Assembly (NCBI GenBank): GCA_016933115.1
Contig: JAFGBL010000236.1
Span: forward strand, 1 to 59,386
Origin: Bacteroidales bacterium
GTDB taxonomy: Bacteria > Bacteroidota > Bacteroidia > Bacteroidales > JAADJA01
Direction of reading: 5' to 3'
Length of the DNA stretch: 59,386 bases
The number at the start of each line of letters is the position of its first letter. Within the stretch, counting starts at the first letter, position 1. Positions 1 to 59,386 of the stretch are shown here, piece by piece. The notes beneath the pieces are model-generated. The model did no database searches. It worked only from the letters and a program-made list of their open reading frames with translations, and was not told the origin of the DNA. Both the position numbers and the translations under genes were made by a program.

Positions 1-36
1 AGAAATTATAATTAAAATCGTAAATAATTGATTTAG

Positions 37-225
37 AAGAAGGAAAATGAATATTCAATCCTTGGTAATGTTGAAACTTACGGTAACTTACAACCGGAAT
101 TTCAAAAAGGTTATACTTATAATATCATTGCAAGAGAACTCAGTTTAGTAAATCCGCATGTTATAAATGAAAACAAGCTGATTAAAGCACATAGCAAAGT
201 AGAATGGGTAATACCCTTAAATTAG
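37..225 (+). pseudogene. 3' remnant of an unrecognised gene
   Basis: Reading the frame that ends with TAG at 223-225 gives about 62 protein-like residues ending in EWVIPLN, with a plausible amino acid composition. The frame has no ATG and is closed upstream by stops at 13-15, 25-27 and 34-36. A purine-rich stretch just before an ATG at 47 looks like a ribosome binding site, but that ATG lies in another frame, which soon hits a stop. The simplest reading is an early frameshift or a decayed gene. A strong terminator follows at 251-280, which supports this having been a transcribed gene end. I do not recognise the family. Being at the window edge, it cannot be judged against sequence further upstream. 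Confidence 0.35.
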
Positions 226-250
226 GATGAAAATTTCTTTAACTGGTCCT

Positions 251-280
251 GGGATTGAACAATCAATCCCATTTTTTTTT
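251..280 (+). terminator. Rho-independent terminator after the gene remnant
   Basis: A perfect 8-bp stem (251-258 with 263-270) closes on the tetraloop ACAA and is followed by nine T from 272. It ends transcription from the left edge and insulates the next gene, whose start is only 31 bases downstream. Confidence 0.85.
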
Positions 281-287
281 ATCTTTA
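280..287 (+). promoter_or_regulatory. Possible -7 element TATCTTTA
   Basis: TATCTTTA matches the Bacteroidota -7 consensus TAnnTTTG except for the last base and lies 23 bases before the ATG at 311. It overlaps the end of the preceding T-tract, so the match could be partly chance. Confidence 0.4.
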
Positions 288-310
288 TCAAAAACTAAAA
301 ATCTTACAAA

Positions 311-1180
311 ATGAAAAAGAAAATATCGATAGCAATTATTGCAATACTTATGCTACTGGGCAATAATCAGGTAGTATCTCAGACAGATGAGATGTTTCAA
401 TCAGACAAACTGTCCACATTATGGAAAACAGCAGACATCCTGACAACCTCAGAATCGGTTTGTTACGAACCGGAAAGGAAAGTGTTATTCGTGTCATGTA
501 TCAACGGAAATCCGACGGAAAAAGATGGTAATGGTTTCATCGCTATGTTATCGCTCAATGGTGATATCATTTCGCATAAGTGGGTAACCGGACTGAATGC
601 TCCCAAAGGAATGGGAATTTATAATGGTAATTTATTTGTAACGGATATCGACAGGGTGGTTGAATTAAATATTGACAAAGCAGCACTGGTGAAGGAATAC
701 CAAGTAGAAAATGCAAAATTCCTGAACGATATCACCATCGATCCTGTTGGGAATGTCTATATTTCGGATATGGTGACCAATAAAATTCACCGCATTTACA
801 AAGGAATAGTTGAAACCTGGCTGGATGATAACCAACTCAAAGGAACAAACGGTTTGTTTTATGAAGATAAGGAAATTCTTGCCGGAACCAAATCAGGAAT
901 TTTCAGCATACGCATTGAAGATAAAAGGATTTGGCAATCGGTTAAAATCAACGGAGGGATTGACGGTCTGGAAAGTGATGGGAAAGGCAATTACATCATT
1001 TCTGATTGGTCTGGCAAAATCCAACTGGTAAATCCCGAATCAGAACCCGTTTTATTACTAAACACAACATCCGAAGGGATCAATGCCGCTGACATTGAAT
1101 TTATCATCGACAGGGACTTGCTGCTAGTTCCAACATTCAGCGACAACAGGGTGTCAGCCTATGAACTGAAGGAGGAATAA
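311..1180 (+). CDS. Secreted SMP-30/NHL-type beta-propeller protein
   Basis: 289 residues with a clear signal peptide (about residues 1-24, ending ..VVSQ). The rest reads as repeated beta-propeller blades with NHL/SMP-30-like phrases, for example a stretch near residue 140 containing DPVGNVYISD and another near 225 containing SDGKGNYIISDW. Such proteins act in the periplasm or at the surface, either as lactone hydrolases (SMP-30/gluconolactonase) or as binding propellers. I cannot confirm the metal ligands of a lactonase, so the activity is open. The gene stands alone: a terminator lies upstream and the next gene starts about 90 bases later. The start ATG is followed by a Lys-rich n-region typical of Bacteroidota secreted proteins. 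Confidence 0.75.
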   Translation: MKKKISIAIIAILMLLGNNQVVSQTDEMFQSDKLSTLWKTADILTTSESVCYEPERKVLFVSCINGNPTEKDGNGFIAMLSLNGDIISHKWVTGLNAPKGMGIYNGNLFVTDIDRVVELNIDKAALVKEYQVENAKFLNDITIDPVGNVYISDMVTNKIHRIYKGIVETWLDDNQLKGTNGLFYEDKEILAGTKSGIFSIRIEDKRIWQSVKINGGIDGLESDGKGNYIISDWSGKIQLVNPESEPVLLLNTTSEGINAADIEFIIDRDLLLVPTFSDNRVSAYELKEE

Positions 1181-1267
1181 TTTTAATTTGCTTGGCCTTT
1201 CGAAATGAACTTTGGCTTGAAATATGTATAAACCTTGAAAATAATTAATAAAATCAAATTCTGGAAA

Positions 1268-1774
1268 ATGAAAAAGATCGTTTTAATTTTTGCAATTTTA
1301 TCATTTCAATTGGGATTTGCCCAAAAAATAGGGTATATTGAAATGGACCGAATCCTGGAAAAAATACCTAAGTTCCAACAGGTTAATGCTGAAATAGATT
1401 CTGCTGTTGATCAATGGCAATCGGAAACCGATGCCATCTATCAGCAAGTTGAAGATTTATATCAACAATATGTTCAAAACCAATCGAAGATGTCGGATGA
1501 CATGAAAAAGAAAAAGCAGGACGAAATTTTTAATAAAGAAAATGAAGCCAAGGAATTCAGGGAAGAAAAATTCGGTTCGGAAGGGGAGCTGTATCAAATG
1601 CAGGAAGACCTTATCAAACCTATTACCGACGGTGTATATAAGACAGCTGAAAACGTGGCTAAAACCAATGGGTATGATTATTTATTTGAAAAGACTCAAG
1701 AATCCTCCTGGATTTACACAAATCCGGATCATGACCTTACAGAATTGGTAATAAAAGAATTGGGGTTGGAATAG
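1268..1774 (+). CDS. OmpH/Skp family periplasmic chaperone
   Basis: 168 residues: a signal peptide ending around ..GFAQ (residues 1-19), then the OmpH/Skp signature KIGYIEMDRILEKIPKF, then a long charged coiled coil (about residues 35-115) and a conserved C-terminal segment. Skp-type chaperones hold unfolded outer membrane proteins in the periplasm through coiled-coil tentacles. I place the start at the ATG at 1268 rather than the in-frame TTG at 1235, because that ATG sits directly before the Lys-rich n-region and is preceded by an A-rich ribosome binding region. Family length is about 160-190 residues, so the protein is complete. It ends in a terminator shared with the convergent universal stress gene. 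Confidence 0.88.
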   Translation: MKKIVLIFAILSFQLGFAQKIGYIEMDRILEKIPKFQQVNAEIDSAVDQWQSETDAIYQQVEDLYQQYVQNQSKMSDDMKKKKQDEIFNKENEAKEFREEKFGSEGELYQMQEDLIKPITDGVYKTAENVAKTNGYDYLFEKTQESSWIYTNPDHDLTELVIKELGLE

Positions 1775-1777
1775 TAG

Positions 1778-1806
1778 AAAAAAGCCGGAAAGTCTCCGGC
1801 TTTTTT
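1778..1806. terminator. Bidirectional terminator between ompH-like and uspA-like genes
   Basis: The stem 1784-1789 (GCCGGA) pairs perfectly with 1795-1800 (TCCGGC) around a 5-base loop. It is flanked by six A upstream and six T downstream, so it works for both convergent genes. Confidence 0.9.
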
Positions 1807-1810
1807 ATTT

Positions 1811-2659
1811 CTAAAAATCAAAAAATATTTGTCCGTGTTGAATCGGATTAATGCAAAGCACAGGTATTTGAGCTTCATTGAACATGATTTTCTCATTCCA
1901 TGGCCCGAGGGTAAAGTAAGTGCTTCCAATCTGGGGTTCTGTAAGAATGATGATCAAATCCATATTTTTCGCGACTGCATATTCCACTAGTTTTTTCGCT
2001 GAATCATGAGCTTCATCCGAAGTATCCACCGAATAACCAACCTTTTGTTTTTCGAACTCCTGAACAATCTGTTTTGTGATGATGTCTATCCTCGCCGCAT
2101 CTGATGGGTTGCTAACCCTTTCTTTGTATAAGTGGATAGTTACACCAAATCGCTGGGCAACCCTGGTAGCAATGCCGACCTTTTGCCGTGCTTCGGTAAA
2201 TGTATTTACGGGCATCAGCATTTTTCTAAAACCGGTAAATTTCTTATTTTGCACCACCAGTGTTGGAATTTTGGCTTGAACCAAAACCTTCAAAGCAAAA
2301 CTGCCCAGCAAATATTGCAGGCCTTTTTTACCATGAGTTCCAAGAATAATAAAATTGGCGCCGATTTCATCCGCTTTTTCATGAATCAGCTCGAAAATAC
2401 TTCCTTCTTCGTAGCTGTAATCAATTTTCACCTTGTGAACATGTTGGTATTGATCGGCTATTTCCTGTAGCTTTTCCTTAACAGATTGGCCGATATCATC
2501 CTTCTCCCTGAACATGGCATGAGTATCCTTGTTGATAACATGAAATAAGTGAAGCTTCAAGTCTCCAACTAGTTCAGCAAGTTGAACACCATGATCGAGC
2601 GCATTATTGCAAACCTCTGAAAAATCAGTGGGTATAAGTATTACGTTGTTTGTAGGCAT
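1811..2659 (-). CDS. Tandem universal stress protein (UspA family)
   Basis: 282 residues from the ATG at 2657-2659, which opens with MPTNNVILIPTDFSEV, the usual first strand and loop of a Usp domain. A start 27 bases further up adds only an unconserved leader and would cover the promoter. There are two Usp folds: about residues 1-140, with the nucleotide-binding glycine motif GTHGKKGLQYLLGS, and about 145-280, which is more divergent and lacks a clear glycine motif. Tandem Usp proteins are cytoplasmic stress proteins that bind ATP or AMP. The gene is monocistronic with a good promoter at 2684-2691 and a shared terminator. Confidence 0.88.
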   Translation of the reverse strand: MPTNNVILIPTDFSEVCNNALDHGVQLAELVGDLKLHLFHVINKDTHAMFREKDDIGQSVKEKLQEIADQYQHVHKVKIDYSYEEGSIFELIHEKADEIGANFIILGTHGKKGLQYLLGSFALKVLVQAKIPTLVVQNKKFTGFRKMLMPVNTFTEARQKVGIATRVAQRFGVTIHLYKERVSNPSDAARIDIITKQIVQEFEKQKVGYSVDTSDEAHDSAKKLVEYAVAKNMDLIIILTEPQIGSTYFTLGPWNEKIMFNEAQIPVLCINPIQHGQIFFDF

Positions 2660-2683
2660 GTTGACGGTTTTAATTTTCCCTTG

Positions 2684-2691
2684 CAAATATA
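2684..2691 (-). promoter_or_regulatory. -7 promoter element of the universal stress gene
   Basis: On the minus strand this reads TATATTTG, an exact TAnnTTTG match, 25 bases before the chosen start codon. No convincing -33 box was found. Confidence 0.6.
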
Positions 2692-2741
2692 TAGCATTTA
2701 CAATATCTATGGTTGAGTAAAGTCATGATCCTCGACTGAAA

Positions 2742-5700
2742 TTATTTGCTCTTGTCAGGATACGCCGGTGGTTCCGGCCAGCTTTCGGGCCAGTTTTTCA
2801 GTTCTTCCAGGATAACTTCGATGGCTTTGTTTAATTGCTGGTCTTCACCCGCATATACTTTTGCCGGATCGTTTTCAACCTCAATATCAGGGGTAACCCC
2901 TACCCCTTCGATGACAAATTCCTTACCCTCGCGATCATATGTCGAGAATTCGGGTTTCCTTAAATCGCCCCCATCAATCAACGGCAATGACCCCCTGATG
3001 CCGGTTACACCACCCCACGTGCGTGTACCGATCAATTTTCCCATTTTCAGGGTTTTAAATTGATACGGAAACAGGTCACCGTCCGATGCAGAGTATTTGT
3101 CAATCAGCATCACCTTCGGGCCATACTGTAAACCTGCCGGTGTAGTCCTGGGAGATCCGTTACGGCTGATCCTCATCATGGTCAATTCGCGCCGTAGTCG
3201 TTCGATGATCATCGGAGAAACATTTCCACCGCCATTACCCCGGTCGTCGATGATCAGCCCTCTTTTCTTTAACTGAGGGTAATAATATTTTACAAATTCA
3301 TTCAAGCCCTGTGTACTCATATCCGGGATATGAATATAACCAACCTGCCCGTCAGTGGCTTCATCTACCTTTTTAAGGTTGCTCTGAACCCAATTGTAAT
3401 AATACAAATTCGACTCATCATCTGTTGGGATCACAATTACATCCCGGGTATCCTCCTCATTGGGTGAACTGCTGACGGTCAACTCTACCTGTTGTCCTGC
3501 TGTCCCGATCAATGAAGCAAAAATATCGGTCATATTTTTGGTGGATTTCCCATTCACCTTGATGATAAAATCACCCTCATTGACATCTACGCCAACTTCA
3601 GTCAACGGCGAACGGGTATCCTTTGTCCAGTTTTCACCTCTTAATATTTTGTCAATTTGATAATAACCCGACTTGTGCCTACTGATCTCAGCACCCAGCA
3701 AACCGGTTTTTATCCTTTCCGGGCTGGGTTTATCGCCGCCATTCACGTAAGCATGGCCGATATTGAGCTCCCCGATCATTTCACCAATGATATAATTCAG
3801 GTCATTTCTGTTGTTCACATACGAAACCAGAGGTTGGTATTTGGTATGAACAGCCAGCCAGTCGACTCCATGCATGTTCGGATCAAAGAAAAAGTCGCGC
3901 ATTTGGCGCCATGCTTCATCAAAAATCTGATTCCATTCTTCCCGGAAATTAACCCAGACTTTCATATTGGATAAATCGACGTAATCGGTGGTATTTATTT
4001 TGCTTTTTGGCAGGTCGATGATCGCATATTTACTACGGTTGTTTAAAACCATTTTTTTATGGTCGGCTGAGATCAGGTAGCTTCCATATTCACCCAGTTC
4101 AATTTCCTTTTTATCCTTCAGGTCATACATTTTCAATTTGGCTGCATCCTGCTCCATGTTGTTCATACAATAATAAATATTATCGCCAATGGCATTCAAA
4201 TTCCAATATGAACCGGCTTCAATGGGAAGCTCGATGATACGGTCGACAATGCCGTCAAAATCAATTGAGATGTTTTTATCCTCCGCTTTTTCACCATTCT
4301 TTTTATCACCGGATTCTTTCTTTTCTTCAGTTTTTGATGCGTCTGTATCCTCTTGAACTTTAACTTCATCATTTACCGGCTTAAAGGGATTCTCAACATC
4401 TTTTCTGAGCGTTACAAAATAAACGCTGCTCATATCCCGGTAAACATGGTTCCATTCGGTCCAGCTATACAGCGGATTAAAATCACGCAAAGATGTAAAG
4501 AACAGGTAATCACCATTGGTATTGAATACAGGATCTCCTGAATTGTACCAGCTATCTGTTACTGCTGTTTTATTACCCGAATCCAGCCCAAAAATCCAAA
4601 TCTGCGTCATACCATCACGGGTGGGCAATGAATAGGCGATCCATCTGCTGTCGGGAGACCAACTGTAACTTCTGATTTCACCATCCATTGTTTGGTCTAT
4701 CTCAACAATCTCTTTGGTTTCAACATTTACATAAAGCAGCCGCTGCATCCGGTCGGACCAGAGCAGTTTTTTACTGTCGGGTGACCAGATCGGGTTATAT
4801 TTGTAATTATTGCTATTGGATGTAATTTGAATGGCCGGTTCCGATCCATCGTGTATCCGGATGTAAATCTCATCTTCACCCGTACGGTCAGAAATAAAGG
4901 AAATATACTTCCCATCCGGCGACCACTCCACATTCCGGTCGTGAACACCAGATGATTCGGTGAGGTTTTTCGTAATTCCATTTTTTGCCGGAACCGTAAA
5001 TACATCTCCTCGGGCACCGAAGGTGAGTCTTTTACCATCCGGTGAAATAGCCCAGCTATCGATATATTTTGAGGCATCAACCATTTTATTCCGGCTTTGA
5101 TTGTAATCTTCTGCAATGACCACCGGAATCTTCACCGATTGTTCCGTTGCCAGATCCATTTTATAAAGATATCCCCCGTTTTCATAAACAATGGCAGCAT
5201 TTCCAGGGGATGGAAATTTGATATCATATTCGGTGTAATTGGTAACTTTTCGGGTTTCCTTTGTTTTTGTATTATAAGCAAACAGGTTCATGATCCGGTC
5301 GCGATCCGACAGGAAATAGATTTTATCGTCGAACCACATTGGGATAATATCCTGCGCATCGTTATTGGTTATGTTGGTTACTTCCTTCGAATTGAAGTCG
5401 TAAATCAAAATGTCATCTGCCATGCCGCCCCTGTAATACTTCCAGGTCCTGAACTCACGGAATACCCGGTTATATGCAAGCTGTTTGCCATCGGGCGAAT
5501 AACTGCAGAATCCGCCTGAAGGCAGCGGAAGTTCTTCGGATAATCCGCCATTTACATCGGCCAGAAATAATTGCCCCTTAAAGGAATTGAATGATTTTTT
5601 TCGGGAACGGTAAACGACCTGTTCGTTGTTTTTCCAGGTCATTACAATATTATTCGGACCCATCCGGTCTGAAATATCATCGCGGCTGAGGGTTGCAGTG

Positions 5701-6008
5701 TAGGTCAGTCGCTTTGGAATACCACCTCCCGCCTCCATCAGGTAAACTTCGGTATTGCCGTCATACTGGCCTGTAAATGCGATGTATTTACCATCGGGGC
5801 TAAACCTGGCAAACATTTCATAACCGATGTCGTTGGTAAGTTTCCGGGCAACCCCTCCCGATGCATCAACCGTATAGAGGTCGCCTGCATAGGTAAATAC
5901 CACCTGATCGCCATAAATGGACGGAAATCTCAACAGCCTGGCTTCATCCTGAGAATAAAGGAAACCAGCCAGAAAAACAAAAATCAATAAAATAAAACAC
6001 TTTTTCAT
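2742..6008 (-). CDS. Tricorn-like S41 protease with PDZ domain
   Basis: 1088 residues from the ATG at 6008, which begins a good signal peptide (MKKCFILLIFVFLAGFLYSQ). A start 30 bases upstream would put ten unneeded residues before it. Order: signal peptide; WD40-like PD40 propeller blades through about residue 570 (repeats of the form SPDGKYIAF); an acidic Lys/Glu linker; a tricorn core domain (C1); a PDZ domain around residues 760-850; and the S41-type C2 domain with the nucleophile motif SASDGD (Ser975) and a GNGGGN oxyanion stretch. Tricorn-type proteases are usually cytosolic peptide-degrading assemblies. This exported form is typical of Bacteroidota and probably degrades peptides in the periplasm. 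It has no T9SS sorting domain. Confidence 0.9.
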   Translation of the reverse strand: MKKCFILLIFVFLAGFLYSQDEARLLRFPSIYGDQVVFTYAGDLYTVDASGGVARKLTNDIGYEMFARFSPDGKYIAFTGQYDGNTEVYLMEAGGGIPKRLTYTATLSRDDISDRMGPNNIVMTWKNNEQVVYRSRKKSFNSFKGQLFLADVNGGLSEELPLPSGGFCSYSPDGKQLAYNRVFREFRTWKYYRGGMADDILIYDFNSKEVTNITNNDAQDIIPMWFDDKIYFLSDRDRIMNLFAYNTKTKETRKVTNYTEYDIKFPSPGNAAIVYENGGYLYKMDLATEQSVKIPVVIAEDYNQSRNKMVDASKYIDSWAISPDGKRLTFGARGDVFTVPAKNGITKNLTESSGVHDRNVEWSPDGKYISFISDRTGEDEIYIRIHDGSEPAIQITSNSNNYKYNPIWSPDSKKLLWSDRMQRLLYVNVETKEIVEIDQTMDGEIRSYSWSPDSRWIAYSLPTRDGMTQIWIFGLDSGNKTAVTDSWYNSGDPVFNTNGDYLFFTSLRDFNPLYSWTEWNHVYRDMSSVYFVTLRKDVENPFKPVNDEVKVQEDTDASKTEEKKESGDKKNGEKAEDKNISIDFDGIVDRIIELPIEAGSYWNLNAIGDNIYYCMNNMEQDAAKLKMYDLKDKKEIELGEYGSYLISADHKKMVLNNRSKYAIIDLPKSKINTTDYVDLSNMKVWVNFREEWNQIFDEAWRQMRDFFFDPNMHGVDWLAVHTKYQPLVSYVNNRNDLNYIIGEMIGELNIGHAYVNGGDKPSPERIKTGLLGAEISRHKSGYYQIDKILRGENWTKDTRSPLTEVGVDVNEGDFIIKVNGKSTKNMTDIFASLIGTAGQQVELTVSSSPNEEDTRDVIVIPTDDESNLYYYNWVQSNLKKVDEATDGQVGYIHIPDMSTQGLNEFVKYYYPQLKKRGLIIDDRGNGGGNVSPMIIERLRRELTMMRISRNGSPRTTPAGLQYGPKVMLIDKYSASDGDLFPYQFKTLKMGKLIGTRTWGGVTGIRGSLPLIDGGDLRKPEFSTYDREGKEFVIEGVGVTPDIEVENDPAKVYAGEDQQLNKAIEVILEELKNWPESWPEPPAYPDKSK

Positions 6009-6048
6009 GGTTACAACTTTTTGTTTTTGATTAAACATACTTTAAAAT

Positions 6049-6076
6049 TAAAAATCCTGCCTGATATGGGCAGGAT
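6049..6076 (-). terminator. Terminator after the 6126-6734 gene
   Basis: An 8-bp perfect stem (6054-6061 with 6069-6076) has a 7-base loop. On the minus strand it is followed by a T-rich run. It lies 50 bases after the stop of the small secreted protein gene and upstream of the protease gene. Confidence 0.75.
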
Positions 6077-6125
6077 CGATATTATTAAAATTCCGAATTC
6101 CAAAATATGATTGACTGCATAAACA

Positions 6126-6734
6126 TCAATTGCAGGCTGATTGATAGGGTTTTACAGCATCTATGATAATTTCAGTAGCACTTACTGAAAGATCATTGAT
6201 CAATGATTTGTTATTCATAACCGTATTACATACCAGCCAGGCTTCACAATTTTCACCTTTATTGATGTGATCCTGCGCCTGGGCCAGGGCGTAAATTAAA
6301 TTCACAGTTAAGCTGCCCGGTAATGAATTCTTTGCTTTTTCCAGTATTGGAAGTGCCTGTGAAGGATCACCGTCATGATCGATCAAGGTGAGGTATCCCA
6401 GGCTGAACAACTCATCTCCCGTTAGCTTGCTGTAATCCAGGTTATCTTTTGTAGTTCCGTATTTACGTCCAAGGTACTGGGCAAAAGTCGATGCACCGTA
6501 TTTTTTTTCAGCATCAACCAGGGCATTGATAACGGCAGCCTTATACTCTAATCCGATGTTGGGATCCATAAGGTAATGCGCTGCGTTTCCGTCAAGTTGG
6601 CCGTGTTGGCTGGTGTTCTGAACATTCAGGTCGTACAGGTAATTATCATAAAACTTTGCAATTGTCACGGTTGATTGCCCGAAAGTATAGGCTGCGAAGG
6701 GAATCCAAAGGACAAATAAGAATATCTTTTTCAT
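6126..6734 (-). CDS. Secreted protein of unknown function, TPR-like C-terminal half
   Basis: 202 residues with a signal peptide (MKKIFLFVLWIPFAAYTFGQ). I do not recognise a named family. The middle and C-terminal parts look alpha-helical. The stretch around residues 115-165 (LFSLGYLTLIDHDGDPSQAL, then ILEKAKNSLPGS) resembles tetratricopeptide helices, suggesting a small periplasmic repeat protein. Two Cys occur near the C-terminus and one at the penultimate position (..SACN). It has its own promoter and terminator, so it is a single-gene unit. Confidence 0.7.
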   Translation of the reverse strand: MKKIFLFVLWIPFAAYTFGQSTVTIAKFYDNYLYDLNVQNTSQHGQLDGNAAHYLMDPNIGLEYKAAVINALVDAEKKYGASTFAQYLGRKYGTTKDNLDYSKLTGDELFSLGYLTLIDHDGDPSQALPILEKAKNSLPGSLTVNLIYALAQAQDHINKGENCEAWLVCNTVMNNKSLINDLSVSATEIIIDAVKPYQSACN

Positions 6735-6756
6735 AATGATTTAATTTAATATGCAC

Positions 6757-6764
6757 CAAAGATA
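6757..6764 (-). promoter_or_regulatory. Promoter of the small secreted protein gene
   Basis: The minus strand reads TATCTTTG, an exact TAnnTTTG match 23 bases before the start codon. A TTG about 18 bases further upstream is at the right distance for the -33 box. Confidence 0.7.
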
Positions 6765-6924
6765 ACCAATTCAATTATATATCAAGACAACTCAAACACC
6801 GGTTTTGGTTGCAGCAGTCAGCCTTCAAAATTAATGGCAATTTTTGATCAAGTAACCGTGCTTCTTCGCTAGCAGATTGAAAATGATGATTTTCGGGTTA
6901 TCAGTATTCCTCAAAATGCTAACC

Positions 6925-9900
6925 CTATATCCACTTAACCAGGTTAAAATCTTGTTTGTGAGGCAAAAAATCAGCCCTGGGGAAAATCCTGAATGCGAAA
7001 TCATAAACACCGGAACTGTTCATGGTGGTTGATCCTGCCCAGGTTGCTTTAACACCGGAAACCTTCATAAACTTCAAATCTTCAACCTTTATCACATTCT
7101 TCACCTGGTCCAATTCTTTTTGCCCAAGGACCATTTCAATGCTCAGGTTTTCGGGCGGAATATCATTGGTATTGATGATGATCTCAACACTCAATTTTTC
7201 TCCGAGGTCAAGTGGTTTCGTTGACGTATTTGGCAGTTTTACAGATAGAACCTCCACGCCATCCCATTTCTGTGTGATACTGTTTTTCCATTTTTCAATA
7301 TCCCTGGCCAGTTTATAGCCGTTTTCTTGAATTCTAAGGCTCCTGCTAAATAATTTGGAATAGAATTTTTCATAATAATCATCCAGCATCCGCTTCATGG
7401 TAAAATGGGGCGCAATATCCGACAAGGTTGATTTGATATAGGAAATCCATTTATGTGGTATGTTTTCGTTATCGGTTTCAAAAAAGGCAGGGATTATTTC
7501 ATCTTCCAGTATCTGGTAAATGGTCTCGGCATCCAGTTCATCCTGGAAGGCTTGGTTACCATATGTCCTGGCTTCTTTAATTGCCCAGCCTGCACCTGCC
7601 TTATATCCTTCGGCCCACCAGCCATCCAGCACACTAAAATTAACCACACCGTTCATAACGGCTTTCTCTCCGCTCGTTCCTGATGCTTCCAGCGGCCGTG
7701 TAGGCGTATTCAGCCAGATATCAACACCGGAAATCATTTTCCTGCCGATGAACATATCATAGTCTTCAAGGAAAAATATTTTACCCAGAAATTGAGGCAT
7801 TTTTGAGATCTCGATTACCCGCTTGATCAGATCCTGCCCGGGTTTGTCGTTGGGATGCGCTTTTCCGGCGAAAACAAGACGAACCGGCTTTTCAGAATCA
7901 CTAACGATTTTTTCGAGCCGGGTTAAACTTGTAAACAATAGATTGGCCCTCTTATAAGTTGCAAACCGCCTTGCAAAACCTATATAGAGAGCACTTTCAT
8001 CAATATTATCAAGCGTATTAAACACAATTTTAGGGCTTTCCTGCCTTTTGGTCAGATCTTCGTGTATTTTATCCGTCAGAAAATCAACAAATTCCTTTTT
8101 AACTTTTTGTCTTAACTTCCATATCTCGTGGTCGGGAATATTATTGACTTTTTTCCAGCTTTCATGTTGCTTTTGAAAAGTGTGTGACTCTTCTCCCAAC
8201 TTATTGGATAACATTTTCTGCCAATCTTTATGGGCCCAGGTCGGAAAATGAACCCCGTTGGTAACATGGCTGATATGCAATTCATCCGGGAAAAAGCCGG
8301 GATAAAGTTCCCTGAACATATCGCGGGTTACCCTGCCGTGAATTTTACTAACTCCATTCATTTCCTGCGACAGCTTGGCGGCCAGTATGCTCATTGAGAA
8401 TTTCTCATTTTGATTTCCTTTATGGTATCGCCCGAGGTTCATGAATTTTTCCCAGGAAATATTCAAACGGTCGGCATAATGCGGAATATAGGTTCGGAGG
8501 ATATCTTCCGAAAAAGTATCATGCCCGGCCGGCACAGGGGTATGCGTGGTAAACAAACTGGTCGACCGAATTACCTCAACAGCGGTTTCAAAGCTGAATC
8601 CGTGGATTTCAACCAACCTTCTCAGTCTTTCGATACCGGCAAATGCGGCATGTCCCTCATTGAGGTGATAAATATCAGGATGCATCTGCATTGCATTCAG
8701 CAACCTGATTCCACCAACTCCCAGCAGCAATTCCTGTTTGAACCGGTTTTGCCAGTCGCCACCATATAAATTATGGGTTATTTGTCGGTCTTCCAAAGTG
8801 TTTTCTTCAATATCAGCATCGAGCAAATAAAGAGGAATACGTCCTACCTGCAACCTCCAAACCTTGGCATGGAGGTTACGTCCGGGCAGTGCCAATTCAA
8901 TTTTCACCCATTCGCCTGTGTCGTTCACAACAGGCAATAACGGTGTTTCAGTAAATTTATGAGGAATCGATTGTGCGATCTGGTCACCAAATAATGACAG
9001 GCTCTGGCCGAAATAACCGTAACGATACAATAAACCGATGCCAATGATATTTTTATTGGAATCGCTGGCTTCTTTCAAATAATCTCCTGCCAGGACTCCA
9101 AGTCCTCCTGAATAAATCCGGATCGATTCGTGTAATCCGAATTCCATACTGAAATAGGCCACTTGCTCTTTAGGTTTTTCGGATTCCTGCTCCATGTATT
9201 TGTTAAACTTCCTGAAAACCTCCAGCATCCTTGCCACAAAATCCCTGTCCTTCTTCATTTCCTGGAAACGCTCGAAGGATAGCCTGTTCAATGCTGCTAC
9301 CGGGTTGTGTCCGGTTTCTTTCCATAATTTTCCATCCATGGATTCGAACAACTCCTCAGCGTCATAATTCCAGCACCACCATAAATTCATTGACAATTCC
9401 CTAAGCGGTTCCAATTCTGCAGGAATTTTTCCCTTTACAAAAATCTTTTTCCATTCAGGGGGTTCCAGTTTTCCATTTCCAAAAACGGTGTACTCAACCG
9501 ATTGTTTGCTTTTGAATAGATCGGATCGCTTACTCACCTTTTCATTCACCAGATCATATGCCTGCCGGTAATTATCCGAAAGGTTAGTCCAAAGCAGTTT
9601 TTGTGCAATATCATAGGATTCTTTCCTGGCGCGTTCCCAGCTTTCTGCATCCATTTGGGTGTAATTGAGCAAGGCATTTGCAACATCGTTCACTACGGCC
9701 GTGTAATTCTCATCATTGCGTTCAACTACAATAACCGAGTTGTTTTTTACCCCATATTCGTCCTGCACCCACTTTCCAAATCCGGCAACCGAAGTAGTGA
9801 TGGTAGGAATTTTATAGGCAATGCTCTCCAGGGGTGTATATCCCCACGGTTCGTAGTAAGACGGAAAAACAGTCAAATCAAAAGCGTTGAGGAATGTGTA

Positions 9901-11166
9901 ATATTCCAGGTTGAATATGCCATCCGAACCGTTCAAATAAACAGGCACAAAGAAAATCTTGACATTGCTGCCTTTATCATTGTTGATCCCATTTTCTTCA
10001 ATTCGTTTCAGTACCGGGTCGTGATTTTTGTCATATAAAATGTGGGTGGTATATACTTTGGAAATCGGTTTTTCAAAATCGGGTTTGTTGATGGTATCAA
10101 CCAAATCCTTACGAGGGCCTGCATTGTTTCCAGGAACAGCAATAAATGCAACGATTTGTCTCTTGACCTCGTTGTTCTTATTCAGTTTTCCCAGGGCATC
10201 AATAAAAATATCCAATCCCTTGTTTCTGAACTCATACCTGCCACTGGTCAGTATCAGCATGGCATCCTTATCAATTTTCTGGTAAAGCAGGGCTTCGGCT
10301 ACATCGATGATATGTTCGCGTGCATTTTTACGATGATGCTCCAATTCCTCCTCGCGCTGCAGGAAAACTTCCGAAAAGCCGTTTGGCGTGAGAACATCAA
10401 TTTCTTTGGATAAAAAGTGCTTGCACTCAACGGCAGTAATTTCACTAACAGTGGTAAAACAATCGGCCTCATGTGCCGAATTGTATTCAAGCGAATATTT
10501 TGAGATAATGCCCAGTTGCCTGGCCATCTCGCCCGGGTTGTATTTATCCAGGTTGCTGTAAAGATTCAGGTTGTTGCCGGCAACGGATCTTCCCAGGATG
10601 GTAGCATGGGTGGTAAAAACCGTTCCAATCTGGGGTACAGTATCTTTCAGGTATAAAATTCCGGAACCGGTCATCCATTCGTGGAAATGAGCAATGATCC
10701 TGTCATTTGCCGAGAGGAAAAAATTATAAAAACTCTCTATCACCTTTCCTGATGCATAACCGAATAAGGCCGGTTCAAAATAATCCCATCCGCCCGAAAG
10801 TGAATCAAGCTTATAGGTTTCCCATAAGGACGCGAAGATCTTATCTTTTTGTTCAAAGAATGGTGTGAAATCAACAAGTACAGCTATGGGTTTCCCCGGA
10901 ATATTCCACCATCCCGTACGAATTCGTAATCCTTCCTTCTCGGCTGCGCTGCACCAGGATTTAAACAATGAACGGTCCTCAATAAAATCGGGATTACTAC
11001 TGGTTTCTTTCCATACATCGGGGCCAACAAAGATGTAACGGTTTGCCATGTCATCGGCCATGGATTCATACTTGGATGAAAGGACTGTGTATATTCCCCC
11101 AACTTTGTTACAAACTTCCCAGCTAATTTCGAATAAATAATCAGGCTGAATATAATTTTTCGACAT
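6925..11166 (-). CDS. Fused glycogen synthase (GT3) and alpha-glucan phosphorylase (GT35)
   Basis: 1413 residues. Residues 1 to about 560 are a GT3 glycogen synthase: the N-terminus FEISWEVCNKVGGIYTVLSS closely matches the fungal/animal enzyme, not bacterial GlgA (GT5). About residues 565-680 form the DUF3417 leader typical of short alpha-glucan phosphorylases. From about 690 to 1290 is GT35, including ASGTSGEKAVMNG, whose Lys1168 is the expected pyridoxal phosphate site. A beta-rich domain ends the protein. Synthase uses UDP-glucose to extend alpha-1,4-glucan and phosphorylase releases glucose-1-phosphate, so one polypeptide carries opposing activities. It has its own promoter at 11216-11245. 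The rest of the glycogen genes lie at 19.6-24.5 kb on the same strand. Confidence 0.92.
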   Translation of the reverse strand: MSKNYIQPDYLFEISWEVCNKVGGIYTVLSSKYESMADDMANRYIFVGPDVWKETSSNPDFIEDRSLFKSWCSAAEKEGLRIRTGWWNIPGKPIAVLVDFTPFFEQKDKIFASLWETYKLDSLSGGWDYFEPALFGYASGKVIESFYNFFLSANDRIIAHFHEWMTGSGILYLKDTVPQIGTVFTTHATILGRSVAGNNLNLYSNLDKYNPGEMARQLGIISKYSLEYNSAHEADCFTTVSEITAVECKHFLSKEIDVLTPNGFSEVFLQREEELEHHRKNAREHIIDVAEALLYQKIDKDAMLILTSGRYEFRNKGLDIFIDALGKLNKNNEVKRQIVAFIAVPGNNAGPRKDLVDTINKPDFEKPISKVYTTHILYDKNHDPVLKRIEENGINNDKGSNVKIFFVPVYLNGSDGIFNLEYYTFLNAFDLTVFPSYYEPWGYTPLESIAYKIPTITTSVAGFGKWVQDEYGVKNNSVIVVERNDENYTAVVNDVANALLNYTQMDAESWERARKESYDIAQKLLWTNLSDNYRQAYDLVNEKVSKRSDLFKSKQSVEYTVFGNGKLEPPEWKKIFVKGKIPAELEPLRELSMNLWWCWNYDAEELFESMDGKLWKETGHNPVAALNRLSFERFQEMKKDRDFVARMLEVFRKFNKYMEQESEKPKEQVAYFSMEFGLHESIRIYSGGLGVLAGDYLKEASDSNKNIIGIGLLYRYGYFGQSLSLFGDQIAQSIPHKFTETPLLPVVNDTGEWVKIELALPGRNLHAKVWRLQVGRIPLYLLDADIEENTLEDRQITHNLYGGDWQNRFKQELLLGVGGIRLLNAMQMHPDIYHLNEGHAAFAGIERLRRLVEIHGFSFETAVEVIRSTSLFTTHTPVPAGHDTFSEDILRTYIPHYADRLNISWEKFMNLGRYHKGNQNEKFSMSILAAKLSQEMNGVSKIHGRVTRDMFRELYPGFFPDELHISHVTNGVHFPTWAHKDWQKMLSNKLGEESHTFQKQHESWKKVNNIPDHEIWKLRQKVKKEFVDFLTDKIHEDLTKRQESPKIVFNTLDNIDESALYIGFARRFATYKRANLLFTSLTRLEKIVSDSEKPVRLVFAGKAHPNDKPGQDLIKRVIEISKMPQFLGKIFFLEDYDMFIGRKMISGVDIWLNTPTRPLEASGTSGEKAVMNGVVNFSVLDGWWAEGYKAGAGWAIKEARTYGNQAFQDELDAETIYQILEDEIIPAFFETDNENIPHKWISYIKSTLSDIAPHFTMKRMLDDYYEKFYSKLFSRSLRIQENGYKLARDIEKWKNSITQKWDGVEVLSVKLPNTSTKPLDLGEKLSVEIIINTNDIPPENLSIEMVLGQKELDQVKNVIKVEDLKFMKVSGVKATWAGSTTMNSSGVYDFAFRIFPRADFLPHKQDFNLVKWI

Positions 11167-11215
11167 TTTTTTCGGATTAAGTAAAAAAATACTTTAATAG
11201 TTCATTAAACGAGTG

Positions 11216-11245
11216 CAAATTTATTTTATTAAACTTCTAATCAAA
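11216..11245 (-). promoter_or_regulatory. Promoter of the GT3-GT35 fusion gene
   Basis: On the minus strand a TTTG (11242-11245) is followed after 18 bases by TAAATTTG (11216-11223), matching the Bacteroidota -33 TTTG / -7 TAnnTTTG arrangement. The start codon is 50 bases downstream. Confidence 0.75.
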
Positions 11246-11423
11246 GTATGAAACGATATTTTTTTTAAATCGCGCAACCTTTTAAATTCATTACACATCT
11301 GATTGTCGTTAACGGTAATCAATAAACAGCCTATAACAAACCTTTACTTTTCATAATCGGATAATTAATAAAATTTAACATTTCGGAAAACTTCTACCTT
11401 CATTTTTATTGTAAAACCAAAAA

Positions 11424-14390
11424 ATGTACAAAATGAAGAAACACATCATCTTAGTATCAGGATTGATCATGATCCTGTCCATTTCGGTTAAATCCTATTC
11501 GCAAAATTCCGTATTGTCGACGGGTGAATGGATAAAGATTGCAGCACAAAATACCGGAATCCATCAAATCACATACGGCGATCTGGTAAGTTACGGTATT
11601 GATCCCGGAGATATCAATCCTAAAAACCTCCAAATCTATGGAAACGGCAATGGAATGCTTCCCGAATCCACGGCGCAGTTTCGTTACGAAGACCTGCAGG
11701 AATTGTCCGTTTTGGTTTATGGAGAAGAGGATTCCAGTTTTGACCCCGGCGATTATCTCCTGTTTTACGGAGAAGCTCCGACAGAATGGAATTTCGATGA
11801 AACCTCGGGATTGTTCGAGCACCAGGTCAATTATTATTCCGGTAATACCTGCTATTTTCTCACCGCAAGTTTAGGCCCCGGGAAAAGGATTGAAATTGAG
11901 CCCTATATCCTGGGTCAAGCAGACTATACCTCCACACAGGTAAATGATTACTATTTTCATGAGTTGGAACTGGAAAACATGATCCATTCAGGGAAAATGT
12001 GGTTCGGCGAAAGGTTTGAAGAGGAGCTCCAATATGAATTCCAGATCAATTGCCCGAACATAACTTCAGGGTCACCGGCCAGATTAATCGCATCTTCAGT
12101 TGCACGATCATCTGAAATTAGCAGTTTCGGCTTCGAAATTAATTCGCAACCTGCAATGAATATTGATATTCCGGGTGTAAACATGAATAATTCTACAAGC
12201 TATGGGCGAAGAAAAGTTGAATCCTGTGATTTTTATACCGATAATCCAATAGTAACCCTACTCATTACTTATAATAAACCAACTGAATATTCAACCGGTT
12301 GGCTTGATTATTTTTCAATAAACTACAGGCGTAATAATAATTTTGGTAATGGCCAGATGAATTTCAGGGATGTAGAATCCATCGGACAGGGATTGACCGA
12401 ATTCCAGGTTCTAGCCAATACTGATATTTTGAATATCTGGAACGTCACTGATCCCCTGAATCCATCAAATATTGATTTCGCATTTTCAAATGGTACCGCT
12501 GAATTTAAACTTGAAACCAACAGTTTACTGGAATTTATCGCATTCGACCAGAGCCAGTTTTTTACTCCCCAGTTCATTGGGGCGGTCGAAAACCAAAACC
12601 TGCATGGAATCAACCCGCCGGATATGGTGATCGTTTCGCATCCCGATTTTCTGAATGAAGCCCAACAACTGGCCGATTTCAGAGAAGCCCATGACGGCCT
12701 TACCTGTTTGGTCACAACTCCGGAAAAAATTTATAATGAATTCTCCTCAGGTTCACAGGATTTAACGGCAATTCGGGATTTTATGAAACATCTTTATGAA
12801 AAGTCGAACGGAGAAAAACCCGATTTTCTCCTACTTTTCGGCGATGGGTCCTACGATTATAAAAATATAGATAATGATCAGCAAAATCTTGTGCCCGCGT
12901 GGGAAACTTTAGAATCCTTAAACGAAGTGAGTTCTTATTGTTCTGATGATTTTTTTGGTGAATTCGATGAAGTGGATAAATACGGTAATTTAAAGATGGG
13001 GATCGGAAGGATACCTGCCAAAACACCGGAAGAGGCCAATACTGTGGTTGAAAAGATTATTCATTACTCATCGGATGCATCGGCTTTCGGTAATTGGAGG
13101 AACGAAATTGTATCGATTGCCGATGATGAGGATAACAACCTGCATTTGGCGATGGCAGAGGAGCTTGCTTTATTAATTGATACCACAAACTTTGCCTTTA
13201 ATCTTTCAAAAATTTACCTGGATGCATATGTTCAGGATACACTTGAAAACGGAAACCCGGTTTATCCGGACGTCAATCAGGATATAACCGATCACATCAA
13301 TGCAGGGGTAAATATCATCAATTATGTGGGACATGGATCATACAATGGCCTGGCACATGAACAGATACTGACAGAGGACGATATGGAAAATTGGGAGAAT
13401 GAACAGTATTATCCTTTGTTGTACACAGCAACAGGCAATTTCGGTAAGTTTGATGACCCTGAGAAATACTCAATGGCAGAAAAGGGGCTTTTATTGGAAA
13501 ATAAGGGATTGTCATCTGTTGTAGCACCCACGCGAGCAACCTATGCGAGCAACAATGGAAACTTTATGGAATGTTTTTATAAAAATATTGTGGGCAATCC
13601 ATGGAATTCAATAGGCAAAAACCTCAAACAAACAAAACTGGATGCAGGCAATGCCGAGAGCGGGAAATACATATTCTTTGGCGATCCTTCCATGCGTCTG
13701 GCCATTCCTGAATTCAAAATCATCACCGAGGCCGTTAACGGTATTCCGGCCGGTCAGCCCATGGATACTATTAATCCGGGTGAAGAAATCATTGTGTCGG
13801 GATATCTGGAGGATGCAATGGGAAATCCTTTTTACAATTTCAATGGCTCGTTGAACGTGAAAGTATTTGACCGCATTGATACAGTTTGGACACTGGGAAA
13901 TGACCTTTCCAGTATGGTAAGGGATTTTACCGTTCGTGACAGCGTCATTACCGAATTGGAAAGTGAAATACTGAACGGCCAGTTTGCTTTCAGCTTCAAT
14001 CTGCCTTATGACCTGGAACCGGAATTCGGCACCATCAAATTGAGTTATTATGCAATGGATTTCCCATTGGATGCTCATGGCTATTTTTCTGATTTGGTGG
14101 TAGGTGGAGCACCGAATATAATCTATGACAATGTTGCCGTCAATGATTTATTTGAAATTTATCCCACTCTCGTCGAAAACAATTTCAACCTGAAGGCTAA
14201 AAAAGAAATCGATTATCTTGATGTAGCGATTTATGACATCACAGGCAGGCAAGTCATGATGAAAACATTTGGTAATTTGCAGGCAGGATCAACAACTGCC
14301 ATTGACCTTTCAAGTTTTCATCCGGGGATGTTCATTGTTATGGCGAAAACCGATCAGGCAGTGATTACGCAGAAAATCATCAAAAAGTAA
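11424..14390 (+). CDS. PorU-like C25 peptidase homologue lacking the catalytic cysteine
   Basis: 988 residues: signal peptide (..VKSYSQ); a PorU-type N-terminal region (about 25-380; phrases such as LQIYGNGNGMLPE and DPGDYLLFYGEAP are PorU hallmarks); a C25 (gingipain-type) caspase-like domain from about 390; an Ig-like segment; and a T9SS type A sorting domain at about 905-988. PorU is the T9SS sortase that cleaves sorting domains and attaches A-LPS. The catalytic His is present (H637 in NYVGHGS), but where C25 enzymes have TATC the sequence reads TATG (Gly671, codon GGC at 13434-13436). The protein is therefore probably not a cysteine protease and may be a pseudoenzyme relative of PorU. An in-frame ATG three codons in is an alternative start. 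Confidence 0.85.
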   Translation: MYKMKKHIILVSGLIMILSISVKSYSQNSVLSTGEWIKIAAQNTGIHQITYGDLVSYGIDPGDINPKNLQIYGNGNGMLPESTAQFRYEDLQELSVLVYGEEDSSFDPGDYLLFYGEAPTEWNFDETSGLFEHQVNYYSGNTCYFLTASLGPGKRIEIEPYILGQADYTSTQVNDYYFHELELENMIHSGKMWFGERFEEELQYEFQINCPNITSGSPARLIASSVARSSEISSFGFEINSQPAMNIDIPGVNMNNSTSYGRRKVESCDFYTDNPIVTLLITYNKPTEYSTGWLDYFSINYRRNNNFGNGQMNFRDVESIGQGLTEFQVLANTDILNIWNVTDPLNPSNIDFAFSNGTAEFKLETNSLLEFIAFDQSQFFTPQFIGAVENQNLHGINPPDMVIVSHPDFLNEAQQLADFREAHDGLTCLVTTPEKIYNEFSSGSQDLTAIRDFMKHLYEKSNGEKPDFLLLFGDGSYDYKNIDNDQQNLVPAWETLESLNEVSSYCSDDFFGEFDEVDKYGNLKMGIGRIPAKTPEEANTVVEKIIHYSSDASAFGNWRNEIVSIADDEDNNLHLAMAEELALLIDTTNFAFNLSKIYLDAYVQDTLENGNPVYPDVNQDITDHINAGVNIINYVGHGSYNGLAHEQILTEDDMENWENEQYYPLLYTATGNFGKFDDPEKYSMAEKGLLLENKGLSSVVAPTRATYASNNGNFMECFYKNIVGNPWNSIGKNLKQTKLDAGNAESGKYIFFGDPSMRLAIPEFKIITEAVNGIPAGQPMDTINPGEEIIVSGYLEDAMGNPFYNFNGSLNVKVFDRIDTVWTLGNDLSSMVRDFTVRDSVITELESEILNGQFAFSFNLPYDLEPEFGTIKLSYYAMDFPLDAHGYFSDLVVGGAPNIIYDNVAVNDLFEIYPTLVENNFNLKAKKEIDYLDVAIYDITGRQVMMKTFGNLQAGSTTAIDLSSFHPGMFIVMAKTDQAVITQKIIKK

Positions 14391-14560
14391 TGATTAATGC
14401 CCGGGTCAATGCAGCGTAGACATCCTGAGCCTGAAGACCCGAACAGACAGGGTTCAGAAAATGTACCTGAATACGGAACAAAGCTTGCCCGAAGTTCGTA
14501 TCAATCGAGGGCTGCCATAAAGTTGCCCGGCTAAAATTCTAAATCCATGTTATTGTCAGG
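14391..14560. other. Intergenic spacer, nothing recognised
   Basis: This 170-base stretch between the PorU-like gene and the histidine kinase gene has unusually high GC for a spacer here. I see no convincing terminator, promoter or RNA. Confidence 0.5.
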
Positions 14561-16599
14561 ATGAAAGAAAAAAGAACCCTTACAGGATTAATTACGCTAT
14601 TTCTTGTATTTACAATCAATTTGATCGTTTTGAGCCAGACAGGTTCCGAAAAGAATCCGGATACGGAAAATAAGGAACTATTCGGCAATATTCATTCATA
14701 TTACAGGGCAAAATCAGGTTCCGACACGCTGAACATCATAATTTCGGCCGGAAACCTTTGCAATGCATACAACGACCTGAAACGAGACGATTCAGCAGTT
14801 TATTATGCACGTTTGGTACATCATTATATCCAGAATACTTCATACCAAAAAAGAACATCCATTAACCGAGATAATTTGCGGAAGTCATTGTATACCACTG
14901 GTATTTTTTTAATTTTCAATGACCTGATCCATGAATATGCCCTGGAAATATTTCAGATATTACTGGATTTGTCTGAAAAATCCGGCGATACCCTTTCCAT
15001 GAGCAATGCATACTACGGTATCGGCTATGTCTACAGAGAAACAAATCCAAAAGAAGCACAAAAGTTTTTCAGAAAAGCAACCGGGTTATCCTATCAAAAG
15101 AATCAATCCAAATATGTAGTTAGTTTGACTGAGATCGGCAATTCCTTTATGCTTCAGGGTAACATTGACAGTGCCATGTTTTATCTCAAGAAAGCTTTGG
15201 ATTATTCCAGTGGTCTTTCGGGAGAGTTGGAAAGTATGATAACTCATGATATCGGCCATTTATATTCCACGGGATGGAATGATTTTCAATCTGCCGAAGA
15301 TTATTTTAAAAAATCGCTGGATTTCTACCTGTCTTCCCAAAACACCAGGGCTTCAATTATTGTTAGCAGCAATGTTGCCGATGCATGCTACCATTTGGGA
15401 AATACACGGAAGCTTTATCCTATCTGAATATGGCTCAGAAAATAAGGTACGAAACAGGAAGTTCGATCATGGGAAATGAAATATTTCACTTGTTTGCCCT
15501 CACCTGGGCCGGTTTGAAAGATTACAGGAAAGCCTGGGAGTATTCGCAAATGGAACTGGTACTTTCCGATTCGATACACACGGCCGAAACCGATCAAAAA
15601 ATTGCCGAAATTCACGCCCGCTACCAAACTGAAAAAAAGGAGGCCGAAAACCAAATATTAAGACAGGAAAAGGAACTGAAAAACTTTCAACTTAAAAAAG
15701 AGAAAAAACTCAGGCAGAATATCATCCTGTCGGGCACAATATCGCTTTTCTTCTTTATTACTTTACTGGTTATCGTTTATTTGTTTTATCGCGACAAATC
15801 AAAATATGCCAGGAACCTTGCAAAAAACAACCAGATTATCGAGTCGCAGAAAACCGCGCTGCAGTATACCTTGAACAGGTTAAGCCGGAATGAGGCCAAA
15901 CTGATGGAAGCCAATGCCACCAAGGATAAATTCTTCAGCATCATCGCCCACGACCTGAAAAATCCTTTCAGTTCCATCATTGGGTACTCCGATTTGCTCT
16001 CCGAATCCTACCTGGATTTTGATGAAAAGGAAAAAAGGACCATGATCAGGCAAATCAATACAGCGGCCGGAAATACCTACCGCTTGCTTGAAAACCTGCT
16101 TCAATGGTCGAGAAGCCAGATGGTCCTGGTTAAGCATGAACCCGAAATTTTCCACTTGCATGCAGCGGTCGATGAAAATATCAACCTTATCAAAGATATG
16201 GCGGCGCATAAAAATATAATTCTCGCATCATTGGTAGGTGAAAACCTGAAGGTGTATGCGAACCGCGAAACGGTGGATGTGGTCATCAGAAACCTGGTTT
16301 CGAACGCGGTAAAATTTACCGAACGCAATGGATCGGTGAAAGTAGAAGCCCTCAGCAATGAACACATGGTGAAAGTTACCGTTTCCGATACGGGAACAGG
16401 TATGAGCGATGAAGAAAAACAAAAGGTTTTCAGAATTGAAGCAGGTTTTAGAAAACCGGGCACGGAAAAAGAAACCGGAACGGGGCTCGGATTGATCCTG
16501 TGTAAGGAATTTGTCGAAAAAAACGGAAGGTCGATCTGTGTCGAATCGGAAATTGGAAAAGGCAGCCGCTTTATTTTCACCCTGCCTCTGGCCGATTGA
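14561..16599 (+). pseudogene. TPR-containing sensor histidine kinase, split by a frameshift
   Basis: Two overlapping frames form one protein. Frame A (14561-15427) gives a signal peptide or first membrane segment and tetratricopeptide repeats. Frame B, read from about 15400 to 16599, gives the last TPR, a coiled coil, one membrane segment (about 15718-15790), the HisKA H-box IIAHDLKNPFSSIIGYS, the N-box NLVSNAVKF and the ATP-binding boxes DTGTGM and GTGLGL. The break falls between HLG and KYTEALSYLNMAQ. Adding one A to the A-run at 15400-15402 restores a continuous reading frame. The zero-frame sequence there is G GGA AAT, a heptamer of the -1 slippery type. Periplasmic TPR plus kinase is a common Bacteroidota sensor design. 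No response regulator gene lies beside it. Confidence 0.85.
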
Positions 16600-16675
16600 A
16601 CGATATCTCTACAGGTGCTGGTCTCACTTGCACACAGGCGGGACGGGAAGACTCGAACAAGTGAAGGTCTTCTGT

Positions 16676-17902
16676 TTATGAATTACCATTTCGGATTCTT
16701 AGTCGCTTTTTGTAAGTCAAACAACGCCAAACCCATTCCAGCGGACCAAATTGGAAATATTTCAACCAGATATTGCTAACGATTATTTGAAAGACTATAA
16801 CAGAAATTGCGACTCCACAGATAGCGATTAAACTAAGTTCTCCAAAAAAGTTAAATCCAAAATTGTAAAAAATGATAATAAGCAGAATGGTCTGGGATAT
16901 GTAATTGGTCAGGGCAGTTCTTCCTACTGGTTTTAAATAATTCAGCAACCTTTTACCAATTGAAGTCTGTGCAGCCTTGTAAATAAAGGTGATATAGAAA
17001 AAACATAAAAAAATCTGACCTGTTAATGATAGAATTTTATAAAAAATATTTGAAAGCGTTGGAGGAAATTGTAATTGGCTTCCACCCAAAACCTCGGCTG
17101 AAATTGATGCGGAAAGACCTATAATTAAACTCGATAAAAATAGCCTGGTCGATTTTGATTTGTCCTGAAAGAAACCGGTTGCACTCAGATAATAACCCAG
17201 AAGAAATATTCCAAGAACTGTTAAGAACCTTCGTGAAAGAAGATAGGACAGCCATTTCCATAGAGTATGATGGATATTTAGAAAGAAAATTTCTTTGATG
17301 GATCCAAACTTGAATGTATCAAAAACCTCACCCGCTGTCATATCAGGATAGTTTGTATGTGCCGCTGATGCATACGTTTCAGCAATTGTGGTACCAGAAG
17401 CGTGAAAAAAAGGCAGCATGGCCAAATCAATTAAAACCGGCATAAACAGGAAAAAGAGCGACCACCTGAAAAGATTCTTTGTCTTGGTATTTCGGAATAA
17501 AATAAGGATATAACCTATCAATGCATACAAGAATAATATATCCCCAAACCAAATCAGAATATGTATCAACCCTATCAGGAGTAAAATAAATAACCGTCGG
17601 CGGTAAATTTTTAAAAAATCGATAGTACGATCCCTATTTCTGCTGAGTTGAAGGAAAAATCCCACTGCAAAAAGCATGGAAAAAAGCGTATAGAATTTTC
17701 CGGAAACGATAATCTCCAACAAATGATATATCTTTTCATCCCATTGAAAAGTTGGGGTTTCCCGCAGTTCAGTGAAGGGAATGAAAGAGTAACCGCTTAA
17801 ATACAGTATGTTGTTAAATATAATACCGAGCAATGCAAATCCCCGCAATATGTCAAGAATTTCTATTCTTTGTCTTGGTTCTGTAGGTGTTAAATTGGGC
17901 AT
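16676..17902 (-). CDS. DUF418 family integral membrane protein
   Basis: 408 residues. The N-terminus RIEILDILRGFALLGIIFNN is the standard opening of the DUF418/YeiB family, which is related to acyltransferase-3 and heparan-acetyltransferase-like membrane proteins. About nine to ten hydrophobic helices follow. The C-terminal DUF418 domain (about 230-395) includes KRLLNYLKPVGRTALTNYIS and FGPLEWVWRCLTY, both strongly conserved in the family. The biochemical role of the family is not established; transport or acyl transfer at the inner membrane are the usual suggestions. The gene is monocistronic and convergent with the histidine kinase. Confidence 0.88.
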   Translation of the reverse strand: MPNLTPTEPRQRIEILDILRGFALLGIIFNNILYLSGYSFIPFTELRETPTFQWDEKIYHLLEIIVSGKFYTLFSMLFAVGFFLQLSRNRDRTIDFLKIYRRRLFILLLIGLIHILIWFGDILFLYALIGYILILFRNTKTKNLFRWSLFFLFMPVLIDLAMLPFFHASGTTIAETYASAAHTNYPDMTAGEVFDTFKFGSIKEIFFLNIHHTLWKWLSYLLSRRFLTVLGIFLLGYYLSATGFFQDKSKSTRLFLSSLIIGLSASISAEVLGGSQLQFPPTLSNIFYKILSLTGQIFLCFFYITFIYKAAQTSIGKRLLNYLKPVGRTALTNYISQTILLIIIFYNFGFNFFGELSLIAICGVAISVIVFQIIVSNIWLKYFQFGPLEWVWRCLTYKKRLRIRNGNS

Positions 17903-18220
17903 GGTATAAAATCTTTATTTTTAACAACTAATCCGCGTGTTCCAAAATTGTAATATTCCAACCACAATTACTATTGTCCGGCTTCAAATTACTGGGTTAC
18001 AATATTTATATTGACTTTTTGTTTTGATTTACTCACTAAAATTAGTTTTTCCTTTGAAATAATTGAAATAAAAAATTGATTTTTTTAATCGGCCACAGGC
18101 TGTGGTTTCCCGTCATCCTCATGAATGACCTGTTTCAACTATAAAAAAACTATTAATATATAACCTTATTCAATATTTTTCCTTACTTTCGTCAGTCAGT
18201 AAACTCATAAACCGCGAAAC
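17903..18220. other. Divergent intergenic region, 318 bases
   Basis: This AT-rich spacer lies between the divergent DUF418 and DUF7544-like genes. It holds a small perfect palindrome at 18093-18105 (CCACAG, one base, CTGTGG), which could be an operator, and a promoter-like element at 18184-18191. I see no RNA gene or terminator. Confidence 0.5.
18184..18191 (+). promoter_or_regulatory. Probable -7 element TACTTTCG
   Basis: TACTTTCG differs from TAnnTTTG at one base and lies 29 bases before the ATG at 18221. Confidence 0.45.
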
Positions 18221-19163
18221 ATGAATATCCAAATTATCGAACCCCTGTCCCGCGCCTGGAACAGAATGAAAAAAGCTTTGTTTCAACCTTTTGATTTAGG
18301 GAAATGGTTTACCGTAGGTTTTACCGCTTTCCTGGCCACTTTGATGGACTATCACGGCGGAGGCAATGCATCCAACAAATATAGCGAGCACGCCGATTGG
18401 GACACCTTCTTCAATTTTCCCGGAATTGCCAGGGAATGGTTGTTGGAACATACGTTTTGGCTTACTTTCATCATTTTCGGGATAATTTTGGTTTTAGCAC
18501 TCATCTTCGTTTTCACCTGGCTCAGTTCACGGGGCAAATTCATGTTTTTATACAACGTAGTTTACGATGAAGCCGAAGTACTGAAACCCTGGCAGGAATT
18601 CAGGCGTGAAGGAAATTCACTGTTTATCTGGCGACTTATTTACGGATTCATCTGTTTTGCTGCCGTTATTTCATTTCTTGCATATGCTTTCCTCACCTTT
18701 CGCGAATTGTATTATACCGATGCACTACCCTCAATAACCCGCCTCGGCCATCATCGCTATGATCTTCCAGTTTATCCTGATACTCGTTCTCATTGGGTAT
18801 ATCTCTTTATTTCTTGATAATTTTGTGGCTCCCATCATGTTCAAACACAGGCTGACCACCTCCAGGGCATGGTACAAATTTTTCACCATCCTGTGGAAAC
18901 ATTTCGGTTATTTTCTCTTATATGGGATTTTTATCTTTCTGCTGGGTATTGTGGTTGTTATCGCGGTGGTATTCTTTGGTTTGTTTACCTGCTGCCTGGG
19001 ATTTTTACTGCTTCTTATACCCTACATCGGATCGGTAGTGGTTTTACCTGTGACTTATCTTTTCAGGGCTTACAGCGTTGAATTTCTGGAGCAATTCGGA
19101 GATGACTTCAAAATCTTCCCCGAAAAAAATGATTCAGATAGTTCTGAAATTCAAACTGTGTGA
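18221..19163 (+). pseudogene. DUF7544-like membrane protein, frameshifted
   Basis: Two frames make one polytopic membrane protein of about 310 residues. The first part (18221 to about 18750) opens with IEPLSRAWNRMKKALFQPFDLGKWF, a pattern I associate with DUF7544 membrane proteins, and includes helices near residues 88-105 and 145-165. The second frame (from about 18741 to 19163) continues with hydrophobic helices (FILILVLIGYISLFL) and a charged tail. Reading goes from frame 2 to frame 3, equivalent to one extra base (or two missing) inside the GC-rich stretch 18736-18756. The stop in the first frame is reached only after non-conserved residues. The stop overlaps the next ATG, indicating translational coupling with the DUF2752 gene. 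Confidence 0.7.
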
Positions 19164-19576
19164 TGAATTCAGGACCTAATAAGCTCAAAAAAGACCAAAG
19201 AATCATCCGGTCGATCATCAGCTTTGTGTTACTGGCCATTTTAGTTGGAGCAGTATTTTTCGATCCTGTCCATTACAGGATCACCGATTGTGCTTTTAAG
19301 CATCTCACCGGTTTGAGCTGCCCCGGTTGCGGATTGACAAGGTCGTTTCATTCCACAGCCAATTTGCACTTGTTTGAAGGATTTAAAAACCACTTGCTGG
19401 GACCTTTTTTATATTTGGGTTTTATTGGCCTGTTTGGAGTAATGTTATATGAAACCATCAGCGGCCGGGTAGTACTTTCCAGGATAAATAAAGGTATTCT
19501 AAAGACTGCGTTAATCAGCCTGGCTGTATTTTGGTTTTTCTATTGGTTGATCCGGATGATAACCGAATTCAGCTAA
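19163..19576 (+). CDS. DUF2752 family membrane protein
   Basis: 137 residues from the ATG at 19163, which overlaps the preceding stop (TGATG). A GTG one codon earlier is also possible. Three hydrophobic segments surround the family signature CPGCGLTRSF (about residues 51-60), followed by the usual helix-loop. DUF2752 proteins are small inner membrane proteins of unknown function. They often neighbour other small membrane proteins, as here. The gene ends one base from the convergent GH57 stop, with no terminator between. Confidence 0.85.
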   Translation: MNSGPNKLKKDQRIIRSIISFVLLAILVGAVFFDPVHYRITDCAFKHLTGLSCPGCGLTRSFHSTANLHLFEGFKNHLLGPFLYLGFIGLFGVMLYETISGRVVLSRINKGILKTALISLAVFWFFYWLIRMITEFS

Positions 19577-19577
19577 A

Positions 19578-21155
19578 CTATTTCTTCCAGATGTTCTTGA
19601 GTTCGGTCTCAATTTTTTCGGTAAAGGCTTTGATGTCCGATTTTTTGATCTTCTTCAACTCCTTCTCCAGTTTTTCGTATTCAGTTTTAGCCTTTTTGGT
19701 CATGTTCGGAATGATCTTATCCTTCACCTCATCCCTTGCATCCTTTAGCACATGCGCAAGTTCTTCCATATCGACTTTATTGATCAGTTCCTTCACCTTG
19801 GCATTGGACATTTTGGCGATGTCGTCGAGGGTGTAATCCTTCACTCCATCCCATTTTTCTTTGGCCCTGGCCTTTGCTTTATCTGTGGTTTTTTTAGCTG
19901 ATTCCTTCACTTCGTCGGTGAAGTCTTTAACTTTCTTTTTCATATCCTTAATATTATCATTGGTAAATTTGCAATGATCTTCAACCCGAATGGCAAAATC
20001 CGAAAGTACATTCATATAATTGATGAACGCCTCGTATGGCGATGGATATGGATTAAAATACCGGTGAACGTCGCCGTCGGAAAACCATTTGGTGCACATG
20101 TAATAAAAATGGTCGCTGGCCTGCAGATAGTTCCAGTCTTTCATGATCTCCTCGTTGTCGCAGCCCATGATCATTTGCTGAATAGAATACAATTTATCAA
20201 AAGCTTCATCCTGCATTTCATTTCCCAGCCAGGCCGTCAGGTCGCGTTCTTCATCCGCCCACGATATGGGATAATTTACCTCAACCCCCGCTACCGGTTT
20301 AAATTTACGGGCGATATCTTTGGGTTTGGAAAATACAAAATCGGTTGTTTTCAATACTTTCTCAGGCAATGCCTGCATGAACTTAAAGATTCCTGAATCT
20401 TCCCACTGGTGTTCCCCGAAGGTTTCATAGTCAATAAATAAATTGACAACTTGTTGATCTTCATCAAGGTCTTTCAGCCATTTGGTATATTTTTCAGCGG
20501 TAAGCGGCCACTCACTCCAGGCCTGGTTCGAAAAACGGAATGCAATGTCATCGCTCAATGTGAAATTCTTCAACAATAATTTGAGATCATGGTTGTGCAC
20601 ATGATGGTAGAGGTAATTGGAGCTTTTCCAACCCAGAATATGTTTTGCCCCTTCGGTGAGCATGGTTTTGTATCCCATTTCAGCCACCATATCTCCAATT
20701 TGATCCGAATAGATCAATTCCGTATTTCTGAAGGTAACAGGTTTTTGGCCGAATAATTCTTCCATTTTTTGACTATGCTTTTCAACCTGCCTTTTGAATT
20801 CATCCTTATTCTTCAGCGATGCCAGGGAATGGGAATAAGTTTCGGACAGGAACTCGACATTACCTGAATCCGCAAGCTTTTGGAAACTTTTAAGCACTTC
20901 GGGGGCATATTTTTCGAATTGTTCGATTGCCAGTCCAGAAATCGAATACGCAACATTAAATGATTTGCCGTGTTTCTTGATCAGCTTCAGCATCAATTCA
21001 TTGGCCGGCAAATAACATTTTTGTGCAATTCGCTGCATGATCGATTTATTCAGGTAATCATCGTAATAATTATGATGCTGGCCCATGTCGAAAAAACGGT
21101 AGGTCCTTAACCTGAAGGGCTGATGCACCTGGAAATAAAAACAAACTGATCTCAT
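19578..21155 (-). CDS. GH57 alpha-amylase-type enzyme with Lys-rich C-terminal tail
   Basis: 525 residues. The first about 395 form a GH57 catalytic barrel: HQPFRLR near the start, the nucleophile region FRNTELIYSD (Glu146) and the acid region FIDYETFGEH (Asp242). GH57 enzymes act on alpha-1,4 glucans as amylases, glucanotransferases or branching enzymes. In Bacteroidota this subtype sits with GT4 and GH133, as here, pointing to cytoplasmic glycogen or maltodextrin metabolism. There is no signal peptide. About residues 400-525 are an added, highly charged, Lys/Glu-rich helical tail not needed for catalysis. It is the last gene of the GH133-GT4-GH57 operon, 71 bases after the GT4 stop. Confidence 0.9.
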   Translation of the reverse strand: MRSVCFYFQVHQPFRLRTYRFFDMGQHHNYYDDYLNKSIMQRIAQKCYLPANELMLKLIKKHGKSFNVAYSISGLAIEQFEKYAPEVLKSFQKLADSGNVEFLSETYSHSLASLKNKDEFKRQVEKHSQKMEELFGQKPVTFRNTELIYSDQIGDMVAEMGYKTMLTEGAKHILGWKSSNYLYHHVHNHDLKLLLKNFTLSDDIAFRFSNQAWSEWPLTAEKYTKWLKDLDEDQQVVNLFIDYETFGEHQWEDSGIFKFMQALPEKVLKTTDFVFSKPKDIARKFKPVAGVEVNYPISWADEERDLTAWLGNEMQDEAFDKLYSIQQMIMGCDNEEIMKDWNYLQASDHFYYMCTKWFSDGDVHRYFNPYPSPYEAFINYMNVLSDFAIRVEDHCKFTNDNIKDMKKKVKDFTDEVKESAKKTTDKAKARAKEKWDGVKDYTLDDIAKMSNAKVKELINKVDMEELAHVLKDARDEVKDKIIPNMTKKAKTEYEKLEKELKKIKKSDIKAFTEKIETELKNIWKK

Positions 21156-21226
21156 ATATCTTAACTTGTTATTTTTAGCACTAATCTTTTTTAATTCTCA
21201 TATTTAATTCATTTACCTAAATTGTA

Positions 21227-22510
21227 TCAGGAAACCATTTCCCTGTACACATTCATGATATGAACTGCGGCACTGTCCCATTTCAGGCTGTCAACCTCTT
21301 CCCTGCCGTATTTGATAAACATTTGAGACAATGACTTATAATGTAGCAGGCCCCAAATAGCATCTGCCGTTCCTTCCACATCCCAAAAATCGACTTTAAT
21401 GGCATGTTTCAATACTTCGGCTACACCGGATTGTTTGGAGACAATAACCGGTACGTTGGTCCGCATGGCTTCCAGCGGAACAAGTCCAAATGGTTCTGAT
21501 ACGGAAGGCATTACAAAAACATCACTGAGTGCAAACATCTGATCAACGGCTTCACCGCGTAAAAATCCGGTAAAATGGAACCGGTCGGCGATCTTAAGTT
21601 GTGCAACCCGCCGGATCATCCGGTTAAGCATGTCACCCGAGCCGGCCATTACGAACCGCACATTCCGGTCTTTTTGTAAAATCTTGTAAGCTGTTTCGAT
21701 AAAATACTCAGGCCCTTTCTGAAAAGTGATCCTGCCTAAAAAGGTGACAATTTTCTCCTTGACAGCTTTTTTAATATTCAACACCTCAGGTTTATCGACC
21801 GGTTCGATGGCATTGTGAACCGTGACGACTTTATTGGGATCGATCCCGTATTTTTCAATTACAACATTCCGGGTCAGGTTACTCACGGCAATCACACGGT
21901 CGGCAGCCATCATCCCTGCCTTCTCGATCTCATAAACAAATGTGTTTACGTTTTCACCGGTACGGTCGAATTCAGTAGCATGGATATGAACAACCAACGG
22001 TTTTCCGCTAACCTTTTTTGCAGCAATGCCCGCATAATATGTCAGCCAGTCGTGTGCATGAATAAGGTCAAAATCATATTCTTCGGCGATAGCTCCTCCA
22101 ACCAGCGCATATCTCGACACCTCCTCCATGAGGTTTTCACCGTATTTTCCTGAAAATTCAAATTTTTTCGCAAAAACGGACTTTTTCCTGAGTTCCTTTT
22201 GAAGCTTGGTTTCCCTGGTTATTTTTTTGAACTCTTCAGGATCAAGGTAAGGAATAAGGTTGGAGCCTATTTCCATGTATGTAAGGTTTTTGGCAAACTG
22301 AAAAAACTCGCTATCCTGAATATTCACCGAAACATCACTGGCATTCACAATCCTGACGGCGCGCTGGTCCTCGTCGCCATAAGCTTTGGGAACGACGAAC
22401 AAAACTTCAGCGCCTTGTTTCAGCAAACCCTTTGTCATGCCGTAACATGCGGTTCCAAGCCCTCCTGATATGTGAGGTGGGAACTCCCACCCGAACATTA
22501 GTACTTTCAT
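21227..22510 (-). CDS. GT4 family glycosyltransferase of the glycogen operon
   Basis: 427 residues with the GT-B fold. The N-terminus MKVLMFGWEFPPHISGGLGT is the donor/acceptor loop typical of glycogen-type GT4 enzymes. The C-terminal domain has VTFLGRITFQKGPEYFIE and the nucleotide-sugar motif VSEPFGLVPLEAMR (E-x7-E type). It probably transfers glucose from a nucleotide sugar in alpha-glucan synthesis in the cytoplasm; the donor cannot be read from sequence. It lies 22 bases after the debranching enzyme gene and before GH57, so the three are co-transcribed. Confidence 0.9.
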   Translation of the reverse strand: MKVLMFGWEFPPHISGGLGTACYGMTKGLLKQGAEVLFVVPKAYGDEDQRAVRIVNASDVSVNIQDSEFFQFAKNLTYMEIGSNLIPYLDPEEFKKITRETKLQKELRKKSVFAKKFEFSGKYGENLMEEVSRYALVGGAIAEEYDFDLIHAHDWLTYYAGIAAKKVSGKPLVVHIHATEFDRTGENVNTFVYEIEKAGMMAADRVIAVSNLTRNVVIEKYGIDPNKVVTVHNAIEPVDKPEVLNIKKAVKEKIVTFLGRITFQKGPEYFIETAYKILQKDRNVRFVMAGSGDMLNRMIRRVAQLKIADRFHFTGFLRGEAVDQMFALSDVFVMPSVSEPFGLVPLEAMRTNVPVIVSKQSGVAEVLKHAIKVDFWDVEGTADAIWGLLHYKSLSQMFIKYGREEVDSLKWDSAAVHIMNVYREMVS

Positions 22511-22532
22511 TCGTTCTGGTTGGTAAATTATT

Positions 22533-24470
22533 TTATTTGTTCAACATATTACTTATTCTTAATAATTCCGCAATACTCCAGGCCTGCGAAATGGCCCCTT
22601 TGGCCGTATGCGGTGGATCGCCGTTGTATAATTCGGAAATGGTACCAATTCCATGCTCCACCATTGTTTCTTCAAATCCCTTATAAATTCGCTCAATGAG
22701 TAATTTTCCTTCTTCTCCGTATAGTTTGATATAACCTTCTGCGAAATGGCCAAACAACCATGGAAAGGCTGCTCCCTGGTGATAAGCCAGGTCACGTTCC
22801 GTTATGTTCCCCTTATAGATTCCTTTGTAATTTGGATTACGCGGAGAAAGACTACGCAATCCTCGAGGTGTCAGCAATTGTTTTTCGATGGTTTGCAATA
22901 TCCCGTGTTTCTGGTCATCGCTTACCGGACTGTAAGGCATGGAAGTTAATAACACCATATTTGGTCTTACTGAAAAATCTTTATAGTCCCCTCTTACAAC
23001 ATCCGCCATATATCCTTTTTCCTTATTCCAAAATACATTGGTGAAATGCTCTTTGATTTTACCGGCAACTTCATTCCACTTTTTGGCCTCGGCGGGTTTT
23101 CTGAATTTTTTCGCTAATTCTGCATAAAAACAAATGGCGTTATACCAAAGTGCATTTACATCCACTGCCAGCCCATTCCTGTTGGTCACCGGTTTATTAT
23201 CAACCAGGACATTCATCCAGGTGAGGACATCATTTTCTTCTCCGGCAGTAAGCAATCCGGTTTCCAGCATCCTGATGCCATAAGTTGTTCCTTTTGAAAA
23301 CTCATCCAGGATCAGTTTCATCACGATACCATATTTATCCCAAATGAGCTTACCTTTTCCAGTATTTAAAATAAATTGTTGCAACGACCAGAAAAACCAA
23401 AGCGGAGCATCTACTGAGTTATAAATATAGTCCTTTCCGATCCTGTTATTGGGGAAAAACGGCCCTTTCATCTTGTTAATGATGGTATTGACCACCTTAA
23501 GAAATAGCTCCTGTTTACCGTGGTTTAATGTAAGGCCCGGAAGTGCCACAAATGTATCACGGCCGCTTTCGATGAACCAGTGATAGCCTGCAATCAGATC
23601 GACATTTCCGTTATCCTGAACAAAAAATTGTTCGGCTGCATTCAGCAGGCAATTTTTAAAGCTATCGCGGGGTACCCGGTTTTTCAATTCCCGTTTAAAG
23701 GCAGAATGAAGATCACCCGGGTCAATTTGGATTAATCCGGCAGAAAAGATCAGTTTTTCATTCTTTTTTACCTGAATTTCAAAATATCCCGGATTAAAAA
23801 GATCTTCCTTAAAGTCATAACCCCTGGTTTTTTCTTTGGTATATTCGATTCCGAAATACCAGTTCGGGTCGGAAATAAAATTCACTTTGTCGGAAAACTG
23901 CATAAATAATGAAGAATATAAATCATACATTTTCATGCTTATGCCGTTTTCTACATTGCTGTAAGTTGTATTGGCATAATCATTTTTCCGGCTCAGGTCA
24001 TGTACATTTCTAAAAGCTAGCAAAGGCCTGAACCGAAGTGTAGTGGGAGAATGGGCATCAACCAGGTGGTAACGAATCATGATCCTGTCGTTTTCTTCAT
24101 CGAACAGGCGCTCAACATTAAGGATTACACCTCCCACCCGGTAAGTTAATTTAGGGATGGGATCCGATTCAAAATCGCTTATATATTTGTGCCCTCCTGG
24201 TTCATAAACATTATCGCCATATTTGTGAATTGCCAGGTTAAATTCGGCATTGCGTTGTATGATGGTAACATCAAGTGAGGATAGCAAGACATGGTGCTGG
24301 TTATCGATTTGCGGTTGAAGACTCACCATTAAACCATGATATTTTCTTGTATTACAACCGGGAAGTGTTGTGCTTGCATAAGAACCGGCCCTGTTAGTCC
24401 GCAACAATTCCTTCGTCAGTGAATATTCAAGGTTAACTAATTGTTGTTTATCGAATTTGATGTAGCTCAT
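22533..24470 (-). CDS. Glycogen debranching enzyme (GH133, amylo-alpha-1,6-glucosidase type)
   Basis: 645 residues. About 15-235 form the N-terminal GDE domain (TKELLRTNRAGSYASTTLPG, NTRKYHGLMV). About 270-640 form the alpha/alpha-six catalytic barrel, with GYHWFIESGRDTFVALPGLT, the YHQGAAFPWLFGH loop and the C-terminal ISELYNGDPPHTAKGAISQA. This architecture removes alpha-1,6 branches from glycogen after phosphorylase action, matching the GT35 half of the fusion at 6.9-11.2 kb. There is no signal peptide, so it is cytoplasmic. It is the first gene of a three-gene operon with a promoter-like element at 24503-24510. Confidence 0.9.
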   Translation of the reverse strand: MSYIKFDKQQLVNLEYSLTKELLRTNRAGSYASTTLPGCNTRKYHGLMVSLQPQIDNQHHVLLSSLDVTIIQRNAEFNLAIHKYGDNVYEPGGHKYISDFESDPIPKLTYRVGGVILNVERLFDEENDRIMIRYHLVDAHSPTTLRFRPLLAFRNVHDLSRKNDYANTTYSNVENGISMKMYDLYSSLFMQFSDKVNFISDPNWYFGIEYTKEKTRGYDFKEDLFNPGYFEIQVKKNEKLIFSAGLIQIDPGDLHSAFKRELKNRVPRDSFKNCLLNAAEQFFVQDNGNVDLIAGYHWFIESGRDTFVALPGLTLNHGKQELFLKVVNTIINKMKGPFFPNNRIGKDYIYNSVDAPLWFFWSLQQFILNTGKGKLIWDKYGIVMKLILDEFSKGTTYGIRMLETGLLTAGEENDVLTWMNVLVDNKPVTNRNGLAVDVNALWYNAICFYAELAKKFRKPAEAKKWNEVAGKIKEHFTNVFWNKEKGYMADVVRGDYKDFSVRPNMVLLTSMPYSPVSDDQKHGILQTIEKQLLTPRGLRSLSPRNPNYKGIYKGNITERDLAYHQGAAFPWLFGHFAEGYIKLYGEEGKLLIERIYKGFEETMVEHGIGTISELYNGDPPHTAKGAISQAWSIAELLRISNMLNK

Positions 24471-24502
24471 AAACCAGAATTGATAATAATTTTTTCAGGG
24501 AG

Positions 24503-24510
24503 CAAAATTA
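24503..24510 (-). promoter_or_regulatory. -7 element of the glycogen operon
   Basis: The minus strand reads TAATTTTG, an exact TAnnTTTG match, 33 bases before the GH133 start codon. No clear -33 box was seen. Confidence 0.5.
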
Positions 24511-24679
24511 ATCAATAAATTCTTTTAGTTGAGTGATTTGCAAAATGATTTAACTAAAATAAATATCCTTGTGGCAGAGCCAAGAGGTATTTATTAGGAA
24601 TGGTTTATTACCCTAATCACTGCAAGCAGCGGGGAATATGATCCTGAATTAATAAATGTAGCCAGATATAATGCTACGA

Positions 24680-24703
24680 AATTACTTTTTATGAAAAGTA
24701 ATT
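24680..24703. repeat. Perfect 10-bp hairpin in a gene-free stretch
   Basis: AATTACTTTT (24680-24689) pairs perfectly with 24694-24703 around the 4-base loop TATG. It lies in the 300-base gap between the GH133 start (24470) and the small secreted peptide stop (24770), just beyond the peptide gene's terminator. Neither strand has a T-tract directly after it, so it is not an obvious terminator. It could be an operator or an RNA stem. Confidence 0.5.
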
Positions 24704-24714
24704 ACGACAATGAC

Positions 24715-24745
24715 AAAAAGGCTTCACAAAGAATGCAAAGCCTTT
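24715..24745 (-). terminator. Terminator of the small secreted peptide gene
   Basis: An 8-bp stem (24717-24724 with 24738-24745) is followed by five T on the minus strand. It lies 25 bases after the stop of the 24770-24988 gene. Confidence 0.75.
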
Positions 24746-24769
24746 CCACAATTCTCTAAATTAATATCT

Positions 24770-24988
24770 TTAGCTTTTGTGCATATTGAAGGCCTTTTTA
24801 GCCGCATATCCGGCACCCATTACCAGCATAATCACCAATCCACTGCCAACAGGCGATCCACCACCAACGGGATCATCACCACTGCCGGGTCCTCCACCCG
24901 GATCCGGCGGCTGATCAGCCATTGCCCCGATTGAAAATACGATTGCCAGGATGGTGGTTAAAAGCAGGTTTTGTATTTTTCTGACCAT
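24770..24988 (-). CDS. Small secreted Gly/Pro-rich peptide with C-terminal hydrophobic helix
   Basis: 72 residues in three parts: a signal peptide (about 1-24, ending ..GAMA); a Gly/Pro/Asp-rich linker (about 25-48, with PDPGGGPGSGDDPVGGG); then SPVGSGLVIMLVMGAGYAAK and a short basic tail. This layout recalls the small Bacteroidota proteins with a C-terminal PIDGG-like motif, helix and basic tail (PID-CTERM-type sorting peptides), with PVGSG in place of PIDGG. That resemblance is from memory and the function is unknown. It has its own terminator and is divergent from the TonB receptor gene, so it is probably monocistronic. Confidence 0.7.
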   Translation of the reverse strand: MVRKIQNLLLTTILAIVFSIGAMADQPPDPGGGPGSGDDPVGGGSPVGSGLVIMLVMGAGYAAKKAFNMHKS

Positions 24989-25066
24989 ATCGAATAAAAT
25001 TATTTCCGTAACGTATTATAAAGCGATTATACTTCAATTTGTTCAAAAGGATACAAAATTATTTGG

Positions 25067-25074
25067 TAATTTTG
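25067..25074 (+). promoter_or_regulatory. Probable promoter of the copper-type operon
   Basis: TAATTTTG is an exact TAnnTTTG match 41 bases before the chosen ATG at 25116. A TTTG at 25038-25041 is 25 bases upstream, somewhat too far for the usual -33 box. Confidence 0.55.
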
Positions 25075-25115
25075 TTCCCAGCAAGTTTACAAGAGGTTAT
25101 CAATTTCAAAATTTA

Positions 25116-27479
25116 ATGAAAAATTTTGTTCTTTTAGTTGTTTTTTTCCTAGCCTTTCTGGCAACGCAATCCCAGGAAAAATCAAGTATTTCAGGCAACT
25201 TGATTGACCAGCAAACATCACAACCGGTGGCCAATGCCGAAATTATTTTAATTGAAGATTCTATCATCACCACATCCGATGATAATGGTTATTTTGTTTT
25301 TAAGAACCTGCCGAAAGGATATTATTCAATTCGAATCAGGCATATCGCGTATCATGATGTTGTAAAAAAAATCAAACTGAATACAGGTGAAAACATCGAT
25401 CTGAAATTTACCCTAACGGGCAAATCGCTGCAACTGGAGGAATTCATTGTGGAAAGCGAATCGGAAACCGACCAGATCATCAGCAAGCTTCCATATATTG
25501 AAACATCGATCGTTAAAAGGGAAATGGACAAGAATGCCTCCCGCGACGTCGGTGATTTTTTAAGGTCGTCCAATAATATAGGTGGAATTCGGAAAGGTGG
25601 CACCCAACTCGATCCTGTCGTCAGGGGATTTAAATACAGCCAGCTAAATATTCAAATGAACAACGGCCAAAAAATTGAAGGTGGCTGCCCGAACCGCATG
25701 GACCCTGCCACTGCACACGTCGAAATAGAAGATATAGAAAAAATTGAAGTGTACAAAGGGCCCTATGCTTTGAGGTACGGCCAGTCATTCGGCGGTGTGA
25801 TCAACCTGAAGACTGTCAGGCCTGAACCTTCCGATTCATTTCAGATTCATATCAATGCATTGAAAGGCTATGAAAGCAATTGGAATGGGAACAAGGAACA
25901 ACTTGCGGTTCAGGGAGAAAGCAAAAAAGTATTTTTTAACCTTTCGGGCGGAAGAAAAGATTATGGTAATTATAAAGACGGAAACAGCAACGAGGTGAAA
26001 ACTTCTTTTAAAAAATACAACTACAAAGGCCAACTGGGATTCGTTCCTCATAAAAATCACAGTATTATAATGACTTACGAAGAATCCAATGGAAGGGATG
26101 TCAGCTTCCCTACACTCCCGATGGATGAACGAAAAGATGATACCCGATTGATTTCACTTGATTATAATGCCGGTGATATAACAGGTTTAATAAATTCATT
26201 TAATTTGAAATTGTACAATTCAGACGTTCGACATGAAATGGACACAAAGGAAAGGCCTTTCTCCGACACAACTGTTGCCGTATCGATCATCAATGCCTTA
26301 AATCAGGGTGGAAGGCTGGAAGCAGGAATTCCATTGAGTAAAGGTTTACTGTATGCCGGAGTTGATTTTGAACAGATCAAAAAAGACGGAGAACGTACGA
26401 AGACCATGATCAAACAGCCAGGCCTCCCGGTCAAACGGGAGCAATTGTGGAACAATGCAGAAATCAACAACTTTGGCGTATTTGCCGAATATTCGATTAC
26501 CCTGGGAAAATTTGAGCTGGTTGCCGCCTCCCGCCTCGATTTCAATAAAGGGATATCCGACAGTATTTTGGTGATGCATCCTATGCAGGGTGAGATATTT
26601 CATTACAGTACCGATTCCATACAATCCGAATACATTAATTTTAGCATTAGTGCCGGAGCCAACCAAAAAATAACTCAAAACCTGACGTTATCCTTATCAC
26701 TGGGCCGTGGTGTTCGTAGTCCGGATATGACCGAACGTTATATTATCCTGCTTCCGATCGGATATGACAAATTCGATTATCTGGGCGATCCGCAATTGAA
26801 ACCCGAAACCAACAATCAGGCTGATCTGACAGTAAAATTTACTTCACATAAAATCGGGTTGCTGCAAGTCAACGGATTTTATTCGCTGGTGAATGATTAT
26901 ATCACGGGTAAAAGGCTTCCACCGAGTATTCAGAAACCGCTCACCCAGGATGTACTGGGTGTAAAACAGTTTTACAATGCCGGAAATGCCAGGTTCAGAG
27001 GATTTGAATTAACTTATTCCACGCCATTGCATTTAAAATTCGGCATAAAGCTTTATTCATCGTATACCTGTGCGACCCTCGACAAAGTGCATAAATACAT
27101 CCTTAACGACCAGGGGAGCGTAGTGGATGATGTTGAATTGGAAAATGATGCACTGACTGAGATTCCCCCTTTCGAATCCAAAATTGTTGTTCACTACCGG
27201 TTTTTCAAGGGCAAGTTCATTCCCCAGTTGAGTTACCGCATCGTTGCTGCCCAAAATCATGTTTCGGAAGCTTCTTATGAACAAGAGACCCCGGGATTTT
27301 CCGTTATCGGATTTTCTTTTACTTACCTGTTCAATAAATACTTCACAGTCAGCGGGGGAGTTGACAATATTTTTGACAAAGCCTACTATGAACACCTGAA
27401 CCGGAATATCATCGGAAGCAACGGTAACCTCTACGAACCGGGAAGGGTATTTTTTGTAAATTTATTTTTTAAAATCTGA
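25116..27479 (+). CDS. TonB-dependent outer membrane receptor with OprC-like copper site motifs
   Basis: 787 residues from the ATG at 25116, which directly precedes a signal peptide (MKNFVLLVVFFLAFLATQSQ); a start 55 codons upstream would bury it. Order: signal peptide, carboxypeptidase-regulatory-like domain (about 25-110), plug (about 115-235) and a 22-strand-type beta-barrel ending in aromatic FFVNLFFKI. The plug contains GGCPNRMDP (Cys191 and Met195, a CxxxM pattern) and the barrel contains HEM (His373, Met375, HxM). Together CxxxM and HxM form the copper site described for Pseudomonas OprC. With MbnP-like and MbnH-like genes downstream, import of copper or a copper chelate is likely (inference). 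It leads a five-gene operon with 13- to overlapping-base junctions. Confidence 0.88.
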   Translation: MKNFVLLVVFFLAFLATQSQEKSSISGNLIDQQTSQPVANAEIILIEDSIITTSDDNGYFVFKNLPKGYYSIRIRHIAYHDVVKKIKLNTGENIDLKFTLTGKSLQLEEFIVESESETDQIISKLPYIETSIVKREMDKNASRDVGDFLRSSNNIGGIRKGGTQLDPVVRGFKYSQLNIQMNNGQKIEGGCPNRMDPATAHVEIEDIEKIEVYKGPYALRYGQSFGGVINLKTVRPEPSDSFQIHINALKGYESNWNGNKEQLAVQGESKKVFFNLSGGRKDYGNYKDGNSNEVKTSFKKYNYKGQLGFVPHKNHSIIMTYEESNGRDVSFPTLPMDERKDDTRLISLDYNAGDITGLINSFNLKLYNSDVRHEMDTKERPFSDTTVAVSIINALNQGGRLEAGIPLSKGLLYAGVDFEQIKKDGERTKTMIKQPGLPVKREQLWNNAEINNFGVFAEYSITLGKFELVAASRLDFNKGISDSILVMHPMQGEIFHYSTDSIQSEYINFSISAGANQKITQNLTLSLSLGRGVRSPDMTERYIILLPIGYDKFDYLGDPQLKPETNNQADLTVKFTSHKIGLLQVNGFYSLVNDYITGKRLPPSIQKPLTQDVLGVKQFYNAGNARFRGFELTYSTPLHLKFGIKLYSSYTCATLDKVHKYILNDQGSVVDDVELENDALTEIPPFESKIVVHYRFFKGKFIPQLSYRIVAAQNHVSEASYEQETPGFSVIGFSFTYLFNKYFTVSGGVDNIFDKAYYEHLNRNIIGSNGNLYEPGRVFFVNLFFKI

Positions 27480-27492
27480 TACTAATTTCAGG

Positions 27493-27852
27493 ATGAAAAA
27501 GTTAATTTTTGTAGCATTTGTTTTATTGGTTATTTTCGCATGCGATGAAGAAAATTCACCGGTAAAAGTCCAATATAGGGTTAGTGATGCTTATGCTGAG
27601 ACTCATATATCTTATCAAAATGAATCGGGAAGTTTGGAATCGGAAACCATCAATTTTCAGAGTGCGGAAGACACTTGGAATTATTCATTTGAAGCCAAAC
27701 ATGGGGATATTGTCTATATCTCAGCACAATATGCCGATACAGCATCCTCGGTTAATATAAGCATTCTGTTAGATGGAAAGGTTTATAAAGAAAAATACAG
27801 TGAAAGCGAACCGGGTAAAATTATTACAGTTTCAGGGACAATTCCATTTTAG
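27493..27852 (+). CDS. Small lipoprotein of the copper-type operon
   Basis: 119 residues beginning with a lipoprotein signal (..LLVIFACDEEN, lipidated Cys at about residue 17). The mature part is beta-rich with no motif I recognise, for instance around VSDAYAETHISYQNESGS; it looks like one small beta-sandwich. Position directly after the TonB receptor and before the MbnP-like gene suggests a periplasm-facing or surface accessory factor for the same substrate. Its 3' end overlaps the long reading frame of the next gene by 80 bases. Confidence 0.7.
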   Translation: MKKLIFVAFVLLVIFACDEENSPVKVQYRVSDAYAETHISYQNESGSLESETINFQSAEDTWNYSFEAKHGDIVYISAQYADTASSVNISILLDGKVYKEKYSESEPGKIITVSGTIPF

Positions 27853-28669
27853 GAAAAGAAGCCTGACCACAGCTTTATTCTTCTTATCGCTGACCATTCT
27901 GATCAGCAGTTGTTCTGATAAAGAGGAGGAAAGTCCAACTCAAACAAGCGGAAAACTTTCGATTCAATTTAGTCATTTAATAAATGGCCAACCCGTGCAA
28001 TTCGATACGCTCATATATACCAATGAGGCTGATAATCCTTATATGATAAACGAAATTCAATATTTCATTTCGGATGTTGTACTTTATAAAAGCGATGGTT
28101 CAGAAAAAACAATTGACGATTGGGAGGATCACCATTATGTAGATACGGATATAACTTCAACCTTCAGGTGGGAAGTTTATGATGACATTGGATCGGGTAT
28201 ATATGATTCGATTTCCTTTATATTTGGTTTCAAAGATGAAAAAAACATGTCTTTCATGTTTGTAAATCCACCTGAACGCGACATGTTCTGGCCGGAATAC
28301 CTGGGTGGTGGTTATCATTACCTGAAATTAAACGGCAAATGGCTCGAACCGGATCAAACCATCCAAACAACACCATTTGATTTCCATTTGGGCAGGGGGC
28401 AGATTTATTACTCCTATCCCGATTCAATTACAGGTTTTGTTTCTAACGAATTCAGGGTATCTTTGCAGGGTTCCGGTTTTATTGTTCAGCCAGGCATAAC
28501 AACTGAAGTGACACTGGTGATGAACATTGAAAAATGGTTCAAAGAACCGAATATTTACGATCATAATGTTTATGGCGGCTATATCATGCAGAATCAGGAT
28601 GCAATGGAAAAGGTGAAAGAAAACGGACACAATGTATTTACATTTTTATCAAAGGAAATAAACCAATGA
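27773..28669 (+). CDS. MbnP-like copper-associated lipoprotein
   Basis: Up to 298 residues. The body matches the MbnP family: SIQFSHLINGQPVQFDTLIY, NEIQYFISDVVLY, then MFWPEYLGGGYHYLKLNG and FDFHLGRGQ. MbnP proteins bind copper after a partner MbnH oxidises a Trp, and the Trp-bearing motif is visible here. The start is uncertain: the only ATG in frame (27773) lies inside the previous gene and puts about 26 residues before a normal lipoprotein signal (RKRSLTTALFFLSLTILISSC). A CTG at 27863 follows a purine-rich stretch and could be used instead. The stop overlaps the next start (ATGA). Confidence 0.8.
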   Translation: MERFIKKNTVKANRVKLLQFQGQFHFRKRSLTTALFFLSLTILISSCSDKEEESPTQTSGKLSIQFSHLINGQPVQFDTLIYTNEADNPYMINEIQYFISDVVLYKSDGSEKTIDDWEDHHYVDTDITSTFRWEVYDDIGSGIYDSISFIFGFKDEKNMSFMFVNPPERDMFWPEYLGGGYHYLKLNGKWLEPDQTIQTTPFDFHLGRGQIYYSYPDSITGFVSNEFRVSLQGSGFIVQPGITTEVTLVMNIEKWFKEPNIYDHNVYGGYIMQNQDAMEKVKENGHNVFTFLSKEINQ

Positions 28670-29310
28670 AATACTGGGCCATATTCGGATTGTTTTTGAT
28701 CATAGCCGGATCAGTTTCTTGCAAAAAAACCGACGACCTGCCACCTGTTCTTACCCTTAAGGGCGATACATTGGTAAGTCACATACTCAACACCACCTAT
28801 GTGGATCAGGGTGCAACTGCCACTGACGAAACCGACGGAAATCTGAATTCTGAAATTTTTATCGATAATGCGGTCAATGAGGACCTTGTCGGGGAATATA
28901 CAGTTACCTACAAGGTATTGGATAAGGCAGGCAATGAAGCAGCCCCGGTATCGCGAACCGTCCAGGTTTATAACCAGGGATGGATTTATATGGGCGCCTA
29001 TCATTTATCCGAATCGGAAACATTCACGGGAAGCGATACCTGTAGCTATGATATTATTGTTGGTGCGGATTCAAGTTTGAATTACAGGCTCAATTTTTCG
29101 GATTTCGTATGCCAGTATGGGCATCAGGTTTTTGCTGATGTCATCGATACGACCATTATTATACCTTTTCAATTGTTGAGTGATACAATCCCAGTCATAT
29201 CAGTTCAGGGAAGCGGTATTATAAATGACACTATCATACAACTGGAATACACCCGAAAGGTAAATAATGAGCCCTTTTACTGGAAAGCTGCATTAATTAG
29301 ACTACAATGA
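28666..29310 (+). CDS. Lipoprotein with DUF5011 Ig-like domain
   Basis: 214 residues. Lipoprotein signal ..IIAGSVSCKKTDD (Cys about residue 19). About 25-105 form a DUF5011 bacterial Ig-like domain (PPVLTLKGDTLVSH, then YVDQGATATDETDG, GEYTVTYKVLDKAGN, all signatures of the family). The remaining about 110 residues form an unrecognised beta-rich domain with Cys near SDTCSYDI and FVCQYG. DUF5011 is usually a spacer or adhesion module. Overlaps of 4 bases with both neighbours show tight translational coupling with the MbnP- and MbnH-like genes, so it is likely part of the same envelope complex. Confidence 0.8.
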   Translation: MKYWAIFGLFLIIAGSVSCKKTDDLPPVLTLKGDTLVSHILNTTYVDQGATATDETDGNLNSEIFIDNAVNEDLVGEYTVTYKVLDKAGNEAAPVSRTVQVYNQGWIYMGAYHLSESETFTGSDTCSYDIIVGADSSLNYRLNFSDFVCQYGHQVFADVIDTTIIIPFQLLSDTIPVISVQGSGIINDTIIQLEYTRKVNNEPFYWKAALIRLQ

Positions 29311-30419
29311 AAACATACAACTTTATATGGACTATTCTGGTTTTAACTTCCATCTTGTTTTCTTGTAAAAATAATGAGGATGAAGAACCGGATCATACTT
29401 ATCAGCCGACACCCTATAATATTGATATACCATTTGGTTTTCCAACCAGGATTTACATTCCGGATGACAACCCATTGACCGTTGAAGGAATTGAACTTGG
29501 CCGCTACCTGTTTTACGATACACGGTTGGCCGGGAGGGCGGACGAGGGAAAACTGATGAGCTGCAGTTCATGCCACAAGCAGGAAAACGGGTTTATTATA
29601 GGATTACCGCGCCCCCACCCCTTCGGACTTGACAGCATTCCTACCCACCATGCCATGCTGCCTTTGATAAATCTGATTTGGAATCCCGGCCACCTGGGCT
29701 GGAACGGAAGTGTATCTTCCATTGAGGATGATGTGCTTGCAGTGATCACAGATCCAAGCGAATTTGGAAGCAGTTTTGAAGCCGTTGAGAAAGCAATTAC
29801 AGAAATTCCAGGATACCCGGAATTATTTGAAAAAGCCTTTGGAAGCAAGGAAGTTAAAGTGGAACGGATAGCCAAAGCGATCGCACAATTCGTCAGAACA
29901 ATTATTTCTGCAGATTCCAAATTTGATAAATACCTGCGGGGAGAGATTCAACTCACCAATGCGGAACTTCACGGATTCGTTTTGTTTACCACAGAGGAAG
30001 GCGCCGATTGTTTCCACTGCCATGGCGGAGCGGGAAACCCTTTGTTCACAACAAACCTGTTTTACAACAACGGCAAGGATACGGTTTTTACCGATCCGGT
30101 TGACAGGTATTCGATCACAGGCGATCCAATGGATAAAGGAGCATACAAGGCTTCAACCTTACGCAATATTGAATATACGGCACCCTATATGCACGATGGA
30201 AGATTCAATACACTGGATGAAGTAATTAATTTTTACAGTCATGAACTTCAATGGTCACCCCAAATTGATCCATTGATGCATCATATAGCAAACAATGGTA
30301 CACAACTGACGCCTATTGAAAAAGAAGATTTAAAGGCATTTTTATACACATTATCCGATACCGCATTTTTGAACAACCCGGAATTGGGTAAACCCGATAA
30401 ATTCCCTGACGAACAATAA
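29307..30419 (+). CDS. Di-haem cytochrome c peroxidase family lipoprotein (MbnH/MauG-like)
   Basis: 370 residues. Lipoprotein signal ..LTSILFSCKNNEDEE; then a di-haem peroxidase fold with two CxxCH haem sites, CSSCH (Cys86, Cys89, His90) and CFHCH (Cys235, Cys238, His239). The conserved GAYKASTLRNIEYTAPYMHD segment before the C-terminal helix is a hallmark of CCP/MauG proteins. In methanobactin-linked operons MbnH uses such haems to oxidise a Trp of MbnP to kynurenine. The adjacency to an MbnP-like gene makes that the best guess, over a plain hydrogen peroxide-reducing CcpA. It is the last gene of the operon; no terminator was found in the 76 bases after it. Confidence 0.88.
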   Translation: MKTYNFIWTILVLTSILFSCKNNEDEEPDHTYQPTPYNIDIPFGFPTRIYIPDDNPLTVEGIELGRYLFYDTRLAGRADEGKLMSCSSCHKQENGFIIGLPRPHPFGLDSIPTHHAMLPLINLIWNPGHLGWNGSVSSIEDDVLAVITDPSEFGSSFEAVEKAITEIPGYPELFEKAFGSKEVKVERIAKAIAQFVRTIISADSKFDKYLRGEIQLTNAELHGFVLFTTEEGADCFHCHGGAGNPLFTTNLFYNNGKDTVFTDPVDRYSITGDPMDKGAYKASTLRNIEYTAPYMHDGRFNTLDEVINFYSHELQWSPQIDPLMHHIANNGTQLTPIEKEDLKAFLYTLSDTAFLNNPELGKPDKFPDEQ

Positions 30420-30468
30420 ATCAACGGAAGTTAATTTTAATATATATTCGTACCTGAATATATTTTTT

Positions 30469-30476
30469 TACATTTG
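30469..30476 (+). promoter_or_regulatory. -7 element before the large papain-like gene
   Basis: TACATTTG is an exact TAnnTTTG match 19 bases before the ATG at 30496. It suggests separate transcription from the copper-type operon. Confidence 0.55.
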
Positions 30477-30495
30477 GAAAGAAAAAAATTGCCAC

Positions 30496-33400
30496 ATGAA
30501 ATCTTTATTTAACCGTTTTATCACCTTGGTTTTGATATTATTGACAATCCATTACACAATCATTGCTCAAAACGATAAGTATTCCACAACCGATACAGCC
30601 AAATTAGCACCGCTTTCAGCGATGGATTCCATAGCACTGGTCAATCTGCCCGAACTTAAATTACCGGATTGGCTTAAAGGGCCCAATCCTCCGACACTGC
30701 CCGAAATTACCGACAACTCCCAACAAATCTACTGGAGGCCGGTTTTCGCGCAATCCATGTATGAATGCGGGCAGGCCAGCGGTATCGGGCTGGGATTTAC
30801 ATATGCGATAAACCGTTTGCGGAATTTACCATCAAATGTTCCTGAAAACCAGTATCCGGCCTATTTTACCTGGAATTTTGGAAACGAGGGCAGTGGATGG
30901 TCCGGAGTAAGTTATTTCCACAGTTTCGAAATTGTTAAGTTGGAAGGTAATCCGACAGTAGCAGTTTACGGAGGAATGATTGAAGGAGGCCATGAAAGGT
31001 GGATGAGTGGTTATAATAATTATTACCATGCCATGCAAAACCGGCTGGCCGATATCTACAAGATTGATGTATCAAAGGAAGAAGGGATCAACACCCTCCG
31101 AAACTGGATTCATAATCACTTAGACGGATCGGATGTTGGGGGTGTAGCCAATTTTTATACCAATGCACCATCAGGAATGCCAACCCTTCCTTCGGGCACG
31201 CCGGAGGCCGGCAAATATGTTGTAACCGGCTGGAGTTATGCCAACCACGGTCTCACCATATGCGGCTACCACGATTCCATTCGGTGGGATTATAATAGTG
31301 ATGGTCAGTACACCAATAATATCGACCTGAACGGGGATGGAATCATAACCCCGCGTGATTGGGAAATCGGGGGATTTAAGTTTGCAAATACATACAGTGG
31401 CGGACCTAGCTTCGGAAATAACGGATTTTGCTATATGACTTATAAATCATGTGCCGATCCTTACGGAAACGGGGGAATCTGGGATAATGCAGCCCATGTT
31501 ATCTATGCGAAGGCCAATACCGAACCTTTGTTAACGGCGAAGATCAACATGACCTACAATTGCCGTAACAGGATCAGGGTTCAGATTGGCATGTCGACAA
31601 ATACCAATGCAACCTCTCCGGATTACATTCTTGGATTTCCGATCTTTAATTACCAGGGGGGCTGCCAGTATATGCAGGGGGATACCACAGTCGAAGCCAA
31701 TAAAACCATTGAGTTTGGATTGGATATTACACCGTTGTTGAATATTCTGGGAACGGGAACACCGGCCAGGTATTTCCTGGTAATCGATGAAAACGACCCC
31801 GAAGGCTGGGGCTGGGGTCAGGTGAATAGCTTTTCAATTATAGATTATAACAACGGGGTACAGGAAATTACCAGTACCCAATCCAATGTCGCCATTGTTT
31901 CAAACGGACAAACCCTTCTCTGGGCAAACCATACTGTAAATTTTAATGACATTGAAATTATATCCGAGGTTCTTCCCACGGCAACCATTTATGAACCATA
32001 CAGCACACAATTGCAGGCTGCTGGTGGAACACAACCCTATATTTGGGAATTCGACAGAAATTATTCGGAAACATTTACTTCAGGAACTTTTCCAAGTGTC
32101 AATACCGAACAGCTTAATCCCGGAAATAATGACGACGGATATGCCACAAAATCGCTGGGATTTTCTTTTCCTTTTCATGGAAGCGAATACAATGAGGTTA
32201 GGATAAACGTAGATGGATACATATCATTCGACGATATGGTTTCCTGGCCGTATGCAGTTTATGATTTCTTCAATTTCACAAAGAATAAGCTGATTTCACC
32301 TTTCCAATCCAACCTTGTATTGAATTCAGCGGATGCCGACGGAATGTGGTATAACGGAAACGAGGACCTGGCAACCTTCCGTTGGAAAGCTTCGGTAAAC
32401 GGAGATGAAAGTGCATCGAACCTCAATTTCGCAGTGAGGTTGTATAAAACCGGTGAAATTCGGTTCTATTACGGAACAAACACATTCACCGATATTGAGT
32501 GGGTCGCAGGATTGTCGGCAGGGGATAATTTATTTTATCAATTTTCTGCATTATCCAACCATGCTTCAATTCCATACGGTTATGTTACCATATTCAATCC
32601 TTTCTATCAACCGGTTGACTTTAACCTTACACGCGACGGTATTCTGTCAGGGATTCCGTCGGATGAGTATGCTAATTTACCCATTAAAGTCAGGGTAACC
32701 GATGAAAACAACCTAAAGACCTCCAAAGAAGTTGTCATGCCAATTTATGGACTGCTTATCGATGAAGTGACCATTAATGCAGAGGGAGATCAGATCATAG
32801 AATATGGCGAAGAGGTGTTTCTTACCGTTTCAATCAAAAATATAAGCGCTCAGGCAATCTCCGGAGCAGAAATGACAATTTTTAATACAGATACCTTTAT
32901 CACCTTAAACGACAATTATCAGAATCTGGGAAATTTTAGTGCCGGAGAAACAAAATATTTCACCGATGCTTTTCAATTCAATGTCGACTATGCTATTCCT
33001 GATGGCTATTTTTTCGAATTGGCAACTCAAATTGAAGAGAACCTGGGTGAGATCTGGGAGAGTTCGATCGGTTTGACAGGCTATTCGGCAATTTTATCGA
33101 CAGGTTCTGTTGTGGTATATGACGAAGGCAATGGATTTATTGAGCCGGGAGAAATTGTAGACTTGCAGGTTGAAATTGTGAACGATGGAGGTGCCAAAGC
33201 CACCAATATACTTACTGAACTTTTGATAGATGATGAATATGCAACAATCATCAATGGTTCAGCCAACCTGGCACAACTGGTTGGAAACAGCACCGCCAAT
33301 GTTATTTATACAATCCATGTTTCTGAATCTACTCCCATCGGGTATAATCTTGCATTTAATGTTGACATTGAAGCTGATTTTAATATTTCAGGATCCGGGC

Positions 33401-34704
33401 AATTCAATATAGTTGTAGGGCAACGCCCGCTATTGATCATTGACCTGGACGACAATAACAACTCCGCGCCTTATATCGAAGCATCCATGGATAATCTGGG
33501 TATGCTGTATGAAACTTCAAGTAGTTTTCCCCTCGATCTGAATATTTATCCCGGGATTTTCGTGTGTCTGGGTATTTACCCAAACAACCATGTGCTGACA
33601 TCCAACCAGGGCATTAATCTGGCCAACTATTTAAATAACGGAGGAAAGCTTTTTATGGAAGGAGGCGATACCTGGGCCTATGATGCCCAAACTGCCGCAC
33701 ACACCATGTTCTTTATTGATGGAACCGATGACGGGACTTCGGATATGTTAACGGTTATTGGAAAACCTTCGACATTTACACAGGGAATGAGCTTCGTTTA
33801 TACCGGAGAAAACAGCTGGATGGATCACCTGGTTCCTTTGGGATCGGCTTTTACGATCCTTGAAAACCAGTCGCCTGTGTATGGAACAGCCATCGCTTAT
33901 GACGGAGGAACCTATAAAACCATTGGAACTGCTCATGAATTTGGCGGATTGGCCGATGGAGGTTCTCCATCGACCAAAGATGAATTGATGACGGCTTATT
34001 TAGATTTTTTTGAGTTATTACCGCCGCCAGTTTTTGCAGTTGACCTGACCGTATTACTCGAAGGGCCTTACAATGGAACCGAAATGAACACCGCATTGAA
34101 TAACCAAAGTTTAATCCCATTAAGTCAACCTTACAATACAAGCCCCTGGAATTATAATGTACCCCAAAGCGTTGATTTTATCCCTAACAGTAATATCGTT
34201 GACTGGTTGTTAATTGAGTGCCGGGATGCACCCGATGCTGCCTCCGCAATACCTTCCACCTCTTTTGGAATGAAAGCCGCCTTTTTATTGAAAGATGGTT
34301 CGGTGGTAGGTATGGACGGTTCATCGCCACTGTATTTTCAACATAAAATTGATAATGGACTATTTATAGTGGTTTGGCACAGAAATCACCTTGGAATATT
34401 GTCAGCCAATCCGCTTTCAGGGTTCAATAATATTTATGCACGAAATTTTTCAACCGGCCCTAATACTGTTTATGGCGGAGCATCGGCACATAAAGAAATC
34501 GTTCCGGGAAAATGGGGTATGAGGTCAGGTGACGGTGACGGTGATGGGGAAGTGTCCTGGAATGATATAATTACTATTTGGTCCGCAAATGCCGGTCGGA
34601 AACAATATCACAAGGCCGATTATAACCTGGATGGACAAATTGACAATACAGATAAAAACGGAATGGTTTTTCCTAACCTCGGTTATACCGGTCAATCTGA
34701 TTAG
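30496..34704 (+). CDS. Large secreted papain-like (C1) protein with dockerin-like C-terminus
   Basis: 1402 residues. Signal peptide (..TIHYTIIAQ). About 60-340 look like a C1 peptidase domain: QSMYECGQASGIGLGFTYAI carries the candidate nucleophile Cys91, ANHGLTICGY the candidate His251, and FKFANTYSGG a candidate Asn. The middle holds Ig-like and CARDB-like beta domains, for example SIKNISAQAISGAEMTIFN and VDLQVEIVNDGGAKATNI, and a Rossmann-like stretch near 995-1100. The C-terminus (about 1345-1395) has two calcium-loop patterns, DGDGDGEVSWNDI and DYNLDGQIDNTDKNG, like a dockerin type I module. No T9SS sorting domain is seen, which is odd for such a large secreted Bacteroidota protein. Confidence 0.75.
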   Translation: MKSLFNRFITLVLILLTIHYTIIAQNDKYSTTDTAKLAPLSAMDSIALVNLPELKLPDWLKGPNPPTLPEITDNSQQIYWRPVFAQSMYECGQASGIGLGFTYAINRLRNLPSNVPENQYPAYFTWNFGNEGSGWSGVSYFHSFEIVKLEGNPTVAVYGGMIEGGHERWMSGYNNYYHAMQNRLADIYKIDVSKEEGINTLRNWIHNHLDGSDVGGVANFYTNAPSGMPTLPSGTPEAGKYVVTGWSYANHGLTICGYHDSIRWDYNSDGQYTNNIDLNGDGIITPRDWEIGGFKFANTYSGGPSFGNNGFCYMTYKSCADPYGNGGIWDNAAHVIYAKANTEPLLTAKINMTYNCRNRIRVQIGMSTNTNATSPDYILGFPIFNYQGGCQYMQGDTTVEANKTIEFGLDITPLLNILGTGTPARYFLVIDENDPEGWGWGQVNSFSIIDYNNGVQEITSTQSNVAIVSNGQTLLWANHTVNFNDIEIISEVLPTATIYEPYSTQLQAAGGTQPYIWEFDRNYSETFTSGTFPSVNTEQLNPGNNDDGYATKSLGFSFPFHGSEYNEVRINVDGYISFDDMVSWPYAVYDFFNFTKNKLISPFQSNLVLNSADADGMWYNGNEDLATFRWKASVNGDESASNLNFAVRLYKTGEIRFYYGTNTFTDIEWVAGLSAGDNLFYQFSALSNHASIPYGYVTIFNPFYQPVDFNLTRDGILSGIPSDEYANLPIKVRVTDENNLKTSKEVVMPIYGLLIDEVTINAEGDQIIEYGEEVFLTVSIKNISAQAISGAEMTIFNTDTFITLNDNYQNLGNFSAGETKYFTDAFQFNVDYAIPDGYFFELATQIEENLGEIWESSIGLTGYSAILSTGSVVVYDEGNGFIEPGEIVDLQVEIVNDGGAKATNILTELLIDDEYATIINGSANLAQLVGNSTANVIYTIHVSESTPIGYNLAFNVDIEADFNISGSGQFNIVVGQRPLLIIDLDDNNNSAPYIEASMDNLGMLYETSSSFPLDLNIYPGIFVCLGIYPNNHVLTSNQGINLANYLNNGGKLFMEGGDTWAYDAQTAAHTMFFIDGTDDGTSDMLTVIGKPSTFTQGMSFVYTGENSWMDHLVPLGSAFTILENQSPVYGTAIAYDGGTYKTIGTAHEFGGLADGGSPSTKDELMTAYLDFFELLPPPVFAVDLTVLLEGPYNGTEMNTALNNQSLIPLSQPYNTSPWNYNVPQSVDFIPNSNIVDWLLIECRDAPDAASAIPSTSFGMKAAFLLKDGSVVGMDGSSPLYFQHKIDNGLFIVVWHRNHLGILSANPLSGFNNIYARNFSTGPNTVYGGASAHKEIVPGKWGMRSGDGDGDGEVSWNDIITIWSANAGRKQYHKADYNLDGQIDNTDKNGMVFPNLGYTGQSD

Positions 34705-34731
34705 ATCATATTCAGTTTAAAATTAATTTAA

Positions 34732-34941
34732 GTGAAAACTCAAATAACTAAAGATATAGAAATTGAAGATCTGGTAAGGGATTATCCTGCCTCTGTTAAG
34801 TTCATGGCAGAGAAAGGGATCAAATGCATTGCCTGCGGTGAGCCGATTTGGGGTACACTTGAGGAGGCGGCAAAAGAAAAGGGCTATAAAGATGAAGAAA
34901 TCGATAATTTGATTATCGAATTACAAAGTTTAACAAAGTAG
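34732..34941 (+). CDS. DUF1858 domain protein
   Basis: 69 residues starting at GTG (no better ATG in frame). The whole protein is a DUF1858 domain: ITKDIEIEDLVRDYPASVKF, then GIKCIACGEPIWGTLEEAA with its conserved Cys pair. This domain is also found at the N-terminus of ScdA/hybrid-cluster-type proteins and is thought to act with iron-sulfur or nitric oxide repair functions. A free-standing version of this size is common. It lies 27 bases after the large secreted protein gene and may be read from the same transcript, but a functional link is not evident. Confidence 0.8.
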   Translation: MKTQITKDIEIEDLVRDYPASVKFMAEKGIKCIACGEPIWGTLEEAAKEKGYKDEEIDNLIIELQSLTK

Positions 34942-34980
34942 ACCAGCAATTATTGGGTATGCAATTTATGATTTCCTGAT

Positions 34981-35424
34981 CTACTTCCTGTTTTCTTTAC
35001 CCCTAACGATAAAATCTAATATCAATCCCACTATCAATATGGCAATACCCAAAACTGCTGCGATCCAGGGCGGATTAGCCGGAGAATTAAATTTAACGAA
35101 CAGGGTGGCAATCAAGGTCGGAACCAAAGCGGAAATACCAACCAGTACCAATGCATAGCTAAAAAAGGGAGATTTATATTTCTTTCGGGCGACCAGGAAA
35201 AATGTTATACTTACTGAAGTGGCCAGCCATCCCCCGCCGGCAACACGCATAAGCGCCAGGATCAGTACTTGTATTCCAGGTGTGAGTTCCTCCCAAGGAA
35301 TGTCAACTGCAATGGCATGGTAAGGCATATATTCCGGCCTGAATAAATAGACCATGGCAAAGCCGTAACCCAGTATTCCCACGAGCGCAAAACAAATAAA
35401 CGTTAGGTTTTTAAGTATTTTCAT
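34981..35424 (-). CDS. Small integral membrane protein, unknown function
   Basis: 147 residues with four predicted membrane helices (about 8-28, 55-80, 88-110, 120-140) and a basic C-terminal tail. No enzyme motif is visible and I do not name a family. It lies between convergent DUF1858 and the lysyl-tRNA synthetase gene, transcribed toward the former. Confidence 0.7.
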   Translation of the reverse strand: MKILKNLTFICFALVGILGYGFAMVYLFRPEYMPYHAIAVDIPWEELTPGIQVLILALMRVAGGGWLATSVSITFFLVARKKYKSPFFSYALVLVGISALVPTLIATLFVKFNSPANPPWIAAVLGIAILIVGLILDFIVRGKENRK

Positions 35425-35587
35425 GTCTTACTGATTTTGATTAATATGGTAAATATCGACGCTGAAAAATTTAAAATTACATAAAAATTTATTTGATGAT
35501 TTGGTTCAAACGGAAATTAACAAAATTTTAAACAATTGGAGTGGTTATACAGGCTCCAAATCTCGATTCCTTTGACCTGCAATATTT

Positions 35588-37306
35588 CTACCGATTCTCA
35601 AACCAGGCGCGTACCTCTTCAATTTTCAGGGCAGGTATATCCATTTTCATCTTCTTTCGCAATCCTCCCAGATCATTGAAAAGTTTATTGAGATTAGCAG
35701 ATTTGAACTCTTCAATGGTTTTGAATCCTGCTTTGCGGATCAATGGCACCCATGCCTCAGGAACACCCAGTTCCATGAATTCTGCATCAGTAGCACCGGC
35801 GGCTTTCTTTTCAGGCCGCATTTGCGGGAAGAAGATCACATCCTGAATGGAGGGCTGGTTAGCCAGGATCATGGTCAGCCGGTCGATTCCGATGCCCAGT
35901 CCTGCTGTGGGGGGCATACCGTATTCCAGCGCCCTGAGGAAATCCTCATCCAGCACCATTGATTCCTGGTCTCCTCTTTTACCAAGAGCTACCTGTTCTT
36001 CAAACCGTTTGCGCTGATCGATCGGATCATTCAGCTCGGAAAACGCGTTACAAATTTCCTTACTGTTGCATATGGCCTCAAATCGTTCAACCAGACCTTC
36101 CTTATTTCGGTGTTTTTTGGCCAAAGGCGACATCTCTACCGGGTAATCGGTAATGAAGGTAGGCTGGATCAGGTTGGGCTCGACGGTTTCGCCAAAAATT
36201 TCATCTATCAGTTTGCCTTTTCCCATGGAAGCATCCACCTCCACTCCTACTTGTTTGGCTACATTAACCAATTCCTTCTCATCCATTTCCGATATATCGA
36301 TGGTCGTATATTTTTTTATGGCCTCATACATACTCAATCGGGGCCAGGGCTTTTTAAAATCGATGATGTGCTCTCCAACTTTCACCTGGGTGGTTCCATG
36401 CATATCAAGTGTGATTTTCTCTACCATCTCCTCCACCAGGTCCATCATCCAATCATAGTCTTTATAGGCGACATAAAGCTCCATCTGGGTAAATTCCGGA
36501 TTGTGGAAGCGGTCCATCCCCTCATTTCTGAAATCCTTTGAAAATTCATAAACTCCGTCAAATCCGCCGACAATCAGCCTTTTGAGGTATAACTCATTGG
36601 CGATCCTCAGATAAAGGGTCATATCCAGGGTATTGTGATAGGTTTTGAACGGCCTTGCCGCAGCTCCTCCGTATAACGGTTGCAAAACCGGTGTTTCCAC
36701 TTCCAGGTAACCCTTTTTGTTCAGGAATTCGCGCATGGAATTCATGAGTTGTGTTCGCTTTACAAAAACGTCCTTTACCTTTGGATTGACAATCAGGTCA
36801 AGATACCTTTGACGATAGCGCTGTTCCGGATCGGTAAAGGCATCCCAAACTTTATCTTCTTTTTCTTTTACAACAGGAAGTACCTTCAATGATTTGCTTA
36901 ACAATTTGAATTCCTTCACATGAATGGTGATCTCTCCCATTTGGGTCGTAAACACATAACCCTTCACCCCAATGATATCACCGATATCCAACAAACGTTT
37001 AAATACCGTGTTGTACAGGGTTTTATCCTCGCCCTGACAAATGTCATCCCGCTTGAAATACAACTGAATTTTACCTGTCGCATCCTGGATCTCCGTAAAT
37101 GAAGCTGCACCCATAATCCTTCGCTGCATGATCCGTCCGGCAATGCTTACGTCCTGAAACAGGCTGTTATCCTTTTGAAATTTTTCCTGAATTTCCGCAG
37201 CCGTAATATTCACTTCATAAAGTTCGGCCGGGTAAGGTTCAATTCCCAGATTTCTTAATTCATCCAGTGCTTGCCGCCTGACAATTTCCTGTTCGTTTAA
37301 TTCCAT
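35588..37306 (-). CDS. lysS: Lysyl-tRNA synthetase, class II
   Basis: 572 residues. The start at 37306 gives the normal N-terminus [20 protein letters not shown]; a start 45 bases up adds a hydrophobic leader not found in the family. About 55-150 form the OB-fold anticodon-binding domain; about 170-500 the class II core with motif 2 ([20 protein letters not shown]) and motif 3 ([13 protein letters not shown]). A C-terminal extension of about 70 residues ([20 protein letters not shown]) resembles that of other Bacteroidota LysS proteins. It charges tRNA-Lys with lysine in the cytoplasm. It has its own promoter at 37362-37369. Confidence 0.97.
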
Positions 37307-37361
37307 AAAATAATAAATAGTTAGTATTAAGTATTTAGATTTTAGACACAAAAATCGGGTG

Positions 37362-37369
37362 CAAAGATA
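37362..37369 (-). promoter_or_regulatory. -7 element of lysS
   Basis: The minus strand reads TATCTTTG, an exact TAnnTTTG match 56 bases before the lysS start codon. Confidence 0.65.
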
Positions 37370-37436
37370 AAAAAGTTAAGATTTGCGACAGGCTAAAGAA
37401 ACCAATGATTTAATTCTATTTTACCCTCGCAAGGAT

Positions 37437-39086
37437 TTATTTGCAGATCAATATTTTTTTCGAAAAAACTTCAAAGCCCTGATTAATGGTAAGCAAATAA
37501 ACACCGGTGGATGTTTCAGGAATATAGATTTTTGCTGTACTACCCTGATCCAGTAATACATCACTTACAAGGATCATTTCTCCTTTAATATCTGTTAGTG
37601 AAATTTCCAATTCTTTTTGATCTCTTGCAGTATTGCTGATCATTATAAAATCAGAAGCAGGATTTGGGAAAATTTCAAAATTTACCTGCCTGGAATCATG
37701 TATTCTACTTACATAGGCATCAACAGAAACTGACGGTCCATTTCCCCAACCTGAATAAACACTCTGGATGCTATAGGTATGAGAACCCGCAGGTACATCA
37801 ATATCTTCAAAATGCTGATCCGGAATAATTCTATTGCATATCAGGAAATCATTTCTGTAAATATAATATCCGAGAAGCTGAAGAAGGCCTGGACTAAACG
37901 GTTCATCCCAAGTGAGCAATACTTCCTTGTTTTGTATCACTGCAACAGGGTTTTCCGGTGGAAAGACATCAGCATTTTCCTCAATATCGGGTTGAATTCC
38001 GATGACAGCATCGTGCTGGTAATTGAAATTATAACCCCCCGCTGAAATGGTATCGAGGTAATAATAACCATTGTAAGTACCTCCCCAGCCCCAGTTGAGG
38101 TGAAAAAAATGAGTCTCCTGATATCCGTCCAAAACTGCAGTATGGCCTGTATTCGCTGAACTATCGGCGAATCCATAGAGAACCGGTCGGCCTTTCTCTA
38201 TCTCATCCCTGATCAATAACCCCCAATCACCTGAATAGGCAACCCTCCATATAAATTGGGCACTTCCCTTGTAATTGAAATATTCAACAAGCGCGTCGCG
38301 GGCATCAAAATCGAAACCACCTGTTCCATTGGGAAAAAACTGGGAATTGATGCTGACGGCGTCATGAAACAACAATTCGGCAACCGCATCATTTTCACCG
38401 CTTAACTGAAATTCCATTTCATACCAATTGTAGCCGTCCTCAAAATTTGCTTCAACAAAACCATAATTGGAGTTGTATGAATTTGAACCGGTTCCGTGTA
38501 TCGGGAAATTATAATATTTCATCAATTGTGCCATTGCAGTCGCTACACAACCCGTATATAGATGGCCACAAGGCCCCAGGGGCTCTTCCGGGAAAAAGGA
38601 ATTAAAATAACACCCCTGGTTCCATTTGCAGTGGATCATGGGAGCTACTGCAAGTATTTTTTCAGATGATATAAAATTCTCAGAAAGATAATGGTTCCAG
38701 GCAGCTTTGATATCCGGACGGGCATCTCCTGCGCTTTTTATTTCTTCAAGTGTTACATGATTGAGATCATTGATCCAAAATTTCAGCCCTTCCGGTAAAT
38801 TTTTTCCGGTAAAGGTACTTTCAAATGAGTATGCCATAACCGGATAGATCAGGTCAGATGCCGAAACCAGGATAAATCCATTGCTAAAGTTAAATATGTA
38901 AAAAGTAGATTTTTCTGAATTGATCGTAAAATCATCCATAAAATGGACATTAAAAGGGCAACCTGCTTTTTCCGATAGAAAATTCTTCGCAGCTATTCGA
39001 GCGGTCTTCCTGTCAACTTCGCCGGAACTAGCCATCCTGGCCGAAACAAGCAATAAAATATATATTATAATGATTGGCTTTTTCAT
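37437..39086 (-). CDS. T9SS-exported C10 (streptopain-like) cysteine peptidase
   Basis: 549 residues: signal peptide (1 to about 22); Spi-type inhibitory prodomain (about 25-115; FILVSASDLIYPVMAYSFES); C10 peptidase domain (about 145-350) with nucleophile Cys180 in GCVATAMAQLMKYYNFP and His315 in GHTAVLDGYQ followed by FHLNWGWGGTYNGYY; a fibronectin III domain (about 360-455; NPVAVIQNKEVLLTWDEP); and a T9SS type A sorting domain (about 465-549; FEIFPNPASDFIMIS). The zymogen is exported across the outer membrane and probably degrades extracellular protein. Active-site residues are intact. It is monocistronic and divergent from the glycosylase gene. Confidence 0.93.
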   Translation of the reverse strand: MKKPIIIIYILLLVSARMASSGEVDRKTARIAAKNFLSEKAGCPFNVHFMDDFTINSEKSTFYIFNFSNGFILVSASDLIYPVMAYSFESTFTGKNLPEGLKFWINDLNHVTLEEIKSAGDARPDIKAAWNHYLSENFISSEKILAVAPMIHCKWNQGCYFNSFFPEEPLGPCGHLYTGCVATAMAQLMKYYNFPIHGTGSNSYNSNYGFVEANFEDGYNWYEMEFQLSGENDAVAELLFHDAVSINSQFFPNGTGGFDFDARDALVEYFNYKGSAQFIWRVAYSGDWGLLIRDEIEKGRPVLYGFADSSANTGHTAVLDGYQETHFFHLNWGWGGTYNGYYYLDTISAGGYNFNYQHDAVIGIQPDIEENADVFPPENPVAVIQNKEVLLTWDEPFSPGLLQLLGYYIYRNDFLICNRIIPDQHFEDIDVPAGSHTYSIQSVYSGWGNGPSVSVDAYVSRIHDSRQVNFEIFPNPASDFIMISNTARDQKELEISLTDIKGEMILVSDVLLDQGSTAKIYIPETSTGVYLLTINQGFEVFSKKILICK

Positions 39087-39094
39087 GAGTCAAT

Positions 39095-39102
39095 TATCTT
39101 TG
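39095..39102 (+). promoter_or_regulatory. -7 element of the 3-methyladenine glycosylase gene
   Basis: TATCTTTG is an exact TAnnTTTG match 45 bases before the ATG at 39148, in the divergent spacer with the C10 peptidase gene. Confidence 0.6.
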
Positions 39103-39147
39103 TCATCAATTGATCCAAAAATAGATAAAAGTTAATTACCGAAGTTT

Positions 39148-39735
39148 ATGAAAATCGGTCAGGAATTTTACTTGAGGGAAAACGTAGTTCAGATTGCCAG
39201 AGATTTGTTGGGAAAGATAATATTCACAAGTATTGAAGGCCACATAACAAGTGGCATCATCTCAGAAGTTGAAGCCTATGCCGGTATTCGTGACAGGGCA
39301 TCGCATGCCTATAATAACCGTCTTACATCCCGCACTGAAGTGATGTTTGGAATTGGCGGTACTGCTTACGTTTATTTATGCTATGGGGTTCATCATTTAT
39401 TCAATATTGTAACAAATAAAGTCGACCAACCTGACGCCATTTTATTAAGGGGTATTATTCCTCAAAAAGGAATCGAAATAATGGAACACAGACGCGGGAT
39501 CAAATACAGATCAAAAGGGTTTGCAGATGGCCCCGGGAAAGTAGCGCAGGCATTGGGGATTAAAGTGATTCATACAGGTGTGAATTTGGAAACCGGGAAT
39601 ATTTGGCTAGAGGACCGGGAAATAAAGATACCTGAAGAAGACATTTACACCGGTTCAAGGATAGGGGTTGAATATGCCGGGGAAGATGCTAAATTACCAT
39701 ACCGTTTTCTGGTTGTGGGTAAGATACAGGCATAA
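39148..39735 (+). CDS. DNA-3-methyladenine glycosylase (AAG/MPG family)
   Basis: 195 residues. The family core is clear: ARDLLGKIIFTS near the N-terminus, EVEAYAGIRDRASHAYNN (Glu in the catalytic position), RTEVMFGIGGTAYVYLCYG and HHLFNIVTNKVDQPDAILLR. It removes alkylated purines such as 3-methyladenine and hypoxanthine from DNA, starting base excision repair. Length is typical. It is single-copy and monocistronic, running toward the HU gene. Confidence 0.95.
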   Translation: MKIGQEFYLRENVVQIARDLLGKIIFTSIEGHITSGIISEVEAYAGIRDRASHAYNNRLTSRTEVMFGIGGTAYVYLCYGVHHLFNIVTNKVDQPDAILLRGIIPQKGIEIMEHRRGIKYRSKGFADGPGKVAQALGIKVIHTGVNLETGNIWLEDREIKIPEEDIYTGSRIGVEYAGEDAKLPYRFLVVGKIQA

Positions 39736-39762
39736 AAAAATCCCCCTTTTTCAAGAGGGATT
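39733..39762 (-). terminator. Terminator between the glycosylase and HU genes
   Basis: The stem 39739-39744 with 39757-39762 (AATCCC/GGGATT), extended by inner pairs, is followed on the minus strand by seven T. It therefore serves mainly the HU gene; on the plus strand the tail is weaker. Confidence 0.75.
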
Positions 39763-39786
39763 ATTAAATTTTTAAAAGCAATGGGC

Positions 39787-40059
39787 CTATTTTACAGAAC
39801 CGGATAATTCACTACCAGCTTTGAATTTAACAACTTTTTTAGCGGCAATTTTAATTTCTTTTCCAGTTTGTGGATTTCTACCAGTTCTTGCAGCACGTTT
39901 AGATACTGAGAATGAACCAAATCCTACTAAAGCAACCCTGTTGCCTTTTTTCAGAGCTTTGGTAGTTGCACCAACAAATGCATCTAAAGCCCTTTTAGCA
40001 TCAGCTTTTGTCATGTTAGCTTCTGCTGCAATTGCATCGATTAATTCTGCTTTGTTCAT
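39787..40059 (-). CDS. HU family DNA-binding protein
   Basis: 90 residues of a standard HU/IHF fold: [20 protein letters not shown], the alpha-helical body, [20 protein letters not shown] (beta-arm with the conserved RxGRNPxTG) and [13 protein letters not shown]. It bends and compacts DNA as a dimer. Length and composition are typical. It has a near-perfect promoter at 40090-40119 and a direct repeat upstream of that, which may be a regulatory site. Confidence 0.97.
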
Positions 40060-40089
40060 TTTATTAAAATTTAATGGTTAATGTGGTTG

Positions 40090-40119
40090 CAAAGATAAGC
40101 TATTTCTAAGAAAAAGCAA
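40090..40119 (-). promoter_or_regulatory. Strong Bacteroidota-type promoter of the HU gene
   Basis: On the minus strand TTG (40117-40119) and TATCTTTG (40090-40097) are separated by exactly 19 bases, the preferred spacing. The start codon is 31 bases beyond. Confidence 0.8.
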
Positions 40120-40140
40120 GTCGAATACCCTAAAACCCTT

Positions 40141-40174
40141 GATTTTGTTAATAATTCAGCGATTTTGTTAATAA
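40141..40174. repeat. 14-base direct repeat upstream of the HU promoter
   Basis: GATTTTGTTAATAA occurs at 40141-40154 and again at 40161-40174, a 20-base period, which puts both copies on the same face of the helix. They lie 22 to 55 bases upstream of the -33 box of the HU promoter. This fits a regulator binding site, or HU/IHF autoregulation; AT-richness lowers the certainty. Confidence 0.5.
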
Positions 40175-40262
40175 CTTCGACCCTGAAAGCCTTTGTAGGT
40201 GGGGAATTTAAAACATAGATCGTACCTATATACTTTAAAATACCTCTCTTTAGACTGAAAAT

Positions 40263-41231
40263 CTACCCGATTATTTTCCAATTTTCAGAAATACTGAATC
40301 CCCTCAGAAATTCCTCTGTGTTCATTCGCCGTTTTCCTTCCTGTTGTAATTTCGAAATTCCAATTATTCCATTCCGGCAGATTACCTGCAAATATGTTTT
40401 TCCATCGGTTTTTAGTTGCGGAAATGAATGATTTGGTATTTGGTTATCCTCTACTACAAATGTTTCAAAAACTTTCAGGTCGTATAACCGGCCTTCAGGT
40501 GAGGCAATCTGCGTAAACGACCCTGGATATGGGTTGAGTCCCCTGACTAAATTATGGATTTTTTCAACCGGTTCGTCCCATGAAATTTTACAATCGTCCC
40601 TGAATATTTTAGGTGCTTTCTTCAATTCCATTCCACTTTGAATTAGTTGATCCTGATCTTTCAGTTCAAATTGACCGTTGGATATTTTATTTACTGTTTC
40701 TAAAACCAATTCTGCGCCAATCATCATGAGCTTATCATGCAATGATCCTGCATTGTCATCCGAATTGATTTCAATCCTTTTAGATTCAATTATTTTACCG
40801 GTATCAATTTGATCATCGATGAAGAAAGTGGTGACACCTGTTTCCTTCTCTCCGTTGATGATGGCCCAGTTAATGGGTGCGGCACCGCGGTACTGGGGCA
40901 GTAAGGAAGCATGGAGGTTAAATGTTCCCAGCAAAGGAATTTCCCAAACGGCTTTAGGTAACATCCTGAAGGCAACAACAACGAAAATGTCAGGATTCAT
41001 GCCCTTTAATTGCCCGATAAAACTTTCTTCCTTCAGGTTTTCGGGTTGCAAAACCGTCAGGTTGCTTTTAATTGCATGATCTTTTACAGGAGAAAATTTA
41101 ATTTTTTGCCCTCTGCCCGCAGGTTTATCCGGGGCCGTGATCACAGCAGGAATGGGATATCCGTTTTGAATTAAAATTTCAAGGGATGGGATCGCAAACT
41201 CTGCGGTTCCCATAAATACAATCTTTGGCAT
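40263..41231 (-). CDS. fmt: Methionyl-tRNA formyltransferase
   Basis: 322 residues from the ATG at 41231, which gives the usual MPKIVFMGTAEFAIPSLEIL; a start five codons earlier is equally readable. About 1-190 form the formyltransferase domain with NLHASLLPQYRGAAPINWAI (catalytic Asn and His) and the folate loop; about 205-315 form the C-terminal OB-like domain binding the acceptor stem (WDEPVEKIHNLVRGLNPYPG). It formylates Met-tRNA for initiation. No def gene is next to it here. Confidence 0.96.
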   Translation of the reverse strand: MPKIVFMGTAEFAIPSLEILIQNGYPIPAVITAPDKPAGRGQKIKFSPVKDHAIKSNLTVLQPENLKEESFIGQLKGMNPDIFVVVAFRMLPKAVWEIPLLGTFNLHASLLPQYRGAAPINWAIINGEKETGVTTFFIDDQIDTGKIIESKRIEINSDDNAGSLHDKLMMIGAELVLETVNKISNGQFELKDQDQLIQSGMELKKAPKIFRDDCKISWDEPVEKIHNLVRGLNPYPGSFTQIASPEGRLYDLKVFETFVVEDNQIPNHSFPQLKTDGKTYLQVICRNGIIGISKLQQEGKRRMNTEEFLRGFSISENWKIIG

Positions 41232-41253
41232 TCGTTGATTATCCATAGCAGAT

Positions 41254-41282
41254 AAAAAAACCTGTCCGTAATGAACAGGTTT
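41254..41282 (-). terminator. Terminator between the TPR gene and fmt
   Basis: An 8-bp perfect stem (41258-41265 with 41275-41282) has a 9-base loop and is followed by seven T on the minus strand. It closes the 41303-41998 gene just before the fmt start. Confidence 0.85.
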
Positions 41283-41302
41283 ACTATTTCAAACGTCAGG
41301 TG

Positions 41303-41998
41303 CTAAAGCTCACCCAATTTGGCTTTAGCCCTGGCAATATATTTATCAATGTCCCTGGTTTCACGTGCTTTTGGATAATCCGTTTTCATTTTTTCATACA
41401 CTTCCAGGGCATCATTCCATTTATCCATGGTTTCGTAAACCCAGCCGGCTTTGAGCAAAAATGCCGGAGATGTCATTTCATTGGCCTGTGTTTTGGCTGC
41501 ATCCAGGTAATAGCCAACGGCTTTCTGGCTCTCGCCCAATTGCACATACCCGTCACCTATTGCACCGAGCGCCATTGCTGATGCATATACATCGTCACTA
41601 CTGAACTTTTTAAGGTACCTAATGCCCTCTTCATACTCCCCTTTTTCCATATAGCAAACGCCCGCGTAATATTTTGCAAGGTTTCCTGTTTTTGTCGAGC
41701 CATAATCATCAATCACTTCCAGAAACCCGGGATTCCCTTCAGCATCACCTAAAAGGGCCAAATCGAGCGAATCTTTGTCAAAATAACTTTGGGCTTTGTA
41801 AATCGCTTTTTCTGCTTTCTTTTCTTTTGGAAGCATAATAAATTTACGGTAACCGAAAAACAACAAAATTACCACTATAATCCCACCGACAACATAGGTG
41901 AGTATTTTTTGGTTGCGTTCAATAAATTGTTCTGATTTACTCAGGGCTTCCTCTACCGCGACGATCCGTTCTTCAGTTGAGTCTTTCTTTTTTGCCAT
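41303..41998 (-). CDS. Membrane-anchored tetratricopeptide protein (YfgM-like topology)
   Basis: 231 residues: a short cytoplasmic N-terminus rich in Lys/Glu, one membrane helix (about 33-51, LTYVVGGIIVVILLFFGY), then four or so TPR-type helix pairs facing the periplasm (YAGVCYMEKGEYEEGIRYLK; AIGDGYVQLGESQKAVGYYL; LKAGWVYETMDKWNDALEVY). This is the layout of E. coli YfgM, an accessory factor of the SecYEG/PpiD translocon. Bacteroidota homologues are usually called tetratricopeptide repeat proteins. Promoter at 42021-42028; terminator at 41254-41282. Confidence 0.88.
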   Translation of the reverse strand: MAKKKDSTEERIVAVEEALSKSEQFIERNQKILTYVVGGIIVVILLFFGYRKFIMLPKEKKAEKAIYKAQSYFDKDSLDLALLGDAEGNPGFLEVIDDYGSTKTGNLAKYYAGVCYMEKGEYEEGIRYLKKFSSDDVYASAMALGAIGDGYVQLGESQKAVGYYLDAAKTQANEMTSPAFLLKAGWVYETMDKWNDALEVYEKMKTDYPKARETRDIDKYIARAKAKLGEL

Positions 41999-42020
41999 TT
42001 TCTTTTTTCAAATTTGGGCG

Positions 42021-42028
42021 CAAAGATA
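42021..42028 (-). promoter_or_regulatory. -7 element of the TPR membrane protein gene
   Basis: The minus strand reads TATCTTTG, an exact TAnnTTTG match 22 bases before the start codon at 41998. Confidence 0.65.
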
Positions 42029-42218
42029 TGTTTTTTTACAATAAACTAATAATTTTTGACAAAATCACTATCATTCTTAAACCAATGTAAATACCAATCA
42101 AAATAATTAAAGGCGATTTTGCCGTTAACTATGACGAAATTGCCAATTTCACGATTTGTCATAATCAAACATATTTAATCTGACCTGAGTCTATTGAAAA
42201 ACATTACATCGACAATTA

Positions 42219-42871
42219 TTGAATTCCATTGATTTTAATGTTGGTCAAAAAGCGCAATTACTGAACTCCTCATCAGGATTTATATCTGAAAATAAAAGAA
42301 AAATATTTGATAAAAACATTGAAAACCGGACGCGTTATATCACTGCATTACCGGAAGATATTTTTCAAATCTATAATACAAATGCTTTACTTCGTACCTG
42401 CGATTGTTTCTGGGGTCAGGATGTTCATATCGTTGAGAATAAATACAATTACCAGGTCAATCCTGGCATTGGGTTCATTAAAAGGTTTAATCTTTATCAT
42501 TACAACAACCAGGAAAACAATGCGATTGAAGTACTTGAACATTTTAAAAGGAAAGGTTACAAAGTAATCGCCACCATGTCTCATGATAATGATCAACTAC
42601 CTGGAGATTTGCAGATTTATAAAAAACAGCCCTGATATTCGGGACCGAAATGGAAAGACTCTCCGATATTGCCATACAGGCTGCAGATGGGTTTGTTAAA
42701 ATTCCGATGTTCGGGTTTATAGAAAGATTCAATATTTCAGTATCGGTTGCCATCCTTTTCTATTATTTCACTGAAAAATTGAGAACCTCAGGCATCTATT
42801 GGCACTTGTCCGATGAAGAAAAAATTGAAATAAAATTACAATTGGTAAAAAACACATTAAAAAAGTTCTGA
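42219..42871 (+). pseudogene. SpoU/TrmH-family RNA 2'-O-methyltransferase, broken
   Basis: Two frames make one SpoU-type protein. The first (42219-42635) carries motif 1, NTNALLRTCDCFWGQDVHIVE, with the catalytic Arg, and AIEVLEHFKRKGYKVIA. The second resumes just after 42620 with TALIFGTEMERLSDIAIQAA and PMFGFIERFNISVSVA (motifs 2 and 3). The shift is at six A (42621-42626); a seventh A would join YKK to TALIFGTE exactly. Also odd: the first frame has no ATG, only a TTG, and the segment after VNPG lacks the usual ALGxxKW sequence. The combination suggests real decay rather than one sequencing error. The family methylates ribose in tRNA or rRNA. Confidence 0.8.
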
Positions 42872-42944
42872 GCTGATTAAACAGGAATTCCTGAAAAATT
42901 TATAATTTTACGAAAATTTAAATCTAACATTAAAAACTTAGCTT

Positions 42945-43241
42945 ATGGGAAAAGGAGATAAAAAGACCAAAAGGGGTAAAATCATTATGGGGAGTTATGG
43001 TGTTAGGAGACCCAGGAAAAACACTAAAACCGCAGAAGAGGCCGCTACAAAAAAAGAGACCACGAAAAAAGTAGCATTAAAAAAGAAGGAATCCGAAGAA
43101 CCGAAATCAAAGAAAAAAACTGAAATTAAAAAAGCTGCCTCCATAAAACCGACTGAGAAACAAAAAACTGTAAAAGTTGAAGTAGAGAGCAAGACCAAAG
43201 AAAATATAGCGGAAGACAAAACAGAAAGCGAAAATGAATAA
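42945..43241 (+). CDS. 30S ribosomal protein THX with long basic tail
   Basis: 98 residues. The first about 28, MGKGDKKTKRGKIIMGSYGV followed by RRPRKNTK, match THX (Thx/S31e-like), a tiny protein inserted in the 30S head. In Thermus the whole protein is about 26 residues and in most Bacteroidota only modestly longer. Here a Lys/Glu/Thr-rich low-complexity tail of about 70 residues follows (AATKKETTKKVALKKKESEE). The tail may be disordered on the ribosome surface. It is a single gene between the broken methyltransferase and the convergent murD. Confidence 0.85.
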   Translation: MGKGDKKTKRGKIIMGSYGVRRPRKNTKTAEEAATKKETTKKVALKKKESEEPKSKKKTEIKKAASIKPTEKQKTVKVEVESKTKENIAEDKTESENE

Positions 43242-43312
43242 TCAGAACCAATAGAAGGAAGATTAGATTATTGTATAGTGTTTGATCTCTGATCAATTAG
43301 GATAGCAGGAAA

Positions 43313-44686
43313 TTAAAGATTTTCTGCTATTTTTTTGAACGCCTTTCCCCGTTCTTCAAAACTTTCAAACATATCATAACTGGAAGCAGCAGGCGAAAGT
43401 AAACAAATGGTTCCTGGCCTGGTGGTGGCAGAAATCACTTCTTTAATATCGTCAAAATGATCAACCGGAAAACATTTAAATGGAGGATCGGGATTTTTTA
43501 CAACCAATTCACGGCAGATCCGTTTACCGGCTTCACCAATGTAAATTACATTTTGAATATCGGATTTCAATAAAAATGCGATCAATGCATTGTAATCAAT
43601 TCCACGGTCTTTCCCACCCAATATTATGGTATCCACCGTTTTCAATGTGTTCACAGCAGCAATGGCGGCCTCTGGAACAGTTGCTATTGAATCGTTGTAA
43701 AAATGGATATTTTTAAATTGGCCCAAGTATTCCAACCGGTGCTTCAACCCTTTAAACTCAGTCACCGTTTTTATAATGACATCATCCGGAACTCCTAATA
43801 TCCTTGAAGCGCAAGCCGCTGCCATAATATTTTGGAGGTTATGATCGCCCGGCAGGCTTTTTCTTTTACTAAAATCAAAGGTTGCATGATCGTCGTCGAA
43901 GGAAAAATAAATATTATCTTTCATATCCCTGAAAGCCCCAACATCCTCCTTTTTCCGGTTCGAATAACCAATTTTTCTGCCGGGTACTGAAATTTCCTCC
44001 ATCAACATTTTTATTTCCCTGTCATCCGCATTGTATATAAACCAATCTGAAATATCCTGAAACTTGACAATATTGAATTTAGCTCGTTTATATGCATTAA
44101 AACTATTGAAATGGTCGAGGTGTTCCTGATAAATATTGAGTAATATGGAAATTCCCGGAGCGATATTGATATTCTCAAGTTGATGTGAGGATAATTCAAA
44201 AACTATTTTAGTCTCTGGGTTGATCTTATCCAATAAATCAAATGGGGGCACTCCAATATTTCCAACCAGGATTACGTCATCAAAATAATTTCTCAGGATA
44301 TCGTGTATCAGCGAGGATGTTGTACTTTTTCCTTTTGTACCGGTAATACCAATCGTTTGACCCGAATAATATTGTAAGAAAATATCTGTTTGTGAGGTCA
44401 AGGCAACACTTACTGAATTTAACAGTTTTCCGCTTATTCCAGGTGATTTGATGATCAAATCAAATTGATTCAATCCGGAAAGGTAATTTGCTCCCGCGTT
44501 TATTTTTGTTTCCCGATCAAATTGTAAACATTTATTCTTTATGATATTTGGGTTTTTATCGGCAATCGTGATCGATTCAGGCGGAAGAATTTTTTTCAGC
44601 AATTTATAGGTCGATTGCCCTTCCCTGCCAAAGCCAAGGATCAAAATCCTCTTCCCAATCACCAATTTGGACAACTTATCCAGCAT
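43313..44686 (-). CDS. murD: MurD-family muramoyl-alanine glutamate ligase (possibly L-glutamate-specific MurD2)
   Basis: 457 residues of a Mur ligase: N-terminal nucleotide-binding domain (KRILILGFGREGQSTYKLLK), central ATP domain with the P-loop GITGTKGKSTTS and YQEHLDHFNSFNAY, and C-terminal domain with HRLEYLGQFKNIHFYNDSIA and GGKDRGIDYNAL. Classical MurD adds D-glutamate to UDP-MurNAc-L-Ala. Its gene begins 11 bases inside the end of a MurL-type epimerase gene. In Xanthomonas the MurL partner is MurD2, which adds L-glutamate that MurL then epimerises. Context, not sequence, suggests MurD2 here. It is not in the usual mra/mur cluster. Confidence 0.88.
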   Translation of the reverse strand: MLDKLSKLVIGKRILILGFGREGQSTYKLLKKILPPESITIADKNPNIIKNKCLQFDRETKINAGANYLSGLNQFDLIIKSPGISGKLLNSVSVALTSQTDIFLQYYSGQTIGITGTKGKSTTSSLIHDILRNYFDDVILVGNIGVPPFDLLDKINPETKIVFELSSHQLENINIAPGISILLNIYQEHLDHFNSFNAYKRAKFNIVKFQDISDWFIYNADDREIKMLMEEISVPGRKIGYSNRKKEDVGAFRDMKDNIYFSFDDDHATFDFSKRKSLPGDHNLQNIMAAACASRILGVPDDVIIKTVTEFKGLKHRLEYLGQFKNIHFYNDSIATVPEAAIAAVNTLKTVDTIILGGKDRGIDYNALIAFLLKSDIQNVIYIGEAGKRICRELVVKNPDPPFKCFPVDHFDDIKEVISATTRPGTICLLSPAASSYDMFESFEERGKAFKKIAENL

Positions 44687-46145
44687 GCACCCTGTTTTTT
44701 AGTAATTGATAAAAATCCGGTTCAAGAAAATGATTTTCAGATTTCATTTCTTCCGCTTTGTTGTATACTGTGGAACTATATTTCGACATCAAAGGGGTCG
44801 ATTTATAATACTGCAATAGTTTTGGTAATGTGCCCTCGTATTTCTCAATAGTCTTCAATAAGGCCAGATTTATTTCATCAACGGTGCCAACACACTCAAA
44901 AGGCTTTTCCTCACTTATTCCTGTGAGTTCGTTGAAAATCACCAGCAATGACCCGTCATCCAACAAATTTTTACCAAAAATTCTATCCAGTGTACCGCTA
45001 TCCAGAAATGGAGATAAGATGATATAAGTAAACAGGCATTTTGGACATTTCCCACACCATGAATTAGTCTTGCTCGCAGCATTACAACTTCTGAAACTAT
45101 CGAAATGGCTAGCAAACCCCGAAAACAACTCGGCGATGGTATATTCGCTCAATGGCCGCAGAAAACTGAAATAATTGATATCCTTAGTGATATTCTTGTA
45201 GAGATAATCCCTGAAATCCTTTTCAAATCCGTAGGATTTTGAATATTGATGATTCACCCCACTTTGAGTCGTGGGTTCATTTGCACTCGACTCATTGGAT
45301 AATGCAATGTGCCCTGAACCCGTAATTGCAGCACCAAAAACACTTACAAACGCGAGTAAGGCGGAAAAGGGTGTATGACCATTCAAAAAACCCATATCAT
45401 TCAATTTGAGTAATTGGGGGTGAATGTTCCTTTCGACTTCAAATACCTGTTCCTCAGCGAAACCCGCTTGTTTTACCGAATTTATACTGGCATTTCTGGG
45501 ATTGACAATGAAAGGGATCACTTCATAATCATTCTTTAACAGTTCCAGCGATACAACGGAATCCTTACCTCCACCCACAGGAACAATTACTTTCCGTGGA
45601 TTTGTTACTATACCTGCCGGTTTAAATCTTTTATCCGACTCAATTTGAATATCAACAAAATCGTTTTGCGTAATCTCTATACCATTTGTGTAGAAAAATT
45701 CACCCAGTCCAAAAAAGTACAGTTTTTTCCACCAATTGACCTGATCATTGCTAAGATATCCAGGGTTGATCATTATTTGCGGCGGACAGGCAGCCTTCCA
45801 ATAACTGACCATTTCTATCATTCCGATATGAAAAACAAATAATTCCAAATCCCGGATTTGAAAAATGTGGTTAAAAAATAATTTCTTAAGGATTTTAAGT
45901 TCGGGATAGAATTTATATTTATCGTCCAGGTTGAAATGATATCGCAAAACAAGACTATTGTCTGTCTCCCGTATTTCAAAGTCCTCGTAAATGAAATATT
46001 TATAGGTTTTTCTGAGTTCTTTAAATATTTTAGTGTTATTTTTATACACTGTTTGCGTGGTATGTTTTTTGATAAACAAAATAAACGTTTGAAACGTTTT
46101 ACTTGACACAAAAGAAATAAAAAAAACGCAGATAATGACCGACAT
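44676..46145 (-). CDS. murL: MurL-type UDP-MurNAc-L-Ala-L-Glu epimerase
   Basis: About 489 residues. Family phrases: YKYFIYEDFEIRE; FHIGMIEMVSYWKAACPPQI; FFGLGEFFYTN; the PP-loop-like VPVGGGKDSVVSLELL; LNGHTPFSALLAFVSVFGAA; SNESSANEPT; and WCGKCPKCLFTYI, a Cys pair typical of MurL. MurL epimerises the terminal L-Glu of UDP-MurNAc-L-Ala-L-Glu to D-Glu, using ATP. The start is unclear: an ATG at 46181 overlaps the divergent YqgE gene by 47 bases, one at 46145 by 11; both add a hydrophobic leader, and a GTG at 46109 would remove it. Its stop overlaps the murD start, so both are co-translated. Confidence 0.82.
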   Translation of the reverse strand: MSVIICVFFISFVSSKTFQTFILFIKKHTTQTVYKNNTKIFKELRKTYKYFIYEDFEIRETDNSLVLRYHFNLDDKYKFYPELKILKKLFFNHIFQIRDLELFVFHIGMIEMVSYWKAACPPQIMINPGYLSNDQVNWWKKLYFFGLGEFFYTNGIEITQNDFVDIQIESDKRFKPAGIVTNPRKVIVPVGGGKDSVVSLELLKNDYEVIPFIVNPRNASINSVKQAGFAEEQVFEVERNIHPQLLKLNDMGFLNGHTPFSALLAFVSVFGAAITGSGHIALSNESSANEPTTQSGVNHQYSKSYGFEKDFRDYLYKNITKDINYFSFLRPLSEYTIAELFSGFASHFDSFRSCNAASKTNSWCGKCPKCLFTYIILSPFLDSGTLDRIFGKNLLDDGSLLVIFNELTGISEEKPFECVGTVDEINLALLKTIEKYEGTLPKLLQYYKSTPLMSKYSSTVYNKAEEMKSENHFLEPDFYQLLKNRVHAG

Positions 46146-46725
46146 CAACGACATACTTAAAATTAGGACCAATAACATCAAACCTTCAAAAGGAAAAATT
46201 TTGATATCGGAGCCTTTTTTAATCGATTATTATTTTAAACGATCGGTTGTCCTGTTGGCAGAACACAATGATGACGGCACTTTTGGACTCATTCTCAATA
46301 AACCGGTCGATTTACTATTAAGTGATGTAATTAAAGATTTCCCAAAATTTGAATCTCCTGTCTACCTCGGAGGCCCCGTTAAAACAGATAGCTTGTATTT
46401 TATCCATACCCTGGGAAATATAATTGATAACAGTTTACAGATCATTGAAGGATTGTACTGGGGTGGTGATATTGAACATGTAAGAGAGTTGATCACGATC
46501 GGGAAAATTGGCCCGGGAGAAATCAAGTTTTTTGTAGGCTATTCAGGATGGATTTCAAAACAACTGGATGGTGAATTGTCAAGGAATTCCTGGCTTGTTT
46601 CAAATATCATGGCACCACAGGTAATGCAATACAATGCCGAAGAGCTCTGGATTAATTCCTTGAAAAAACTTGGAGGTGATTACGCTTATTGGACTAACTT
46701 CCCTGCCGACCCGGCATTGAATTGA
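46135..46725 (+). CDS. YqgE/AlgH family protein
   Basis: 196 residues of the UPF0301 fold: PSKGKILISEPFLIDYYFKR, VVLLAEHNDDGTFGLILNKP, PVYLGGPVKTDSLYFIHTL, and FFVGYSGWISKQLDGELSRN with the conserved GYSGW. The molecular function of the family is not established. No signal peptide; cytoplasmic. It is divergent from murL with overlapping 5' ends, so shared regulation is possible. It converges with the small 74-residue gene. Confidence 0.93.
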   Translation: MTDINDILKIRTNNIKPSKGKILISEPFLIDYYFKRSVVLLAEHNDDGTFGLILNKPVDLLLSDVIKDFPKFESPVYLGGPVKTDSLYFIHTLGNIIDNSLQIIEGLYWGGDIEHVRELITIGKIGPGEIKFFVGYSGWISKQLDGELSRNSWLVSNIMAPQVMQYNAEELWINSLKKLGGDYAYWTNFPADPALN

Positions 46726-46766
46726 TTACTCATTATTTTTTCCTGTCTTTTTTATAGGATTTTTGA

Positions 46767-46991
46767 TCAGGCATAAATTTGATCGCGTCGAAACCTGATG
46801 ATTTTATTGGTAACCCAAACGTCAATCTCATCACTCACTTTCATAATTAATCCACTGAACTTGCTTTCGCCAATGTAAACAAAACAAGGTTCGCCTGCCT
46901 TGCACGACTTTTGTTTCCTTTTGGTTGCAATAACGTTCAAAGCAATCGTAGAAATATAGTACAAACCCAAAATTCCTAATAACAGAAGCAT
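46767..46991 (-). CDS. Small membrane-anchored protein, unknown function
   Basis: 74 residues: an N-terminal hydrophobic helix (about 1-22, MLLLLGILGLYYISTIALNV), a basic segment (TKRKQKSCKAGEPC with two Cys), then a compact beta-rich part (VYIGESKFSGLIMKVSDEID) resembling a small SH3-like domain. I do not recognise the family. It is monocistronic, with the AT-rich 297-base spacer upstream. Confidence 0.6.
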   Translation of the reverse strand: MLLLLGILGLYYISTIALNVIATKRKQKSCKAGEPCFVYIGESKFSGLIMKVSDEIDVWVTNKIIRFRRDQIYA

Positions 46992-47288
46992 TATAATAAT
47001 TATATAATCATATAGTTATATAGACCTGAACGCGTAAAATTATTGATTTATTCTTATGAAAGTCTTATTAATTAAACATAATTTTTACATTTTTTTAACA
47101 ACTTTATTCACATATCAGGTTAAATTGCATAATTTGTTGTTTTATTTGCCTAAAAGAAAATTTTAATACATATATTATCATCCAATTAGGAAAAGAAATA
47201 TCAAACAAAGCAGATATACTTTTGTTAATGCAATACAACTAATACACAGGACAATTAATAATTTTATACTTTTTTAATGAATTAAGTT
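46992..47288. other. AT-rich divergent spacer
   Basis: 297 bases between the small membrane protein gene and the YciI lipoprotein gene. It contains a 7-bp inverted repeat (47001-47007 with 47016-47022) near the minus-strand start and several T-rich, promoter-like stretches, but none I could single out. No RNA gene or terminator was recognised. Confidence 0.5.
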
Positions 47289-47780
47289 ATGAGAACAGCG
47301 GTTTACATGTTTTTAATTTTGTTCGTAGCCTGGGGGTGCTCAAACAAACCTGCCAATCAAACTGATTCACTAACTAACATTGATGAAACAGATGCTATTT
47401 TTGATGAACAGCTTGCCCAGCAATTAGGTGCTGATGATTATGGAATGAAGCAATACGTTATGGCATTTTTGAAAAGCGGACCTATTCGCAGCCAAGATTC
47501 AGCTACTGCTGCAAATCTGCAAAGGGCTCATTTGGATAATATCCTCCGGATGGCTGAAGAAGGGAAACTGGTACTTGCAGGACCATTTCTTGATAATGGC
47601 GAAATCAGGGGAATTTACATTTTCAATGTATCTACTGTTGAAGAAGCAGAAGCGCTAACTGCAACAGATCCGGCTATTCAAGCCGGAAGGCTCAAAATGG
47701 AATTACATCCCTGGTATGGCAGTGCTGCCCTCATAAAATTAAATGAGATTTCAAAAAAAATCACCCGAAAGTCAATATGA
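47289..47780 (+). CDS. Lipoprotein with YciI-like domain
   Basis: 163 residues. Lipoprotein signal ..LFVAWGCSNKP (Cys about residue 17). From about 55 the sequence is YciI-like: MKQYVMAFLKSGPIRSQDSA, QRAHLDNILRMAEEGKLVLA, GPFLDNGEIRGIYIFNVST. YciI domains are ferredoxin-like and mostly cytoplasmic; a lipidated envelope version is unusual but seen in Bacteroidota. Substrate unknown. The small downstream gene follows after about 80 bases, possibly on the same transcript. Confidence 0.85.
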   Translation: MRTAVYMFLILFVAWGCSNKPANQTDSLTNIDETDAIFDEQLAQQLGADDYGMKQYVMAFLKSGPIRSQDSATAANLQRAHLDNILRMAEEGKLVLAGPFLDNGEIRGIYIFNVSTVEEAEALTATDPAIQAGRLKMELHPWYGSAALIKLNEISKKITRKSI

Positions 47781-47858
47781 CAAATACTGATATTTAGTTG
47801 TTATTATTATCACTCCGGCAATATAGATCAAATATCAAAATTTCTCTAATTTTGGCAT

Positions 47859-48032
47859 GTGAAGAAATCTGATAAATTAAAAAGGCTGCGATTTGAAATA
47901 GAAATGAAAATCATTGAACTGGAAAGTAAATCCAAACGGAATAAATTGAATAAAAATGAATTAAAAGAATTGGACTTCCTGAAAACCAAAGTTAGGGAAA
48001 TTACCGAAAGAATAGAAAACCTAAAAAATTAA
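47859..48032 (+). CDS. Small coiled-coil protein
   Basis: 57 residues from a GTG start (an in-frame ATG occurs at codon 16). The protein is almost wholly Lys/Glu/Leu, with heptad-like spacing (KLKRLRFEIEMKIIELESKS, LKTKVREITERIENLKN), so a short helical coiled coil is likely. The stop lies 4 bases before the ATG of the DUF302 gene, which supports co-translation. No family is recognised and the ribosome binding site is weak. Confidence 0.45.
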   Translation: MKKSDKLKRLRFEIEMKIIELESKSKRNKLNKNELKELDFLKTKVREITERIENLKN

Positions 48033-48036
48033 GCCA

Positions 48037-48426
48037 ATGAAATATTACATCAGCAAAACCATTCAGGGAGAATTTACTGAAATCATCGACCGTGTCACAG
48101 ACCTTTTGAAGGACGAAGGATTTGGAATATTGACCGAAATTGACGTTAAAAAAACCTTGAAGACAAAACTGGATGTTGATTATAAAGAATATACAATTCT
48201 AGGAGCATGCAATCCTCACCTTGCCATTCAGGCATTTCAGGCTGAGGATAAAGTGGGTGCATTGTTGCCCTGTAATGTTATTGTTATTGACCAGGGAGAA
48301 GGCAATATTGAAGTAGCTACAATGGATGCCGTGAACCTCATGAATCAAATAGGAAACCCTGCCCTCGAAGTTTTGGCCCTCGATGCAAACGAACGCCTGA
48401 CCCGGGTTCTGGATAATTTAAAATAA
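48037..48426 (+). CDS. DUF302 domain protein
   Basis: 129 residues, essentially one DUF302 domain: YYISKTIQGEFTEIIDRVTD, DEGFGILTEIDVKKTLKTKL, ILGACNPHLAIQAFQAEDKV, GALLPCNVIVIDQGEGNIEV. DUF302 is a small alpha/beta fold of unknown role, often near envelope or sulfur-related genes. No signal peptide. It converges with the Memo-AMMECR1 gene with 6 bases between stops and no terminator. Confidence 0.9.
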   Translation: MKYYISKTIQGEFTEIIDRVTDLLKDEGFGILTEIDVKKTLKTKLDVDYKEYTILGACNPHLAIQAFQAEDKVGALLPCNVIVIDQGEGNIEVATMDAVNLMNQIGNPALEVLALDANERLTRVLDNLK

Positions 48427-48432
48427 GGCGTT

Positions 48433-49956
48433 TTAATAATCTCTTTCGGAAAATACTTCAGCTTCGTAAATGTAAATAACTGCTTCCTGCCAGCCATTCC
48501 ATCCCAATCCTGCCTTGTCCTGTGAACAATGCCCGAGAAACTCTTCCAAATTCCATCCCGTTTCAATTGCCACTTGAGGAAGAAAGGTCCCCGATCTGTT
48601 TCCTTTATTAATATAAATACCATGTTTGCCTAAAATGATCTCATCCGTCGATTCAATTCTCTTCATTGGAGTCAGAACCGAAATTTCAATTTCAATTTCA
48701 TTGAGTTCATCTTTACCAACAGGTATAAACCTGGTATCCTTTGTGGCCGAAGCTATGGCCATTTCCTGGACTAATTTATACAAAGGATCTTCAGGTGCGA
48801 ACCGGCCAATGCACCCTCGCAAATGATAGTCCTTGTTTAAAGTGACAAAAGCTCCACATGGTGTTTTTAAATTTGTTGAAAGTGAATTTTCATCAATCTC
48901 AGGTATTTCCTTTTTGGTTATATATTCAACCAGGGTATTTCTTGCAATTTGAAGCAATGATTCTTTATCAGTTTCGGATAATTTGAATTCAGATGATGTT
49001 ACAATATTCTGAGAAACAACAATAGAATTATAGCCAACAACACGTGATTTATCACCGAAATCAGTGTCACCTGAGTTTTGATAAAGAATTTTTTTATATG
49101 AAAATTCAGGATTCCCAACAGTTATATACATCAGGGTCAAAAGAGAAGTCCAGCCACACGCCCTCGTTACAAGATTTGGCACGGCATCATCTGTTTTATC
49201 GTTGATCGATTTTAATAAATGATCAGGATTATTCGAAATAATTGCATCGGCAGTTATACCATCCCATTTTTTAGCCTCTTCGTATGCCGGGTAATGAGAA
49301 AAATCCGAACTGATGACAAACAAATTGTTTTTGCCAAAATAGGGTTTTAAAGCCGAAGCGAGTTGCTTGCATACTCGTTCCGATTGTGTACCGATTACAA
49401 TAGGGACTATTTGGAGGCTTTCATCGAAAAGATATTGCAGGAAGGGTAGCTGAACCTCAATGCTATGTTCCGAAATATGAGCTTTTGGAATGTAGGAAAA
49501 ATATTCGCTTCCTGTTATAAGTTGATGTGCAATTTTAGTATTTACCTTAACTTCACCAAGGGGTGTAACATAATCACCGACACTATAAATTGAAGCTCCT
49601 TCATAATATGCCCGATGACTCGAACCGATAATAAAAACATTTTCATAATGCCTGCCGGTATCGATCTGATTAAATGATGAGGCAGCCACAATCCCGGAAT
49701 AAACATAACCTGCATGCGGCGAAATGAGAGCAACAACATTGTCAGTTTTGCGTGGTTCTGCTTTTTTAAACAATTCATGGAGGGTCGATTGCAATTCAAT
49801 TCCAACTGCGGGATAGAATTGTCCGGCCACTGCTGGTTGACGATTTTGTAATTGATTCTGTGCAAAATCGTATTGTTTTTTGTCCTGTGATGTACATTCA
49901 GAAAATATCAGAAGAAAAAGAAAAGTAAATTGAAGAATATACATTTGCCTGTACAT
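48433..49956 (-). CDS. Exported Memo-AMMECR1 fusion (AmmeMemoRadiSam proteins B and A)
   Basis: 507 residues. N-terminal signal sequence (MYILQFTFLFLLIFSECTSQ; Cys21 has Glu at -1, so lipidation is doubtful). About 38-315 form the Memo domain with the metal-site residues His81 (SPHAGYVYSG), His114 (GSSHRAYYEG) and Cys267 (TRACGWTSLL), related to class III extradiol dioxygenases. About 325-505 form the AMMECR1 domain with the hallmark LRGCIGRF (379-386). In bacteria these two proteins and a radical SAM enzyme (here at 52181) define the AmmeMemoRadiSam system, whose biochemical role is unknown. Fusion is common; export from the cytoplasm is notable. It is divergent from the membrane protein gene. 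Confidence 0.92.
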   Translation of the reverse strand: MYRQMYILQFTFLFLLIFSECTSQDKKQYDFAQNQLQNRQPAVAGQFYPAVGIELQSTLHELFKKAEPRKTDNVVALISPHAGYVYSGIVAASSFNQIDTGRHYENVFIIGSSHRAYYEGASIYSVGDYVTPLGEVKVNTKIAHQLITGSEYFSYIPKAHISEHSIEVQLPFLQYLFDESLQIVPIVIGTQSERVCKQLASALKPYFGKNNLFVISSDFSHYPAYEEAKKWDGITADAIISNNPDHLLKSINDKTDDAVPNLVTRACGWTSLLTLMYITVGNPEFSYKKILYQNSGDTDFGDKSRVVGYNSIVVSQNIVTSSEFKLSETDKESLLQIARNTLVEYITKKEIPEIDENSLSTNLKTPCGAFVTLNKDYHLRGCIGRFAPEDPLYKLVQEMAIASATKDTRFIPVGKDELNEIEIEISVLTPMKRIESTDEIILGKHGIYINKGNRSGTFLPQVAIETGWNLEEFLGHCSQDKAGLGWNGWQEAVIYIYEAEVFSERDY

Positions 49957-49964
49957 ATTTTCCT

Positions 49965-49972
49965 TATTTTCG
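49965..49972 (+). promoter_or_regulatory. -7-like element for the membrane synthase-like gene
   Basis: TATTTTCG, one mismatch to TAnnTTTG, 34 bases before the ATG at 50007. Confidence 0.45.
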
Positions 49973-49994
49973 TAAATGATACCAATAACGATAA

Positions 49995-50002
49995 CAAATT
50001 TA
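49995..50002 (-). promoter_or_regulatory. -7 element for the Memo-AMMECR1 gene
   Basis: The minus strand reads TAAATTTG, an exact TAnnTTTG match 38 bases before the start at 49956. It faces away from the element at 49965-49972, giving overlapping divergent promoters in a 50-base spacer. Confidence 0.55.
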
Positions 50003-50006
50003 ATAA

Positions 50007-52136
50007 ATGTTCGGACAAAAAAAAGACAGTATAAAATTTTCGGTTTTTATCCTTGGTTTTTCGGCATTTATTACCCAAATCATATTATTAAGGGAATTCC
50101 TTACTGTTCTCTATGGAAATGAACTTGTTATAGGTGTCGTCCTTTCAAACTGGATGATTTTAACTGCAACAGGAGCATTCCTGGGCAAATATTTTAAAAG
50201 ATTCAGTGGAAAAAAAATGCTGATAATTGTATCGCAACTACTTCTGGCATTTCTGCCCATGGTAACCACATATTCAATTTACTACCTTAAAAGCAGTTTC
50301 ATCCTTCCCGGTCAGATGGTCGGACTTTATGAAACTATTTTCGGTTCATTGCTAATCCTTACCCCTTTTTGCCTGTTGTCTGGATTTTTATTTATTGTTT
50401 TTTGTGTTCAGCTTGCGGGCTTAAAATATTCAAATATCATTGGGAAAACATATGCAATTGAAGCTTTCGGAAGTGTAGTCGGCGGATTGGTTTTTAATTT
50501 CATTTTACTCTTTTTATTTAAAACCTTTGTAAACCTGAAGATCATCATGCTGCTCAACTTAATTGCTGCAACCATTTTGGTATTCAATTACAAAAAAAAT
50601 TTGGCAGGATTTTCAGTTTTAGGTGCAGGTTTTCTCATGGCTGTTTTTTTCCTGATAAAAAATTTCGACTCTGCGGTAATCCAACTTCAATATCAAGATA
50701 AAGAAGTATTGGTAAGCGAAAATACACCCTATGGAAACCTGGTGATAACAAAAACCGATAATCAATTCAATTTCTATGAGAATGGCATTCCATACTTTTC
50801 TACAGAAGACAAGATAAATGTTGAAGAGAGCGTACATTATGCCATGTTGCAACATTCCGACCCAAAAAATATTTTGGTAGTATCGGGTGGTTATTCGGGA
50901 ATTCCGGCGGAAATAAATAAATACCAGGTATCCGCAATCGACTATGTTGAACTGAACCCTGCGGTGATAAATGCTGCTTTACAATTCACTTCAAACCTTT
51001 CAATGATTCCGCAGCTTAATGTTATCAACCGGGATGGGAGGCAATACATAAGGCAAACCGACAAAAAATATGATGTAGTCCTTTTAAATATTCCCGATCC
51101 TGTAACTGTTGAATTAAACCGGTATTATACAGTTGAATTTTTTGAAGAGTTGAAGAAAAAAATGAATGAATATGGTGTTGTATCAACATACCTCTTAAAT
51201 TCGAACAATTATCTAACCGAAGAAGCTGTAAAAACACATGCGACTTTGTTTTCTACACTTCAATTAATTTTCCAACATGTAATTTTAATTCCGGGGGAAC
51301 GAAATTATTTCATCGCATCCGATGGGCAACTGAAAAGAACAATAGTTGAATTATTAGAATTAAAAAATCTGGAAAACAGTTATGTAAATGAATATTACCT
51401 GAATGATGAATTGATCATCAGCCGGAGTGATTTTATCATGAACGATATCAGAGACCAGGTACGTATCAATTATGATTTTCAGCCTGTTTCTCAATTTCTT
51501 CAATTAAAATACTGGTTGAATAAAATAAAATTTATTAACAGTTGGCCGTTGATCTTTTTATTATTACCCTTCATCATTTTCATTTTCAGAGCCAATAAAA
51601 TTAATCTGGGATTGTTTTCAACCGGGTTTACGGCTACTTCTCTTGAAATTATTTTGATTATTGCTTTTCAGATAATCTATGGGAATGTTTATCAGATGAT
51701 CGGAATGATAATTACAATTTTTATGATTGGGCTGGCAACCGGAGCTAATTATAATTTTTTCAAAATCAGAGTTGACATTAAAATCTATAGTCTGATCCAA
51801 TATGTCATTGGTATTTTTTCTATTTTGGTTTCTATTGTTTTATATTTAGTAAACCCTAAATTGGGAAGTATAATCCTGATTTACCCGATATTTGCCGTAC
51901 TTCTTTTTGTATCCGGAACACTTACAGGAATGCAATATTCCTTTGCCACACAATTGTTAAATCAAGGGTTTTTATTAAATGCATCAAAATCCTATGCATC
52001 CGATTTGTTCGGTTCAGCTTTAGGGGCTTTGGCGGTTGCTGCTTTTTTAATCCCTGCCCTTGGTATATTAAAGGTTTGTCTCATTTTGGGTATCGTTAAC
52101 TTTATTGTTGGGTTATCCATTCTGCTGAGGAAATAA
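50007..52136 (+). CDS. Polytopic membrane protein with spermidine-synthase-like domain
   Basis: 709 residues: about six membrane helices (15-220), a soluble class I methyltransferase-like spermidine synthase domain (about 240-480) and about six further helices (525-705). In the soluble part HYAMLQHSDPKNILVVSGGY replaces the usual HPALxxHPxPKxVLxIGGGD, YVELNPAVINAA matches the Asp/Glu ribose site, and VVLLNIPDPVTVELN replaces the catalytic DSSDP stretch. Polyamine synthesis is therefore not assured; it may bind a related nucleotide or modify a membrane substrate. The gene is 45 bases before the radical SAM gene, same strand. Confidence 0.85.
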   Translation: MFGQKKDSIKFSVFILGFSAFITQIILLREFLTVLYGNELVIGVVLSNWMILTATGAFLGKYFKRFSGKKMLIIVSQLLLAFLPMVTTYSIYYLKSSFILPGQMVGLYETIFGSLLILTPFCLLSGFLFIVFCVQLAGLKYSNIIGKTYAIEAFGSVVGGLVFNFILLFLFKTFVNLKIIMLLNLIAATILVFNYKKNLAGFSVLGAGFLMAVFFLIKNFDSAVIQLQYQDKEVLVSENTPYGNLVITKTDNQFNFYENGIPYFSTEDKINVEESVHYAMLQHSDPKNILVVSGGYSGIPAEINKYQVSAIDYVELNPAVINAALQFTSNLSMIPQLNVINRDGRQYIRQTDKKYDVVLLNIPDPVTVELNRYYTVEFFEELKKKMNEYGVVSTYLLNSNNYLTEEAVKTHATLFSTLQLIFQHVILIPGERNYFIASDGQLKRTIVELLELKNLENSYVNEYYLNDELIISRSDFIMNDIRDQVRINYDFQPVSQFLQLKYWLNKIKFINSWPLIFLLLPFIIFIFRANKINLGLFSTGFTATSLEIILIIAFQIIYGNVYQMIGMIITIFMIGLATGANYNFFKIRVDIKIYSLIQYVIGIFSILVSIVLYLVNPKLGSIILIYPIFAVLLFVSGTLTGMQYSFATQLLNQGFLLNASKSYASDLFGSALGALAVAAFLIPALGILKVCLILGIVNFIVGLSILLRK

Positions 52137-52180
52137 TCCTCAAATTTTGAGAGTTAGGAAATTTAATATAATTTTATTCC

Positions 52181-53350
52181 ATGGTTTCGGGAAAAATAAC
52201 TAAACGGGATTTTCTGAAAAAGGCATCGATGTGTATTGGAGCAGCAGGATGTGGGATATATTCTCCCGGCATTTTTCCCAATACTTTTACCAATTTAATT
52301 GGCATTGGAAATGGACATTTACCTGAAATAGATCTGAACAAATGGACCATTGAAGCAAAATACTATGTTCCAACGCCAAAAGGTTTAAAATGCCTGCTTT
52401 GCCCCAACGAATGCAAAATTAAAACGGATGAATTTGGGGAATGCCATACACGGGTAAATTTGGATAACAGGTTATATTGCATTGCTTATGGCAATCCTTG
52501 TGCTGTGCATATCGATCCAATCGAAAAAAAGCCTCTTTTTCATTACTTACCCGGTAGCCGATCATATTCTATTGCCACTGCCGGTTGTAACCTGGCCTGC
52601 CTCAATTGTCAAAACTGGGAAATCTCTCAGACAGGACCGGATAAAACACGAAATCACGACCTGATGCCTGATAAAGTTGTAGAAGAAGCTATTAAGTCCG
52701 ATTGCAAATCCATTGCCTACACTTATTCCGATCCGGTGGCATTTTATGAATATGCATATGATACTGCCAAGATTGCCCGTGAGAATGGCATCGGGAATGT
52801 ATTGGTATCAGCGGGATACATCCTTGAGGAACCGTTAAAAGAATGGTGCAAATATATGGATGCAGCCAATATCGACCTCAAATCGTTTAGTAATGAGATT
52901 TATGAAATGTTGAATGCCGGAAAACTGGAACCAGTGCTGAATACCTTAAAAACATTAGCTGATGAAGGTGTTTGGCTTGAAATTACCAACCTGGTTATTC
53001 CGGATTGGACGGATGACATGGATATGATCAAAAAGATGTGTAATTGGCTGGTTGAAAACAATTTTGAAAACTATCCGCTTCATTTCAGTCGTTTTCATCC
53101 CTTATATAAATTGACCCATTTGCCCGCTACCCCCGTTCAGGTGCTTGAAAATGCAAGAAAGATAGCAATTTCAGAGGGGCTAAAATTTGTTTATATAGGA
53201 AATGTTCCGGGTTTGGAGTCGATAAATACTTACTGCCCTGAGTGTAAAACGAAAATAATTGAACGAAAGGGGTTTAACATCCTTAACAATAAAATTGAAG
53301 ATAGTAAATGCTCGAACTGTGGCACCTTCATCGCTGGCAGATGGAAATAG
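52181..53350 (+). CDS. AmmeMemoRadiSam system radical SAM enzyme with Tat-like N-terminus
   Basis: 389 residues. The N-terminus KITKRDFLKKASMCIGAAGC resembles a twin-arginine signal with Lys-Arg in place of Arg-Arg, followed by a hydrophobic stretch. About 70-88 hold a Cys-rich segment (CLLCPNECKIKTDEFGEC). The radical SAM core has CNLACLNCQNW with Cys136, Cys140 and Cys143 binding the 4Fe-4S cluster. The C-terminus has a second metal-type Cys set (YCPECKTK and SKCSNCGTF). The family is the third member of AmmeMemoRadiSam, with Memo-AMMECR1 encoded 2.2 kb away. The target modified is unknown. Confidence 0.92.
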   Translation: MVSGKITKRDFLKKASMCIGAAGCGIYSPGIFPNTFTNLIGIGNGHLPEIDLNKWTIEAKYYVPTPKGLKCLLCPNECKIKTDEFGECHTRVNLDNRLYCIAYGNPCAVHIDPIEKKPLFHYLPGSRSYSIATAGCNLACLNCQNWEISQTGPDKTRNHDLMPDKVVEEAIKSDCKSIAYTYSDPVAFYEYAYDTAKIARENGIGNVLVSAGYILEEPLKEWCKYMDAANIDLKSFSNEIYEMLNAGKLEPVLNTLKTLADEGVWLEITNLVIPDWTDDMDMIKKMCNWLVENNFENYPLHFSRFHPLYKLTHLPATPVQVLENARKIAISEGLKFVYIGNVPGLESINTYCPECKTKIIERKGFNILNNKIEDSKCSNCGTFIAGRWK

Positions 53351-53528
53351 GATTTCTCAATATATCCATAAATTAAACATAATTAGCTGTATATCTGAAT
53401 TATAATTTGATTGCTTCCCATTAATGTTTGATAGTTTACAGGTAACCAAAAAAAGGTACGATTTTTTCAAAAAACGCTAAACTATTTACCAACTTTTACG
53501 TAAGAAATACCTGATAAATAATATAAAA

Positions 53529-54173
53529 ATGAATACTATGTTTTATAAGAAAGGTTTATTGGTTATAACTGTTATTTTATCAGGTCTATTTATCCATGCG
53601 CAATCAGACATACCGGTTGATACGGTATGCGCCGGATCAACTGAATTTTACAAGGTAATTAAAACTCCTGGTTCAACCTATCATTGGGTAGTGAGCAAGG
53701 GAGGCAGTGCAGCCTATGGATTTGATACAAAAAGCGATAGTGTACGGATAAAATGGTCAAATTCGGATGTTATGACGGAGGAATTCATCAAGGTTGTTGA
53801 AACGAATAAATATGGCCGGTCAGGCGATACCGTTATGTTGAGAGTTATTAACTATCCCGTACCTACAGCTGTAATAAGTGGATCTGATACTTTATTTGAC
53901 GGTAATACAGGAACCAACAAAATTAAAGTTTCACTAACAGGAACAGCACCATGGGATATTGTGTACAATGATGGATCCAATGATATTGATATCAAAGGAG
54001 TTGAATCGAGTCCGTTTATAATTGAAACCCGCTCACTTTCCAATCCACCCGAAATACATAAATTTACGCTGGTGAGTTTAAAAAATGAGTCTGGATGTAA
54101 GGGAAATGTTTCTGGCAGTGCAGAAATTACCGTTTCACCGCCTATTAAAACCAGTAAGATTTTTCATAATTAG
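53529..54173 (+). CDS. Secreted protein with PKD-like domains
   Basis: 214 residues with a signal peptide (..SGLFIHAQ). About 30-115 resemble a PKD-like beta-sandwich: VCAGSTEFYKVIKTPGSTYH, then WVVSKGGSAAYGFDTKS and VKIKW-type repeats, as in Bacteroidota surface and gliding-associated proteins. About 120-205 form a second beta domain. There is no T9SS sorting domain at the C-terminus, which ends ..TSKIFHN. It lies 106 bases before the sigma factor gene, same strand; it may be a surface partner of that system or an independent gene. Confidence 0.7.
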   Translation: MNTMFYKKGLLVITVILSGLFIHAQSDIPVDTVCAGSTEFYKVIKTPGSTYHWVVSKGGSAAYGFDTKSDSVRIKWSNSDVMTEEFIKVVETNKYGRSGDTVMLRVINYPVPTAVISGSDTLFDGNTGTNKIKVSLTGTAPWDIVYNDGSNDIDIKGVESSPFIIETRSLSNPPEIHKFTLVSLKNESGCKGNVSGSAEITVSPPIKTSKIFHN

Positions 54174-54279
54174 GATGTTAACTAAAAAAACTATTGATAA
54201 ATCAAATAATACTTTTTTATTAAAAAGTTAATTAAAACAGGGTTACCTTTTAGGTATTAACAGAATTAATCATCGAGTA

Positions 54280-54849
54280 GTGCAGGAATTCAAGGCAGAG
54301 GAAATATTAGAAGGCCTTCGTAATAGAAATACTGAAATTTTGGATTTCATTTATGATAAGTACTTTTACCAAATAAAAGTTTTTATCAACCAAAATAACG
54401 GTACTGAAGAGGATGCAAAAGATATTTATCAGGATGCAATTTTGATAATTTATCAAAAAATAAGGCAAAATAACCTGACACTAAAATGTTCTTTTAATAC
54501 TTATTTATATTCGGTTTGCAGGTTGCTTTGGTTGAAACAGCTCGAAAAACGAAAATTAAAACAGGTATTCCTGGAAGAAAGTGGGAAATTTATTGACCTG
54601 AATGAAGATATACTCTCAATTGATGAACGAAATGAAAGGTATAAACTCTATCAGGACCACTTCCAGAAACTTAGTTATAATTGCCAGAAAATTCTTGAAT
54701 TATTCTTGGCCAGGATACAGTTGAAAGAAATTGCCTACTTGTTGGGATTGAAAAGTGACCTTTATGTTAAAAAAAGAAAACATCAATGTAAGGAAAAACT
54801 AATTGCCAGTATAAAAAATGATCCAAGATTTAAGGAAATAACTAATTGA
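54280..54849 (+). CDS. ECF-type RNA polymerase sigma factor
   Basis: 189 residues from a GTG start (VQEFKAEEILEGLRNRN). Region 2 is at about 25-90 (YDKYFYQIKVFINQNNGTEE, DAKDIYQDAILIIYQKI) with the core-binding and -10 recognising helices; region 4 is at about 125-180 (SYNCQKILELFLARIQLKEI, AYLLGLKSDLYVKKRKHQCK). ECF sigma factors switch on small regulons after an envelope signal. It lies 16 bases before the membrane TPR gene, its probable anti-sigma factor. An upstream TACCTTTT (near 54244) is a weak -7 candidate. Confidence 0.92.
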   Translation: MQEFKAEEILEGLRNRNTEILDFIYDKYFYQIKVFINQNNGTEEDAKDIYQDAILIIYQKIRQNNLTLKCSFNTYLYSVCRLLWLKQLEKRKLKQVFLEESGKFIDLNEDILSIDERNERYKLYQDHFQKLSYNCQKILELFLARIQLKEIAYLLGLKSDLYVKKRKHQCKEKLIASIKNDPRFKEITN

Positions 54850-54865
54850 AAAAAAATTCAAAAAA

Positions 54866-55606
54866 ATGGAAAAGTTGTATCAAAATATTGAAGATTATCT
54901 GGATGGGAACCTACCGGATGAGAATCTTAATGATTTAATAAACCTCAAGAAAAATAATGACCTGGTTAATCGTGAAATTCAATTAAGAAAAGAGGTAAAC
55001 CTGGCCATTCAGGATAGCGGCATGATGGACTTACGGGAAAAGCTGGAAATGCAACACAAACGTCATGTTTCTAATTATAGCTTCATCCATATCAGTCGCG
55101 ACCTGGTTAAATCATGGCACCTTGCAGCAGCATCGTTTTCATTGATTTTGGTTGTTGGCGGACTGTGGTATATTCTTTCAAACAAGCCCTATTCAACTGA
55201 AAAATTAGTTACAAAGTATTACAAACCGGCTCACCCTATACTACAAGTCAGGTCGGTGGATTTTAATTCTGATGATGCACTCAAAGAAGCTTTTAATTAT
55301 TACAGGCAAAACGATTACATCAATGCACTGAAGTATTTCAATTCATTGGAAAATCAGATAACAGCAAGGTTTTATTCGGGAATTTGCTACATCGAGCTTG
55401 AAAAGTTTTCTAAAGCCATTGAGGCATTTGAGTATGTCATCAACGACAAGGATAATCTTTTTGTTGAGCAAGCCGACTGGTATTTGGGATTAATTTATTT
55501 GATGAACAACCAAAAATCAAATGCCATTACCCAGTTTGAGAAAATATCGACCAGCAAAAGCTATTATGCAAAACAAGCAGTTGATATTCTAAAATACCTG
55601 AAATAA
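54866..55606 (+). CDS. Membrane TPR protein, probable anti-sigma factor
   Basis: 246 residues: a cytoplasmic N-terminal part (about 1-88; EDYLDGNLPDENLNDLINLK, a charged pattern seen in Bacteroidota anti-sigma factors, but without the zinc HxxxCxxC motif), one membrane helix (about 91-108; AAASFSLILVVGGLWYIL), and periplasmic TPRs (about 145-245; ALKEAFNYYRQNDYINALKY, FSKAIEAFEYVINDKDN). The order, sigma then transmembrane protein, is that of sigma/anti-sigma pairs. It converges with the CHAT gene, stops 18 bases apart. Confidence 0.75.
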   Translation: MEKLYQNIEDYLDGNLPDENLNDLINLKKNNDLVNREIQLRKEVNLAIQDSGMMDLREKLEMQHKRHVSNYSFIHISRDLVKSWHLAAASFSLILVVGGLWYILSNKPYSTEKLVTKYYKPAHPILQVRSVDFNSDDALKEAFNYYRQNDYINALKYFNSLENQITARFYSGICYIELEKFSKAIEAFEYVINDKDNLFVEQADWYLGLIYLMNNQKSNAITQFEKISTSKSYYAKQAVDILKYLK

Positions 55607-55624
55607 TTGAAAGAAATTTGTTAG

Positions 55625-58600
55625 TTAATGAATCCTTTTCAATTTCTTTCGGAAGAGAAATAATCCAATAACTACAACCACCAAGAGGGAAATAGCTAAA
55701 AGCATATAATTACATGAATAGGCAACAACAGATTGAGTGTTGCCTATTTGCATATATGCTGCCCAGAAATATGGATGCGACTGTAATTGATTAGCATTAC
55801 TCAAATAGTTAAGTTTTGCCTTTTGTAATGCAATATCTTTTTTATCCTTATTCCTAAGATTGTGATAGAAAGAGGTAATTATTTCAGCTCCGGAAATATC
55901 TTCAACTTCCCATAATGTCATGACAATACTGGGAACACCTGCATAAAGAAAACCTCTGGCCAAACTCATGATACCTTCTCCTTTCCTTAGATTTCCTGCA
56001 CCTGTTTTACATGCACTAAGAACAGCCAGGTCCGCATTTAATTCAAGGTCATAAATTTCATAAGTATTAAGAAAACCATCGTCTAAACTGTCACCCGTCA
56101 ATGAAAAAACAAGTTTTGATGTAAGCGGATCTTCGTCATTGATGATCGTATGCATTGCAAAATGGAGGATATTGAAATTCCGGGCAACGGCTTTGAACCT
56201 TGTTTCCGTAGCATCATGACCGGTCAAAATAAGTCCTTTAAAAATATCATTTATATTATTTACTTCTGTTGAGGTATATTTTAAAGGCTGCAAATAATCG
56301 GATATTTCTCTGTTGGGATTATGATTGTCTACCATACCGTTTTCAAAATGTTGGTAGGTCGGAGCCATTGCGAGCACTTTTCTGGTCGAGGACCTATGAC
56401 GTAGATGCTTAAACAGTAAAGTACCGGAATAGCCGTAAGATATGGCATAATCATTCAATAAATAATCTAAATTCTTATAGTCAATGGATGTGGTATCAGG
56501 ACAAGTAGTGATCAAAACATCAAAATTTAAATACCCTAATATATCATCCGGGATAATTATCAATTTGGAGCATTGTTTAGGGATATTTACATTCCCAAGA
56601 AGTAGATTATGAATCTTGTTGCTTAGTTTTACAAATTTCTTATAATCTTTTGAAGCATTATCGGTTTTGGGAAAAGAATTTACCGTTTTAATCAGGCTTT
56701 CAACCTCAAAATAAAAGGTACTGTCGATTTTAATAAAAGACATAGAAGCTGAATCATTGGTAATGAGAAAAGAAACCAATAAGGAATCTGCAACTTTATA
56801 CTCAAGTAAACATTCATCTTCTGATAAATTGGTTTGAATGTCACTTATTTTTATAGTTGAGGTATTGAATTTCAAATTATAAAATTCCGGGTAATGGGAT
56901 TCAAAAAAGATCATTAAGCTATCATATGATTTTTCTTTTTCAAAGACCCACTTTTTCCAAATTGCCAGCTTGTTTGCATCGGGGTTGGATTTCAGGGTTT
57001 CTTCATATATCAGGTTGTTGAAGTAAGAAAGTTCTCTTTTCAGATTTTTTTCCCTCGTCCGGATTTCTTCGGGTATGGAAGCCAGTTCCATGGCTTCCAG
57101 TTCCCTTACGGTAGCCAGGAGGACAACTGCTTTTCCTTTTTCAGAAATCTCAAATCCAACGGAAATGTATTTTTGATCACCAGTTAATTTATATAATTCG
57201 GAAGCCACAATAACTCCCAAATCATATATTTCGTTAAACTTAGTCAATATAGTAAGTTTCGAGTTCTCCTGTTCGTAAGAAAGATGAGTCTTTTCGAGCC
57301 AATCGATAGCTGTTAAGCCGGTATTGAGTGCAGCTTTTAAATCGTTTAGGTCGTTTGAATCCTCCACAAAACGATAATATAAAGCTATGCTTTTCTGCAC
57401 CAGGGAATTTAGTAAAACTACATCCGGTTTGAAATTTTCAACTAAAGGATTCGAATATATATTAGTATCGTTAAAACTTTCATTGTAGGAAACTAAAGCT
57501 CTTTGGAAATATTCCAGTGATTTATTAATATCGTCATTTCTAAAATAATGAGTTCCTAATTGAGATAAAGTGTTTGAAACATCACGATTTTGATGTCCGA
57601 AATTTTCTACAAAAATTTCAAATGCTTTATAAAGCATTTTCTCTGCCGTATCAAATTTTCCAATTTTATCGCAAAAAACACCGTATTCATAATATGCATA
57701 AGCACTAAGAGAATGTTCTCTACCAAACAAATCTTTTGTTTCCGCAATTGATAATAATAAGTATTTCTCTGCTTTATCAAGACTGTCAAGCTCAAAATAG
57801 CATGACCCTAAATTTCTTAAGGCTCTCACCCTGGACTCAGATTTAGATCCATCCTGCAAACTCAGTAAAAAATATTCAACAGCCTCTTTATACTGGTTCA
57901 ACCCACTATAGATCATTCCAATATTCATATATATTTCCCGAAAAATGGAATTATCAGGATTTACATTTATTTTATAAAGATCCAAAGCTCTTTCCTGGTA
58001 ACTGAGCGCTTTTTGAAAGTCATTCAATTGAATATAAACACCTCCCTTATTATAGTAAACCGAAGCTAAGCCGAAATAATCCTCTCCCAATTTAGAGATA
58101 AAAAGATTCTCAGCTTTATCAAAATATTCTATTGAAGCATACAGGTCACCCATGATCTGTAGAAACCTGCCAAAGTTCAAATAACCCCTACCTAGTGCAG
58201 GATCATCAGGAGAAATTACCTTTTCTTTTAAGTTTATCGATTTTTGAAAATAGTACCTGGCGGTATCATAACTGCCGATACTTGCATGGACAATTCCAAT
58301 ATTTTGATAAAGTCCGGCAATTGTGTTTTCTGATTTGGTTTTTCTTGATTCTTCAATTTTCAGGGATTTTTTATATAAATCCAAAGCTTCATCATACTGA
58401 CGCTTAGCAAGATTAGCATTTCCAAGAGACTTATAAATAAGTGCTGTAAGAGAATCGTTTGATTCATTAGTCAAATCGAGAGATTGTTGAAAATAATAGG
58501 ATGCACTGTCAGTATTTCGGTTTTTATTATATAAATTACCTTTTAAATAATAAGCTTCTGATAATAGTTCTGGTTCCATTAAATCGATCTGAAAGTATAT

Positions 58601-58924
58601 ATTGATTGATTTGTTCAAAAAGATATTGGCTGAATCATATAATCCGATTGTTAGAAATGTGTTGCTTATTCTATTTAATGCTAGTAAATACTTATAGAAA
58701 TTATTTTGAGAGAAATATTCGCTGGAGGATTTTCTATAATTTAATAAAGCTGAATCGAAGCTGGATTTTTTGAAATAGCTTTCTGCGGAAGCAAATAAAG
58801 AATCAGGGTTGTCATTCTTCTTATTGTTTGCTGCTTGTAAAAATTCAGGTCCAAATGCGAACAGCGATTCCCATATTACAAAAAACAAAATAATTGACAA
58901 ATAAGACTCGACCCTTCTTTTCAT
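55625..58924 (-). CDS. Membrane-anchored TPR-CHAT protein
   Basis: 1099 residues. An N-terminal signal or membrane segment (about 8-25) is followed by an array of about a dozen TPRs (about 40-520) such as SAYYYFQQSLDLTNESNDSL-type repeats; a linker; and a CHAT domain (about 760-1060) with the caspase-like dyad His925 (LHFAMH) and Cys972 (LSACKTGAG), plus HPYFWAAYMQIG. One helix near 1072-1092 and a basic tail KKLKRIH anchor it. This topology puts TPRs and protease outside the cytoplasm. The stop is 18 bases from the convergent TPR/anti-sigma gene. TPR-CHAT proteins act as peptidases in several bacterial systems. Confidence 0.9.
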   Translation of the reverse strand: MKRRVESYLSIILFFVIWESLFAFGPEFLQAANNKKNDNPDSLFASAESYFKKSSFDSALLNYRKSSSEYFSQNNFYKYLLALNRISNTFLTIGLYDSANIFLNKSINIYFQIDLMEPELLSEAYYLKGNLYNKNRNTDSASYYFQQSLDLTNESNDSLTALIYKSLGNANLAKRQYDEALDLYKKSLKIEESRKTKSENTIAGLYQNIGIVHASIGSYDTARYYFQKSINLKEKVISPDDPALGRGYLNFGRFLQIMGDLYASIEYFDKAENLFISKLGEDYFGLASVYYNKGGVYIQLNDFQKALSYQERALDLYKINVNPDNSIFREIYMNIGMIYSGLNQYKEAVEYFLLSLQDGSKSESRVRALRNLGSCYFELDSLDKAEKYLLLSIAETKDLFGREHSLSAYAYYEYGVFCDKIGKFDTAEKMLYKAFEIFVENFGHQNRDVSNTLSQLGTHYFRNDDINKSLEYFQRALVSYNESFNDTNIYSNPLVENFKPDVVLLNSLVQKSIALYYRFVEDSNDLNDLKAALNTGLTAIDWLEKTHLSYEQENSKLTILTKFNEIYDLGVIVASELYKLTGDQKYISVGFEISEKGKAVVLLATVRELEAMELASIPEEIRTREKNLKRELSYFNNLIYEETLKSNPDANKLAIWKKWVFEKEKSYDSLMIFFESHYPEFYNLKFNTSTIKISDIQTNLSEDECLLEYKVADSLLVSFLITNDSASMSFIKIDSTFYFEVESLIKTVNSFPKTDNASKDYKKFVKLSNKIHNLLLGNVNIPKQCSKLIIIPDDILGYLNFDVLITTCPDTTSIDYKNLDYLLNDYAISYGYSGTLLFKHLRHRSSTRKVLAMAPTYQHFENGMVDNHNPNREISDYLQPLKYTSTEVNNINDIFKGLILTGHDATETRFKAVARNFNILHFAMHTIINDEDPLTSKLVFSLTGDSLDDGFLNTYEIYDLELNADLAVLSACKTGAGNLRKGEGIMSLARGFLYAGVPSIVMTLWEVEDISGAEIITSFYHNLRNKDKKDIALQKAKLNYLSNANQLQSHPYFWAAYMQIGNTQSVVAYSCNYMLLAISLLVVVVIGLFLFRKKLKRIH

Positions 58925-58988
58925 AATCTATTGAAGCATTATTACCTTATACTCCAATTGCTATAAATAGTTATAGAATTTTGAAGAT

Positions 58989-59019
58989 AAAAAAAGAAAG
59001 GTCTGAATCAGACCTTTCT
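58989..59019 (-). terminator. Terminator between the small peptide gene and the CHAT gene
   Basis: An 11-bp perfect stem (58995-59005 with 59009-59019) has a 3-base loop and is followed by a T-run on the minus strand. It lies about 130 bases after the peptide stop and just before the CHAT gene, so the CHAT gene likely has its own promoter in 58925-58988. Confidence 0.85.
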
Positions 59020-59150
59020 TCGAATTTCATTCAATCATAACGATCTGGCTGCTACATTAGTGATTACTTTAATATGCCTTAAGAACAAAATTAATTTCAT
59101 TCTTAAAACTCCATTTATTTATTTCTCAAAAAAGGAGTATAAAAATCTTC

Positions 59151-59321
59151 CTAATCAGGCACAAATTCACCATTGACATCCTGACCAGTAACGCTGGTGA
59201 TATCACCAGTAGGTCCTGTTTGGGTGCCATTATTGGATGTACCATTCTGGGAAACAACAATGAAGGAGGCAAATACAAAAGCAATAACCATAATGATGGC
59301 CATCAAACTTCTCTTCTTCAT
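59151..59321 (-). CDS. Tiny secreted peptide upstream of the CHAT gene
   Basis: 56 residues, read from the ATG at 59319-59321. A signal peptide (MKKRSLMAIIMVIAFVFASF and IVVSQ) leaves a mature segment of about 30 residues rich in Gly, Thr, Asn and Asp (NGTSNNGTQTGPTG, then DITSVTGQDVNGEFVPD) and devoid of Lys and Cys. No family is recognised. A good promoter (59346-59353) lies upstream. It is close to the CHAT protein gene on the same strand, but separated by a terminator. A role as a signal or substrate is speculative. Confidence 0.6.
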   Translation of the reverse strand: MKKRSLMAIIMVIAFVFASFIVVSQNGTSNNGTQTGPTGDITSVTGQDVNGEFVPD

Positions 59322-59345
59322 AAATCTCAATATTAAAATTCTCTA

Positions 59346-59353
59346 CAAATATA
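59346..59353 (-). promoter_or_regulatory. -7 element of the tiny secreted peptide gene
   Basis: The minus strand reads TATATTTG, an exact TAnnTTTG match 24 bases before the ATG. A TTG at 59376-59378 is 22 bases further upstream, near the -33 position. Confidence 0.6.
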
Positions 59354-59386
59354 AAATTATTTTTCAAAAATAAAACAATTTTTCAT

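Follow-up and report, generated by a model that had tools for sequence, protein, structure and literature searches.

Copper uptake by Gram-negative bacteria is poorly known, and the components considered here were already known singly. In the methanotroph copper protein MbnP, the subject of a 2021 PNAS paper, the first tryptophan of a WxW motif is reportedly converted to kynurenine, and a methionine and a histidine are said to bind copper. According to PMC8610252 (in part), OprC takes up copper and is copper-repressed, and the residues of a CxxxM and an HxM motif are its copper ligands. The kynurenine-containing MopE/SACCP and CorA/CorB proteins are reported to have no marked similarity to MbnP in sequence (PMC3621798, in part). 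A literature search returned no open-access paper that used the term "metallo-mystery pair" or mentioned both MbnP and Bacteroidota, which is not proof that none is in print. Here, a recurrent gene set of mostly uncultured Bacteroidales is described that, judged from its sequences, looks like an outer-membrane copper importer, and whose MbnP copper site is, by analogy, probably finished by a haem enzyme that oxidizes one tryptophan.

The window, i.e., the whole stretch of 59,386 nucleotides that was analyzed, carries on its forward strand (25116-30419) an OprC-type TonB receptor, a 119-aa lipoprotein, MbnP, an Ig-like lipoprotein, and MbnH, in that order (Table 1). A gap of 13 bp separates the receptor gene from that of the 119-aa lipoprotein, which the MbnP frame overlaps by 80 bp (the MbnP start codon is unsure), and the genes for the Ig-like lipoprotein and MbnH each overlap the preceding gene by 4 bp. 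All products except the receptor (the 119-aa protein, MbnP, the Ig-like protein, and MbnH) have a lipoprotein-type Cys. Re-reading of the frames thus agreed with the sequence-only reading, which had described five frames, two CxxCH sites, four lipoprotein genes, and overlaps. The search for the same five-gene order elsewhere that it had proposed was positive: of the 80 named loci, 9 have this order and a further 29 have it minus the Ig-like lipoprotein. A motif shared upstream of the receptor was sought in 43 stretches, and just A+T-rich words, present in few stretches, were recovered.

Table 1. Features of the predicted copper acquisition operon in the window.
Feature	Positions	Strand	Basis or remark
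OprC-type TonB-dependent receptor, 787 aa, N-terminal CarboxypepD_reg-like domain	25116..27479	+	profile and structure matches
CxxxM codons, Cys191-Pro-Asn-Arg-Met195	25686..25700	+	alignment with OprC
HxM codons, His373-Glu-Met375	26232..26240	+	alignment with OprC
119-aa lipoprotein	27493..27852	+	no Pfam family above cut-off; in 45/80 named loci
MbnP-family lipoprotein	27773..28669	+	start codon unsure; lipid Cys near 27911
Met141-Phe-Trp143 codons (numbering from 27863), predicted copper Met and Trp becoming kynurenine	28283..28291	+	alignment
His175 codon (F-H-L-G), predicted copper His	28385..28387	+	alignment
Ig-like lipoprotein, PF16403 and C-terminal part	28666..29310	+	in 12/80 named loci
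MbnH-class di-haem lipoprotein	29307..30419	+	profile match, two haem sites, Tyr310
First haem site, C86-S-S-C-H90	29562..29576	+	CxxCH
Second haem site, C235-F-H-C-H239	30009..30023	+	CxxCH
Tyr310 codon	30234..30236	+	column with Met in 26/31 other di-haem peroxidases

The 28 best PDB matches of the receptor structure model were all OprC, and the CxxxM and HxM residues, proposed earlier as the OprC copper pattern, were both present and aligned with those of OprC; the two motifs are thus the homologues of the pair that comes together in OprC. Cys191, Met195, His373, and Met375 were invariant in all 49 sequences of alignment A4 (the window receptor and 48 relatives chosen by length and score), so the ligand pattern is not due to chance. 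The same four ligands were kept in nine distant receptors (phmmer E < 1e-20) that accompany MbnP and MbnH in stretches from other parts of the phylum, and a motif search of six weaker, unaligned TonB-receptor frames near MbnP/MbnH pairs of the phylum did not find CxxxM. The score against TIGR01778, the TonB-copper equivalog, was 241 bits, below the NCBIfam cut-off of 472. By homology, the receptor would bind copper via these four residues and import it with TonB. It could instead import a copper-loaded metallophore, such as the HvfA peptide of this genome, rather than bare copper ions. The genome does encode an Hvf-type metallophore set, and MbnT-like receptors are reported near methanotroph MbnPH pairs (PMC3621798, in part); however, the Hvf set lies unlinked on a different contig and the receptor is of the OprC kind, making metallophore import quite improbable. 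The absence of visible methanobactin genes in the sequence-only reading holds for the DNA that was read. The sole PF05114 protein of the genome (88% complete) scored 392 bits as HvfB (cut-off 360), the maturase of another RiPP metallophore, versus 46 bits as MbnB (cut-off 325); an MbnB-type maturase, as expected of a methanobactin operon, was hence not among the proteins of this 88% complete genome.

The MbnP of the window scored 87.6 bits against PF20243 (cut-off 27) and 19.6 bits, below the cut-off of 140, against TIGR04052, the MbnP-like WxW equivalog, having a single Trp in place of WxW. Its structure model matched the solved MbnP 7l6g, and in the family profile A2 searched against PDB sequences its Met, first Trp, and His aligned with those of 7l6g. 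With the single sequence as query, the PDB sequences gave no MbnP match, nor did profile A1, for which the best match was the unrelated CyaY (E 0.08). The conserved Trp on which the sequence-only reading had staked the assignment is present as Trp143 and, together with Met and His, makes up what we take, from the roles of these residues in MbnP, to be the copper-site residues. Trp and His were both retained in 155 of 161 MbnP frames; 14 of these 155 have a different residue in the Met column, so that the wider family does not keep Met throughout. The window MbnP has lost the second Trp of WxW, and a W-P-x-x-L-G-G-G-Y-H variant takes the place of WxW in 72 of 76 MbnP frames of the order; G149, G150, and H152 do not vary across the 41 rows of alignment A1. 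Since the P-x-x-L-G-G-G-Y-H stretch replaces the second Trp, MbnH might yield another MbnP product, namely hydroxy-Trp or a cross-link to Tyr151, Tyr153, or His152. The prevalence of the variant and its invariant residues are compatible with such a product, but the first Trp, reportedly the one converted to kynurenine, is kept together with Met and His, and a product other than kynurenine has a low probability.

MbnH scored 203 bits against TIGR04039, below the cut-off of 363, yet this was its best NCBIfam match. Its best solved match was 6e1c, the MbnH structure named "di-heme enzyme" in the PDB. Tyr310 was found in 63 of 63 rows of the MbnH class, versus Met 26, Tyr 3, and other residues 2 in this column of 31 other di-haem peroxidases. 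By analogy with the characterized pair, the window MbnH may oxidize the Trp of its MbnP; the copper site would comprise Met141, His175, and Trp143, the last oxidized to kynurenine. A different role for the locus, in surface copper defence or redox buffering, would have MbnP keeping copper outside and MbnH handling peroxide, with the receptor as by-stander or sensor and no net import. By profile match MbnH is indeed a member of the peroxidase superfamily, and in 18 of 75 loci of the order MbnP and MbnH occur with the receptor absent from the stretch. Against this, the Met of ordinary peroxidases is replaced by Tyr in MbnH, and the receptor has the fold and ligands of OprC, for which acquisition and copper repression are reported (PMC8610252, in part). 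Defence is accordingly deemed unlikely.

In a set of 295 genomes of the order, 67 of 72 with MbnP carried an MbnH-like enzyme (assigned by score class) versus 7 of 223 others, a comparison that ignores kinship. MbnP was likewise present in 45 of the 47 genomes carrying class A receptors. Linkage was looser: MbnH was absent beside MbnP in 26 of 75 loci of the order by one count and in 31 by another, and no such receptor was in the stretch at 38 of 75, some of which are cut by contig ends. That Trp is kept in MbnP loci lacking an adjacent MbnH without any enzyme was considered and rejected, since 26 of 27 genomes carried a CCP_MauG protein elsewhere and all 14 unlinked proteins that were fetched were of the MbnH class. 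This search covered the genomes of 27 of the 31 such loci of the order (L152, L165, L171, and L218 were left out); among those covered, L177 and L202 end at a cut less than 400 bp away. In genomes without an MbnH-like enzyme, two MbnPs have lost both Trp and His, natural losses through which dependence on the enzyme can be tested directly; a counterexample is G088 (L083), where MbnH is retained and the MbnP Trp is lost. A Lys/Met switch at MbnP residue 155 was also examined as a correlate of MbnH linkage. Where the stretch included MbnH, 40 of 44 loci had Lys, versus Met 16 and Lys 13 in the 31 loci without it, and in the named set with at least 1500 bp downstream the counts were 47 Lys and 1 Gln versus 15 Met and 5 Lys. 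The switch was rejected: with three changes on the MbnP tree and linkage not followed in independent pairs, the pattern reflects kinship and is not evidence.

As to the use of the copper, COX1 was detected in 42 of 72 MbnP genomes versus 87 of 223 others, and NosZ in 7 of 72 versus 11 of 223. Given these weak associations, supply of oxidases or N2O reductase as the sole purpose was rejected; the 30 of 72 carriers without a clear COX1 raise the question of what the copper serves.

In Bacteroidota surface lipoproteins, acidic residues directly behind the lipid Cys are a reported signal (PMC5080379, in part). At least two were present in 67 of 107 MbnP, 52 of 79 MbnH, 50 of 70 119-aa, and 16 of 16 Ig-like lipoproteins, versus 14 of 109 other predicted lipoproteins, a poor background with overlapping sets. 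Aligned relatives of the 119-aa lipoprotein had no invariant Cys, His, or Met apart from the lipid Cys. On the available sequences, the prediction of a copper acquisition operon is supported by the conserved Trp, the receptor motifs homologous to those of OprC, and the recurring order, and it is rather likely that the operon is an outer-membrane copper acquisition system with an OprC-type importer, an MbnH-matured MbnP, and probable surface lipoproteins. In Bacteroidota, these lipoproteins would probably face outward, so that MbnP could trap Cu(I) on the cell surface and might hand it to the receptor, much as BtuG serves as the lid of BtuB; the other two lipoproteins, 119-aa and Ig-like, may also belong to the receptor complex. 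A more specific model is put forward tentatively: a lidded copper importer of Bacteroidales, in which surface lipoproteins cap the receptor, the MbnP lid works only once the outward-facing di-haem enzyme has turned one Trp to kynurenine, enzyme and lid are co-kept even when their genes are unlinked, and the copper site decays where the enzyme is lost. The compact, recurrent operon joins MbnP and MbnH to a receptor that bears the copper site of OprC, and it offers a natural version of the kynurenine site that has one Trp.

Among known systems, OprC/NosA of Pseudomonas (PMC8610252, in part) is alike in fold and in its CxxxM and HxM ligands, whereas the window receptor is 22-23% identical in structure alignments and differs by its N-terminal CarboxypepD_reg-like domain, its four-lipoprotein operon, and its sub-cut-off TIGR01778 score. 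Methanotroph MbnP/MbnH (7l6g; 6e1c) share the MbnP fold, the Met, first Trp, and His, and the two haem sites and Tyr of the enzyme; in contrast, the Bacteroidales MbnP has one Trp and an insertion instead of WxW, both window proteins score under the NCBIfam cut-offs, the set has an OprC-like receptor, and relatives often carry MbnH at a separate locus. Among methanotroph systems, MopE/SACCP and CorA/CorB work in the same manner, pairing a kynurenine-bearing copper protein at the surface with a gene for a di-haem partner, but their copper is described as held by two His and kynurenine (PMC3912023, in part). BtuB-BtuG of Bacteroides (PMC10404256, in part) offers a possible analogy in combining a TonB receptor with substrate-binding surface lipoproteins, although its substrate is vitamin B12, not copper. 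Finally, CruR (DUF2946) operons, which are mostly from Proteobacteria, a different phylum, reportedly include OprC-type receptors and MbnPH-like genes (PMC9426467, in part).

The five reading frames of the predicted copper-import operon, along with the two receptor motifs CxxxM and HxM, were confirmed where the sequence-only reading had placed them. On the 3' side of the operon lies a 1402-aa frame for which a Pfam/NCBIfam-type family search returned no family above cut-off; it has a weak EF-hand match close to its end, and nothing ties it to the operon. On the 5' side, a small divergent frame combines a signal-like start, a Gly/Pro-rich middle, and a hydrophobic stretch; by eye, reverse-strand sequence resembling it also occurs 5' of the receptor in two relatives' loci (L219 and L224).

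Locations of the operon genes and of other features discussed
Feature	Location	Strand	Remark
OprC-type receptor	25116-27479	+	reading frame
119-aa lipoprotein	starts 27493	+	reading frame
MbnP	starts 27773 (start unsure)	+	80 bp overlap with preceding gene
Ig-like lipoprotein	starts 28666	+	4 bp overlap with preceding gene
MbnH	starts 29307	+	4 bp overlap with preceding gene
1402-aa frame	30496-34704		
Small divergent frame	about 24760-24990	-	
Second MbnP-MbnH pair, same genome	G000:C163 (L070 2373-4307)	-	
Hvf set, same genome	G000:C34:6471-7259 (L349 720-2795)	-	
MbnP homologue of G464	L217 7832-8623		
MbnP homologue of G309	L197 7824-8588		
MbnP and MbnH-like gene of G088	L083 5889-7719		
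Class B receptors near a NosZ match	G509:C211, G494:C223, G312:C217, G443:C31		

In sequence, the receptor is closest among solved structures to OprC (6fok, E 3e-35); its AlphaFold model (mean pLDDT 85) likewise has OprC as all of its 28 best PDB matches (best E 4e-42). The proposal that it carries the OprC copper site was borne out, with CPNRM aligning on CPNRM of OprC and HEM on HIM. C191, M195, H373, and M375 are invariant in an alignment with 48 relatives from named contigs, chosen on length and score, and the equivalent residues of OprC bind copper (PMC8610252). These four residues are thus predicted by homology to be copper ligands. Since the receptor scores 241 bits against a TIGR01778 cut-off of 472, it is best described from its sequence as OprC-type but outside that curated equivalog. 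A search with the receptor as query separated two score groups. Class A (at least 430 bits, plus three partial matches assigned by identity) occurs in 47 genomes, 45 of which also encode MbnP, while class B (270 to 365 bits) occurs in 16. In four of these 16 genomes (G312, G443, G494, and G509) class B shares a contig with a NosZ match, approximately 4 to 6.5 kb away, and three of the four also carry class A. Therefore, a NosA-like receptor exists separately from the MbnP-linked one.

The MbnP frame has a Pfam MbnP match above cut-off, and its model (mean pLDDT 93) matches all six chains of 7l6g, the solved MbnP of Methylosinus (E 9e-8 to 1.5e-6, probability 1.00), the next structural match being at E 0.09. 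A profile of 30 family members also aligns to 7l6g (E 2e-7), placing MxWxW and HxG of 7l6g in the same columns as MFWP and HLG of the window protein. Because these motifs align column for column, the window protein retains the Met, the Trp two positions after that Met (the first one in WxW), and the His, so that the conserved Trp anticipated by the earlier reading is present; WxW itself is exchanged for W-P-x-x-[LM]-G-G-G-Y-H. This WP form occurs in 72 of 76 frames of the order and in four of 85 phylum-wide, where WxW predominates (72 of 85). Trp and His are both retained in 155 of 161 frames (a set limited to frames of up to 420 aa and so without, for example, the one in L071), with a different residue in the Met column in 14 of the 155, six of them Asn. 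The six remaining frames are those of L218 (cut), L083, L197, and L217 and the second frames of L076 and L087. Constancy of the motif in alignment A3 is built in, as WPxx[LM]GGGYH was itself the scan pattern; alignment A1 and the 161 frames, found by Pfam-model searches, are free of that bias. Homology thus supports the predicted MbnP fold and site residues.

The top solved match of the MbnH frame is 6e1c (E 2e-43), listed as a di-heme enzyme and presumably MbnH. Its top NCBIfam model is MbnH, yet under cut-off (203 of 363). Scores against the window protein fall at either at least 306 or at most 106 bits. Position 310, which we take to be the distal haem ligand column as in MauG and peroxidases, is Tyr in 63 of 63 rows of the higher group (two loci having been fetched twice), and among 31 other peroxidase rows is Met in 26, Tyr in three, and a different residue in two. 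Homology again points to an MbnH type of enzyme.

Of the 247 genomes sampled across the phylum, 67 contain PF20243, as do 72 of the 295 sampled within the order. With the three weakest matches left out, 80 of 82 phylum stretches contain a frame resembling MbnH (phmmer E at most 1e-5) and nine a receptor with all four ligands; by motif search alone, CxxxM was absent from the six weaker frames of TonB receptors in these stretches. A total of 75 order loci were typed, some of them cut by contig ends, yielding MbnH in 44, a receptor in 37, and both in 26; L197, its PF20243 match being under the phmmer threshold, lies outside these. The search for the five-gene order elsewhere succeeded: among the best 80 of at least 580 candidate named loci, partly overlapping the genome samples (some contigs are identical), nine have the complete order and 29 the order minus the Ig lipoprotein. 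Among the matches listed, named loci are mostly from Bacteroidales/Bacteroidetes MAGs, with a few from Chlorobiota and other groups. Outside the order, MbnP is followed by two consecutive MbnH-like genes in L065, L068, L075, L080, L085, L086, L098, and L115.

Among 27 genomes of the order in which no MbnH is seen next to the MbnP locus, 26 encode a CCP_MauG protein elsewhere, and all 14 fetched from these 26 are of the MbnH class; no copper gene was evident beside unlinked MbnH in three stretches viewed by the first residues of their frames. When peroxidases of the 295 order genomes were split by Pfam score, the MbnH-like group (85-140 bits) was present in 67 of 72 MbnP genomes versus seven of 223 others (Fisher p 9e-52, kinship ignored), whereas higher-scoring peroxidases (140 bits or more) showed no association with MbnP (10 of 72 versus 33 of 223). 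This split is a proxy, as the MbnH of the window genome's second pair falls in the higher group. That pair keeps Trp, Met, and His, and no receptor was found beside it. Seven genomes carry the enzyme but no MbnP (G266, G291, G295, G350, G376, G456, and G533); among the five whose proteins were fetched, those of G376, G456, and G350 are not MbnH and those of G266 and G291 are. The best quick tree of MbnP implies 11 changes in linkage, a number that falls when supported branches alone are counted. Five of the 72 MbnP genomes lack an MbnH-like enzyme. For G431 and G531 the sequence stops at MbnP; G359 has a completeness of 87%, with 2.3 kb of sequence past MbnP. The MbnP of G464 and that of G309 no longer have Trp and His at the site columns (MQTP and FYLG, and MWFAS and YKIG, respectively), and these homologues possibly have a different function. 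G088, where an MbnH-like gene still adjoins an MbnP without the Trp, is a counterexample to strict coupling.

Unlinked to the operon, the same genome carries HvfA/HvfB/HvfC-like genes with a divergent sigma-factor-like frame. HvfB scores 392 bits (cut-off 360) and HvfC 141, just below 142, and the set is predicted to be a RiPP metallophore of the oxazolone/thioamide kind.

The main MbnP paper reportedly includes a neighbourhood analysis. Taken singly, the parts of the operon are all known. CruR copper operons have been reported to include OprC-type receptors and MbnPH-like genes (PMC9426467). Searches of the open-access literature, a scope that leaves out most subscription papers, found neither the Bacteroidales operon nor the one-Trp variant nor pairing in trans.

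In the proposed working, MbnH would oxidise Trp143 to kynurenine, and MbnP, once oxidised, would bind Cu(I) and pass it on to the receptor. As to copper use, COX1 is only mildly associated with MbnP, 30 of 72 carriers being without a clear match (29 counting one weak match). The four lipoproteins continue after the lipid Cys with DEENSP, SDKEEE, KKTDDL, and KNNEDE, acidic stretches akin to the K-(D/E)2 export signal described for Capnocytophaga lipoproteins (PMC5080379), and this resemblance suggests a surface location; a comparison with other predicted lipoproteins was weak, its background possibly including spurious frames and its sets overlapping. BtuB with its BtuG lid offers a model for the receptor-lipoprotein arrangement proposed here (PMC10404256), and MopE with SACCP on the Methylococcus surface works in a similar way (PMC3912023).
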